Assembly: GCA_017461565.1 (NCBI GenBank)
Contig: JAFTXQ010000001.1
Location: 1-45,439 of the forward strand
Origin: Oscillospiraceae bacterium
GTDB lineage: Bacteria; Bacillota; Clostridia; Oscillospirales; Ruminococcaceae
DNA: 45,439 bases
Direction of reading: 5' to 3'
The notes under the pieces: generated by a model
Databases searched by the model: none
Told to the model about the DNA's origin: nothing
The model's input: the letters and a program-made list of their open reading frames with translations, nothing else
In this document: positions 1 through 45,439 of the stretch, one piece after another
Numbering within the stretch: position 1 is the stretch's first letter
Layout of the letters: every line of letters starts with the position of its first letter
Program-made: the position numbers and the translations under genes

Positions 1-1421
1 ATGTCGCCACAACCAGATACACAACATGTACCCATACCACGAGCAACTACAGCAGCATGAGATGTCATACCACCACGAACTGTCAGGATACCCTGAGCAG
101 CCTTCATACCTGTGATATCCTCAGGGGATGTCTCCAGACGAACGAGAACTACCTTCTCGCCACGCTCTGCCCAAGCAACAGCGTCATCAGCAGTGAATAC
201 TACCTTACCGCAAGCAGCTCCGGGGGAAGCGCCGAGACCCTTACCAGCGGGTGTTGCAGCCTTAAGAGCAGCAGCATCGAACTGGGGGTGAAGCAGTGTA
301 TCAAGGTTTCTGGGGTCGATCATCAGAACAGCTTCCTGCTCTGTTCTCATACCCTCGTCAACGAGGTCGCAAGCGATCTTGAGCGCAGCCTGAGCTGTTC
401 TCTTACCGTTACGTGTCTGGAGCATGTAGAGCTTCTCGTGCTCAACTGTGAACTCCATATCCTGCATATCTCTGTAGTGGTTCTCCAGAGTCTGGCAAAC
501 CTGCTGGAACTGCTCGAAAGCAGCGGGGAACTTCTCAGCCATCTGAGCGATAGGCATGGGAGTACGAACACCGGCAACAACGTCCTCGCCCTGTGCGTTT
601 GTAAGGAACTCACCCATGAGCTTCTTCTCGCCTGTTGCAGGATCACGTGTAAATGCAACGCCTGTACCGCAGTCGTCACCCATGTTACCGAATGCCATCA
701 TCTGTACGTTTACAGCAGTACCCCAGGAGTAAGGGATATCGTTGTCACGACGGTATACGTTAGCTCTGGGGTTGTCCCAGGAACGGAATACAGCCTTAAC
801 AGCGCCCATCAGCTGCTCCTTAGGATCGGTGGGGAAGTCCTGACCGATCTTGGACTTGTACTCTGCCTTGAACTGGTTAGCCAGCTCCTTGAGGTCTTCA
901 GCAGTAAGATCAACGTCCTGTGTAACGCCCTTCTTCTCCTTCATCTCATCGATGAGCTCCTCGAAGTACTTCTTACCAACTTCCATAACAACGTCGGAGT
1001 ACATCTGGATAAATCTTCTGTAGCAGTCATAAGCCCAGCGAGCATTGCCGGAAGCCTCTGCCATGTACTCAACTACGTCCTCGTTCAGACCGAGGTTGAG
1101 GATTGTGTCCATCATACCGGGCATGGATGCACGTGCACCGGAACGTACAGATACGAGCAGGGGGTTTGTCTTATCGCCAAACTTCTTGCCTGTAACCTCT
1201 TCCATCTTTGTGATGTACTCGTTGATTTCAGCCTGGATCTCATCATTGATCTTGCGGCCGTCATCGTAGTAAGCTGTGCAGGCTTCAGTAGAGATTGTGA
1301 AGCCCTGGGGAACGGGAAGACCCATGTTGGTCATCTCAGCCAGGTTTGCACCCTTACCGCCGAGGATCTCACGCATGTCTGCATTACCCTCGGAGAAAAG
1401 ATAACAGTATTTCTTTGCCAT
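1..1421 (-). CDS. ppdK: Pyruvate, phosphate dikinase, N-terminal 473 residues (gene continues beyond position 1)
   Basis: Cytosolic enzyme interconverting PEP, AMP and PPi with pyruvate, ATP and Pi. In anaerobic fibre degraders it often works in glycolysis, recovering energy from PPi. The frame starts at ATG 1421 behind AGGAGG (1431-1436) and runs off the left edge. The N-terminus MAKKYCYLFSEGNADMREIL leads into the ATP-grasp domain (GGKGANLAEM, VRSGARASMPGMMDT). The phosphohistidine swivelling domain begins near residue 390. The motif GGMTSHAAVVARGMG places the phosphorylated His at residue 455, the same number as in the characterised Clostridium symbiosum enzyme. The PEP-binding C-terminal barrel lies outside the window. 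No frameshift is visible in the part present. Codon use is strongly biased, as expected for a highly expressed gene. Confidence 0.97.
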   Translation of the reverse strand, partial: MAKKYCYLFSEGNADMREILGGKGANLAEMTNMGLPVPQGFTISTEACTAYYDDGRKINDEIQAEINEYITKMEEVTGKKFGDKTNPLLVSVRSGARASMPGMMDTILNLGLNEDVVEYMAEASGNARWAYDCYRRFIQMYSDVVMEVGKKYFEELIDEMKEKKGVTQDVDLTAEDLKELANQFKAEYKSKIGQDFPTDPKEQLMGAVKAVFRSWDNPRANVYRRDNDIPYSWGTAVNVQMMAFGNMGDDCGTGVAFTRDPATGEKKLMGEFLTNAQGEDVVAGVRTPMPIAQMAEKFPAAFEQFQQVCQTLENHYRDMQDMEFTVEHEKLYMLQTRNGKRTAQAALKIACDLVDEGMRTEQEAVLMIDPRNLDTLLHPQFDAAALKAATPAGKGLGASPGAACGKVVFTADDAVAWAERGEKVVLVRLETSPEDITGMKAAQGILTVRGGMTSHAAVVARGMGTCCVSGCGD

Positions 1422-1544
1422 TGGAATATTCCTCCTAGATTTAATTTACGCCACCACCGCCGTGCACGGCGAGAAAATGGCATTTTTAACTGCTTTTTGT
1501 GGCACATATTACCATTCTATAAGGCATAGTACGCCACATTTTTT

Positions 1545-1550
1545 ATTATA
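1545..1550 (-). promoter_or_regulatory. Probable -10 box for ppdK
   Basis: On the minus strand TATAAT lies about 124 bases upstream of the ppdK ATG. The hexamer 17 bases further upstream (TAGCAT) is a poor -35, so this call is tentative. The rest of 1437-1731 is AT-rich with no credible coding frame. Confidence 0.4.
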
Positions 1551-1664
1551 ACAGATTATTCAGAAAAATGCTAGTGTTTTTTGAATTTTTCATAAACTTT
1601 TTTATTTTTTACGGTGTAGTGTCGAGCATGCTTCGACAATTCACTCATAACTTTGATATAACGA

Positions 1665-1694
1665 TGTCCCCGAAGCTTAGAAGCGTCGGGGACA
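1665..1694 (-). terminator. Hairpin downstream of the SSS symporter gene
   Basis: TGTCCCCGA (1665-1673) pairs perfectly with TCGGGGACA (1686-1694), 37 bases past the symporter stop. A second small inverted repeat, GTCGA...TCGAC, lies at 1621-1637. The T-run after the first hairpin is weak on the minus strand, so it is a probable rather than classic terminator. Confidence 0.5.
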
Positions 1695-1731
1695 CTGTAC
1701 TTTTTATCAGGAATATAAACAGATATAAGGC

Positions 1732-3267
1732 TTAATTCTCAAGCGCCTTGAAAGCGTTGTCAACGACCTCTTTATCGGGAGACTTTGTGAAGCGGCTGAT
1801 GAGAGGTACTTCAACAAGCGATACTATCATAGAAAGTGCACCTGCGTTGATGGGTGAAAGCAGATTTACAGGGCAGTTAAGATCGATAACAGCCTGTCTG
1901 ATGCCGTCGAAAGCAGGTATTCCAAGGCTGAACAGCGTCATGTGTACAACGGTTATGCCAACGCCTGTGCAGAAGCTTGCGATGACAGCCGCCTTTGATG
2001 TCTTTTTGCTGAACAGACCGTACATGAACGGACCGAGGAACGAGCCCGACAGCGCACCCCAGGAGTAGGACATCAGCGTTGTGATGGAAGCATTCTTGTT
2101 GCAGGCGATAACAACGGAGATGACAAGGAAAACAGCGATGAGAATTCTCATGGTAAGAAGCTCTTTCTTTCCGCTGAGGTTCTTGACACGGGGCTTGATA
2201 AGGTCGTTGGTGAGGGTGGAGCTTGATGTCAGTACCAGCGAGGACAGTGTGGAGAGCGATGCGGAAAGCACCAGGACCACAACAAGTCCTATCAGAAGCT
2301 CGGGGAGAGCCTCCTTGAGCAGATTGGGAACCCTGTCATCCTTAGCGACATCGGAAGAGTTGTAAAGTCTTACAAAGCCGCCCATGAAGTAGGAGCCGCC
2401 TGCTACCACCAGAGCAAAGATAGTGGAGATAACTGTACCCTTTACGATAGCCTTTTCACTCTTGATGGCATAGAACTTCTGAACCATCTGAGGGAGACCC
2501 CATGTGCCGACAGATGTGAGTATCACAACACCGAAAAGATTTATGGGATCGGGGCCGAACAGGGAATTAAGTGTGTTGGTGGTGCCGTTTACCTCGATCT
2601 GACCGAGCTGATCCATAGCGGGGATAAGTCCGCCCTTGCCGTTGACTGTGCATACTACAACTGCGATTATTCCTGCCAGCATGATAAGGCCCTGGAAGAA
2701 ATCATTGAATGCGGTTGCTGTATAGCCGCCGAGGATAACGTAGATCGCTGAAAGCACTGCCATTGCGATTATTATGTATACATATCCGTTCTCGCCAAGG
2801 TCGAACGCCATGCTGAACAGGCGGGAAAGACCGTTGTATACCGATGCGGTATAGGGGATGAGGAATATGAACACCACGATAGCCGAAGCTGTCTTGAGTC
2901 CCTTGTCTCCGAAACGCTTTTCAAAGTATTCGGGCATGGTCTTTGCGCCGATGTGGTTTGTCATAAGTCGTGTTCTCTTGCCGAGTATCAGCCAGGGAAG
3001 CGTACTTCCGAGGAGGGCGTTACCTACGCCTATCCATGCTGCCGCTACACCGTAGTCCCAGCCGAACTGTCCTGCGTAGCCGATAAATACTACCGCAGAG
3101 AAATATGTAGTTCCGTAGGAGAACGCTGTCAGCCAGCCGCCGATATTTCGTCCGCCCAGCATAAAGTCATCTGCGGACTTTGTTTTTCTTGATGTGTAGA
3201 AACCTATTCCTATCATTACTACGATATAGATACCGAGTATGATAAAGGTTGCTGCTTGTGTACCCAT
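1732..3267 (-). CDS. Sodium:solute symporter, SSS family
   Basis: Polytopic inner-membrane transporter of about 511 residues, coupling Na+ entry to uptake of an organic solute. Family signs are the N-terminal segment GIYIVVMIGIGFYTSRK, the DFMLGGRNIGGWLTAFSYG motif typical of SSS first and second helices, and the GGYTATAFNDFFQGLIML stretch that resembles the PutP/PanF sodium-site region. Hydrophobic helices run through the whole length. A frame could start four codons earlier at 3279, but that ATG has no ribosome site. The GGAG formed by codons 1-2 of the longer form sits six bases before the ATG at 3267, so the shorter start is preferred. The substrate cannot be read from sequence. The gene has its own strong promoter and is separated from the upstream GH130 gene by a terminator, so the two are probably separate transcripts. 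Confidence 0.9.
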   Translation of the reverse strand: MGTQAATFIILGIYIVVMIGIGFYTSRKTKSADDFMLGGRNIGGWLTAFSYGTTYFSAVVFIGYAGQFGWDYGVAAAWIGVGNALLGSTLPWLILGKRTRLMTNHIGAKTMPEYFEKRFGDKGLKTASAIVVFIFLIPYTASVYNGLSRLFSMAFDLGENGYVYIIIAMAVLSAIYVILGGYTATAFNDFFQGLIMLAGIIAVVVCTVNGKGGLIPAMDQLGQIEVNGTTNTLNSLFGPDPINLFGVVILTSVGTWGLPQMVQKFYAIKSEKAIVKGTVISTIFALVVAGGSYFMGGFVRLYNSSDVAKDDRVPNLLKEALPELLIGLVVVLVLSASLSTLSSLVLTSSSTLTNDLIKPRVKNLSGKKELLTMRILIAVFLVISVVIACNKNASITTLMSYSWGALSGSFLGPFMYGLFSKKTSKAAVIASFCTGVGITVVHMTLFSLGIPAFDGIRQAVIDLNCPVNLLSPINAGALSMIVSLVEVPLISRFTKSPDKEVVDNAFKALEN

Positions 3268-3354
3268 GATTATCTCCATTCCATTGTTGTTAATATGTGA
3301 TATTCGCTAAAAAGCTGTAAAGCAAAAAAGCTTTAAATCACTAAAGCAAGATTT

Positions 3355-3383
3355 ATTATAGCATACTTGCCGAAAAAAGTCAA
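3355..3383 (-). promoter_or_regulatory. Promoter of the SSS symporter gene
   Basis: Minus-strand TTGACT (3383-3378), 17-base spacer, TATAAT (3360-3355): a near-consensus sigma-A promoter about 90 bases before the start codon. Confidence 0.8.
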
Positions 3384-3436
3384 GTCACTGCAAAGAAATT
3401 ACTCCCCAACTTCATTATCATTATATTTGTGTACAT

Positions 3437-3491
3437 AAAAAGACCCGGGAGCCAAAGCCCCGGGTCCTGCCTCTCATGTGGGGTGAGAGGC
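3437..3491 (-). terminator. Tandem hairpins ending the GH130 transcript
   Basis: Just after the GH130 stop, GCCTCTCA/TGAGAGGC (3469-3476 and 3484-3491) forms an 8-bp hairpin. It is followed by GACCCGGG/CCCGGGTC (arms within 3442-3466) and, on the minus strand, a run of five T (3441-3437). The second hairpin is a textbook intrinsic terminator. Confidence 0.88.
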
Positions 3492-3525
3492 TTTATGTGC
3501 CCGAACGATCTGTTCGTTTATGACA

Positions 3526-4527
3526 TCAGAAATACTTGTTGGAGTGTGCCTTAACGTACTCAACAACTTCCTCAGCATAGCAGAATGCCATGGATACGCA
3601 GGTGTCAGCGCAGCCGTAGTAGATAGCGATCCTGCCTGTATCCTTGTCGCAGAGTGCTGCGCAGGGGAATGTAACGTTCTGAACATCGCCTACGCACTCA
3701 TAGTACTCTCTGGGATTGAGGAGGTACTCCTTGCAGCGATACTTAACCTTCCAGGGCTGATCCTTGTCGAGGATGCAAGCGCCGAAGCTGTAAACGAAGC
3801 CGTTGCAGCTCTCGAGAACGCCGTGGTAGAATACCAGCCAGCCCTCGCTTGTCTCGATCGGGATAGGACCTGCGCCGATCTTCTTGGACTCCCAGCCCTT
3901 GTCGGGAGCCATAACGTGTCTGTGCTTGCCCCAGTATGTCATATCCTTGGAGTGGGACAGGTACATATCACCGAAGGGTGTATGACCGCTGTCGGAAGGA
4001 CGGGAGAACATTACATACTCGCCGTTGATCTTTCTGGGGAACATAACGCCGTTTCTGTTAAAGGGAAGGAATGCGTTCTCGCACTGGTGGAACTCCTTGA
4101 AGTCCTTTGTCCAGCCCACACCGATAGTGGGCTTCCAGCCGTATGCGTTGCACCATGTGATCCAGTATCTGTCCTCGATCCATACGCAGCGGGGATCGTA
4201 GCCGTACTGCCAGGGATTAGCCTCTGCTGTCAGGGGATCGTCGTTGATCCACTCAACCTTCTCGGGGTTGATGTTCCAGTGGATACCATCCTCGGAGAAG
4301 CCTGCATGGATAGCCATGTTTCTCTCCTTGTCGTCTACACGGAAAACGCCTGCAAACTTGCCCTCAAAGGGAACAACTGCGGAGTTGAAGATAGAGTTGC
4401 TTGTGGGGAGAAGATCTCTGGGGATGATGGGGTTAGCGTCATAGCGCCATACTACATCCTTGCAGCCCTCGGGACGGTCCATCCAGGGCATATTGGGAAT
4501 GCTCTGTCCAATGATTTCTAAGCTCAT
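3526..4527 (-). CDS. GH130 family glycoside phosphorylase (beta-mannoside phosphorylase type)
   Basis: Cytosolic phosphorylase of 333 residues predicted to cleave a beta-1,4-mannoside with phosphate, giving alpha-mannose 1-phosphate. GH130 enzymes of ruminococci act on mannosyl-glucose or on mannooligosaccharides. The length, about 330 residues, resembles the mannooligosaccharide type more than the roughly 390-residue mannosylglucose type. This subtype call is an inference. The GYDPR motif at residues 109-113 carries the conserved Asp (D111 here) considered the proton donor in the family; R and H residues of the five-bladed propeller follow ([20 protein letters not shown]). The start at 4527 (MSLEIIGQ) is preceded by GAGAGG; an upstream in-frame ATG at 4662 lies in the promoter region and has no ribosome site. 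It probably feeds mannan-derived sugars into glycolysis in parallel with the cellobiose phosphorylase at 14798. Confidence 0.9.
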
Positions 4528-4606
4528 GGTCTTTACCTCTCTCAGTGAATTTTTGTTTTTGGTTATTCTGATACATACGGCAGCTCCGTCTGTACCTGTT
4601 GTGTTA

Positions 4607-4635
4607 AGTATATCAAATATCAACCAATAATGCAA
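4607..4635 (-). promoter_or_regulatory. Promoter of the GH130 gene
   Basis: Minus-strand TTGCAT (4635-4630), 17 bases, TATACT (4612-4607), about 80 bases upstream of the start codon. The remainder of 4636-4927 is AT-rich and contains no convincing gene. Confidence 0.7.
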
Positions 4636-4927
4636 TAGTCTTTTTGGATAAATCTTATGCATTTTTTTGGTGTATGTTTACCTAAAAGATCTTGCTTAAT
4701 TTTTCATTTGTAACCTAAAAAGTGTTTTGGGCGTTTTTCGGCGCTATCCGTATCGTTTTGTGTCCTTTTTTGTCAAAGACAAAGCGCTGTTGAAAACTGA
4801 TGGATATGTTGATTATTTTGTTAAAAACTTTTTGTGTGAAATGTACAATCACCCCTGCCTTTGTTGGTGTATTATTCTGCAAAAAACAGAAAATCCGCTT
4901 TAAAAACCACAAAATCCAAAAATCATG

Positions 4928-4956
4928 TTGACGAAAAAATTAAATTTGGATATACT
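4928..4956 (+). promoter_or_regulatory. Promoter of ptsH
   Basis: TTGACG (4928-4933), 17-base spacer, TATACT (4951-4956): close to the sigma-A consensus. It gives a leader of about 100 bases before the HPr start. Confidence 0.8.
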
Positions 4957-5065
4957 ATAACCAAGAAGATAAACGGAAAAGTGCGTTTATTTCTTGTCGG
5001 TAAATTATTTGTTATTATTACGAATTCAGTACAGGCAAATAATATTTAAATGGAGGATTTTCACC

Positions 5066-5329
5066 ATGTGCATGAAAGACATCGAAGTTAAAAATCAGGT
5101 TGGTCTGCACGCAAGACCCGCTACATTCTTCATCCAGAAGGCTAACGAGTTCAAGTCTTCTATCTGGGTTGAGAAGGAAGAGCGCAGAGTAAACGCTAAG
5201 AGCCTTCTGGGTATCCTTTCCCTCGGCATCGTTGGCGGCGCTAACATCCGCATCATCGCTGACGGCAGCGACGAGCAGCTTGCAGTTGACAGCCTTGTAA
5301 AGCTCGTAGAGAGCGGCTTCGCTGAATAA
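5066..5329 (+). CDS. ptsH: Phosphocarrier protein HPr
   Basis: Small cytosolic phosphocarrier (87 residues) passing phosphate from enzyme I to PTS sugar permeases. In Firmicutes it also acts as the CcpA co-repressor when phosphorylated on Ser46. Starting at ATG 5066, which follows GGAGG by eight bases, the active His of GLHARPA is exactly residue 15 and the regulatory Ser of NAKSLLGIL is exactly residue 46. This numbering supports the start, whereas the longer upstream frame would break it. Both residues being intact suggests a role in PTS transport and in carbon catabolite control. The gene is monocistronic, with its own promoter and terminator. No ptsI or HPr kinase gene lies nearby. Confidence 0.96.
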   Translation: MCMKDIEVKNQVGLHARPATFFIQKANEFKSSIWVEKEERRVNAKSLLGILSLGIVGGANIRIIADGSDEQLAVDSLVKLVESGFAE

Positions 5330-5367
5330 TAGCCAAGATCTGAAAGTTCCCGCAATCTGCGGTCGGC

Positions 5368-5410
5368 AGGCAGAAATCGCCTTCGGGTTGGTTTCTGCCT
5401 CTTATTTTTT
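5368..5410 (+). terminator. Intrinsic terminator of ptsH
   Basis: AGGCAGAAA (5368-5376) pairs with TTTCTGCCT (5392-5400), followed by a T-rich run ending in six T. The ribosome site of the next gene begins right after it. Confidence 0.85.
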
Positions 5411-5420
5411 CGGAGGGACT

Positions 5421-6137
5421 ATGAAAAAGATCATTCTTTCTGCGGCAGCTGCAGCTATTTCGCTGGTTTTCAGCGGATGCATAGCCACAATGCCCGAGGG
5501 CTACGATAAAGTAAGGGCTGCCAAGGATAAATATGAGACGCTGGACAGCGCCCGTGCTACCATGACCGATCTTACCACAGGCGAAAAGATCATGGAATTC
5601 AGCTTTTACATAAACAGCAATGACGAGATGATCCTTTCCTATTATGGCAAGGACGGCGACAACGAGATGTACGCATACAGTGACGGCGCCGAGTATTTTT
5701 ATAAGGAAAACGGTGCTGAGCTCTGGTCTGTTATCAGCTCTGCCGATGAAAACTATATTTATAATGTATATAACCGAGATTATCGGTATCCTTACGCTGA
5801 CGGAGGCATATTCTTCCTTGACGGCGGATCTGTTGAGACTGCCGTGGTCGATGAAAACAGCGACGGCTCTTGTATCATCACATATACCTATAATGCGGAC
5901 AAGCTGAACGAGTCTACAAAAGGCATCCTTGAAGACGTAAGCAGCTTTGCGTCCCTTTCCACTGAGTTTAAGATAGATAATAACGGATACATTACGGCGT
6001 TTACTGAAACTGGAACGGTTACCGCCTCTGATGGTACTACCCGTGAGGTTGATATGAAGATATCCATTGACATGATGAACGAGGTCTATGAGATCCCCTA
6101 CCCTGTTGACAGAGTAGACAAGGCAGGGCAAAATTAA
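5421..6137 (+). CDS. Predicted lipoprotein of unknown function
   Basis: A 238-residue protein with a lipoprotein signal: two lysines, a hydrophobic run and FSGC, with the lipidated Cys at residue 20. The -3 position is Phe rather than the usual Leu, so processing is likely but not canonical. The mature part is rich in Asp, Tyr and Ser and alternates beta-strand-like segments (KIMEFSFYINSNDEMILSYY). This is reminiscent of LolA/LppX-fold surface lipoproteins in clostridia, but no specific family is recognised. ATG 5421 follows GGAGGG with unusually short spacing. An in-frame ATG at 5388 lies inside the ptsH terminator and is rejected. With the terminator directly upstream, expression may come from read-through or an unseen promoter. 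Confidence 0.75.
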   Translation: MKKIILSAAAAAISLVFSGCIATMPEGYDKVRAAKDKYETLDSARATMTDLTTGEKIMEFSFYINSNDEMILSYYGKDGDNEMYAYSDGAEYFYKENGAELWSVISSADENYIYNVYNRDYRYPYADGGIFFLDGGSVETAVVDENSDGSCIITYTYNADKLNESTKGILEDVSSFASLSTEFKIDNNGYITAFTETGTVTASDGTTREVDMKISIDMMNEVYEIPYPVDRVDKAGQN

Positions 6138-6219
6138 CAATATAATGCTATTTTATTGTGAATGTTGATAGGAATAACACCTTTTTTATGTGCAGTTGTC
6201 ACAAAAGAAATAGCAAATG

Positions 6220-6270
6220 ATTACAAAACGGTTACAAAAGGTTGCAAAACAGTTACAAAAATGATATACT
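6220..6270 (+). promoter_or_regulatory. Promoter of the M23 hydrolase gene with four WalR-like half-sites
   Basis: TTGCAA (6242-6247), 17 bases, TATACT (6265-6270). Around and upstream of the -35 are four direct repeats, ATTACA (6220), GTTACA (6231), GTTGCA (6241) and GTTACA (6252). Read on the minus strand these form TGTAAC-N5-TGTAAT and TGTAAC-N5-TGCAAC, which fit the WalR (YycF) consensus TGTWAH-N5-TGTWAH apart from one C in the last pair. A second TATACT at 6295-6300 has no good -35. Confidence 0.6.
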
Positions 6271-6357
6271 TGTAAAGTGGAAAATGACTAGACCTATACT
6301 TTTGCGGCAATAGTAAATATATATCTGCAACTGTAACCGATAATAAAAGGAGGAAAC

Positions 6358-8124
6358 ATGGTTTCCGAAAAAGAAAAAATGCATACAACTGCTGAGGAGC
6401 AGGAAAAAAGCTCCCGCAGCTTATATGATATGATCGACAGTCTGGGAGAATATTTCTTCTCCGTGCTGATATCAATGCTGGTTTCGGTCAGAAACGCCGT
6501 TACAGGCCTTTTTGAACGCAACAGCGACAGGCTTGAATCAATATGGAACGCACTAAAAGCGTGGTTTGCAAGGCTTGGCAAAAAGCTCGCATCGCCTTTT
6601 GTGCGTTATCACAAGGCGACAAAGCTCGGCTTTTCCGAGGTCGGAAGGGTGCGCAGGGAAAAAGGCTTCTTCCCCGCATCACTCGCATTTATAAGGCTCA
6701 TCGGAAGATCGCTGTTCGGTAAGCGTGGACTCGCATACTCCATATTCAATTATGCGCTTCCCGTTATCTGCACAGTGCTTCTTTTCAATATCGTTACCTA
6801 CGCCAACAGCATGACTTACGCACTTAAACTCAGCGTCAACGGAGATTTCGTAGGCTATGTCAACAGCGAAACGGTATTCACCGAGGCGGAGCGTATAGTT
6901 CAGCAGCGTATCAATTATATGGGCAGCACTACGGAAACTGTTACTTTTGATGCGTCTTATCAGCTCGAAGCGGTTGATTACAGCTCCACGCTCACAAAGT
7001 ATCAGCTTGCCGACAAACTGCTGACCTCAATGGGAGCCGATATCGAATATGCTTACGGAATGTATATCGGAACAGGCTTTTACGGTGCGCTGGTCGATAA
7101 GACCCCGATAGAAGAAACACTGGAAAGCCTGCTCGACGCATATCGCACAGGGTCCCCCAATGAAAAGGTGGCGTTTGAGGCCACCATAACATACGAGCCT
7201 GGTCTGTATCTTGCGGAAAGTATAGTTGACCCTGAGGACATCATCAGGAACATCACAGCAAAGAAATCAGTCGCTACATACTACACAGCAGTACAGGGCG
7301 ACTCTCCACGCAAGATATTATCAAAGCTCGGTCTTACAATGGATGAGATGGCTCGTCTTAATCCCGGTTTTTCCGATGATTCTATGATATATGTCGGAGA
7401 CAAGTTCCTTGTCACTCAGGAGGAGCCTGTCCTTGCGGTGACTGTCACAAGGACCGAGATATACAACGAGTCCACCCCCTATGAGACCGAATATTACAAC
7501 GACAACACAAGATATCAGGGATCTACCGTAGTTATGACGGATGGCGAATACGGAACAGACCGTATCACCGCTGAGGTCTCCTATATCAACGGCGTTGAGA
7601 TAAGACGCAAAGTGCTTAACCGTGTGACGGTAGAGGAGCCTGTTACTAAGCTGGTTGCCATCGGCACAAAGGCAGCGCCTCCCAATGCTAGTATATCCGA
7701 CGTAGAGGTCGGTAAAATGCTGTGGCCTGTCGGTGGACCAGACGGCGGAGAGATCAGCGAGATGCCGTACGGCTACGGCGGATACTACAACCATAAGGGC
7801 GTTGATATCGCAGCCCGCTACGGAACGCCTATATATGCCGCAGAATCGGGCAAGGTCATCCTTGCACAGTGGTATTACGGATACGGCAAATGTATCATGA
7901 TACAGCACGACAACGGCATAGTTACCGTTTACGGACATTGCAGTTATCTGCATGTGAGTGTAGGAGATCGTGTGACGCAGGGTCAGTGCATCGCTGATGT
8001 AGGCTCCACGGGTCAGTCCTCAGGTAACCATCTGCATTTTGAGGTAAGAATAAACGGCGTATGTATGCATCCGCTCAATTACCTGCCATGGCATAAGAGA
8101 GCATGGTATTGCAAAGAATATTAA
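6358..8124 (+). CDS. Membrane-anchored LysM-G5-M23 peptidoglycan hydrolase
   Basis: A 588-residue cell-wall enzyme predicted to cut peptidoglycan cross-bridges outside the membrane. Order: a basic and amphipathic cytoplasmic region (1-127), one transmembrane helix (about 128-150), a linker, a LysM domain (about 308-353, YTAVQGDSPRKILSKLGLT), a G5 domain (about 358-437) and a C-terminal M23 (LytM-like) peptidase. The zinc site is complete: H479 and D483 (HKGVD), H527 (YGH), H558 and H560 (HLH). LysM and G5 domains fit binding to glycan strands. The start follows AGGAGG. The cytoplasmic segment is longer than usual for this architecture and may meet a cytoplasmic partner (inference). The WalR-like promoter suggests control by a cell-wall two-component system. 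The gene is monocistronic. Confidence 0.92.
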   Translation: MVSEKEKMHTTAEEQEKSSRSLYDMIDSLGEYFFSVLISMLVSVRNAVTGLFERNSDRLESIWNALKAWFARLGKKLASPFVRYHKATKLGFSEVGRVRREKGFFPASLAFIRLIGRSLFGKRGLAYSIFNYALPVICTVLLFNIVTYANSMTYALKLSVNGDFVGYVNSETVFTEAERIVQQRINYMGSTTETVTFDASYQLEAVDYSSTLTKYQLADKLLTSMGADIEYAYGMYIGTGFYGALVDKTPIEETLESLLDAYRTGSPNEKVAFEATITYEPGLYLAESIVDPEDIIRNITAKKSVATYYTAVQGDSPRKILSKLGLTMDEMARLNPGFSDDSMIYVGDKFLVTQEEPVLAVTVTRTEIYNESTPYETEYYNDNTRYQGSTVVMTDGEYGTDRITAEVSYINGVEIRRKVLNRVTVEEPVTKLVAIGTKAAPPNASISDVEVGKMLWPVGGPDGGEISEMPYGYGGYYNHKGVDIAARYGTPIYAAESGKVILAQWYYGYGKCIMIQHDNGIVTVYGHCSYLHVSVGDRVTQGQCIADVGSTGQSSGNHLHFEVRINGVCMHPLNYLPWHKRAWYCKEY

Positions 8125-8131
8125 TATCATC

Positions 8132-8167
8132 TATCGGCATCGCTTAACAGGCGGTGCCGATATTTTT
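8132..8167 (+). terminator. Intrinsic terminator of the M23 gene
   Basis: TATCGGCA (8132-8139) pairs with TGCCGATA (8155-8162), followed by five T. Confidence 0.85.
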
Positions 8168-8197
8168 GCGCAATTTTAATTTTTTTTGCAAAAGCTA

Positions 8198-8234
8198 TTG
8201 ACAAAAGTCAAAATTCAGTATATACTGTATATAC
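8198..8234 (+). promoter_or_regulatory. Promoter and palindromic operator of the GntR/ABC operon
   Basis: TTGACA (8198-8203), 17 bases, TATACT (8221-8226): an almost perfect sigma-A promoter. Overlapping the -10 is GTATATAC-T-GTATATAC (8218-8234), two copies of a self-palindromic octamer that together form a 17-bp near-palindrome. A dimeric GntR protein bound here would block polymerase, so autorepression by the first gene is likely. Confidence 0.8.
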
Positions 8235-8270
8235 AACACATAAACACCTACGTGGAAAGGAGGGCATGGC

Positions 8271-8639
8271 TTGAAGATATTACAGAACTCCGATATCCCG
8301 ATCTATAAGCAGATAGCGGGACAGTTCAAGGAGGACATCATGAACGGCAGACTTGCCGAGGGGGATTATCTTCCGTCGATAAGAGGGCTGGCACGGGATC
8401 TCAAGATAAGCGTGATCACCACGATGAAAGCGTATGAGCAGCTTACCGAAGAGGGGCTTATCGCACCCGTACAGGGCAAGGGCTATATCGTAAACCCTCA
8501 GGACAGAGAGATGGTAAAGGAGCAGCACTTGAGACTGCTGGAGCAGCACCTGCAGAACGCTATCGAGTCCGCAAAGCTTGCAGGGATAGACCGTGAAGAG
8601 CTTGTGAACATGATAAATCTGCTCTATGATATTGAATGA
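8271..8639 (+). CDS. GntR-family regulator, YtrA subfamily
   Basis: A 122-residue DNA-binding repressor. The N-terminal winged helix (residues 8-75) is typical: PIYKQIAGQFKEDIMNGRL, the LPSIRGLARDLKISVITTMKAYEQL recognition region (split here as two parts), then the wing GLIAPVQGKGYIV. Only a short helical tail follows, which is the mark of the YtrA subfamily rather than FadR or HutC types. YtrA-type genes normally head operons with ABC transporters that respond to envelope-active compounds, as here. The start codon is TTG 8271, seven bases after AGGAGG. No in-frame ATG exists upstream. An out-of-frame ATG-GCT-TGA (8266-8274) lies between the ribosome site and the TTG and overlaps it, possibly lowering expression. 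The operator at 8218 suggests autoregulation. Confidence 0.92.
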   Translation: MKILQNSDIPIYKQIAGQFKEDIMNGRLAEGDYLPSIRGLARDLKISVITTMKAYEQLTEEGLIAPVQGKGYIVNPQDREMVKEQHLRLLEQHLQNAIESAKLAGIDREELVNMINLLYDIE

Positions 8640-8650
8640 GAGGTAACACT

Positions 8651-8887
8651 ATGTTAATATTTGCACAGGATAAAAAAAGCATTATCAATTGCAACAGGAT
8701 CACGATTGAAAAGAACATCGGCGGCAAAAAGGATGAGAAGTTTATGTTAGTCGGCTGGGGAATCGGTATTGCAAATCTGACCACACCTACTCTGGCAGCA
8801 TATCCCGATGAGGAGAGCGCTATGGCAGAGCTTGAAAAGATATACAGCGCATTTGCAAATGGCGCAAACGCTTATCAGATTCAATAA
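8651..8887 (+). CDS. Small protein between the regulator and the ABC genes
   Basis: A 78-residue protein, second gene of the operon. ATG 8651 has GAGAGG before it; an ATG 15 bases earlier overlaps the regulator stop but has no ribosome site. The pattern (MLIFAQDKKSIINCNRI, a central hydrophobic patch, then YPDEESAMAELEKIYSAF) resembles a widespread family of 70-80 residue Firmicutes proteins with the form 'nsdk.iiN...A..vl..I', seen in phages and ABC operons and without known function. There is no signal peptide or membrane helix, so it is probably cytosolic and a single small domain. Any link to transporter control is inferred only from position. Confidence 0.7.
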   Translation: MLIFAQDKKSIINCNRITIEKNIGGKKDEKFMLVGWGIGIANLTTPTLAAYPDEESAMAELEKIYSAFANGANAYQIQ

Positions 8888-8914
8888 CACTCAGTAATAT
8901 ATGGAGAGAATATT

Positions 8915-9799
8915 ATGGATAGTATTTTGACAGCCAAAGGTCTTACAAAAAAATACAGCAAATTCACGTTGGGTGGGCTTGATTTTGAGATACCCAGAGG
9001 TTTTGCCACGGCGCTTATCGGCGCTAACGGCGCAGGCAAGACCACGCTTATCGATACGCTGTGCGGAGTTATCCGTGCGACCTCGGGCGAGGTGACATAT
9101 TTCGGCGAGGACACCGACATAGAAGAGGCAGCTATCCGTGAGAAGATAGGCTACTGCGCAAGCAGCAGCTTCTTCCCTCAGGGATGGACGGCAAAGGATA
9201 TCGCTATGTCGATGGAGCTTGCCTTTGACAGCTTCAACCGTGAGAAGTTCCGTACTCTGTGTGAGCAGCTTGATGTGGACAGCGACATCACCAAAAAGCC
9301 TAAGCCCATGTACAAGCAGTCCGACGGAAACCGTATGCGACTCAGCCTTGCGGCGGTGTTTGCAAGAGAAACAGATCTGCTTATCCTCGATGAGCCCGGT
9401 TCTTCTCTCGATCCACTGATGCGTGACAGGCTTTGTGACAGGCTTCGTGAATATCTTGACGACGGCAACGGAGAGAAGTCTATCGTCTTTTCCACCCATA
9501 ATATCGCAGATATGGAGAATGCCGCTGACTACGCCATCTTTATGGATAAGGGCAGGATAATCGAAAGCGGATTTGTAGAGGATCTTAAAGATAAGTACAT
9601 AATCGCACGTGGTGAGGCAGCAGATTACGATAAGGCAAAGCATCTGCTTATGTCTCACAGTAAGAACCGTACAGTATTCGACGGGCTTGCCCTTGCGGAA
9701 AATGCAGAGGAGCTTGCAAGGCTTGGCGTTGACAGCGAGGCTCCCACCCTGCAGCAGCTTAGCATCGGTCTGCTGAAATATGCGGAGGAAACACGATGA
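8915..9799 (+). CDS. ABC transporter ATP-binding protein
   Basis: A 294-residue ATPase subunit of an ABC-2 type system at the cytosolic face of the membrane. Walker A is GANGAGKT (36-43), Walker B LLILDE (155-160) and the switch His is H195 (FSTHN). The signature motif is degenerate, QSDGNRMRL instead of LSGGQ, as is common in antibiotic-response ABC-2 exporters. About 90 residues after the nucleotide-binding domain form the usual variable C-terminal extension. GGAG precedes the ATG. The stop overlaps the next start by four bases (ATGA), indicating translational coupling to the membrane subunits. A role in envelope stress or peptide antibiotic response is inferred from the YtrA-type regulator. 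Confidence 0.93.
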   Translation: MDSILTAKGLTKKYSKFTLGGLDFEIPRGFATALIGANGAGKTTLIDTLCGVIRATSGEVTYFGEDTDIEEAAIREKIGYCASSSFFPQGWTAKDIAMSMELAFDSFNREKFRTLCEQLDVDSDITKKPKPMYKQSDGNRMRLSLAAVFARETDLLILDEPGSSLDPLMRDRLCDRLREYLDDGNGEKSIVFSTHNIADMENAADYAIFMDKGRIIESGFVEDLKDKYIIARGEAADYDKAKHLLMSHSKNRTVFDGLALAENAEELARLGVDSEAPTLQQLSIGLLKYAEETR

Positions 9800-10461
9800 A
9801 AGATATGCTCCGTTCATTCCGTATCTTTACGGGAAACTATACGTTAAAGACCGTTTTTCAGATGCTTCTGGCGTTTGTTGCGGTATTTGCGGCAATAACG
9901 TTGCTTTCGCTCATACCTGTTGAGGATGAGAGCTTTGCAGAAGGCTTCCTGACGGCTTTTCTGCCTGCATTTTCGCTGTTTTTGCCGCTGTGCGGAGTGT
10001 TTCTGCTGAATGCTATCTACTCCTACAATAATCCGATAACCCCCGGCTTTAAATATTTCCATTCCCTGCCCGACAGCGATACAGCGTATGCGCAGGCAAT
10101 TGCGGCAGCAAATCTGTTCACCCTTATCATCATGGTGCTGGGCGTTACGGGACACTATATTTATTCTGTCTTTGCGCCTTTTCCACTTTCACCCATGATA
10201 TCCGCTGCGTTAGCACTGCTTACAACAGGCATCACCAATTTCATCGGCAATGTTAAGAACCAGTGGGTGAGGATATTCTCGGTGATGCCGATATTCTGTC
10301 TTGCAGGCTTTGCTTCGGGCTTCTCTTCGGCTATGCTGGAGGATGGCGAGAGGATACCCGATACTGTAATATGGATATCTCTCGGTGTTGCTATCGCTGT
10401 ATATGTGGCAGGTCTTGTCTATGCACTTGCCACCTGCAAAAAGAAATGGAGGCGTGAGTGA
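9796..10461 (+). CDS. ABC-2 type membrane subunit 1
   Basis: A 221-residue integral membrane protein with about six hydrophobic segments (for example FQMLLAFVAVFAAITLLSL and ISLGVAIAVYVAGLVYALA). Its motif YSYNNPITPGFKYFHSLPDS resembles that of YtrC/D-like and other ABC-2 permeases, where a 'PI...Y.LP.S' loop follows the first pair of helices. It overlaps the ATPase gene by four bases, with GGAGG inside the ATPase 3' end, and its stop overlaps the next start (TGATG). Confidence 0.85.
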   Translation: MKDMLRSFRIFTGNYTLKTVFQMLLAFVAVFAAITLLSLIPVEDESFAEGFLTAFLPAFSLFLPLCGVFLLNAIYSYNNPITPGFKYFHSLPDSDTAYAQAIAAANLFTLIIMVLGVTGHYIYSVFAPFPLSPMISAALALLTTGITNFIGNVKNQWVRIFSVMPIFCLAGFASGFSSAMLEDGERIPDTVIWISLGVAIAVYVAGLVYALATCKKKWRRE

Positions 10462-11135
10462 TGAAAGTCTTGAAATATCTTTTCAGACGCAGCTTTCAGA
10501 GCCGCTGGTTAGCAAACCTTTTGACGTTTATCCTTGTTGTGGCTGCGATGGTGCTTGTATTTGTTTTGCACGAGGACAGAGGGTCTGAGGATTATCTTAT
10601 CTGCAAGGTAACGCCGCATGCAGTAGGTATGATGTTCGCATTCATCAACTTTATTGTTCTGATAGCGGATGTGACTGGAAACCGACTTATGCGCTCCGCT
10701 CCGATATCACCCTCGCTGAGGACGTTCGGAATACCTATGTATTGCACCATCATCGGCGGCGGTATCGCATTCGTCATCAATGTGGCATACACAGTGTTCT
10801 GCCTTGCGTCAGGCCACGATGTGCTGCATATATCGGATATGCTGGTGTTTTCAGCGGCGGTGACGGCTCTTGTAATAATTTCGGGCACGCTCTGCCTTAA
10901 TATAGCCTACGGCTCGATAGTGATGATATATGCCTGGATGCCGATAGGTCTGCTGGGATTTATAGTTCCCGACGGTGTCTGGAAAAACGGCTTCGGACTT
11001 CCGCTTTGGGCAGGAGTGCTGATATTCATCGGTGCGGTGGTCGTATCTGCTGTCATCTCGTTTGCGGCATCTCAGATCATCTATAAAAAGGTGGATTTCA
11101 AGCCCTTGCCTCAGACTAATGTACCTCATGCGTAA
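10461..11135 (+). CDS. ABC-2 type membrane subunit 2
   Basis: A 224-residue integral membrane protein, distantly similar in plan to the preceding subunit: an early loop with GNRLMRSAPISPSLRTFGIP and about six helices. The two permeases probably form a heterodimer served by the single ATPase (inference from gene order). ATG 10461 lies eight bases after GGAGG. A GTG directly before it in frame is less well placed. Confidence 0.85.
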   Translation: MKVLKYLFRRSFQSRWLANLLTFILVVAAMVLVFVLHEDRGSEDYLICKVTPHAVGMMFAFINFIVLIADVTGNRLMRSAPISPSLRTFGIPMYCTIIGGGIAFVINVAYTVFCLASGHDVLHISDMLVFSAAVTALVIISGTLCLNIAYGSIVMIYAWMPIGLLGFIVPDGVWKNGFGLPLWAGVLIFIGAVVVSAVISFAASQIIYKKVDFKPLPQTNVPHA

Positions 11136-11155
11136 CGCAGGAAGGAGAATCTTTG

Positions 11156-11326
11156 ATGAAAAATTATCAGTCTGTAGGAATGTTTGTGGGAAGCCTTATC
11201 GGCGCTGTTATTACAGGCGTGGTGGTCTATTTCACAGGCAGTGTACTTTCTGCGATGATATCACCTGTATGTCTGCTCCTGGGAGGTCTTATCGGTAAGG
11301 AGATCAAAAAGCCGGAAAAGAAATAA
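11156..11326 (+). CDS. Membrane microprotein closing the ABC operon
   Basis: A 56-residue open frame beginning MKNYQSVGMF behind AAGGAG, 20 bases after the second permease. Two hydrophobic segments separated by a short turn (GSLIGAVITGVVVYFTG and MISPVCLLLGGLIG) and a lysine-rich tail (KEIKKPEKK) predict a small two-helix membrane protein with a cytosolic C-terminus. It may stabilise or regulate the transporter. No family is recognised. Confidence 0.75.
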   Translation: MKNYQSVGMFVGSLIGAVITGVVVYFTGSVLSAMISPVCLLLGGLIGKEIKKPEKK

Positions 11327-11360
11327 CAGACTATTTCCGACATCTTATTCGACAATAGGA

Positions 11361-11439
11361 TATAATGTAACATTTGTGAAATATCTTCACAGAATTTTCA
11401 CAAAACGCACTTTTAAAATACATACAGCTTGTTTATACT
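11361..11439 (+). promoter_or_regulatory. AT-rich regulatory region with inverted repeat and -10 boxes
   Basis: Contains TATAAT (11361-11366), an inverted repeat TTTGTGAA...TTCACA (11373-11391) with a further TTTTCACAAAA (11395-11405), and TATACT (11434-11439). The -35 hexamers are poor, so start points are uncertain. The TGTGAA/TTCACA symmetry could be a regulator site. Confidence 0.35.
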
Positions 11440-11443
11440 ATAG

Positions 11444-11553
11444 ATGTTGAACGGAACGGTTCAACATCAGATAATGACACCGATCCCTTTTCATATAATT
11501 ACCAACCAAACCAGCATCAGGCCCCTGTGAGAAATCACAGGGGCTTGATGTTT
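11444..11553 (+). ncRNA. Candidate small RNA or structured leader with a strong 3' hairpin
   Basis: Ten bases or fewer after TATACT a 9-bp inverted repeat occurs (ATGTTGAAC 11444-11452, GTTCAACAT 11459-11467). About 45 unstructured bases then lead to a 16-bp hairpin (arms 11515-11530 and 11535-11550) closed by a GAAA tetraloop and followed by TTTATA. No coding frame is present. It may equally be just the terminator of the ABC operon plus an operator. Confidence 0.4.
11515..11553 (+). terminator. Terminator after the ABC operon
   Basis: GCCCCTGTGA-GAAA-TCACAGGGGC core (11521-11544) extended by CATCAG/TTGATG to 16 pairs with one G-T. The T-run is short. Confidence 0.7.
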
Positions 11554-11567
11554 ATACGGAAATATTA

Positions 11568-11596
11568 TTGCGTTTTTTTATCAAAAGATATATAAT
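11568..11596 (+). promoter_or_regulatory. Promoter of the MBL-fold gene
   Basis: TTGCGT (11568-11573), 17 bases, TATAAT (11591-11596), 30 bases before the start codon. Confidence 0.75.
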
Positions 11597-11625
11597 AAAT
11601 GTATAAAGACAACTGAGGAGATACT

Positions 11626-12495
11626 ATGGATACACTTAAGATAACAGATGTTCGTGTGCAGCAGGGCGATAGTGCCTTTCTTATCGATGACGGAACAACA
11701 TCGATACTTTATGATACAGGCTTCGGGTTTACAGGGTTTGCCGTTGCGGATAACATCAGAAAGCAGCTCGGCGACCGCAGCCTTGACTATATATTCCTTA
11801 CCCATTCCCATTACGATCACGCACTGGGTAGCGCCTATATACTTCGCCGCTATCCCGAGGCAAAGGTGGTTGCAGGCGTTTATGCGGCGGATATCTTCAG
11901 GCGTGACGGAGCGAAAAGAGTGATGAAGGAGCTTGACGCAAAATTTGCGGCACGCTGCGGAGTTACGGATTATGAGTTCCTCGGGGATGAGCTTCGTGTT
12001 GATATTGCGGCAAAGGACGGAGATATAATTGACACGGGCAGTATGAGCTTTAAGGTGCTTGATCTGCCGGGGCACACAAAATGCTCCGTGGGATTTTACT
12101 GCGAGGAACGCTCGCTTATGCTCTCGTCCGAGACCATAGGGGTTTATGACGGAGGCGAGATCATAGTGCCGTCCTACCTGGTGGGATATCAGATGTCGTT
12201 GGATTCTATCGACAAAGTTACGGCGCTGAAGATAGACAGACTGCTGTCGCCGCATCTCGGGATACTTGATGAAAAGCAGACGGAATATTTCCTTAGTCAC
12301 ACGAAAAGTGCAAATGAAGCTGCTGCTCAGTTCTTTATCGACAGGATCAGAAGCGGAATGTCGGACGAAATGATGATCGAAGAATTCAAGGCGATATACA
12401 GACGTGGATACATCAGAGAGATATATCCCGAGGACGCTGTAAACCTCAACACCTCGATTATGATAGGGCTTATCAGAAAGGAATTCGGGCTTTGA
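11626..12495 (+). CDS. Metallo-beta-lactamase fold hydrolase
   Basis: A 289-residue cytosolic hydrolase of the MBL superfamily. The metal-binding motif HSHYDH spans residues 60-65 (THSHYDHALGS), followed by the second-site motif DLPGHTKCS and a late LSPHLGI histidine. An acidic residue in the ETIGVYDGGE region may bridge metals. The extra C-terminal helical part of about 80 residues resembles substrate-covering domains of glyoxalase II-like and RNase Z-unrelated members. The substrate is unknown. GGAG precedes the ATG. The next gene, dprA, starts within 20 bases, so the two are co-transcribed. Confidence 0.85.
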   Translation: MDTLKITDVRVQQGDSAFLIDDGTTSILYDTGFGFTGFAVADNIRKQLGDRSLDYIFLTHSHYDHALGSAYILRRYPEAKVVAGVYAADIFRRDGAKRVMKELDAKFAARCGVTDYEFLGDELRVDIAAKDGDIIDTGSMSFKVLDLPGHTKCSVGFYCEERSLMLSSETIGVYDGGEIIVPSYLVGYQMSLDSIDKVTALKIDRLLSPHLGILDEKQTEYFLSHTKSANEAAAQFFIDRIRSGMSDEMMIEEFKAIYRRGYIREIYPEDAVNLNTSIMIGLIRKEFGL

Positions 12496-12511
12496 TATGG
12501 GAGGTGCTCCT

Positions 12512-13408
12512 GTGAACACAGAAATATGGCTGTGGATGCTGCTTGTTATGCTGCCGCATAACGAGCGTACTATGAAAATAGTTGAAAAATACGGGGGCGT
12601 GCGTCCTGCGGCAGAGGCGATGCGTGACGGAAAATGCGAGGAGCTCACGGCGGACGAGTACCTGCGTGCCGCAGTAATACGTTCACGTGAGATCAAAATG
12701 TTAAGGGAGGATTGCGCCGCAAACGGCATACAGATACTCACCATAGAGGATGAAGGCTATCCCGAAACACTGCGCAATATCTATAATCCACCGATAGTGC
12801 TTTTCGTGCAGGGCACGCTGGAGGGCTTCAATGCCGAAACGGCTCTCACAGTAGTGGGAAGCCGTGATTGCAGCCGCTATGCTCTTGGTATGACAACGGA
12901 GATATGCGGAGAGCTTTGCAAGGTGGGGATGTCTGTCATCAGCGGTCTTGCGGTAGGAGTTGACACTGCTGCACATCAGAGTGCGCTGGATCACGGCGCA
13001 AAAACGATAGGAGTCCTTGCCTGCGGAAATCTTGTGGATTATCCCACAGCAAGCCGCACTCTTAAAGCGAATATCATCCGCAGCGGCGGTGCGGTTATAT
13101 CCGAGCTTCCGCCTCGCACCAAGACAGATCCCGATTATTTCAAGCACAGAAACCGTATAATTTCGGGACTTGCCATGGGAACTTTTATCGTGGAAGCCCG
13201 CAGGAACAGCGGATGCCGCTTCACTGCCGAGCACGCAATACAGCAGGGCAGAGAGCTGTTCTGTATGCCGCCGTATAATGTAAAGCTGGATGAATGTGCG
13301 GGAGTGATACCGTTCCTGCGTGACGGAGCGACGCCTGTATTCGGTCATGTCGACATTATAAATGCGTATAAATACTCCCTTTTCAATAACATGAGTCACG
13401 AGCTGTAA
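12512..13408 (+). CDS. dprA: DNA processing protein DprA/Smf
   Basis: Single-stranded-DNA-binding protein that loads RecA on incoming DNA during transformation. It has about 298 residues. An N-terminal helical region is followed by the Rossmann-like DprA core with VVGSRDCSRYA, GLAVGVDTAAHQSAL (family form GLARGIDTAAH), GVLACG and FKHRNRIISGLA. The C-terminus ends soon after the core (GATPVFGHVDIINAY), so no full winged-helix domain is present. GTG 12512 lies seven bases after GGGAGG. An in-frame ATG at 12497 has no ribosome site of its own and is the alternative start. It is probably co-transcribed with the MBL-fold gene. No other competence gene is nearby. Confidence 0.92.
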   Translation: MNTEIWLWMLLVMLPHNERTMKIVEKYGGVRPAAEAMRDGKCEELTADEYLRAAVIRSREIKMLREDCAANGIQILTIEDEGYPETLRNIYNPPIVLFVQGTLEGFNAETALTVVGSRDCSRYALGMTTEICGELCKVGMSVISGLAVGVDTAAHQSALDHGAKTIGVLACGNLVDYPTASRTLKANIIRSGGAVISELPPRTKTDPDYFKHRNRIISGLAMGTFIVEARRNSGCRFTAEHAIQQGRELFCMPPYNVKLDECAGVIPFLRDGATPVFGHVDIINAYKYSLFNNMSHEL

Positions 13409-13506
13409 TTTTGTTGAAACTCACCTAAAGCCATATTGCGGTAGCTAAAGCAGGGTCTGAGTTTTTGTACAAAATGTCAAAAAATACAAAATAATTGAAA
13501 AAGCAC

Positions 13507-13535
13507 TTGTATAATTCAAATAAATATGCTACAAT
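13507..13535 (+). promoter_or_regulatory. Promoter of hpf
   Basis: TTGTAT (13507-13512), 17 bases, TACAAT (13530-13535). In the leader a perfect GACGGA/TCCGTC hairpin (13571-13586) sits 25 bases before the start codon and may affect translation. Confidence 0.65.
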
Positions 13536-13610
13536 TAATTCAGAGAATTCCGGCAGTGCCAATATTCTCCGACGGAGGCTTCCGTCACCAATCTCGAGAG
13601 GATGATTTGA

Positions 13611-14129
13611 ATGAAAGTTACTATCGCAGCAAAAAAACTGACCATCTCCCAGTCCTTTACAGACTATGCCGAGCAGAAGCTCAATGCAAAGCTTGACCGC
13701 TTCTTCCCCGAGGAGGCTGAGGCAAAGATCACACTGGCTGAGCGCCGTGAGATGATCATTTTGGAGCTTACTGTTAAATATAACGGAATAATCTACCGTG
13801 CAGAGCAGTCCGCAAAGGACAAGAATGATGCACTTGATGTTACCATCGACCGCATCATCCGTCAGATCAGAAAGCAGAAGACAAAGGTTGAAAAGAGCCT
13901 GCGTGCCGGCGCATTTGCGGGTCTCGAGCCTGAGGCAGAGGAGAAGGAGTACGAGGTAATCCGCTACAAGACCTTCGTGCTGAAGCCCATGTCCGTTGAC
14001 GAGGCTATCCTTCAGATGAACCTGCTGGGTCACGAGTTCTTCATGTTCAAGAACGCTGAAACAGGTCTTGTAAATGTAGTTTACCGCAGAGAAGAGGGCA
14101 ACTACTCCGTACTTGTCCCCGAAGATTGA
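13611..14129 (+). CDS. hpf: Long-form ribosome hibernation promoting factor
   Basis: A 172-residue protein that pairs 70S ribosomes into inactive 100S dimers in slow growth. The N-terminal S30AE domain (about 1-98: SFTDYAEQKLNAKLDRFFP, then ALDVTIDRIIRQIRKQKTK) occupies the tRNA/mRNA channel of the 30S subunit. A linker leads to the C-terminal dimerisation domain (about 115-172: IRYKTFVLKPMSVDEAILQM, LGHEFFMFKNAETG), which marks the long form. GAGAGG precedes ATG 13611. Strong codon bias suggests high expression. The RNHCP gene follows without a terminator. Confidence 0.96.
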   Translation: MKVTIAAKKLTISQSFTDYAEQKLNAKLDRFFPEEAEAKITLAERREMIILELTVKYNGIIYRAEQSAKDKNDALDVTIDRIIRQIRKQKTKVEKSLRAGAFAGLEPEAEEKEYEVIRYKTFVLKPMSVDEAILQMNLLGHEFFMFKNAETGLVNVVYRREEGNYSVLVPED

Positions 14130-14147
14130 TAAAAGGAGTACAAAAGT

Positions 14148-14177
14148 ATGATCGGCATTTATAAGGAGATAGCGTGA
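14148..14177 (+). CDS. Possible nine-codon leader peptide before the RNHCP gene
   Basis: AAAAGGAG then ATG 14148 opens a frame MIGIYKEIA ending in TGA, which overlaps the GTG start of the next gene (GTGA). The good ribosome site and the overlap suggest translation coupled to the RNHCP gene. It could instead be chance. Confidence 0.35.
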   Translation: MIGIYKEIA

Positions 14178-14596
14178 GCCGGGAGGCTGCGCAAAACATC
14201 TCCGCACCACCTCCCGCTAAGTCCGTGTATCTTCTGGGAGGAATTTATCTGAATAATACTTTTACCTGCAAGGCGTGCGGTGCTGATGTGCCGCTGGAGG
14301 GCGGCGGAACTGAAAACCGCAACCACTGCCCGAAATGTCTTTGCAGTGTGCATCTTGACAATGTCCCGGGCGACCGTGCAGCCGATTGCGGCGCAGTTAT
14401 GGACGCCGTGGCAGTATGGGTAAGAAAGGACGGCGAATGGGCGGTCATTCACAGGTGCCGCCGATGTGGAGCGTTAAGCTCCAATCGTATAGCGGCGGAT
14501 GACAGCCCGTTTAAGCTTATGAGCATAGCGGCAAAGCCGCTTGCACAGCCGCCTTTCCCAATTGAATTTATTGACAGGATGTCAGATGACGAATGA
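14174..14596 (+). CDS. RNHCP-domain zinc-ribbon protein
   Basis: A 140-residue protein of the RNHCP family (function unknown, probably nucleic-acid or ribosome related). The motifs are all present: CKACG (C32, C35), RNHCPKCLCSVHLDN, PGDRAADCG, HRCRRCGALSSNRIAADD. The paired CxxC motifs predict two zinc ribbons. The start is GTG 14174 after AAGGAG. A CTG at 14250 behind GGGAGG would give a shorter protein beginning at the first zinc ribbon and is a real alternative, since family members usually have a short N-terminus. It is likely co-transcribed with hpf. Confidence 0.85.
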   Translation: MSREAAQNISAPPPAKSVYLLGGIYLNNTFTCKACGADVPLEGGGTENRNHCPKCLCSVHLDNVPGDRAADCGAVMDAVAVWVRKDGEWAVIHRCRRCGALSSNRIAADDSPFKLMSIAAKPLAQPPFPIEFIDRMSDDE

Positions 14597-14606
14597 ACAA
14601 CAAAAG

Positions 14607-14629
14607 CAGCCCCGTTTTTTTCGGGGCTG
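14607..14629 (+). terminator. Terminator of the hpf-RNHCP unit
   Basis: CAGCCCCG (14607-14614), a T7 loop, and CGGGGCTG (14622-14629), then TATTAATA. 14630-14700 holds only a weak GGCGTA/TATGCC inverted repeat. Confidence 0.7.
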
Positions 14630-14700
14630 TATTAATATCAGGGGCGTATTTATGCCACTTGTCCAAAAAAACGGATAAAAATTTGTGCAAATTACCGCCC

Positions 14701-14729
14701 TTGTAATGTAAACGTTTTATTGATATAAT
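14701..14729 (+). promoter_or_regulatory. Promoter of cellobiose phosphorylase with cre-like operator
   Basis: TTGTAA (14701-14706), 17 bases, TATAAT (14724-14729). The spacer holds TGTAAACGTTTTAT (14707-14720), matching 12 of 14 positions of the catabolite-response element TGWAARCGYTWWCA. A CcpA or other LacI-family dimer bound here would block transcription. Confidence 0.7.
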
Positions 14730-14797
14730 ATAATTACAGCAAAAATAAGCCGAGCTGCTGAACCTCGGCACAAATAAAGTAAACGGAGGAAAAACCA

Positions 14798-17191
14798 ATG
14801 AACTACGGTCATTTCGACGAACTCAACAAAGAGTATGTCATCACCCGCCCCGACACTCCTTCTGCGTGGGCAAACTACCTCGGCTCTCCCGAGTACGGCG
14901 CTATCATCTCTAACAATGCAGGCGGCTACAGCTTTGTAAAGTCCGGTGCTAACGGACGTGTTATCCGTTACCGCTTCAACGGTGTGGCTAACGACCAGCC
15001 CGGCCGTTATGTTTACATCAAGGATGCAGACACCAACGAGTATTGGTCCGCTTCCTGGGCACCCGTGTGCAAGCCCCTCGATCAGTTCAAGAGCGAGTGC
15101 CGCCACGGTACAGCCTACACAGTTATCACATCCGAGTACAAGGACATCAAGTCCGAGGTTACTTACTATGTTCCCAAGGATGCTACATACGAGGTATGGG
15201 CTGCTAAGGTAACAAACAACGATACAAAGCCCAGAAAGCTTTCTGTTACAGGCTACTGCGAGTTCGTAAACGATCCCAACTACGAGCAGGATCAGGTAAA
15301 CCTCCAGTACACACTGTTCATCACACGCACATATTTCAAGGGCAACTACATCCACCAGATGCAGAACGAGGTGTACAATCCTCACAGCGGACGCTTCCTC
15401 GGTCTTGCACAGGCTAAGGCTGACGCTTTCTGCGGTGACAGAGATTCCTTTGTTGGCTCTTACAGAAGCTACGCTAACCCCAAGGGCATCGAAGAGGGCC
15501 TCAAGGGCGACCTCAACTACAACACCAACTCCTGTGGCGCACTGCAGAGCGACATCGTTCTCCAGCCCGGCGAGACAAAGGAGCTGACATACGTTCTCGG
15601 CGGTGCAAGAACTGAGGCTGAGATCAGCGCACTTATCGCTAAGTATGATGCAGCAGGCGTTGTTGAGAAGGAGCTTGCAGAGCTTAAGGAATACTGGCAC
15701 GGAAAGCTTGCTAATCTGCAGGTAAACACACCTGATAAGAACTTCAACAACATGGTAAACACCTGGAACGCATACAACTGCTTCATCACCTTTATCTGGT
15801 CCAGAGCAGCTTCCTTCCAGTACTGCGGTCTGAGAAACGGCTTCGGCTACCGTGATACTGTACAGGATATCCAGGGCATCATCCACCTCGCTCCTGAGAT
15901 GGCTAAGCAGCAGATCATCTTCATGCTGTCCGCTCAGGTAACAAACGGTGCCGGTCTGCCCCTCGTTAAGTACACACATCAGGCAGGTCAGGAGAACCAT
16001 CCCGACGAGGAGGACGAGAACACAGCATACGCTAAGGAAACAGGCCACCCCTCCTACCGTGCAGACGATGCACTCTGGCTGTTCCCCACTATCTACAAGT
16101 ACATTTCTGAGAGCGGCGACAGCGCATTCCTCGATGAGGAGATCTTCTACGCTAACGACGGCGAGAAGGGCACTGTATACGACCACCTCAAGAGAGCTAT
16201 CGACTTCTCTATGAACCACCTCGGCAACCACGGTATGCCTGCAGGTCTGCACGCTGACTGGAACGACTGCCTCCGTCTCGGTAAGAAGGGCGAGTCCACA
16301 TTCGTTGCTTTCCAGCTTGTATACGCTATCAAGATCCTGCGTACTTATGCAGTTGAGAAGAACGATGCTGATTACATCAAGTACCTCGATGAGATCGGCG
16401 CTAAGCTGGATGAGATCCTCTCCGCTTGCTGGAACGAGGACAGATGGATCCGTGGCTACAAGGAAGACGGCACCATCATCGGTCAGAGAACCGATCCCGA
16501 GGCTTCTATGTGGCTGAATCCCCAGTCCTGGTCCGTTATCTCCGGCTTCGGTACAAAGGAGCAGCAGGAGAAGGCTATGGACAGCGTTTACAGAGAGCTT
16601 AACACTCCCTACGGCGCAATGGTTATGTATCCTCCCTATGTTGAGCATGGCTTCAACGGTGCGCTGATGCAGTGCTTCAACAAGTGCACAAAGGAGAACG
16701 CAGGTATCTTCTCTCAGCCTCAGGGCTGGCTGATCCTTGCTGAGTCCAAGCTGGGCCACGGTAACCGTGCTTACCAGTACTGGACAGAGGCAGCTCCCGC
16801 AACCTACAACGACAACGCAGAGCACAGAGTGCTTGAGCCGTACGTATACGGTCAGTTCGTTGAGGGTAAGGATTCTCCCTTCGCAGGCCGTGCACACGTT
16901 CACTGGCTGACAGGCACAGCTTCCACTGTAATGGTAGGTACAACAGAGGGTATCCTCGGTCTTAACCCCGAAACAAAGGGCCTTGTGATCGATCCCTCTA
17001 TCCCCTCCGAGTGGAAGGAATACACAATGGAAAAGACATTCCGTGGCAAGAAGCTGCACGTTACTGTTAAGAACCCCAACGGTTCCGAGCATGGCGTAAA
17101 GAGCGTTACCGTTAACGGCGAGAAGATCGAGGGCAAGCTGATCCTTGACTCTATCCTCAAGCCTGAGAACGACATCGTTATCGAAATGTAA
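14798..17191 (+). CDS. Cellobiose phosphorylase (GH94)
   Basis: Cytosolic enzyme of 797 residues splitting cellobiose with phosphate into glucose 1-phosphate and glucose, so saving one ATP per disaccharide. The N-terminus MNYGHFDELNKEYVITRPDT and the early GSPEYGAIISNNAGGYSF are characteristic of cellobiose rather than cellodextrin or chitobiose phosphorylases. Domains: N-terminal beta-sandwich (about 1-270), helical linker, (alpha/alpha)6 barrel (about 310-710), C-terminal sandwich. The catalytic acid lies in HADWNDCLRLG. The second Asp of this motif is residue 490, the same number as the proven general acid of the Cellvibrio gilvus enzyme. The ATG follows GGAGG. The gene is a single-gene transcript with very strong codon bias and a cre-like site in its promoter. 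The cellobiose importer is not in this window. Confidence 0.96.
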   Translation: MNYGHFDELNKEYVITRPDTPSAWANYLGSPEYGAIISNNAGGYSFVKSGANGRVIRYRFNGVANDQPGRYVYIKDADTNEYWSASWAPVCKPLDQFKSECRHGTAYTVITSEYKDIKSEVTYYVPKDATYEVWAAKVTNNDTKPRKLSVTGYCEFVNDPNYEQDQVNLQYTLFITRTYFKGNYIHQMQNEVYNPHSGRFLGLAQAKADAFCGDRDSFVGSYRSYANPKGIEEGLKGDLNYNTNSCGALQSDIVLQPGETKELTYVLGGARTEAEISALIAKYDAAGVVEKELAELKEYWHGKLANLQVNTPDKNFNNMVNTWNAYNCFITFIWSRAASFQYCGLRNGFGYRDTVQDIQGIIHLAPEMAKQQIIFMLSAQVTNGAGLPLVKYTHQAGQENHPDEEDENTAYAKETGHPSYRADDALWLFPTIYKYISESGDSAFLDEEIFYANDGEKGTVYDHLKRAIDFSMNHLGNHGMPAGLHADWNDCLRLGKKGESTFVAFQLVYAIKILRTYAVEKNDADYIKYLDEIGAKLDEILSACWNEDRWIRGYKEDGTIIGQRTDPEASMWLNPQSWSVISGFGTKEQQEKAMDSVYRELNTPYGAMVMYPPYVEHGFNGALMQCFNKCTKENAGIFSQPQGWLILAESKLGHGNRAYQYWTEAAPATYNDNAEHRVLEPYVYGQFVEGKDSPFAGRAHVHWLTGTASTVMVGTTEGILGLNPETKGLVIDPSIPSEWKEYTMEKTFRGKKLHVTVKNPNGSEHGVKSVTVNGEKIEGKLILDSILKPENDIVIEM

Positions 17192-17196
17192 TATCC

Positions 17197-17230
17197 AAGC
17201 CCCGTGGTTACACACCACGGGGCTTTTATT
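17197..17230 (+). terminator. Terminator of the cellobiose phosphorylase gene
   Basis: AAGCCCCGTGG (17197-17207) pairs with CCACGGGGCTT (17215-17225), followed by TTATT. Confidence 0.92.
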
Positions 17231-17319
17231 CGTTAATTGCATTAAAATATGGTTTTCCTACGCTGTTTCAAATTAATTACGCGCTACTAAATTCCAATTT
17301 ATCTGTGAGATATTAAAAT

Positions 17320-17346
17320 AACCCGTGAAGAAATCCTTCACGGGTT
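17320..17346 (-). terminator. Terminator of yajC
   Basis: An 11-bp perfect stem, AACCCGTGAAG (17320-17330) and CTTCACGGGTT (17336-17346). On the minus strand it is followed by ATTTTAATA. Confidence 0.85.
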
Positions 17347-17371
17347 ATGTGCTTTTAGCTTTAAATCAGGA

Positions 17372-17770
17372 TCACTTGATCTCTGTAGGCTTATCCTTGT
17401 TCTTTTTCTTCTTGATCTCGGGAGCTACCTCTGCGGGCGCCTCGTGAACGGTGTTGTTCTTTGCGATAGCCTGCTTGAGTACACGGATCTTGGTTCTGTC
17501 GCTGCCTGTTTCGATGAGGACTGTATCCTCCTTAACAGAGAGCACACGTCCGATGATGCCGCCGTTTGTAACAACCTCGTCAGCTACCTGGATGTTGTTG
17601 AGCATATTCTCCATTTCCTTGCTGCGCTTCTTCTCGGGACGGATAAGGAAGAAGTAGAAGAAAAGCACCATAAGTCCGAGGGGGATGATCATACCCAGTA
17701 AGCTTGCCCAGGATGCCTCGGCGCCTGCTCCGCTTGCAGATGCAAATGTCAGTAATTCAGAAAAGTTCAT
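17372..17770 (-). CDS. yajC: Preprotein translocase subunit YajC
   Basis: A 132-residue single-span membrane protein associated with SecDF-type translocation. The transmembrane helix lies at residues 25-44 (LLGMIIPLGLMVLFFYFFLI), followed directly by RPEKKRSKEMENML, the hallmark of the family. The cytosolic SH3-like part reads VADEVVTNGGIIGRVLSVKEDTVLIE (split motif: VTNGGIIGRV). The Lys/Glu-rich tail is longer than in short YajC forms. GGAGG precedes the ATG. It has its own promoter downstream of the DUF4015-like gene and its own terminator. secD/secF are not in the window. Confidence 0.93.
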   Translation of the reverse strand: MNFSELLTFASASGAGAEASWASLLGMIIPLGLMVLFFYFFLIRPEKKRSKEMENMLNNIQVADEVVTNGGIIGRVLSVKEDTVLIETGSDRTKIRVLKQAIAKNNTVHEAPAEVAPEIKKKKNKDKPTEIK

Positions 17771-17800
17771 AGTTGTCCTCCGATATTTATATTTCCCTCC

Positions 17801-17864
17801 GCAGTAACAGCAGGAGGATTTTTTGTTCTCATAACATTATAACGCTTTTCGGTAAATAAATCAA
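17801..17864 (-). promoter_or_regulatory. yajC promoter and leader hairpin
   Basis: Minus-strand TTGATT (17864-17859), 17 bases, TATAAT (17841-17836). Downstream in the leader, CCTCC-T-GC pairs with GC-GGAGG (within 17801-17822). The CCTCC arm is also complementary to the gene's own GGAGG ribosome site. Confidence 0.65.
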
Positions 17865-17888
17865 GCACCGAGATGATTTTTTCATTAA

Positions 17889-19073
17889 TTATTCAGAAAA
17901 AACGCTGATGCCTGCCTCACGGAAAGCAGATACTATATCATCGTACTCAGCCGCATTGTATCCGCTCTTACCTATAAGCACGCTGTAACCCTGACCGCTG
18001 TACAGACCATTCATCTTGCTTGTAAATGCATTTGCGCCTGCCTGACCGGCGATACTTTCTGCATCCAGCGTGATAAGAAGCTCCACTGTTTTCAGCTTGT
18101 TCTTATCTCCGACAGCTTCAGCGGGTGTTGCGTTTCTGTCCGCAGCGTCCATATCCGCCGCACTCATCTCAAGAAGTACTTCTGCGCCGCCGTTATTTGC
18201 AGCGGTGCTGCACGCTGTAATAACGTTCCATAGCGCTTCGAGACGTTTTTCGCTGTTCTTTATCGGCAGATGAGAAAGATATTTTTCATCCGCTTCCCTG
18301 AATGGTGGGAATTTCATGTCAGCGAGTATTACCTTTTCAAAGCCTGCGGCTGCGAGCTCTGCGGTGATTTCGGCCATAAACTCTGCCGTTTTCGGCTCGA
18401 AGGGAGATACCCATGGCCTTCCGCCATCGTCCGGCGCTGCGTCAAGCCATCCCCAGTCATCGCTGGTAGTGAACCTTATATCCGAAACCTCTGCCGTGGA
18501 TGTGTGATCCTTAAGTGTGCTTATGCGTGCCTGCGGTGTCAGACCTGCAGCCGTTATGGTATCGCATATCTGCTTCGCTGTAAGAGTGCCTGTCACAGCG
18601 TCGCTGTCCTTGATATCCTCTATCTCGGACTTGTAAAGGAACTTGCCTGTGTCATCCTTAAGAGTGATGACAACAGTAGTATACCCCTGAGCTTTTGCAG
18701 TGCTGATAACATGGTCAAGTCGTGTCTGATTCAACGCTGAACCATCGGGAAGCATAAATGCGCCGTTATCAGTTATTATCGGCTCTTCGGTCTCGACAGT
18801 CTCAGCTACATCCGTTGAAGCAGGAGCTGATGTATCTGCCGTTTCAGAAGTCTCGACAGGAGGAGTCCATCCGGAGCTTGACGTATCAGGCGTTTTGTTG
18901 CCACTGAAATAGTCGATCAGCGGTTTTCCAAGCCCAAAGCCAACAACGCCAAGCAGCGCAGCTATTACTATTGTCAGTATTATCGCAAGCGCCTGTCTGC
19001 TCTTGCTTTTCTTTTTGTTTTTATTATAGAAATTGTATTTGTGACGCTTTATCTTTATGTTTTTACGCTTCAT
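17889..19073 (-). CDS. Membrane-anchored DUF4015-like putative glycoside hydrolase
   Basis: A 394-residue protein with a very basic N-terminus (MKRKNIKIKRHKYNFYNKNK), one transmembrane helix (about 27-50), a Thr/Ser/Glu-rich linker (about 55-105) and an extracytoplasmic domain. The domain shows the order expected of DUF4015, a TIM-barrel family related to glycoside hydrolases: VVITLKDDTGKF, an ARISTLKD strand, WVSPFEPKTAEFMAEIT and AAGFEKVILADMKFPP. Substrate and activity are unknown. AGGGG precedes the ATG. It lies 61 bases after the RnfA-like gene on the same strand, so it may be the last gene of that unit. Confidence 0.7.
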   Translation of the reverse strand: MKRKNIKIKRHKYNFYNKNKKKSKSRQALAIILTIVIAALLGVVGFGLGKPLIDYFSGNKTPDTSSSGWTPPVETSETADTSAPASTDVAETVETEEPIITDNGAFMLPDGSALNQTRLDHVISTAKAQGYTTVVITLKDDTGKFLYKSEIEDIKDSDAVTGTLTAKQICDTITAAGLTPQARISTLKDHTSTAEVSDIRFTTSDDWGWLDAAPDDGGRPWVSPFEPKTAEFMAEITAELAAAGFEKVILADMKFPPFREADEKYLSHLPIKNSEKRLEALWNVITACSTAANNGGAEVLLEMSAADMDAADRNATPAEAVGDKNKLKTVELLITLDAESIAGQAGANAFTSKMNGLYSGQGYSVLIGKSGYNAAEYDDIVSAFREAGISVFSE

Positions 19074-19134
19074 TTGTTCCCCTTTCCGCCGTGATTATAT
19101 TACCCGATCAAGGGTATATTTAGTATTATTTTAA

Positions 19135-19728
19135 TCAGAAATCCACGGTATATCCCACCAGTGCATAAAAAGCAAGTGAAATGACACCGATATAAACAAG
19201 CATTATCGGATATCCACGGAAAGCCTTGGGTATCTTGTCGGAATCCAGCTTTTCGTGCGCTATGTTCAGCAGCAGGCAGGCAAGGAAGAAGCCTATTCCG
19301 GTTCCCAGTCCATATCCTATATAAGACCAGATGTCGCTGCCGTAGTTTGAATTAAGAAAAAGTGCGCCGATAACGGTACAATTGAATATCGCAAGGTGAG
19401 CGTATTTTTTCACCCTTGCAAACACCTTGGGGAACAATCTCCAAAGGAAAAGCAGTGCCGAAATATACAATATGCTTATTATAGCAACGTAAATGACTGG
19501 CATCAGCAGCCAGCCGAATTCCAACGGCAGCAATGCGCTGTCAAGGAAATAGGTGATAGCGCTGGCTACGGTCGTCATAGCTGTTATTCCGATAGTGAAG
19601 CCTGATATATGAGACTCTTTTCGGGAGGCGTAGATCGTAACGTTTGAACCAAACGCACGCTCAAAAATAGCATTCTGGACGAATATCGATACCATTGCGG
19701 CAGATATTATCGCAGTGATTATCTCCAT
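19135..19728 (-). CDS. RnfA/NqrE-like membrane protein lacking one cluster cysteine
   Basis: A 197-residue, six-helix membrane protein of the RnfA/NqrE family. The family pattern is clear: IFVQNAIFERAFG aligns with the first-helix motif, HLAIFNCTVIGALF with the PLITVNCAIFG motif, and GYGLGTGIGFFLA with GFGSGVGWMLA. In true Rnf/Nqr each of NqrD/RnfE and NqrE/RnfA gives two Cys to a shared [2Fe-2S] cluster. Here the second Cys remains (C117), but the first position (GMC in NqrE) is N29 in GSN. With the partner's loss of both Cys, the cluster cannot form in the known way. It shares one base with the RnfE-like gene. Confidence 0.85.
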   Translation of the reverse strand: MEIITAIISAAMVSIFVQNAIFERAFGSNVTIYASRKESHISGFTIGITAMTTVASAITYFLDSALLPLEFGWLLMPVIYVAIISILYISALLFLWRLFPKVFARVKKYAHLAIFNCTVIGALFLNSNYGSDIWSYIGYGLGTGIGFFLACLLLNIAHEKLDSDKIPKAFRGYPIMLVYIGVISLAFYALVGYTVDF

Positions 19729-20369
19729 TATTCCTCAGCCTCCTTTCGGATCAGCTCAGGCTCGGCGGTCTCCCTTTCTCTGCGCCTGTTATAATAAGCA
19801 CGGCAGGCAGCCGCAAACAAGCCTACAAGGAAAAAGCCGAAAAACGGGGATTTTGCTGCAGGCATTATGGCGCTTCCGACATAAAATCCGAACAGGGTGC
19901 CGTAAGTAAGCAGCTCACGTATTATTCCCACCGCAAAAGCTACGATAGCGTAGCCTGCGATATACACCAGGGAATCTATCGCCATAGAAGAAAACGGAAT
20001 AAGGTAAAATCTGCTTTCCGTTTTGGCAAGGACCAGCGAGTTTACAACGATTATCTCAATATAAAGCATCACTGACATAGCAGTCTCGGGGAACAAAAGC
20101 TCCAGAAGCAGTGCCGTCGGAATAAACACAACAGACGCCACCAGAGCATATAGTATGATACGCACGGTATAAACAAGTCTGCGTGGTATAACACGGCATA
20201 TCAGTATCGTAAGGTATGATATCATAAAAAAGCTGAGAGACAGCACAGCTGCTCGCTCTGCTGTGGTAGCGGCAACTATGATAGGTGCTGTTACAAGTCC
20301 GCTTGTCAGAACGATATTCTGGCGGAAGAGCCCGTCAAAGCATATCGGGTAGGTCTTTTTACCGCTCAT
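19728..20369 (-). CDS. RnfE/NqrD-like membrane protein lacking both cluster cysteines
   Basis: A 213-residue, six-helix membrane protein. The late motif GIIRELLTYGTLFGFYV matches the family RELxGxGxLFG motif and fixes the assignment. The two positions that hold Cys in working RnfE/NqrD are changed. The first-helix GVCSALAVTT counterpart reads GLVTAPIIVAATT, and the TNCIVMGRAEAF counterpart reads VNSLVLAKTESRF, with Ser at residue 111. The tail is rich in Arg and Glu. The gene overlaps both neighbours (four bases with the RnfD-like gene), so the three are translated together. Confidence 0.82.
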   Translation of the reverse strand: MSGKKTYPICFDGLFRQNIVLTSGLVTAPIIVAATTAERAAVLSLSFFMISYLTILICRVIPRRLVYTVRIILYALVASVVFIPTALLLELLFPETAMSVMLYIEIIVVNSLVLAKTESRFYLIPFSSMAIDSLVYIAGYAIVAFAVGIIRELLTYGTLFGFYVGSAIMPAAKSPFFGFFLVGLFAAACRAYYNRRRERETAEPELIRKEAEE

Positions 20370-21472
20370 TCTTCAGTACCTCCCTTTTGCTTTTTCTTGC
20401 GTCTGTGCTTCTTTACCTTGCCGTCGATCGGGGGCGTATGATAGCGGTACTTTTCGGGAAGCTGTATCTCCTGTGTATCTGTAAGCTTGATGCTGCCGTG
20501 CTGAGCGGCATTTTTGTTCTGCTCAAACGAGCTTATGTATGTCTTTTTCCAGTACAGGAGATTATCTATTATCGTATCAAAGCCGCATGACAGCGCATTG
20601 GTTATCAGCAGCGCAAACAGGAAGCAGCCCTCTGTCTGTCCGAAATACCGGAACATCATCGTAGTATAGCCAAGCACAACGCCGTAGATCACTCTTGCTG
20701 CACGGCGCTTGGGAACGATGTACGGCTCAGCTGCAAGGAACACTGTACCAAACAGCAGATATCCGCTTGTAAGCTCATAGAACACAGAATCTATGGGAGC
20801 GACATCCACCCTCGGATAGAAAAACGCCAGCAAAGAGATTGTTCCGATACAAGATATAAATGTGCATATACTGGTGCTTCTGCGAATAAGCATACATATT
20901 CCGCATACAGCAATGACAAGTATGCTGACAGCACCGATCGCTCCCGGCACTCTGCCCATAGCAATGTCGATCATTGAATAGGGGGGGACATTACCCAGCT
21001 TCATCATGTTGTCAAGGTCTCTGATAAGTATATTGGTATGTCCGCCGAACGCAGGTATTATCTCTCCCACTTTTGGGAAGTATAACATTTCGTTGGGATA
21101 GCATATAATAAGAAATGCAGCAGCGATAGCAGGCGGTGAGAATATCACATTATCCTTGCCGCCGAACATGTGCTTTCCGATAACGATACAGATTATTGCG
21201 GAAAGCGCAGAATGTATATAGGGAATGCTCGCAGGCATAACAAGGGACACTGCAAGTCCCCAGAACACAACACTTGTATCCTTTATATCATACGGTATCC
21301 TGCGTATCTTGCAGCAAACAAGATCAGCCAGCATACATACGCCTACGCTTACTGCGCTGACAATGATAGGACGGATGCCGCCCAGAAACACAGCAGGGAT
21401 GAGCAGCGCCGCCATAAATACAAATCTTTCAAAATATACCTTGCACGGATCCCGTGCAATTATTGACTTCAT
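20366..21472 (-). CDS. RnfD/NqrB-like membrane protein without a flavinylation motif
   Basis: A 368-residue multi-helix protein of the RnfD/NqrB family. Supporting stretches are GKHMFGGKDNVIFSPPAIAA (family GGlGyNpFNPA), GRVPGAIGAVSILVIA (family G..PGsiGETSal) and FGTVFLAAEPYIVPKRRA (family FMATDPVTSP). Covalent FMN in RnfD/NqrB sits on the Thr of an S/TGAT motif just before the PGsiGE region. In this protein that stretch (residues about 143-171) has no such motif. A basic 40-residue C-terminal tail is extra. It is the first gene of the trio, with AAAGGA before the ATG. No rnfC, rnfG or rnfB is adjacent. Confidence 0.82.
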   Translation of the reverse strand: MKSIIARDPCKVYFERFVFMAALLIPAVFLGGIRPIIVSAVSVGVCMLADLVCCKIRRIPYDIKDTSVVFWGLAVSLVMPASIPYIHSALSAIICIVIGKHMFGGKDNVIFSPPAIAAAFLIICYPNEMLYFPKVGEIIPAFGGHTNILIRDLDNMMKLGNVPPYSMIDIAMGRVPGAIGAVSILVIAVCGICMLIRRSTSICTFISCIGTISLLAFFYPRVDVAPIDSVFYELTSGYLLFGTVFLAAEPYIVPKRRAARVIYGVVLGYTTMMFRYFGQTEGCFLFALLITNALSCGFDTIIDNLLYWKKTYISSFEQNKNAAQHGSIKLTDTQEIQLPEKYRYHTPPIDGKVKKHRRKKKQKGGTEE

Positions 21473-21529
21473 TTAATAGTATCCTTTCAGCATTGGTATA
21501 AGAGGTATGCCTCGGAAAAGGAGTGCAGT

Positions 21530-22057
21530 ATGAAAGCAGAGCTTCTGGGAGAAGCTACTTATAAAATAACACTTGACAAGACCGAATCTGCGTCCATGCC
21601 GACAGACGGCAGGAGCTGTGATATGCACCGCTTTATCTGCGGTATCATAGACCGACTTGCAGCAGAACAGGGACTGGTGTTCCCCGAGGGTAGACTGCTT
21701 GTGGAAGCTTTTCTGCGCTCCGACGGCAGCAGTGTATTCTTCGTGTCTGCACTGGAACAGGATGGTACCTGCACCGAGCAAAGATACTACTCCTGTGAGA
21801 TAACAGGAATAGAGCAGCTGAGATGTTTGTGTGAAGCTTTATCCCATACACAAACATACTGCCGCATATACTGCGGCAGCGACCCGCTTCAATACAGGTT
21901 TGTTTTTACCGACCCGCCGCCCGATACTGAACGTATATGCAACGAATACGGTGAATACTGCGAGATCTCTCCGCTTTTTGCGGCGCAGACTGAAGAATAT
22001 CTTACAGAGATAGCCTCAGGAAATGCACCCGAAAAGCTCAGCATGATCCTCGGATAA
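21530..22057 (+). CDS. MecA-like adaptor protein (tentative)
   Basis: A 175-residue acidic cytosolic protein. Its plan resembles MecA adaptors of ClpC: an N-terminal part with a helix then HRFICGIIDRLAAEQG..LLVEAFLRSDGSSVFFVS (pieces match 'lF..ild.a..e.gF...L.vEa....g.v.f.vtk'), and a C-terminal part with YRFVFTDPPPD and an EYLTEIASGNAPEKLSMI tail like the MecA end 'EyG..I...nAie.L'. The Cys-rich central region (six Cys between residues 84 and 145) is not typical. AAGGAG precedes the ATG. It is divergent from the RnfD-like gene, with only 57 bases between starts, and converges on rpe with a two-base gap and no terminator visible. Confidence 0.5.
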   Translation: MKAELLGEATYKITLDKTESASMPTDGRSCDMHRFICGIIDRLAAEQGLVFPEGRLLVEAFLRSDGSSVFFVSALEQDGTCTEQRYYSCEITGIEQLRCLCEALSHTQTYCRIYCGSDPLQYRFVFTDPPPDTERICNEYGEYCEISPLFAAQTEEYLTEIASGNAPEKLSMILG

Positions 22058-22059
22058 TA

Positions 22060-22713
22060 TCAGACAGGCTTTTTAAGCTCGTCGCAGACAGCCTTCATAT
22101 TTTCTGCCTTGAACAGTGCCGTACCTGCAACAAGTACATTTGCGCCTGCTTTTTTAACAAGCTCGGCAGTTTTTTCGTTGATTCCGCCATCCACCTGAAT
22201 GTCAAGCGTTTTATAGCCTGCGTTGTCGGCAGTCTTACGGAGCGACTTGATCTTCTCGATGGTTTCGGGAATGAACGCCTGGCCGCCGTAACCCGGCTCA
22301 ACAGTCATGACAAGCACCATATCGCACAGATGCAGATAGGGATACACCGCCTCAATAGGGGTATTTGGTTTTACTGCAAGCGCAGCTTTTTTATCATAAA
22401 GCTTTATATCTTTGAGTACTGCCGCAATATCACAGAAGCTCTCAACGTGGATAGTTATGAGATCTGCTCCCGCCTCGGCAAAAAAGGCGATCTGCTTTGT
22501 GGGATCCTCAACCATCAGATGCACGTCAAGGAACATATCGGTAGAGGCACGCACTGTTTTTAACACAGGACTTCCGTAGGTGATCTGATCGACAAAAACG
22601 CCGTCCATTACATCAAAATGTACCCAATCCACTCCTGATTTTTTGCAGCGGCTGATCTCAAGTGCGAGCTGTGCAAGATTGCTGGCAAGCAGGGATGCTG
22701 ATGTTTTTATCAT
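22060..22713 (-). CDS. rpe: Ribulose-phosphate 3-epimerase
   Basis: Cytosolic TIM-barrel enzyme (217 residues) interconverting ribulose 5-phosphate and xylulose 5-phosphate in the pentose phosphate pathway. Metal and acid-base residues are visible: VHFDVMDG (H32, D34), DVHLMVE (H65) and VDGGIN (catalytic Asp near 175). The phosphate-binding VEPGYGGQ loop and the final LVAGTALF strand are also present. ATG 22713 gives the family-like N-terminus MIKTSASLLASNL. A TTG four codons upstream has its AAGGA directly abutting and is less likely. Its neighbours are unrelated. Confidence 0.95.
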   Translation of the reverse strand: MIKTSASLLASNLAQLALEISRCKKSGVDWVHFDVMDGVFVDQITYGSPVLKTVRASTDMFLDVHLMVEDPTKQIAFFAEAGADLITIHVESFCDIAAVLKDIKLYDKKAALAVKPNTPIEAVYPYLHLCDMVLVMTVEPGYGGQAFIPETIEKIKSLRKTADNAGYKTLDIQVDGGINEKTAELVKKAGANVLVAGTALFKAENMKAVCDELKKPV

Positions 22714-22790
22714 AAAAAATTCCAATCCTTCTGACTGATTTTTTCAGGTCGTCTTACATTATAAGAGCCGAAAACAACCCATATATTAAT

Positions 22791-22819
22791 ATTCTATAAT
22801 AAATATCTTTTCAAGTCAA
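22791..22819 (-). promoter_or_regulatory. Promoter of rpe
   Basis: Minus-strand TTGACT (22819-22814), 17 bases, TAGAAT (22796-22791). Between here and the guaB promoter the sequence is AT-rich without a gene. Confidence 0.7.
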
Positions 22820-22934
22820 TAGCTGAAACGATTTTTTTCTCAAAAAAGCGGATAAGCGTGAAAAGTTCCGAAATAACCCTTTCCTAAATGCAGATATTTG
22901 GTTATTTTTATTTGTTGTTTTGAAAAAATTCCGC

Positions 22935-22963
22935 TTGAAAAAACACGAACAAAGTGATATAAT
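22935..22963 (+). promoter_or_regulatory. Promoter of guaB
   Basis: TTGAAA (22935-22940), 17 bases, TATAAT (22958-22963). It predicts a leader of about 160 bases, long for a gene with a simple start. Confidence 0.78.
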
Positions 22964-23016
22964 GATTATTAATCAAAATATAAGCAGAAGGATAGTCCGT
23001 TTATCCCATGCCTTTT

Positions 23017-23051
23017 AAAGCCCGCAGACCCGAAAGTTTCTGAGGCTTTTT
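23017..23051 (+). promoter_or_regulatory. Terminator-like hairpin in the guaB leader
   Basis: AAAGCC (23017-23022) and CAGA (23025-23028) pair with TCTG (23039-23042) and GGCTTT (23044-23049), followed by a T5 run, about 80 bases before the guaB start. A small GGATA/TATCC hairpin precedes it near 22990. The layout would suit transcription attenuation. No known purine riboswitch core was recognised. Confidence 0.5.
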
Positions 23052-23117
23052 CTGTACATAAGGGAAATGGAAAATACTGCTTGAAAAGAACATTCTGCAC
23101 ATAAGCAGAGGAAGTGA

Positions 23118-24602
<1,485 letters not shown>

Positions 24603-24676
24603 GAGCGCTTGTATACTTTAATTATTGCTTTTTATAAAGCGAACCCCAAAGATTAGCCAGAAAAATTAATAATATG

Positions 24677-24710
24677 AAAATGAGTTCGGTATTATGCCGG
24701 ACTCATTTTT
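24677..24710 (+). terminator. Terminator of guaB
   Basis: A 13-bp stem with one G-T pair (24677-24689 with 24697-24709) directly followed by T residues. Confidence 0.88.
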
Positions 24711-25172
24711 AGTTTTGAAAAAATCCTTTTGCTGTTAAATCATTCATTTGGTATGTGAATGAATGCGTCAAAGTTTTCAGATCTCTCACCGTGGAACAAT
24801 TCGATTTTGAGCCTGCGAAGAGGTTTGCCATGACACCGTTATACATACAGTTTTTTTCGGTACATCCTTTGCGTGATATCGTGCTCAGCCAATTTCCATT
24901 TGCAGGCACTGTTTTTCTGCAATATGACGAGTATGGTTTTGTTCCTGTTTTGCTCATAAAAATATGCACCTTTAAAAGTGTATAACTTTTAAGGTGCATA
25001 TCATTTTTAACTTTTGCGGTTTTTTATGTCTTGGGTGTCAAAATTTCGTATTTTGTGTGGAAAGCACCAAAATTCTTCGGTGTGGGATTTAAGATGTATT
25101 TCTTATATGTTCGTAAAGGTTGAGGTGCGTTTCATGTGTTCGGTTCCCGGCATAACTCCACAGCCCTTATAT
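24711..25172 (+). other. Intergenic stretch with a long inverted repeat and no secure gene
   Basis: About 460 bases with no convincing gene. A near-perfect inverted repeat of 17-18 bp (24962-25001) is followed by TTTTT. Two overlapping frames on opposite strands stay open for 75-95 codons (24755-24985 plus, 24709-24999 minus), but neither has a firm ribosome site or a recognisable domain. It could be a decayed gene or a dispersed repeat. Confidence 0.5.
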
Positions 25173-27023
25173 TTAATTAACACACAATGATAATATGCGA
25201 CTTATATCCTCTTCATAATCATAAATGATATTTCCGTTTTCTATAATGCAATCGCCGATGTGTTCCAGTGCAGCAGCGTTAATTACTTCATAAGCGGTTT
25301 CGGGTAATGTTCCGATGCTACGGCAGAATTCTTCGGGTTCTCCGTCATAGAGAGCTTTCAGAAGCATTATCAGATCTGTGTCTAAGGACTCTGCAAGAGC
25401 ACGCCATTCGTCGGGTAATGACGAAAAATCATATTGCGAGTGTACCTCAAGCGACGCCTGCTCCGTGCGAAGCTCAAACACTTCTTCCTCGATCTTATAT
25501 GTTAGCTCATTGCGTTGCTCTTCGGGAAGTGCATCCTCGTATTCCTCTATGATAAGCTTTTTGGCTATTTCGTCAGAGGCACGGCGTATTTCAGCAAGAT
25601 TTGATACATCTATCTCTACCTTTTGTGGAGCAGCAGGAGAATAGCCATAGGTTGTGGAGATATCCTCGTCATAATTCGGCTTTTTCTTTTTTTTGCGCTC
25701 TTTTGGCGGAGGGAATATTCCGTGTTCATCGCACCAGCTGTTCACAGCGTCGGGAACTATTGCCGAAAACTCTGCTTCCTTTGCGGCGCTGTACAGCTTG
25801 TCACGGTTAAGAAAGTCGTCAAGGACTATCGACAAATTAGGAACGATGCTGTAACGGAAGCCTGTACGCTCACGTAGCACGGACTCGGTGCATTTCAGCA
25901 CGTATCCGATAAAGCTTCGATATGGGGCGTGTTCAAATTTTTCATAACAGGGACGGGCACGTTTAATGCAATAGCGTTCTGCGGCACTTATGCGGCACGT
26001 GTGGAAGCCGTCCATTCTGTCAAGATCTACATAAGCGCCTGCAAATGGAGTCCAGCTGTGGTCTTTTTTGGAGCGCCCGCAGATAAGCTCAAACAGAGAA
26101 ATATCACGGGCGGTGAAGTAAGCGTCCAGAGCAGTGAGTACTTTTTCAAGCACTTTATCAAACATTACGGATGTTTCTTCGGAAAAGAAGATGCTTCCCT
26201 TAAGGTTGTAGGATGAGCAGCCCATAAGATACTCAAGCTTACCGCAATAATTTTTATGCAGCAGATCAGTCGCTATCTTGTCAGGCGTGGTCTGATGTAT
26301 CGGAAAGAAACGCTCGTGCTCCGAAAAATCATCTCTTATCTCATTAAAGGCATAAAAATCCCTCAACCATATCGGCATGATCGTATCAAGATAGGGGCAG
26401 AACTCACGGCAGTTTTCCCAGACCCCAAGCAGCCTGTCAAATGAATCCTCAGATGACAGAACGCCGATCTTATTAAGAAGCTCATAGCAATATAGTATTA
26501 CATAGGGCTTGTCAGTCTTGTAGTAAATTCCCCTGCGTACATCGGTGCGCCATGTGAAATAGGTTCGCAGCTGTTCTATCGACAGAGCGCCGTATATAGG
26601 ACGTTCTACCGCACAGAATGCGCTGCGCCCGAAATCATCCGTCACATCCTGCATAAATTCGCCCTGCTTTATGAGGGTGAGCTCGGCGCACTGACGGAGC
26701 ATATATCCATTGTAAAATGTCTGTCCAAGCTCACGCATTTGCCGTATCTTTTCGGTGATGGGAAGCGAAGGATCGGGTGATTCGGGAGGATATGCAAGCT
26801 CATCGGCGCAAAGCTCCTGTGATGGCTGTTGCGGCTTTTTGTCATAACGGATGTTTTCACGTGGCGGTATTTTTTCGCCCCCGAAGATCATTTCCTTGGC
26901 GTCACGTATAGCGTCATCCACAACATTTTCTATTTTCTTGCGGATTATCCGCTGCACTTCCTTCTCTATCTCTTTTTTGGTCTTTGCTGCGCTGTTTATT
27001 ATCAGCTTGAATCCGTCTGCCAT
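25173..27023 (-). CDS. TerB N-terminal domain protein
   Basis: A 616-residue soluble protein. The N-terminal third carries the TerB_N domain: GQTFYNGYMLRQCAEL, then IYGALSIEQLRTYFTWRTDV and RRGIYYKTDKPYVILYCYEL, matching the family 'Ls..Ql.YF.WR...R.g......yi.LY.yELiN' pattern. A long middle region lacks a recognised fold, a lysine-rich stretch (KERKKKKKP) forms a hinge, and the acidic C-terminus (LTYKIEEEVFELR onward) may be a TerB_C-like domain. TerB-containing proteins are linked to tellurite and phage or colicin resistance clusters, but no biochemical role is established. There is no signal peptide. It starts 47 bases after the Abi gene, in the same run. Confidence 0.78.
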   Translation of the reverse strand: MADGFKLIINSAAKTKKEIEKEVQRIIRKKIENVVDDAIRDAKEMIFGGEKIPPRENIRYDKKPQQPSQELCADELAYPPESPDPSLPITEKIRQMRELGQTFYNGYMLRQCAELTLIKQGEFMQDVTDDFGRSAFCAVERPIYGALSIEQLRTYFTWRTDVRRGIYYKTDKPYVILYCYELLNKIGVLSSEDSFDRLLGVWENCREFCPYLDTIMPIWLRDFYAFNEIRDDFSEHERFFPIHQTTPDKIATDLLHKNYCGKLEYLMGCSSYNLKGSIFFSEETSVMFDKVLEKVLTALDAYFTARDISLFELICGRSKKDHSWTPFAGAYVDLDRMDGFHTCRISAAERYCIKRARPCYEKFEHAPYRSFIGYVLKCTESVLRERTGFRYSIVPNLSIVLDDFLNRDKLYSAAKEAEFSAIVPDAVNSWCDEHGIFPPPKERKKKKKPNYDEDISTTYGYSPAAPQKVEIDVSNLAEIRRASDEIAKKLIIEEYEDALPEEQRNELTYKIEEEVFELRTEQASLEVHSQYDFSSLPDEWRALAESLDTDLIMLLKALYDGEPEEFCRSIGTLPETAYEVINAAALEHIGDCIIENGNIIYDYEEDISRILSLCVN

Positions 27024-27070
27024 GCTATCACCGCCTTATACAGATATTGCCGCACTGGGCGGCAATCATC

Positions 27071-27943
27071 TCAAATATCGTTGAATGTTATTTCTTCCTC
27101 CCAGTCGTCAGGGAAGCCGAGATGCTCAAGACGTATCACATCCGAGTTGTTCTTTATGGATCGTGCAAGAGGCTTTACCACTTTTGTGTTCCAATCCACT
27201 TTGTTATGATAGAGCTGTTTCATCACCATTATATAACCGAAAACATCACTATCAAGCTCGTATCTCAGTCCTCTCGGCTTTTTCGGAAGAACAGGAAAAG
27301 TGTTTCCGTACAGCCTGTTATAGTGTGCGCAGTAATTGCGAAGCTCATTAAGGCAGAAGATCCAGTTGTCCAGATCCGAGCTGCCGCAGCTGTAATATGT
27401 ATCGGCAAGCTCCTTCTTATCGGCATTGTGCATATCCTTATAGAAAAACGCAAGCGTACCGAAGCTGAACAGCTCCATAATTACCCAGAGCGGAAAGTCG
27501 CCCTGATATTTATTGTTATAGTGCTTTACAAAGGCCCTGTCCTCATTGGTCTCCACGAGATGGCGTATTTTGGACATAAAGGCGTTGTGATTATGGCGGA
27601 AATCAAAATTTGAAGAGTTGAGATATCCCAGTGCGCCGTATTTAAGTGCATGGTAGTTGGAGATCGCAGCACGCAGTGCTATCTCTATCTCCTCAAGCGC
27701 TGCTATCAGGATACTTCTCAGCTTGCGGTCGAACTCATAAACACGCATGATATTTTCAAATGTAGTTCCTGCCTCATATCTGTCCTTGCTTACAGTAAAA
27801 GGCTGAAAATAGTTGGAGAGGCGGAAATAGTTGATGTATTTCAGTGTTTCCTCTGCGTATTTCTGGTCCTCTATTATACAGCCACGCTCTCTCAGCTTTG
27901 CTATCTGCTCTTTTATGGTTGCGGGCAGCTTCTTTTTTGCCAT
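27071..27943 (-). CDS. Abi_2 (AbiD/AbiF-type) abortive infection protein with HEPN motif
   Basis: A 290-residue cytosolic protein of the Abi_2 family. Family signs: an N-terminal YINYFRLSNYFQPF, IMRVYEFDRKLRSILIAALEEIEIALR, PLWVIMELFSFGTLAFFY and NELRNYCAHYNRLY. The last contains R-x4-H (R202-H207), the HEPN ribonuclease catalytic pattern, so it is probably an RNA-cleaving toxin that stops growth on phage infection. AAGGAG precedes the ATG. The start is only 19 bases after the gpsA stop, so it shares the housekeeping transcript. The intergenic gaps are too short for an upstream antitoxin RNA of the AbiF kind, so control of toxicity is unexplained. Confidence 0.9.
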   Translation of the reverse strand: MAKKKLPATIKEQIAKLRERGCIIEDQKYAEETLKYINYFRLSNYFQPFTVSKDRYEAGTTFENIMRVYEFDRKLRSILIAALEEIEIALRAAISNYHALKYGALGYLNSSNFDFRHNHNAFMSKIRHLVETNEDRAFVKHYNNKYQGDFPLWVIMELFSFGTLAFFYKDMHNADKKELADTYYSCGSSDLDNWIFCLNELRNYCAHYNRLYGNTFPVLPKKPRGLRYELDSDVFGYIMVMKQLYHNKVDWNTKVVKPLARSIKNNSDVIRLEHLGFPDDWEEEITFNDI

Positions 27944-27962
27944 AGTAACTCCTTATGCAGTA

Positions 27963-28964
27963 TCAATCCATCCAGAATGCTTCTCGCTCGTGCTTGCTTT
28001 CCCTTGTCATAAGGGCAGAAAGGCTCTGCGAGGGTTCGCCGCCCTCGTAGCATATCTTTACTATCTGTCTTATTATAGGTGTATCGATTCCGTTGTCCTT
28101 TGCAAGGCGAAGTGCGACCTTACTGCTGAGATATCCCTCTACCGTGCCTACCTGCGCAACCGCTTCCGCAGCAGGGACACCCTCGCCGATGAGCTTTCCT
28201 GCACGGAAGTTTCTGGAGTGCAGGGATGTGCAGGTAACGATAAGGTCGCCGATGCCCGCCATGCCGGTGAATGTTTTCCAGTTAGCTCCGAGACCAACTC
28301 CAAGGCGGGTTATCTCGGTCATACCTCTGGTCATCAGCGCAGCAATGGTGTTGTCGCCAAGACCCATACCTCTTGCGATACCGCAGCCGAGGGCAATGGG
28401 ATTTTTAAGCACACCGCCAAGCTCACAGCCTGCAACGTCGTCGTTTATATATATTCTGTAACACTCATTTGAAAGAGTTTCCTGAATGTATTTTGCAGTA
28501 TCAGGGTCATAGCCTGCGCATACCTCGGTAGTGGGAACAAGGCGTGCCACTTCTTCAGCATGGCAGGGGCCTGTTATAACTCCGATGGGATTAAGGGGAA
28601 GTTCCTCACGGATTATCTGTGAAAGACGGTTTCCTGTGTCTGCTTCCAGTCCCTTGCTGACATTAATGACTACGGTTGACTTATCCATAAACGGCTTGAC
28701 CGCACGGACAGCCTCACGGAAAAAGGGAGAGGGAATAGCCACAAGCACTATATCCGCACCGCTTACGCAGGATGGGTCAGTGGTGACGCCGAGTGCGTCG
28801 GGAAGCCTTACTCCGGGGAGAAGACGCTTGTGCTCACGCTCAGTGATAAGCTGCTGAGCCTCCTGTTCGAACTTTGTCCATGTTATTACATCGTGACCGT
28901 GTGCGGTGAGCATTACGCCGAGGGCGGTGCCATAGCCACAGCCGAGTATAGTTATCTTTGCCAT
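27963..28964 (-). CDS. gpsA: NAD(P)H-dependent glycerol-3-phosphate dehydrogenase
   Basis: Cytosolic enzyme (333 residues) making sn-glycerol 3-phosphate for phospholipids. It sits next to plsY, which uses its product. The catalytic Lys lies in GVLKNPIALGCGIARG, and the C-terminal motifs GLGDNTIAALMTRGMTEI and FTGMAGIGDLIVTC are canonical. Two departures are seen. The dinucleotide loop reads GCGYGTALG, one residue shorter than GxGxWGTALA, giving GxGxG. The substrate loop is TGPCHAEEVA instead of SGPSHAEEV. AGGAGG precedes the ATG. plsY ends nine bases upstream. Confidence 0.94.
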   Translation of the reverse strand: MAKITILGCGYGTALGVMLTAHGHDVITWTKFEQEAQQLITEREHKRLLPGVRLPDALGVTTDPSCVSGADIVLVAIPSPFFREAVRAVKPFMDKSTVVINVSKGLEADTGNRLSQIIREELPLNPIGVITGPCHAEEVARLVPTTEVCAGYDPDTAKYIQETLSNECYRIYINDDVAGCELGGVLKNPIALGCGIARGMGLGDNTIAALMTRGMTEITRLGVGLGANWKTFTGMAGIGDLIVTCTSLHSRNFRAGKLIGEGVPAAEAVAQVGTVEGYLSSKVALRLAKDNGIDTPIIRQIVKICYEGGEPSQSLSALMTRESKHEREAFWMD

Positions 28965-28973
28965 AACGCCTCC

Positions 28974-29639
28974 TTAGGACTTCGCCTTTTCGCCAAGCTT
29001 CTTTTCGGTGTGATTAAGAAGCCGCTGGATATTTCCACGGTGCATGAATACGATAAGCGCCGCTGTAAGTCCGCCGAGGATAGAGTTTACTATTCCCGAG
29101 GGATCCTTGTCGATGAAATATGTGAATACAAGCGCTGTTATGAAGAAGCAGGAGGAAGCTATGCAGCTTCCGAGGGAAACATATCTTGTTATTGCAACAA
29201 GGATGATGAATATGCTGAGGAGTATCACAGCGGAGCGCCAGTCAAGTGTAAAGATAGCCGAGATAGCGGCAAGAACGCCCTTTCCGCCTTTGAAGTTGTA
29301 GTAAACAGGGAACACGTGTCCTACGACCACCATCAGCACCGCCATGTATCCGACCCAGTTCATTCCGAGGGAGAGATCCATCGTGTCGATACCGCCGATA
29401 TACAGGAATGACAATCTTATGATAATGACCGAAAGCACCGCCTTAGCCACATCACCGAGAAGCACTATTCCTGCGATCGCCTTGCCCTGTGTTCTGAGGG
29501 TGTTGGTAAGACCAGCGTTTCCACTTCCCATCGTGCGGATATCCTTGCCCGTCCTGAGCTTTGTGACGATTATCGAGGTGTTTATGCCGCCGAGGAGATA
29601 CGGCACTACAAGCATTATGATATAACAGATCCATTCCAT
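28974..29639 (-). CDS. plsY: Acyl-phosphate:glycerol-3-phosphate acyltransferase PlsY
   Basis: Integral membrane enzyme (221 residues, about six helices) that transfers the acyl group from acyl phosphate to glycerol 3-phosphate, the first membrane step of phospholipid synthesis. The three family motifs are present: GGINTSIIVTK, GSGNAGLTNTLRT (usually GSGNPGATN) and GHVFPVYYNFKGGKGVL. The start codon overlaps the upstream stop (TAATG), so translation is coupled. gpsA follows directly, giving a lipid-precursor pair. Confidence 0.95.
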   Translation of the reverse strand: MEWICYIIMLVVPYLLGGINTSIIVTKLRTGKDIRTMGSGNAGLTNTLRTQGKAIAGIVLLGDVAKAVLSVIIIRLSFLYIGGIDTMDLSLGMNWVGYMAVLMVVVGHVFPVYYNFKGGKGVLAAISAIFTLDWRSAVILLSIFIILVAITRYVSLGSCIASSCFFITALVFTYFIDKDPSGIVNSILGGLTAALIVFMHRGNIQRLLNHTEKKLGEKAKS

Positions 29640-30169
29640 TATTCTGAAGCTTCCTTTCGGATTATTTTAAATTCCGGATTTTTGCTGCGCAGAAACGCCA
29701 GCGCAACAGCGTTTGTGCCGTAGCCGGGGAACGGCATGTGTATCGGTTTTTTGTGTCCGTTAACTGTAAGCGTAAGACGTGTGCGTGCAAGCTCAGTCGC
29801 CTTAATATCTGCGTATCTCAGCAAATATATCCTGTGTGCAGAAAAGAAAACGAAGTGCTTGTCCATATATCGGTGTCCATCGGCGCATTTTGCATCGGGA
29901 TATTGCGCAAGTATATCGTTTCGATCGCTTTCCGCCATTGCGGTTAGCTGCTTTTTCAGCCTGAACGGAGTTGTGATGAAATTGTCGATAAGCGACCACA
30001 AGCCCAGTGCAAACGCAACCGCATATATTGCAATTATGACCTTGTCCCATGTGTTTTCCAATGAAAAGTCATTGAATGCATACATTATCGAGATAAACAC
30101 CAACAGCAGGATATTTGAAATGATGACATTCAAGTAGTGCTTATAGTAATCGGACAGTATCCGTTTCAT
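29639..30169 (-). CDS. Membrane protein of unknown function between der and plsY
   Basis: A 176-residue protein with two transmembrane helices near the N-terminus (about 13-32 and 42-64), and a cytosolic part with beta-strand pattern (HFVFFSAHRIYLLRYADI, RLTLTVNGHKKPIHM). That part looks like a small PH-like or DUF domain often fused to paired helices. No specific family is recognised. The start ATG directly follows the der stop (TAAATG) and its stop overlaps plsY, so it is an integral part of the operon. Confidence 0.75.
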   Translation of the reverse strand: MKRILSDYYKHYLNVIISNILLLVFISIMYAFNDFSLENTWDKVIIAIYAVAFALGLWSLIDNFITTPFRLKKQLTAMAESDRNDILAQYPDAKCADGHRYMDKHFVFFSAHRIYLLRYADIKATELARTRLTLTVNGHKKPIHMPFPGYGTNAVALAFLRSKNPEFKIIRKEASE

Positions 30170-31486
30170 TTATTCGCCTCTTTCACGGATGGTAAGCTTT
30201 ATCGGAGTTGCTTCCAGTCCAAAGGTCTCACGTATCTGGTTTTCGATGTATCTCTGATAGGAGTAGTGGAAAAGCTCCTTGCTGTTGCAGAACACAACGA
30301 AATTCGGAGGATTTGTGGAAGCCTGGGTCATATAGTATACCTTCAGGCGCTTGCCCTTATCGGAGGGCGGCTGGACTCTTGATGTAGCATAGCTCAGCAT
30401 ATCGTTCAGGACACCTGTCGAGATACGGATAGAATGCTGCTCGTGTACAAACTTTATCATATCAAAAAGCTTATCCACACGCTGTCCTGTCTTTGCCGAG
30501 ATGAAAACAAACGGAGCATAGGACATAAAGGAGAAATCCACCTCAAGCTTGGTTGTGAACTCCTTCATAGTCTTGTCTGTCTTATCGGGAACAGCGTCCC
30601 ACTTGTTTACTGCGATAACGCACGCCTTGCCCTTGTCGTGGGCATAGCCTGCCACCTTACTGTCCTGCTCGGTGAAGCCTACTGTTGCGTCGATAACGAT
30701 AACGCATACATCAGCTCTGTCCACCGCCATAAGCGCACGCAGCACACTGAAATGCTCAATGTTTTCTGTCACCTTTGCTTTGCGGCGCATACCTGCTGTG
30801 TCGATGAAAATGAATTTTTCACCGTTTCGCTCGATAGTTGAGTCGATAGCGTCACGGGTGGTTCCTGCGATATCGGAGACAATGGAGCGCTCCTCGCCTG
30901 CGATGTAGTTGATAAGCGAGGACTTACCTACATTTGGTTTGCCGATAACAGCCACCTTGATAGCCTCTTCCTCATAATCCTCTTCGGTATCGGGCGGAAG
31001 CTGGTCGAACACTGCTTCAAGCAGGTCGCCTGTTCCGTGACCGTGAACGGAGGATACAGCGATAGGATCGCCAAGACCGAGGTTGTAGAACTCGTATATC
31101 TCGGGCGGAGGCTCGCCTATGCCATCCACCTTGTTGACAGCAAGGACGATAGGCTTGCCGCTCTTCATAAGCATAGCTGCCACATCGCTGTCGTTGGCAG
31201 TGACGCCCGTAGTGATATCAGTAACAAAAATGATGGCGTCTGCACGCTCGATAGCAAGCATAGCCTGCTCTCTCATCTGAGCAAGGATGATATCGTCCGT
31301 CTTAGGCTCGATACCGCCCGTGTCGATAAGCATGAACTCTCTGTTGAGCCACTCGCATTTGCTGTAAATTCTGTCACGGGTAACGCCGGGCTTGTCATCA
31401 ACGATGGATAAACGCTTGCCCACAAGTTTATTGAATAATGTGGATTTGCCCACATTAGGTCGACCCACTATTGCTACTACCTGCAT
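30170..31486 (-). CDS. der: Ribosome assembly GTPase Der (EngA)
   Basis: Essential GTPase for 50S subunit maturation (438 residues). Two GTPase domains in tandem: the first with GRPNVGKSTLFN, DTGG and NKVD, the second with GKPNVGKSSLINYI, DTAGMRRK and NKWD. A C-terminal KH-like domain (GKRLKVYYMTQASTNPPNFV) follows. ATG 31486 gives MQVVAIVGRPNVGKS, the normal Der N-terminus. An in-frame ATG 13 codons upstream lies on the promoter and is rejected. It is the first gene of the run that continues to the TerB gene. Confidence 0.96.
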   Translation of the reverse strand: MQVVAIVGRPNVGKSTLFNKLVGKRLSIVDDKPGVTRDRIYSKCEWLNREFMLIDTGGIEPKTDDIILAQMREQAMLAIERADAIIFVTDITTGVTANDSDVAAMLMKSGKPIVLAVNKVDGIGEPPPEIYEFYNLGLGDPIAVSSVHGHGTGDLLEAVFDQLPPDTEEDYEEEAIKVAVIGKPNVGKSSLINYIAGEERSIVSDIAGTTRDAIDSTIERNGEKFIFIDTAGMRRKAKVTENIEHFSVLRALMAVDRADVCVIVIDATVGFTEQDSKVAGYAHDKGKACVIAVNKWDAVPDKTDKTMKEFTTKLEVDFSFMSYAPFVFISAKTGQRVDKLFDMIKFVHEQHSIRISTGVLNDMLSYATSRVQPPSDKGKRLKVYYMTQASTNPPNFVVFCNSKELFHYSYQRYIENQIRETFGLEATPIKLTIRERGE

Positions 31487-31529
31487 TTTATATCCTGCCT
31501 TTCTGTCAGCCACATAATTATACAATTAT

Positions 31530-31558
31530 AGTATACCACACTGTTTTGTTTTTTTCAA
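31530..31558 (-). promoter_or_regulatory. Promoter of the der-plsY-gpsA-abi run
   Basis: Minus-strand TTGAAA (31558-31553), 17 bases, TATACT (31535-31530), about 45 bases before the der start. No other strong promoter was noticed between here and the end of the TerB gene. Confidence 0.75.
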
Positions 31559-31614
31559 GGAATATTGAAAAAAAGCTTATCTTCCTTATGGCACAGCAGC
31601 TGTTGTGAAGCAAC

Positions 31615-31646
31615 AAAAAGCCGCTTCTGACAATATCGGAAGCGGC
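31615..31646 (-). terminator. Terminator of the YjdF-like unit
   Basis: GCCGCTTC (31620-31627) pairs with GAAGCGGC (31639-31646). On the minus strand five T (31619-31615) follow. Confidence 0.85.
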
Positions 31647-31654
31647 GAAGTGGA

Positions 31655-31756
31655 TCAGTCTGTACAAAGCAGCCTGTTCTTGTATTTCACGGCAAGATAT
31701 ATCGCATATCCTGCGGATACAACGGTAAGGAATATTGTTGCGATGATATGTGACAT
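31655..31756 (-). CDS. Possible 33-residue membrane microprotein
   Basis: The frame begins MSHIIATIF with one hydrophobic helix and a basic tail (KYKNRL). Its stop lies nine bases before the terminator hairpin, so it is within the transcript of the YjdF-like gene, 26 bases after that gene's stop. There is no good ribosome site, so this is tentative. The shape recalls short FeoB-associated proteins, but the cysteine cluster is absent. Confidence 0.35.
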   Translation of the reverse strand: MSHIIATIFLTVVSAGYAIYLAVKYKNRLLCTD

Positions 31757-31782
31757 CTGCAAGCATGGAATTTATTAAGCGC

Positions 31783-32646
31783 TTACCCGTTGTCTGTTGT
31801 GACGCAGCTTTCGCTTGATTCCTCTTCCTGTAATTCCAGCGGAGTGATGATAAAGCTTTCTGCAAATTTATATTTGTCACGTCTGTGTATATACAAAAAG
31901 CCGAATACACAGAACACTACTGCTCCCAGCATATTGACAAACATATCCTTCATGGTGTCGTGCAGACCTATATCAAGCGTTCCGCCTTCGATACGTGCCA
32001 ACTCTTCTCCGCCTTCGCCGTAAAGAATGCTGTGAGTTATTCCGTCTATCTTTATCTCTTCGTTTTTGCCATCCGGATGAAGCTTTACGCTCGATATTTC
32101 GCTGACGATGCGGTCCTTTTGCGTATCAAACCTAAGAAGACAGTCTACGGAGTATTCGCCGAATTCCCAAAGTACACCTACGGTCATAGAAAAGCAAAAT
32201 GATACCAGCGCTACAAACATCGGAGTCATATTGATGCGTTTTGAATGGGTGTTGAGCAGATCGATTATACCAAAGCCTACCGCAGCGGCAAGAAATCCCG
32301 TAATCGTATGCAGCATGGTATCCCAGAACGGTATGTGCCCATAAAAATTTGCCATTTCGCCCAGTATCTCAGCGGCGAACACAAATACAAACACGGCAAT
32401 CTCCAGCACACTGGGGAAATTGACCTTGAATGTGTTTCTGAGAAAGAATGGTATGAACATAAGCAGCAGGGAAAGTCCGCACAGGAACACATTATGCCAG
32501 TCTCCCAGAAATATCATACGTATCATTATGCCGATTATGATGAGTCTCAGCACCGCATAGACGATCAGACTGCTTTTGTTTGAGTTGTGGTATTTGTCCG
32601 AAAGCGACTGTATGTAATCTCCTCTTTTTGTTTTTGTCCTTGCCAT
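31783..32646 (-). CDS. YjdF/DUF2238-like integral membrane protein
   Basis: A 287-residue protein with about seven hydrophobic segments. The central signature HIPFWDTMLHTITGFLAAAVGF, then SMTVGVLWEFGEYSVDCLL and a late HDTMKDMFVNMLGA, matches the DUF2238 pattern 'WD.lLH...G', 'G.lWE..Ef..D' and 'DtmkDl..d..Ga'. An extra loop (about residues 175-235) carries charged beta-like sequence. Function is unknown. ATG 32646 follows AAGGAG; an upstream in-frame ATG at 32727 lacks one. It is divergent from the SpoIID-like unit. Confidence 0.8.
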   Translation of the reverse strand: MARTKTKRGDYIQSLSDKYHNSNKSSLIVYAVLRLIIIGIMIRMIFLGDWHNVFLCGLSLLLMFIPFFLRNTFKVNFPSVLEIAVFVFVFAAEILGEMANFYGHIPFWDTMLHTITGFLAAAVGFGIIDLLNTHSKRINMTPMFVALVSFCFSMTVGVLWEFGEYSVDCLLRFDTQKDRIVSEISSVKLHPDGKNEEIKIDGITHSILYGEGGEELARIEGGTLDIGLHDTMKDMFVNMLGAVVFCVFGFLYIHRRDKYKFAESFIITPLELQEEESSESCVTTDNG

Positions 32647-32685
32647 GTTTATTCTCCTTGGGTCGTAACTGAATTGATATCTAAT

Positions 32686-32714
32686 ATAATAACATATTCG
32701 CAATGAAAAATCAA
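32686..32714 (-). promoter_or_regulatory. Promoter of the YjdF-like gene
   Basis: Minus-strand TTGATT (32714-32709), 17 bases, TATTAT (32691-32686). For the divergent unit a TATAAT occurs near 32782 on the plus strand without a clear -35. Confidence 0.6.
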
Positions 32715-32872
32715 TATTCATACACAAATGTGCAACAACATCGCAAAAATTTGAGAAATAACACTGCTGAAATGTTACGGTATAATTGGCAGATACAGTT
32801 CATATATTTACCTTGAAAGCCACAGTGCGGCGCATATTGAGTTGTTATGTGTGCGGAAAGGAGAGTTTACAC

Positions 32873-33826
32873 ATGGATGATATGAAAAAGCTTGTTGAAA
32901 AATACAAGCGTGAGCTTATGGAGTTCAGCCGTGCTTCTGCGGTGCAGCCGCCGAAGAAGCTTGAATTCCCTGAAATGACCGAGGTCGATTCCGCTGTTGC
33001 ATCAGAGATCACCGTGAGTGATCAGCCGCAGGAGACCACACCGGCCCGAAGCCCACAGATAATCGGGTACAGCGGTGATGGCAGCGATGTTATGGACGCA
33101 TTCGGCGATGTGTTTTCTGAGCTTGCCGAACAAATGACAGAGGAGAAGCCTGACGGAATGCTGCCGTTACCGGAAGAAGCACCCGAGATAACGCAGCCTG
33201 ACGCTGAAGGACAGGCAGACAACGGAGTCACTACCGTGACACCCGAAACGGCAGAGCGCCTTGACGATATCCCTGAAAGCGGCGCCTATCCCGAGGAGCA
33301 GCTCGCAAAGCGGGATTTTGAGGAGCAGAGCGAGACTGTAAATCCTGTAGAAGATATACAGCCGCTTGTACAGAGTGGAGCGCCTTCAGTTGTTGTACCC
33401 GAACGTGAATATAGTTCTTTGCAGGAATATGTCGATGTCAATAATCGCAGGGGAATGGTTCGCTTCCGCACATATACGGCAAGAGGAGCACTTCCCGTGC
33501 CGAATGTAAGGATAGTGGTCTCTAAGACTATCGGCGGCAAGAAGCACGTATTTTATTCGCTTACCACGGATGAAAGCGGACAGACTGCGGTGATATCCCT
33601 GCCGGCTCCGCCAAAAGAGCTCTCCGAAGCTCCTGACAGTGCGGTCACACCCTATTCTGTTTATGATGCAGAAGTAACAGCGCAAGGCTTCAGTACGGTT
33701 ATCATAAAGGCGCTGCCTGTTTTTGACGGCATAACCTCGGTGCAGCGCATAGCGCTTGTTCCCGATGTGGGTCAGGTCACGGAGATCACCCCCGAAACTG
33801 AGCCCGATCTTAATGGAGGTGCATGA
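32873..33826 (+). CDS. Acidic protein with C-terminal carboxypeptidase-regulatory-like beta domain
   Basis: A 317-residue protein without signal peptide. Residues 1-20 are a charged helix (MKKLVEKYKRELMEFSRAS). Residues 25-185 are acidic, Pro/Glu/Thr-rich and probably disordered. The C-terminal part (about 190-300) looks like a transthyretin/CarboxypepD_reg-like sandwich: SLQEYVDVNNRRGMVRFRTY, VPNVRIVVSKTIGGKKHVFY, TTDESGQTAVISLPAP and YSVYDAEVTAQGFSTVII. GGAGAG precedes ATG 32873. It overlaps the SpoIID-like gene by one to four bases, so the two proteins are probably made in fixed ratio and work together. Confidence 0.75.
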   Translation: MDDMKKLVEKYKRELMEFSRASAVQPPKKLEFPEMTEVDSAVASEITVSDQPQETTPARSPQIIGYSGDGSDVMDAFGDVFSELAEQMTEEKPDGMLPLPEEAPEITQPDAEGQADNGVTTVTPETAERLDDIPESGAYPEEQLAKRDFEEQSETVNPVEDIQPLVQSGAPSVVVPEREYSSLQEYVDVNNRRGMVRFRTYTARGALPVPNVRIVVSKTIGGKKHVFYSLTTDESGQTAVISLPAPPKELSEAPDSAVTPYSVYDAEVTAQGFSTVIIKALPVFDGITSVQRIALVPDVGQVTEITPETEPDLNGGA

Positions 33827-35196
33827 TGCCACGTTACGAAGTACCTACCGTTCCAGAAAGGATAACGGTGCATCTCGGCACGCCTGAGTCCGCCGCACAG
33901 AATGTTACTCTCTCATTTCCCGACTACATAAAAAACGTAGCTTCTAGCGAAATATATCCCACCTGGCCCGAAGCGGCACTGCGTGCCAATATCTATGCCC
34001 AGATAACCTTTGCGCTGAACCGTGTGTTTACGGAATGGTACAGAAGCCGAGGCTATGATTTTGATATAACCAGTTCCACTCAATACGATCAGGCGTTCGT
34101 CAACGGCAGGGAGATATTTGAAAACATAAGCCGTATCGTTGATGAGGTGTTTAATAATTATGTGGTACGTCAAGGCAGTGTAGAGCCGTTGTTCACGCAA
34201 TTCTGCAACGGCACCACCGTCACCTGTCAGGGCCTTTCGCAATGGGGCACTGTGTCCCTTGCAAATCAGGGCTTCACTCCTTATGAGATACTGCAATACT
34301 ATTATGGAGATGATATAAATATCGTACGCAACGCCCCTGTTGAACCATATATACCGTCTTACCCGGGCGCACCTTTCGGTATAGGCTCATCGGGAAATGA
34401 GGTGAGAACCATTCAGGTAGAGCTTAATCGTATTTCAAATAATTTCCCTGCCATTCCTAAGATACTGCCTGCCAACGGTATTTACGGCGAGTCCACCGCA
34501 GAAGCTGTGCGAGTGTTTCAGGGGGTCTTTGACCTGCCTCAGACAGGAGTTGTCAATAAAGCAACGTGGTATCAGATAAAGTATATCTATGCAGCGGTAA
34601 AAGGGCTGGCGGAGCTTACAGGCGAGGGTCTCAGACCTTCGGAGGTGGAGCAGACATTCCCTGAGCAGCTTCAGCTTGGTGATTACGGTCAGCCTGTGCG
34701 CTCGGTGCAGTATTATCTGAATGTTATATCGTTTTTCAATCCTGAGATACCCGAGGTATCAGCCGACGGAGTTTTCGGCTCAGATACCGAAGCGCAGGTG
34801 ATCGCATTTGAACAGTTTTACGGTCTTACGCCTGACGGCGTAGTGGATTTCCGCACTTGGCAGCTTATTCAGCGTATATATGATGATATTCTTGCAGGGT
34901 TGCCTGAGGGCTACGAGTCAGGCGCCGCTGCACTTTATCCCGGGTATAATCTTACTCCGGGTCTTGAAAATGATGATGTGCGTGAGCTTCAGACATATCT
35001 TAATACGATAGGTGCAAACTATCAGGCGCTGCCTACTGTACCTGTGACGGGATATTTCGGAGAACAGACCGAAAATGCAGTGCGCCGTTTTCAGGAGCTT
35101 TTCGGACTTGACGTTACAGGAGTTGTGGGTGCGCCGACGTGGGACGCAATAGCAAGGGAATACAACTTTATCAAGTTCGGGATACAGCGCCCTTAA
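33826..35196 (+). CDS. SpoIID-like protein with three peptidoglycan-binding domains
   Basis: About 456 residues. The first 165 resemble a SpoIID/LytB amidase-enhancer-type domain: PERITVHLGTPES, FPDYIKNVASSEIYPTWPEAALRANIYAQITFALNR (in pieces), and GLSQWGTVSLANQGFTPYEIL matching the usual 'GmSQyGA...A..G..y.eIL.hYY'. Three PG_binding_1 domains follow, each with the 'G..G..V..iQ..L' and 'DG.fG..T..aV..fQ...gL...G.v...TW' pattern (near 185-260, 285-355 and 375-450). No signal peptide is visible, as in several sporulation-linked relatives. ATG 33826 is six bases after GGAGG; ATG 33823 is the alternative. It is likely involved in peptidoglycan remodelling. Confidence 0.8.
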   Translation: MPRYEVPTVPERITVHLGTPESAAQNVTLSFPDYIKNVASSEIYPTWPEAALRANIYAQITFALNRVFTEWYRSRGYDFDITSSTQYDQAFVNGREIFENISRIVDEVFNNYVVRQGSVEPLFTQFCNGTTVTCQGLSQWGTVSLANQGFTPYEILQYYYGDDINIVRNAPVEPYIPSYPGAPFGIGSSGNEVRTIQVELNRISNNFPAIPKILPANGIYGESTAEAVRVFQGVFDLPQTGVVNKATWYQIKYIYAAVKGLAELTGEGLRPSEVEQTFPEQLQLGDYGQPVRSVQYYLNVISFFNPEIPEVSADGVFGSDTEAQVIAFEQFYGLTPDGVVDFRTWQLIQRIYDDILAGLPEGYESGAAALYPGYNLTPGLENDDVRELQTYLNTIGANYQALPTVPVTGYFGEQTENAVRRFQELFGLDVTGVVGAPTWDAIAREYNFIKFGIQRP

Positions 35197-35256
35197 GCCC
35201 TGATATCCTGTGGAGCTTATGCTTCAGCGTTTCGGATCATCTGATCTTATTTTAAA

Positions 35257-35292
35257 AACACCGCTTTGGGAGATCATCCACAAAGCGGTGTT
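35257..35292. terminator. Bidirectional terminator between convergent genes
   Basis: A 12-bp perfect stem, AACACCGCTTTG (35257-35268) and CAAAGCGGTGTT (35281-35292), with CTTTTATT on the plus side and TTTTAAAA on the minus side. It serves the SpoIID-like unit and the PBP gene. Confidence 0.9.
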
Positions 35293-35313
35293 CTTTTATT
35301 CGCTTAATTATTG

Positions 35314-37698
35314 TCAGTCGGGATCCTCGTCTATGACATCAACTGTCTCAGAGGTCTCCTCCTGGATAACTCCCGCATCCTTTAGTATCTGCTGCTGGAT
35401 AGCGATATGGTCGCCGTTACAGTAGGTGGGGAGGTTGCTTGTGCGGTAATATCCTATTTCGGTGTCCTTGCACTTGCTTGTTGCGAGAAGTCCTGTTTTT
35501 TCACAGTATTCACGCTCGAGAACAGAGGAGTCGGGGCTGAAGTTCAGTATCTCAGAGGTATCCTGGACATCCTTCATGACTGTGTGCCATATTGCTGCAA
35601 GCGGCCTCCATCCCGAAGTAGAGGAGGAAAGCAGATCGCCGTTATTATCACGGCCGAGCCATACGGCTCCGACATAGTCCGGAGTACAGCCGACGAACAG
35701 CAGGTTGGAGTCGTCGTTTGACGTACCTGTCTTACCTATTACCTCAACATTGTCAAGCTTTGCGTTGATACCTGAGCCGTAGGGGTCAGTGATAACGGTC
35801 TTCATCATACGGTTGGTTATCCATGCGCTGTCGCTGCTGATAGCCTGGGTGCCGTAGAAGTTCTGTTCAAGCACGGTGTTTCCTCGTGCGTCTACCACCT
35901 TGCTGTACAGCATAGGCTCGTAATAATAACCGCCGTTGCCGAATATTTGATAGGACGCTGCAAGCTCAACAAGGTGCGTGCCTTTTGTTAGCGCACCGAG
36001 TGTGATAGGCGAATATGCGATATCGCTTTCAACAAGCGTTGTAAAGCCGAGGTTCTGCGTCAGGTGATTGAAGCACACCTGCGGAGTGAGCATCTGCGCT
36101 ACTCTTACCGCTACGGTGTTGGTGGATTTTCTTACCGCATACCATATCGGATACAGCTTTCCGTCGCCGGGGGCAGGGGGATTACCGAAGTTGTACGGCC
36201 ACAGATCTTCCTGATCGGGCACTTTGATACCCCAGTTGGGGATCATGGTCGAGTAGGTGATAAGGTTGTTTTCAATAGCGTTGGAATATACCGAGATCGG
36301 CTTCATGGTAGAACCGGGGGCACGTGTCGCCTGGGTCGCTCTGTTGAAGCAGCCGTCGCCCTCTTTTTCGCCAAGTCCTCCGACCAGCGCAACGACTGTT
36401 CCGGAGTAATCCATGATAACGAACGCCGATTGCAGAAGCTCTTCTTTTTTCATTGTTTCGTCATAGAACTTGACGCAGGTGTACGGATCACGGTATTTCT
36501 GTTCCAGTGTTTCCTGTATCTCCATGTCCATGTTGACATAGATCTTGTATCCGCCGTTGTATATCTCGTTTTTAGCAGAGGTGTACTGGATGCCCTTTTC
36601 GTCTGCATAGTCATTGATGACCTGCTCGATAGCAGCGTCAACGTACCAGTTCTGGGTTACCTCGTAGTTTCCGTTCCACTTATACGCTTCATACTCGAGG
36701 TCGGAGAATATCTCTTCGGGCAGTATCTCATCGTCCTTATCCTCGGCTGTATCGTCTTCAAGAGTTCTTTCGTCGATATATCCGAAGTCGTCGCCGTAGA
36801 CGGGTCTTGCAAAATACACTTTTTCTTTGTTGTAGCGTGCGGACTCGTATTCCTGTGTGTTGATAAGTCCCTGCTCGTACATGCTCTTCAGTGCATAGAC
36901 CTGTCTGTCCTTGCACTTCGTGAGGTCTGCATAGGGGTTGAGGTTACCCGGGCTTCGTATCATGCCTGCGAGTATAGCGGATTCCGCTATGGTGAGCTCG
37001 GCAGGGGTCTTGTCGAAATAATACGCCGAGGCAGAACCAACGCCGTAGATCATACCGCCGAACCATATACGATTCAGGTAGGACTCGATAATATCGATCT
37101 TTGTGTACTTTTCCTCAAGGCTCAATGCTCGGAATATCTCACGGAGCTTACGTTCCCATGTGGTCTCGTCGTCGCCTGTGATGTTCTTGATAAGCTGCTG
37201 GGTGATGGTAGAACCACCCTGTCCTGCCTGTGAGGTATTGAGCACGTCTGCACCTAGTGCTGCAACTGTACGCTTCCAGTCAACGCCCTTATGCTCATAG
37301 AAGCGCTTGTCCTCTACGGCGATAACAGCGTCGATAAGGCAGGGCGCCATGTCTTCGTAGTCCACCCAGATTCGGTTTTCGTCTGCTGCAAGGCGCTTGA
37401 TCTCGACTTCGTTGCCGTTGCTGTCGTAGGCGTAGACGAAGCTTGTGTACTTCATCTCTACATCACGCAGGTTTGCGTCGTAATTGGTGTTGGCAAAATC
37501 CAGAACATAGACAGTCAGCACTGTCACCACAATACACATCATAACAACTATGATGAGGAGCATGGCGGAAAATGTTGTGCCCACAACGGTCAGCGCATTT
37601 CCGATGTTCTTCATTACCTTGCTTTTCTTCTTGGACTTTTTCTTTTTCTGAACGTCGTCCTTGATCTTGATGTATTTAATTTTTTTCTTGTTGTCCAT
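35314..37698 (-). CDS. Class A penicillin-binding protein (PBP1A type)
   Basis: Bifunctional peptidoglycan synthase of 794 residues. A very basic cytosolic tail (about 1-33) is followed by one transmembrane helix (about 40-68). The GT51 glycosyltransferase has its catalytic Glu in AVEDKRFYEHKGVDW (E129) and QGGSTITQQLIKN. The transpeptidase has all three motifs: STMK (S463, K466), STN (525-527) and KTGT (656-659). The acidic insert near 309-335 (EDDTAEDKDDEILPEE) lies between the domains. The C-terminus ends with an acidic Thr-rich stretch. ATG 37698 follows AAGGA; earlier in-frame ATGs lack spacing. It is a separate transcript with its own promoter. Confidence 0.95.
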   Translation of the reverse strand: MDNKKKIKYIKIKDDVQKKKKSKKKSKVMKNIGNALTVVGTTFSAMLLIIVVMMCIVVTVLTVYVLDFANTNYDANLRDVEMKYTSFVYAYDSNGNEVEIKRLAADENRIWVDYEDMAPCLIDAVIAVEDKRFYEHKGVDWKRTVAALGADVLNTSQAGQGGSTITQQLIKNITGDDETTWERKLREIFRALSLEEKYTKIDIIESYLNRIWFGGMIYGVGSASAYYFDKTPAELTIAESAILAGMIRSPGNLNPYADLTKCKDRQVYALKSMYEQGLINTQEYESARYNKEKVYFARPVYGDDFGYIDERTLEDDTAEDKDDEILPEEIFSDLEYEAYKWNGNYEVTQNWYVDAAIEQVINDYADEKGIQYTSAKNEIYNGGYKIYVNMDMEIQETLEQKYRDPYTCVKFYDETMKKEELLQSAFVIMDYSGTVVALVGGLGEKEGDGCFNRATQATRAPGSTMKPISVYSNAIENNLITYSTMIPNWGIKVPDQEDLWPYNFGNPPAPGDGKLYPIWYAVRKSTNTVAVRVAQMLTPQVCFNHLTQNLGFTTLVESDIAYSPITLGALTKGTHLVELAASYQIFGNGGYYYEPMLYSKVVDARGNTVLEQNFYGTQAISSDSAWITNRMMKTVITDPYGSGINAKLDNVEVIGKTGTSNDDSNLLFVGCTPDYVGAVWLGRDNNGDLLSSSTSGWRPLAAIWHTVMKDVQDTSEILNFSPDSSVLEREYCEKTGLLATSKCKDTEIGYYRTSNLPTYCNGDHIAIQQQILKDAGVIQEETSETVDVIDEDPD

Positions 37699-37768
37699 AT
37701 TCACCATATCCTTCAATGACAAAAGACGGTCTAACAGCTGGTATGAATAATTATACCCATACAAATAT

Positions 37769-37797
37769 ATTATAGCATATATTTGCGCAGATGTTAA
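37769..37797 (-). promoter_or_regulatory. Promoter of the PBP gene
   Basis: Minus-strand TTAACA (37797-37792), 17 bases, TATAAT (37774-37769), about 70 bases before the start. Confidence 0.75.
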
Positions 37798-37867
37798 GTG
37801 TTTTTTTCAAAAATAATGTGAATAAAGGCTGAAAACAGCGCCTTCATGTAATTTTGTGGAAGATGTT

Positions 37868-38242
37868 TTACTTTATCTGTACGTCAGCGCTGTCATCTTC
37901 TGCCGATACGATCCTTATTTCAAGGCGGTGCGGCAGGCAGATTATCGGGACGCTGCCCCCTGAAATGCTGCCGCTGTGTATGCACACCTTGTCGGGGCAA
38001 TCGGCGTAAGTGACTGCGACTGCTCCGTTTTGTATACATACAGTATTGCTGCCAAGCTCTGTTGCGACTGTAAATTCACAGTCGACTGAAAGCGGCTCGG
38101 TGCGATAGAGTTCTCCGTTGATGCAGATGTTGACAACAGGATCGGGTATGCTGAGAGTTTTCATGATAAAAAACACAGATATCCCACCTATGCACAGGAG
38201 GGCAAGTATGATTGAGATGATCGTAACAGTTTTTTTATCCAT
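37868..38242 (-). CDS. NusG domain II (DUF1312-type) membrane-anchored protein
   Basis: A 124-residue protein with a cytosolic MDKK start, one transmembrane helix (about 6-28) and an extracytoplasmic NusG_II domain. The family motif is complete: SNTVCIQNGAVAVTYADCPDKVC followed by IHSGSIS and IICLPHRLEIRI (shown in parts). The conserved Cys pair CPDKVC and a third Cys in the ICLPHRL strand are present. In other Firmicutes this domain occurs near Rnf or thiamine-related redox genes; its role is unknown. ACGGAG precedes the ATG. It lies between the ECF module terminator and the PBP gene. Confidence 0.85.
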   Translation of the reverse strand: MDKKTVTIISIILALLCIGGISVFFIMKTLSIPDPVVNICINGELYRTEPLSVDCEFTVATELGSNTVCIQNGAVAVTYADCPDKVCIHSGSISGGSVPIICLPHRLEIRIVSAEDDSADVQIK

Positions 38243-38254
38243 AGTTCTCCGTTC

Positions 38255-38289
38255 AAAAAATCATCCGCCCGTATTTACGGACGGATGAT
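38255..38289 (-). terminator. Terminator of the ECF sigma/partner operon
   Basis: ATCATCCG...CGGATGAT arms (38260-38289, one internal mismatch) around a short loop. On the minus strand six T follow. Confidence 0.85.
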
Positions 38290-38295
38290 CTGTTG

Positions 38296-40665
38296 TTATC
38301 TTATGATATTTCCGAGCTTCCATACGCCGTCTTCCTTTACAAAGGAAACATTGGCGGTGCTGTATGCAGGCGTTCCGCAAAAGGTTCCTGCTTTGATATA
38401 CAGGGTACCGATGGCGCTGACGCTGTCCTCGTATGTGATGACAAGCTGAGTCTTGTTTGCTGATACGGCGGTGAGCTTTCCGGAAGTATAGTTGAGCTTC
38501 AGGCTATTTGTATCTATTCCGCACAGTGCAACCAGAGCATTTACAGCATCGGTTGAATAGTATGCGTTAAGACACTCGATAAGCTTGAATTGTGCGTGAA
38601 TGCCGACATCGGGGCAGGTGCCCAGTGCCAAAGCATTGTTAAGGCTGATAGCTCCGTTGAGAGCATCGACATATCGTTCAGATGCATTGGAGACTACCTG
38701 ACCATACACAAGGTTAAGCGCTTTGTTGTTATCATTGTAAACGCCTGAGGTTATCTTGACACATCCGTCAACAGCGCTTGCGATATATCGGCCGGAGAAG
38801 CTTCGTTTGTAGTCGATGGCGTCCAGTGTTTCAAGCGTTGGCTCAAGGGGCACCAGCGTTCCGTTGCTTATCGTGTAGAAGTTGCCGCCGATGCAGAGGT
38901 CATGTTTGCTGGCACCAAAGGTTACGCTTGCATCGAAGCGACCTGTGGTAATGAAGCTTTCCGTAGCGGGATCGAATATCTCGATAACACCGGTCAATGC
39001 GCTGTCGGCAGGGGATATCACTGCATGAGTGAATGCCAGATTGCTGACGATCTTAGGATTGTTGTCGTAAGTCTTGATTATATTGCTTTCTCTTGTCAGG
39101 ATATTTACACGATATATCTGAGTCAGAGAGGCGTCGTTGACAGCAAGATAGATGTTATCACCGCTGCTGCCGAGCATTGTTATTTTTGCTTCGCTCCAGA
39201 ACGGGCTTTCGATATATGAAAGATCATGACCATCCAATGAGAGCGCATACAAGTAATAAACACCGTCTAATTTTGCGTTGAAGAACAGTCTGTCTGTGCT
39301 GCTGTCGAAACCAACGCTGACAAGATTGCCATACATGATAGCGTCTTCTGCGTGGATATCGAAAATACCACGTGACTGAGAATCAACGAGCCACATTTTG
39401 GAACGGTTGCCCTGATCGCTGAGACCCGATACCAGGAGCTTGCAGCCGTCTTCGGATACCCAGTGCACTTTGGAATCAAGGCACGGTACGCTGTCGACAA
39501 GCGTTTCTGTTGTTCCGTAATACTCATAAAGAGCAATGCTGTCAGCTGTCCTTACGAAATATATGTTTTTGTCAAGGAAATAAGCCGAAACAGCGGAAAT
39601 ATTTTCAGTCTTGTAAACAAAATCCTTGAGATCGGGTTTTAATACAACACCGGCAGGAGGCTGCTGGATAACAGGATCGGAGGGGATCACCGGCTCAACA
39701 GGCTGCTGAGGAGTCTCGTTTGTTTCGGGGGGGGCGATAGTTTCGGGAGGTGTCACAACAGGGGGAAGCTCTTCCGTTTCAGGTGTTACAGGCTCAACAG
39801 GAGGAGCAACTGTCTCTTGTGTTTCCGTATCGTCAGATGTTTCCGATGTTTCTACGGGAGCGAGTGTTTCGCCGAAATCTACGGTTTCGGTCACATCAAC
39901 GGTCTCATAGGTCTCATCAGTATATATTATTTCAAAGGTATCCTGTGTTTCGGGGAGCACCGGCAGTACGATCTCTTCTCCACCCGGGAGGATTATCGGA
40001 TCATCCTTGATCTCGGGTGCGGGATTGGTGCTTTCGGGTATCACCACCTCGGTGGTCTCTATTTCGTCGGGGCTGATGGGGGTAGCGGTATCGAAATCAC
40101 TTTCGGACATCAGCTCCACGAGGAATACATCCGTATCGCTCTGGAGGAGGCTCATAACGGAGCCTGCACATTCTATACATATTGCGGAGATATTATCATT
40201 TCCTGAAAATACAGCGGAAACATTATCGCTTCCCGATATTTTAGAGCCATTAGCGAGATAAACGGCTTTAACAGGTATATTGCTGTCTGTATAGGCTGTA
40301 AGAACTCTTTCTGTGCCTTTAGGCGAAAGTGGGGTACAGAATGTAACCAGTACGCTCTGTATTTCTTCGCTGTCCTTTGCCTTGCTCTGCTGCTCGATAG
40401 CGTTCTGAACACGCTCGGAGGCGGACAAAGCTGAAAGGCTCTGGCTGCTTGTATCTATCAGATCTACACCGTTTTTGCTTTCCATCATAGAGATCGCAAC
40501 AGTGCCGCAGGCAACGGTACACGCTGCAACTGCTGCTGTGATACCTATCGCAATAGGGGAGATCTTCTGCCTTGCAAACTTGCCTTTTTTGGCATTTTCT
40601 CTGATCTTATCTGTATCAAACGAATATTCGCTCATCAGCTGTTTGTAAAAATCGTGTTTATTCAC
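38296..40665 (-). CDS. Large membrane-anchored partner (probable anti-sigma factor) of the ECF sigma
   Basis: A 789-residue protein. A short cytosolic N-terminus (1-34, MNKHDFYKQLMSEYSF then basic residues) could bind the sigma factor. One transmembrane helix follows (about 36-60). Residues 70-200 form a compact outer domain, 205-350 a Pro/Thr/Glu-rich spacer with many PETE/PPE motifs, and about 355-680 repeating beta strands with IYFVRTADSIALYEYYG, LLVSGLSDQG and LFFNAKLDGVYYLYAL, a beta-propeller-like plan. A C-terminal part follows (KLIECLNAYYSTDAVNAL). No zinc anti-sigma motif is seen. The GTG start follows AGGAGG. The gene is 41 bases after the sigma gene. The anti-sigma role is inferred from position and topology. 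Confidence 0.65.
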   Translation of the reverse strand: MNKHDFYKQLMSEYSFDTDKIRENAKKGKFARQKISPIAIGITAAVAACTVACGTVAISMMESKNGVDLIDTSSQSLSALSASERVQNAIEQQSKAKDSEEIQSVLVTFCTPLSPKGTERVLTAYTDSNIPVKAVYLANGSKISGSDNVSAVFSGNDNISAICIECAGSVMSLLQSDTDVFLVELMSESDFDTATPISPDEIETTEVVIPESTNPAPEIKDDPIILPGGEEIVLPVLPETQDTFEIIYTDETYETVDVTETVDFGETLAPVETSETSDDTETQETVAPPVEPVTPETEELPPVVTPPETIAPPETNETPQQPVEPVIPSDPVIQQPPAGVVLKPDLKDFVYKTENISAVSAYFLDKNIYFVRTADSIALYEYYGTTETLVDSVPCLDSKVHWVSEDGCKLLVSGLSDQGNRSKMWLVDSQSRGIFDIHAEDAIMYGNLVSVGFDSSTDRLFFNAKLDGVYYLYALSLDGHDLSYIESPFWSEAKITMLGSSGDNIYLAVNDASLTQIYRVNILTRESNIIKTYDNNPKIVSNLAFTHAVISPADSALTGVIEIFDPATESFITTGRFDASVTFGASKHDLCIGGNFYTISNGTLVPLEPTLETLDAIDYKRSFSGRYIASAVDGCVKITSGVYNDNNKALNLVYGQVVSNASERYVDALNGAISLNNALALGTCPDVGIHAQFKLIECLNAYYSTDAVNALVALCGIDTNSLKLNYTSGKLTAVSANKTQLVITYEDSVSAIGTLYIKAGTFCGTPAYSTANVSFVKEDGVWKLGNIIR

Positions 40666-40706
40666 AAAGCATGACCTCCTTCCTGATTGATATTATGGTA
40701 TCTGAG

Positions 40707-41252
40707 TCAGATACCGAATTTTTTCTTCTGCCGCTCAAGCGTGCGGTAGAGCTTGGTTTTTACGGTTGAAAGCTTCATATCCAGCTTATTGGCTATCTCG
40801 TCGAGCTTCATATCCATGACAAAGTGCATATAGAATATCTTTCCGACAGTTTCGTCATCTGACATTATATCATCGAAGATCTGTTTTGCCAGTATCTTGT
40901 CTGACATCACATCCTCCAGTTTTTTCTGGTCACGTGAAAGCTCCGCTTCCAGTGCGGCGGATTGTTCCTCGTCAAAGTCGGACATGTTCATCATCTTGTC
41001 ACGGCGTTTGAGGAAGCCTGAGAAAAAACTCCTGCACTCAAATTTGGCGATGTTAATAACAAACGCTTCTGCGTTATCGATATCTGCAAAGCCCTTATCC
41101 TTAAGGCGCTTATAAAAACGTGTATACACGTTCTGCACGATATCCTCGGCGTCCTGGAAGCGTGCTGCGTGGCTGACGACGAAGCGGGACACAGAGTTGA
41201 AGGTCTCCGCATATACTTCATCAAAATAGCTGTCTATATCAAATTTATCCAC
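40707..41252 (-). CDS. ECF-type RNA polymerase sigma factor
   Basis: A 181-residue extracytoplasmic-function sigma factor. Region 2 (about 12-80: VSRFVVSHAARFQDAEDIVQ with the DAEDIVQ motif, NAEAFVINIAKFECRSFF) binds core polymerase and the -10 element. Region 4 (about 120-175: VGKIFYMHFVMDMKLDEIA, LSTVKTKLYRTLERQKKK) binds the -35. The linker is longer and more charged than usual. The GTG start lies ten bases after GAGG. The next gene is its membrane-anchored partner, an arrangement typical for envelope-stress signalling. Confidence 0.9.
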   Translation of the reverse strand: MDKFDIDSYFDEVYAETFNSVSRFVVSHAARFQDAEDIVQNVYTRFYKRLKDKGFADIDNAEAFVINIAKFECRSFFSGFLKRRDKMMNMSDFDEEQSAALEAELSRDQKKLEDVMSDKILAKQIFDDIMSDDETVGKIFYMHFVMDMKLDEIANKLDMKLSTVKTKLYRTLERQKKKFGI

Positions 41253-41331
41253 GCGGAGCTCACCTCGTTTCCCCGCCTACATTACTGAAGTCAGCGGTTT
41301 TTCTAAAAAAGTTTCAATTATTTTTAAGATT

Positions 41332-41364
41332 TTTATACTAAATGTTGTTAACATTTAGTATAAA
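41332..41364. repeat. Perfect 15-bp palindrome upstream of the ECF sigma gene
   Basis: TTTATACTAAATGTT (41332-41346), a 3-base centre, and AACATTTAGTATAAA (41350-41364). TATACT occurs on both arms. It lies 80 bases upstream of the sigma start and is probably an operator or a symmetric promoter element. The rest of 41365-41533 is AT-rich with no gene seen. Confidence 0.8.
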
Positions 41365-41533
41365 CACATATTGCGTATGTAACAGTATCTATCAAAAAAA
41401 TACACATACATTTTTATTATACACTTTATATACTCATTTGTCAAATTGTTGAATGTAATTTTTCGCTTTACTATCGCCCTATTAAATAAAACCAAATAAA
41501 CAGGCAAAAAGTGACATGATACTATCAGAAAAA

Positions 41534-41574
41534 TAAAAAAGATCCGTTTTTGACTGAAACATCAAAAACGGATC
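41534..41574 (-). terminator. Terminator of the GGDEF gene
   Basis: A 13-bp perfect stem GATCCGTTTTTGA/TCAAAAACGGATC (41541-41553 with 41562-41574). On the minus strand a T-run follows. Confidence 0.92.
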
Positions 41575-41606
41575 CGGATTTATTGCCCTGATTGAGGGAT
41601 GAACTA

Positions 41607-43529
41607 TCAGATGAATGCGAAGTTTGACTTACCGTTCTTCTTTACGGAGTACATTGCGTCATCTGCTCTACCGATAAGGTACTCAACACGGGTGTTGTAG
41701 TCATCCTTGATGAGTGCGATACCGATACTTACGCTGATCCTGAGGTGATCGCCGCTGTCGCAGTCGAAGCCTTCGTCAAGACGTGCTATGATATCCTGTG
41801 CGGCACGTGCAGGATCGTTGATCTCTGCATTGCGTATGCAGGCGATGAATTCGTCTCCGCCGTATCTTCCCGCAAAGCCGTACTCACCTACTATGTTGTT
41901 TACTGTTCTTGCAACGAATTTCAGCACCTGGTCGCCTGTTGCATGGCTGTACTGGTCGTTGAAGTGCTTGAAGTCGTCAACGTCAACGAAAAGGACTGCC
42001 ATTTCGGATTTTCTTGCCTCGGAGAGTGCGATCTCGTTGTCGATCTGGCTCTCGATAGTCTCTCTGTTGTAAAGCTCTGTAAGAGCGTCGAAGCTTGCAC
42101 GTGCTGTGAGCTGCTGCTCGCTCTTCTTTGCACGGTCGATATCGACCATAACGCCCACGATCTTGATGGGGTTGCCATCTTTGTCACGCAGTGTTGCGGT
42201 TCTCATAAGTACCCAGATGAAGTCGCCGTAGATATTCTTCATACGGTACTCGTTGCCCTTGAACTCTTCACCGTTGCCAAGCTTTTCGAGATCGGCCTTA
42301 TATTTTTCGGAGTCATCGCTGTGGAGCTTTGCCTTAAGCAGGAAGCTGTCTGCGAAGTGATCGGAGGGAGCACGATAGCTGAATTTCTTGTTGAAGTTAT
42401 TGGAGAAGAATACCTCATTGGTCTTGAAGTTCCACTCAAAGATGATGTTATCGGACATCTCTACGATGGTCCTGTAACGGTCCTCGCTGACTACGATCTC
42501 GTCTACAAGGTTGTTGAATGCACGGGAGATCTGACCGTATTCGTTGTTGCTGACAGTTGTGATACGTGCCTCGTGGTCACCACGGCGGATCTTGATAAGT
42601 GTCTCTTCGATAGTGGAAAGAGGCTTGGTCACTGCGATAGAAATAGCGATAGCCGCTGCAATGAACACGATAGACAGAATAACAACCACTGTGATGATGC
42701 CTGAGCTTGCGGAACCGGAGATGATACCGGACATATTGGAAGGACAGCTTGCGATGACCACAAGTCCGTTTTCGCCGCCGACACGGGTCATAACAGCAAC
42801 CTTCTTCTCAATGCCTGCGATAGCGCCCTGAGAGTCGCCGTCGAAACTGATAAGCTCAGAGACCTCGCCGTCGCCGAGTGTAGCGATACGGTCAACGATG
42901 TCCTGATTATACTGTTCTACGAGGTTTGTACCTGTATTAGCCTCGCTTATCCAGTTATTGCGTGCGTCAACAACTCTTACCATACCCTTGTTATAGAATG
43001 TGCTGTTGGCAGGGATCTTACAGAGGAATGTGTCGGAGGCGATATTATAGAATACTATGAGGTTTGCGCTGCCGACCTTTGTCTTGATGAACATGAGCTT
43101 GCTGGCGCTGTCGCCTATGTAAAGGACATCGTTCTGATACTCTGAGAAGGTATCGGGGTCTGCGACCTGTGTATTAGGCTTTTTGCCGCAGATCACATTG
43201 CCTTCGTTATCGGTGAGTATAACAGCGTTGATAGCAGGGTTTTCTGCTGCGAGACGTGTGAACATATCACCGACATTATTTTTGTTGCCACTGCCGTTTG
43301 CAACATCCTTGATATCCTGCATACCTGCAAGAGACTGGCTCTGCTTCTGTACGGTGTCAAGATATATCTGGATGGTCTGCGACTGGTTCTTGACAAGATC
43401 TGTCATCTGTCTGTGGAATTCTTCCGTGCCGTTTGATGAAACGAGCATATTGGCGAATACCGCATAAATGACCATCGGGATTATCGCAAAGCATATAGCT
43501 GCGATCATTAACATGGTTTTGATCTTCAT
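41607..43529 (-). CDS. Membrane PAS-GGDEF diguanylate cyclase
   Basis: A 640-residue enzyme predicted to make cyclic di-GMP from two GTP. Order: TM1 (about 5-27), an outer sensor domain of roughly 250 residues (28-276, dCache-like), TM2 (277-299), HAMP (300-352), PAS (about 350-470, NIIFEWNFKTNEVFFSNNF) and GGDEF (475-640). The active site reads RYGGDEF (G557-F561), with metal-binding FVDVDDFKHFND, so it should be active. No RxxD inhibitory site precedes GGDEF. ATG 43529 (MKIKTMLMI) has GGGGAG ten bases upstream; in-frame ATGs further up lack this. The ligand of the sensor is unknown. Confidence 0.93.
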   Translation of the reverse strand: MKIKTMLMIAAICFAIIPMVIYAVFANMLVSSNGTEEFHRQMTDLVKNQSQTIQIYLDTVQKQSQSLAGMQDIKDVANGSGNKNNVGDMFTRLAAENPAINAVILTDNEGNVICGKKPNTQVADPDTFSEYQNDVLYIGDSASKLMFIKTKVGSANLIVFYNIASDTFLCKIPANSTFYNKGMVRVVDARNNWISEANTGTNLVEQYNQDIVDRIATLGDGEVSELISFDGDSQGAIAGIEKKVAVMTRVGGENGLVVIASCPSNMSGIISGSASSGIITVVVILSIVFIAAAIAISIAVTKPLSTIEETLIKIRRGDHEARITTVSNNEYGQISRAFNNLVDEIVVSEDRYRTIVEMSDNIIFEWNFKTNEVFFSNNFNKKFSYRAPSDHFADSFLLKAKLHSDDSEKYKADLEKLGNGEEFKGNEYRMKNIYGDFIWVLMRTATLRDKDGNPIKIVGVMVDIDRAKKSEQQLTARASFDALTELYNRETIESQIDNEIALSEARKSEMAVLFVDVDDFKHFNDQYSHATGDQVLKFVARTVNNIVGEYGFAGRYGGDEFIACIRNAEINDPARAAQDIIARLDEGFDCDSGDHLRISVSIGIALIKDDYNTRVEYLIGRADDAMYSVKKNGKSNFAFI

Positions 43530-43601
43530 TTGATATATACTCCCCATTTCTATCCGCAGGGATGCGGATTGATAATAATACATAATAATAGTATTTATAT
43601 C

Positions 43602-43630
43602 ATTATAGCACATAAAAAAGATAATGTAAA
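43602..43630 (-). promoter_or_regulatory. Promoter of the GGDEF gene
   Basis: Minus-strand TTTACA (43630-43625), 17 bases, TATAAT (43607-43602). Confidence 0.72.
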
Positions 43631-43743
43631 CACATCTTCCATAAATCTCCTGTGTGTTTCAAGAAATTCATTAAAATTCACCAAAAGCCTATTTTTTATT
43701 TTGTTCAGAATATCATGCAAAAATCTTTTTTCCATAATAGCTA

Positions 43744-43772
43744 TTGATTATCCGTTAAAATTGTGCTACAAT
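43744..43772 (+). promoter_or_regulatory. Promoter of the FliM-like repeat gene
   Basis: TTGATT (43744-43749), 17 bases, TACAAT (43767-43772), about 43 bases before the start codon. Confidence 0.65.
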
Positions 43773-43814
43773 ATTGATATATATACTATCTCTATAAGCT
43801 ACGGAGGTAAAATT

Positions 43815-45439
43815 ATGGGCTCCAAAATAGTAAAGTATAATACATATCGTCTGATCGACAGCAATTATTTCGAGCTGCCGCTGCCGTTCCGTTTCGATAT
43901 CCTTAAAAAGGACATTCCCATAGCGTCTTACGAAATAACTGAGGACGAGCAGATCGTCTGCAATATAATCACAAAATATAAGGAGGATATGCTGACCTCT
44001 GTTCGCCGTCCTCTTAGCATTTCGGATATATATTTTCTTTTTTCATGTCGTGTTTTTCAGGATATGACTCCATATACCGCTCACATGCTGAGTTGTATAG
44101 GACTTGAAAAATACAATATCCCTGAGATACTGTACAGGACACACGGAATAATTCCCTATGATAATTACTGGATAAGATTTGACGGTGAGGAGATAAATTA
44201 CGAGCAGGCAAAGGCATCCTTTGACAGTATGATGGAGCCGCCTGTTGTGGCACAGCCGTATCCTGCTGCTGAGGCTGCGGTTTCTCCTAATCTTAATGAG
44301 ATACTCAACCAGCATACAATAGATATCAGCGGACTGGTCTCCGACAATAACGGTACTCCAATAGCACAGAGCGAGGCTGAAAATAAGCTGCGCACGGCTG
44401 TGGCATATTCGCATCCTGAGCAACAGGAGGAAGAAGTAGTCAACAACAAAATGAGCGAGAGCGAGATAGAAGCTCTTCTCATGACGGCAGGAATATCTTC
44501 TCCTGCTCCTGCTGTTGACAGCGGTTCTTCCATGTCGCAGGCTGATATCGAAGCGATGTTTGCTGTCAATTCTACCGCACCCGAGGAGCCTTCGGGCGGT
44601 CAGATGTCGCAGGCAGATATTGAAGCGATGTTTGCAGGAAATGCAGCAACATCTGCTCCTGTTGAGGAAACTCCTGCAGCCGATGACGGCAAGATGTCGC
44701 AGGATGATATAGCAGCGCTGTTTGCAGCAAATGCAGCTGCCGAGCCAGAGCCAGCTCCCGCAGTTGAGGAAGCACCTGCAAGCGGCGGCAAGATGTCTCA
44801 GGACGATATAGCAGCACTGTTCGCAGCAAATGCAGCTGCCGAGCCTGAGCCAGCACCCGCAGTTGAGGAATCGCCTGCAAGCGGCGGCAAGATGTCTCAG
44901 GATGATATAGCAGCGCTGTTTGCAGCAAATGCAGCTGCCGAGCCAGAACCTGCTCCTGCAGTTGAAGAAGCTCCTGCAAGCGGTGGTAAGATGTCTCAGG
45001 ACGATATAGCAGCACTGTTCGCAGCAAATGCAGCTGCCGAGCCAGAGCCAGCTCCCGCAGTTGAGGAAGCACCTGCAAGCGGCGGCAAGATGTCTCAGGA
45101 CGATATAGCAGCGCTGTTCGCAGCAAATGCAGCTGCCGAGCCAGAGCCAGCTCCCGCAGTTGAAGAAGCTCCCGCAGCAAGCGGCGGTAAGATGTCGCAG
45201 GACGACATAGCAGCGCTGTTCGCAGCAAATGCAGCAGCCGAGCCAGAATCTGCTCCCGCAGTTGAAGAAGCTCCCGCAGCAAGTGGCGGCAAGATGTCGC
45301 AGGACGATATAGCAGCGCTGTTTGCAGCAAATGCAGCTGCCGAGCCTGAGCCTGCACCTGCAGTTGAAGAAGCTCCCGCAGCAAGCGGCGGTAAGATGTC
45401 GCAGGATGATATAGCAGCGCTGTTTGCAGCAAATGCAGC
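43815..45439 (+). CDS. Protein with unknown N-terminal domain and tandem FliM-N-like motifs, 3' end outside window
   Basis: The frame is open from ATG 43815 (GGAGG seven bases before) to the right edge, 541 codons without a stop. Residues 1-140 form a soluble domain I do not recognise (RLIDSNYFELPLPFRFDI, RPLSISDIYFLFSCRVFQ, THGIIPYDNYWIRFDGEE). A linker leads to MSESEIEALL near residue 213, then MSQADIEAMF twice, then eight copies of MSQDDIAALFAAN separated by Ala/Glu/Pro spacers and GGK. The short motif resembles the FliM N-terminal peptide (LSQxEIDALL), which binds CheY-P in flagellar motors. There is no signal peptide or membrane helix. Its function is unknown; a scaffold with many binding sites is the simplest reading. 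Confidence 0.85.
   Translation, partial: MGSKIVKYNTYRLIDSNYFELPLPFRFDILKKDIPIASYEITEDEQIVCNIITKYKEDMLTSVRRPLSISDIYFLFSCRVFQDMTPYTAHMLSCIGLEKYNIPEILYRTHGIIPYDNYWIRFDGEEINYEQAKASFDSMMEPPVVAQPYPAAEAAVSPNLNEILNQHTIDISGLVSDNNGTPIAQSEAENKLRTAVAYSHPEQQEEEVVNNKMSESEIEALLMTAGISSPAPAVDSGSSMSQADIEAMFAVNSTAPEEPSGGQMSQADIEAMFAGNAATSAPVEETPAADDGKMSQDDIAALFAANAAAEPEPAPAVEEAPASGGKMSQDDIAALFAANAAAEPEPAPAVEESPASGGKMSQDDIAALFAANAAAEPEPAPAVEEAPASGGKMSQDDIAALFAANAAAEPEPAPAVEEAPASGGKMSQDDIAALFAANAAAEPEPAPAVEEAPAASGGKMSQDDIAALFAANAAAEPESAPAVEEAPAASGGKMSQDDIAALFAANAAAEPEPAPAVEEAPAASGGKMSQDDIAALFAANA
44451..45439 (+). repeat. In-frame tandem repeat array encoding FliM-N-like motifs
   Basis: Repeat-unit ATG codons lie at 44451, 44532, 44604, 44694, 44793, 44892, 44991, 45090, 45192, 45294 and 45396. 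The spacings are 81, 72 and 90, then 99 four times, then 102 three times (33 and 34 codons). The first three are diverged and the last eight almost identical, so the array has expanded recently toward the 3' side and continues past the window. Confidence 0.95.

Follow-up and report, generated by a model that had tools for sequence, protein, structure and literature searches.

A conserved RnfD-E-A-like membrane trio lacking the cofactor sites of Rnf, encoded beside a DUF4015 protein

Described relatives and the locus in the window

Rnf is a ferredoxin:NAD+ oxidoreductase encoded by the rnfCDGEAB genes, and it shares with Na+-NQR a common membrane core, which in the latter is formed by NqrB/D/E. 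The passage of Na+ through these complexes is disputed, ion movement being placed either in RnfA/E (PMC11889175) or in RnfD/NqrB (PMC12174285), and the latter paper sets out both views. Na+-NQR has itself been proposed to descend from a duplicated rnf operon from which rnfB was lost, NqrA being an RnfC minus its cofactors (PMC4014512). A further set of relatives, the two-subunit NQR/RNF-like systems, resembles the locus described here in having an RnfD/NqrB-like subunit without the flavinylation Thr. These systems, however, carry a C-terminal PF00175 NAD domain, have a flavinylated RnfG-like partner, are thought to move electrons and comprise two subunits only, with no E or A described (PMC8238504, PMC11334425).

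The DNA analyzed here, which we call the window, is a stretch of 45,439 nucleotides from an Oscillospiraceae bacterium (contig JAFTXQ010000001.1 of assembly GCA_017461565.1). It carries three overlapping minus-strand genes whose order equals that of the rnf operon minus C, G and B (Table 1). The D and E genes overlap by 4 bases and the E and A genes by 1 base, and coordinates, strand, overlaps and Pfam matches all agree with their identification as RnfD-, RnfE- and RnfA-like genes in an earlier, sequence-only reading of this DNA. Profile matches to solved chains extend over most of the length of each protein and relate D to 7zc6_D (RnfD/NqrB, 1.9e-55), E to 7zc6_E (RnfE/NqrD, 1.4e-28) and A to 9eri_A (RnfA/NqrE, 2.3e-32). 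All three proteins score far below the NCBIfam cut-offs for rnfD, rnfE and rnfA. The AlphaFold2 model of the window D protein (pLDDT 81.5, pTM 0.76) is confident except for the C-terminal tail, and the only Pfam family found in this protein is PF03116, with no PF00175 domain.

Table 1. Genes of the locus and their positions in the window
Product	Position	Strand	Pfam match	Remarks
RnfD/NqrB-like membrane protein	20366..21472	-	PF03116 2e-49	conserved C-terminal tail
RnfE/NqrD-like protein	19728..20369	-	PF02508 7.6e-22	A28, S111 at Cys sites; N110, R70, E118, R151 kept
RnfA/NqrE-like protein	19135..19728	-	PF02508 9.7e-23	N29, C117; N116 kept; H111, F115 clade-typical
DUF4015 protein, one N-terminal hydrophobic helix	17889..19073	-	PF13200 1.3e-16	usual next gene of the trio
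YajC	17372..17770	-	PF02699 1.6e-27	downstream neighbor conserved among close relatives
Ribulose-phosphate 3-epimerase (RPE)	22060..22725	-	PF00834 1.6e-65	conserved upstream neighbor

No rnfC, rnfG or rnfB gene adjoins the trio, as the earlier reading had noted: profiles built for C and G give no match in the window, and the matches of this genome to the RnfB-type family PF04060 lie on contigs C10 and C12, with none on the window contig, C11. A separate, full rnfCDGEAB operon, the presence of which elsewhere in the genome that reading had raised, is located on C10. The RPE gene is used here as a location marker only, and we make no claim that its product belongs to the machine.

Cofactor sites of the trio and their graded loss

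In an alignment with canonical Rnf proteins, both [2Fe-2S] Cys columns of the window E protein are replaced, by A28 and S111, and the A protein has N29 at the first Cys column and a retained Cys, C117, at the second. The sequence-only reading had described A in the same way; for E, it was correct about the loss and about S111, and it placed the first site in a 'V26/T27 region' where the alignment points to A28. The four-Cys set of the membrane [2Fe-2S] cluster is absent from the E/A pair. The window D protein displays L153 at the flavin-Thr column (Asp in another alignment) and contains no [S/T]xAT flavinylation site, again as first read, and the trio as a whole lacks the covalent FMN site of NqrB together with the [2Fe-2S] Cys set of NqrD/E. 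The riboflavin ligands of RnfD, which are N123 and D249 in A. woodii (PMC11889175), are changed to S112 and E249.

In the same alignment, 38 of 39 other Rnf loci have Cys/Cys in both E and A, and the sole exception, L082, has one Cys gone from E and one from A. The FMN Thr column of canonical D proteins holds Thr in 38/39 and Ser in 1/39, and the degenerate clade to which the window trio belongs has no fixed residue there (L082, L085 and L096 were excluded from the canonical set for residue mapping). As the trio possesses neither the 2Fe-2S ligand set nor the FMN Thr, the electron path of Rnf does not exist in it.

Among the surveyed degenerate loci, E is without either Cys in 40/40 and A is without the first Cys in 39/39; these counts include L075 (family f7), which is outside the counts of gate residues, riboflavin ligands and new Cys/His residues given below. 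A scan of named records returned 68 loci, and since 28 of them are identical in DNA to survey loci, counts are also given for the 40 new ones. In the latter, no Cys is present at either E ligand column (39/39), the first Cys of A is absent (38/38) and the second is retained in 27/38. Merely shifted ligands, the outcome that would have undone the earlier reading, were sought and rejected. A Cys lies within 6 residues of site 1 in 22 of 67 named E proteins, in none of them at the ligand column, and near site 2 in 0/67. Thr occupies the D flavin column of the alignment in 4/21 genus rows and 5/68 named rows, and the D..[STA].[AP]T motif occurs in 0/68 named D proteins; a stricter flavinylation pattern recovers 5/9 canonical controls, such patterns being not fully sensitive.

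Beyond these sites the loss is graded. In eight divergent loci of the clade (L059, L060, L062, L064, L065, L070, L074 and L080) an RnfC-like gene precedes D. In the RnfC-like proteins of these eight loci and of L075, both 4Fe-4S motifs are complete, with eight Cys in total (9/9), and the GGAGFPT-type loop, which we take to be the NADH/FMN site, is absent from all nine. Surveyed loci that carry the C gene keep the riboflavin ligand N123 in 8/8 and D249 in 7/8; both ligands are kept in 3/31 of the C-less surveyed loci. The named loci near the window keep N123 in 0/37 and have Glu at the D249 position in 37/37. A rule by which the loss of RnfC goes with the loss of the riboflavin ligands was dropped, because Ruminiclostridium-type named loci, which are C-less, keep N123 in 31/31 and D249 in 30/31 (one gap), that is, both ligands in 30/31. 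Considering that the C-bearing loci retain these ligands, a short electron chain from riboflavin to RnfC on the cytosolic side may survive there. The graded loss means that the term 'redox-dead', applied to the trio in the sequence-only reading, is well supported for the genus of the window but not for every member of the clade, eight loci keeping an RnfC-like protein with its eight Cys and many keeping the riboflavin ligands.

Compared with Rnf, the trio is thus without the [2Fe-2S] ligand set, the FMN Thr, G and B, and C is absent in the lineage of the window. This graded loss is the mirror image of the origin proposed for Na+-NQR (PMC4014512): Na+-NQR kept its membrane cofactors and its RnfC relative lost its own, whereas the trio shows the reverse, with the eight Cys kept in the RnfC-like proteins that persist.

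Distribution, selection and genomes with the trio alone

A close D protein is encoded in 41 of 42 same-genus genomes, at 53-80% identity, G002 being the only one without it. In G003, the close D is split across two contigs. Among 18 further genomes of the family (G043-G060), each from a different genus, 13 have the D-E-A cluster, which beyond the family was found in f5, f15, f23 and f24. G051 has a degenerate-scoring E/A pair, with D not found. In a careful tree of D, the 33 degenerate rows group together in a single clade (99/93) that is separate from true Rnf, and quick trees give one clade for E and one for A (SH-aLRT 88 each) with several long branches within. L075 falls outside the degenerate D clade and represents a separate degeneration. 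Of the 30 best loci in a profile search of 196 genomes of the class, 27 retain the flavin Thr as well as the two riboflavin ligands; the 3 without the flavin Thr all belong to this order, and the window is one of them.

The gene order RPE-D-E-A-DUF4015-YajC is intact in 57/68 named loci (34/40 when only the new loci are counted), and it is partial in the remaining named loci, several of which are on short contigs. In the survey, RPE is present at 39/39 degenerate loci and DUF4015 at 35/39; among these 39, DUF4015 was not found beside L065, L067, L077 and L080, and the contig of L080 ends after E. The expectation that forms devoid of the Cys and TGAT motifs would make a clade with a largely fixed D-E-A-DUF4015 order is borne out by the trees and by these counts. 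In seven same-genus pairs, omega is 0.026-0.140 for D, E and A and 0.098-0.189 for the DUF4015 gene, with dS near saturation in the most distant pairs.

The loss of subunits and cofactor residues by degrees is what a decaying remnant of a duplicated rnf operon would display. That reading is refuted by selection and conservation, namely by the open frames, omega values of 0.03-0.14, the presence of the trio in nearly all genomes of the genus (41/42), the conserved order and the new fixed residues, and we give it next to no credence. Comparative sequence analysis instead firmly supports the view that the trio is, in the genus of the window, a stable, co-inherited and selected derivative of the Rnf core without the electron path of Rnf.

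Eight of the 42 same-genus genomes had a single D match, which in G002 represents true Rnf only and in the other seven the trio only. These seven genomes (G011, G023, G025, G030, G033, G038 and G040) are drafts, 73-97% complete. They contain no match to PF13375 (RnfC; 0/7) or to PF04205 (RnfG, and the FMN-binding partner in two-subunit systems; 0/7) and no canonical E/A (0/7), their PF02508 pair being degenerate only. ApbE was found in G023 and G033 and not in the other five. Controls with both sets (G000, G034, G042 and G010) gave C, G and ApbE matches alongside. The RnfB-type FeS domain, sought in G011, G033, G038 and G040, matched in frames of 562-666 residues, unlike the control RnfB proteins of 273-293 residues, and G011 has one weak RnfB-type match of 29 bits in a 266-residue frame. 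The strongest trio-only cases are G038 (97% complete) and G040 (95%); as rnf is one locus, draft incompleteness stays a caveat on all seven.

With seven relatives carrying the trio alone, it can hardly be a redox pump. An alternative Rnf, in which the trio borrows RnfC, RnfG and RnfB from a full operon elsewhere, would be compatible with the full operon of the window genome, but it is largely refuted by these seven genomes, in which no RnfC, RnfG or canonical E/A was found, and by the missing 2Fe-2S ligand set and FMN Thr of the trio itself. We consider it very improbable.

Gate residues, new Cys and His residues, and the proposed DUF4015 partner

Kumar et al. place Na+ movement in RnfA/E and describe a switching ion-pair network formed by R67 and E115 of RnfE and E88 of RnfA, and in A. 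woodii T110, T111 and N112 of RnfA are near the cluster (PMC11889175). In the same study, R67A and E115K allowed no autotrophic growth of A. woodii and E115Q strongly reduced it; as E115A grew like the wild type, the retention of E115 is weak evidence. All 21 genus rows and all 39 new named rows keep R67, E115 and N107 of RnfE, and N112 of RnfA is kept in 21/21 and 37/38 (one gap), respectively; the half-helix Asn persists near the window. RnfA E88 is replaced by Leu or Met in 21/21 genus rows and by Leu in 38/38 new named rows, T111 by Phe in 21/21 and 35/38, and T73 by Pro in 21/21 and 38/38. The loss of T111, E88 and T73 shows that this is not the same A. woodii Na+ route left running. So, near the window, a charged gate is retained and the pocket has been rebuilt with new fixed residues. 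The divergent members keep R67 in 12/18, E115 in 9/18, N112 in 16/17 and R148 in 18/18.

New residues are also fixed in D. H101 and C124 are both present in 37/37 named loci near the window and 31/31 Ruminiclostridium-type loci, and C193 in 36/37 and 31/31, respectively, versus 0-3% for these three residues in true RnfD (percentages that include the re-found loci). Other gained residues are D C54 (mostly), E C58 and A H111, the last of which is found in 61/65 named proteins against Pro in 38/38 canonical ones. This near-fixation in both named groups, together with the riboflavin ligands kept by the Ruminiclostridium-type group, is what favors a redox device with a new cofactor, liganded by D C54, H101, C124 and C193, E C58 and A H111/C117. 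Such ligands are not universal, however, C124 and C193 being present in 10/18 and 1/18 members of the divergent part of the clade. Moreover, no G or B gene is present, the C-less members are without a known electron partner, and five genomes are without ApbE. True RnfD has Ser, Ala or Gly at the C124 position in 37/39, so the Cys of the clade may serve packing. We regard the new-cofactor device as improbable; the clade-specific Cys and His residues may represent either packing or a new site.

The DUF4015 protein of the window matches PF13200 with 61.1 bits (curated cut-off 27), and its only strong solved relative is 4S1A (profile match, 3.4e-31). Its model (overall pLDDT 81.5) begins with one N-terminal helix that looks membrane-spanning, followed by a linker of low confidence and a domain modeled with confidence. 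The likeness to the DUF4015/PF13200 family extends to most of the invariant residues: each of the conserved K, D, W, D, W, E and P is kept in 67-71 of 72 distinct trio-linked copies, with K, the two W, E and P at 70-71 each. The difference resides in the Asp of the FDYIRFP type, which we infer to be catalytic. At its position, the 72 trio-linked copies have Ala in 30, Thr in 11, Ser in 9, Val in 6 and Asp in only 4, and Asp is found in 4 of the 6 copies located beside complete rnf genes. The glycosyl hydrolase role of PF13200 is 'putative' in Pfam's own description, and a ligand-binding rather than a cleaving role fits the residues of the trio-linked copies. In six loci (L088, L093, L094, L095, L097 and L101), the gene downstream of Cys-complete rnf genes encodes DUF4015, so it seems that this protein was associated with Rnf before the cofactors were lost.

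The usual adjacency of the trio to an anchored DUF4015 protein, in which the conserved residues are kept and the pattern at the Asp position is compatible with binding over hydrolysis, is also the basis of the main rival explanation. According to it, no transport takes place: the trio would be a sensor or a membrane scaffold by which the DUF4015 ectodomain, and perhaps enzymes of the cell envelope, are anchored or positioned; the loss of RnfA T111 and E88 would be in line with such a role. The fixation of RnfE R67, E115 and R148 near the window is, however, more than a scaffold seems to need, complete rnf genes are already followed by DUF4015, and next to a few trios none was found. We judge the scaffold or sensor role to be rather unlikely.

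The explanation we prefer, and to which we assign about an even chance, is that the trio forms a membrane complex that operates independently of redox chemistry, probably in the manner of a transporter, and works together with an anchored DUF4015 ectodomain, its function being what we infer from the comparisons above. In this explanation, the complex goes back to an additional rnf operon, a paralog of the full one, which in this bacterial order occupies the RPE-DUF4015 locus. RnfB, RnfG, the [2Fe-2S] Cys set and the FMN Thr were lost from it, as were RnfC in many lineages and the riboflavin ligands in the genus of the window, whereas the three membrane subunits D, E and A were retained and are inherited together. 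The arrangement of D, E and A would be that of Rnf. A small ion or solute would be moved, with no redox reaction to drive it, by the E/A pair, the inner helices of which are broken, by the ammonium/urea-transporter-like fold of D, or by both. The anchored DUF4015 domain would be the outer partner that binds or feeds the substrate, or it would be what the complex serves.

More tentatively, the RnfDEA core may be a redox-free transporter in the specific sense that a switching E/A pair moves an ion or solute with no electron carrier involved, in coupling to the external DUF4015 binding domain. The incomplete retention of R67 and E115 in divergent members is a point against a transport reading, and the new Cys and His residues could mean a new cofactor.

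These comparisons suggest that the core has acquired a new use in which electrons need not be transferred. The sequence-only reading had thought of an ion channel, a transporter or an assembly platform that works with the DUF4015-like protein, and a role independent of the electron path of Rnf is what the comparisons support. Our searches of open-licence PMC full text yielded no account of a D-E-A module devoid of cofactors. A stable natural core without electron carriers, in which the proposed gate residues are partly kept and partly replaced, makes ion movement testable apart from electron transfer; if it is a redox-free transporter, nature would have run an experiment on where in Rnf/Nqr the ion is carried. 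For annotation, matches to PF03116 and PF02508 do not imply an energy-conserving Rnf, which might otherwise be attributed in error to genomes such as G038 and G040.

The trio is found beside or instead of the normal Rnf pump in some gut bacteria related to Oscillospiraceae, and it may help to show how that pump moves its ion. The titles of the named records are those of metagenome-assembled or uncultured Oscillospiraceae, Ruminococcaceae, Ruminiclostridium and Clostridia, with one Eubacterium and one Ruminococcus. Several of these titles mention deer, goat or rumen, and we read further ones as pointing to rabbit or termite sources.

The tail of D and the gap upstream of it

Across the window's genus the RnfD-like protein (D) has a conserved C-terminal tail with the motif FExNKxxxQxGxIKLTDTQEIxLPEKYRYNTPPIDG, which has the look of a docking or modification site and is predicted with low confidence in part in the AlphaFold2 model of D. 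The 175-aa ORF upstream of D gave no significant match in a Pfam search; its clear homologues are confined to the closest relatives (L038-L040), with weak matches at loci L058, L063 and L064.

Features within and next to the D gene
Feature	Position	Strand	Remark
D C-terminal tail	residues about 316-351 (gene at 20366-21472)		kept across the window's genus
175-aa ORF	21530-22057	+	between ribulose-phosphate 3-epimerase and D, opposite in strand to both

DUF4015 beside rnf genes, and altered rnf loci

DUF4015 also lies downstream of Cys-complete rnf genes, at L088, L093, L094, L095, L097 and L101, an association of DUF4015 with Rnf.

Locus L075 (G066 C33) represents a second degeneration, separate from that of the window's clade. 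Its gene set is C-D-E-A-DUF4015, in which G was sought and not found, and its E (505 aa), which has lost the Cys ligands, carries a long, low-complexity N-terminal extension.

At L082 (G078 C9), where C, D, G, E and A are clustered, E retains the first Cys alone and A the second alone, possibly through partial or independent cofactor loss. The RnfC-RnfD-like pairs of L085 (G079 C18) and L096 (G076 C16), which no adjoining E or A was found to accompany, are a further reduced form of Rnf.
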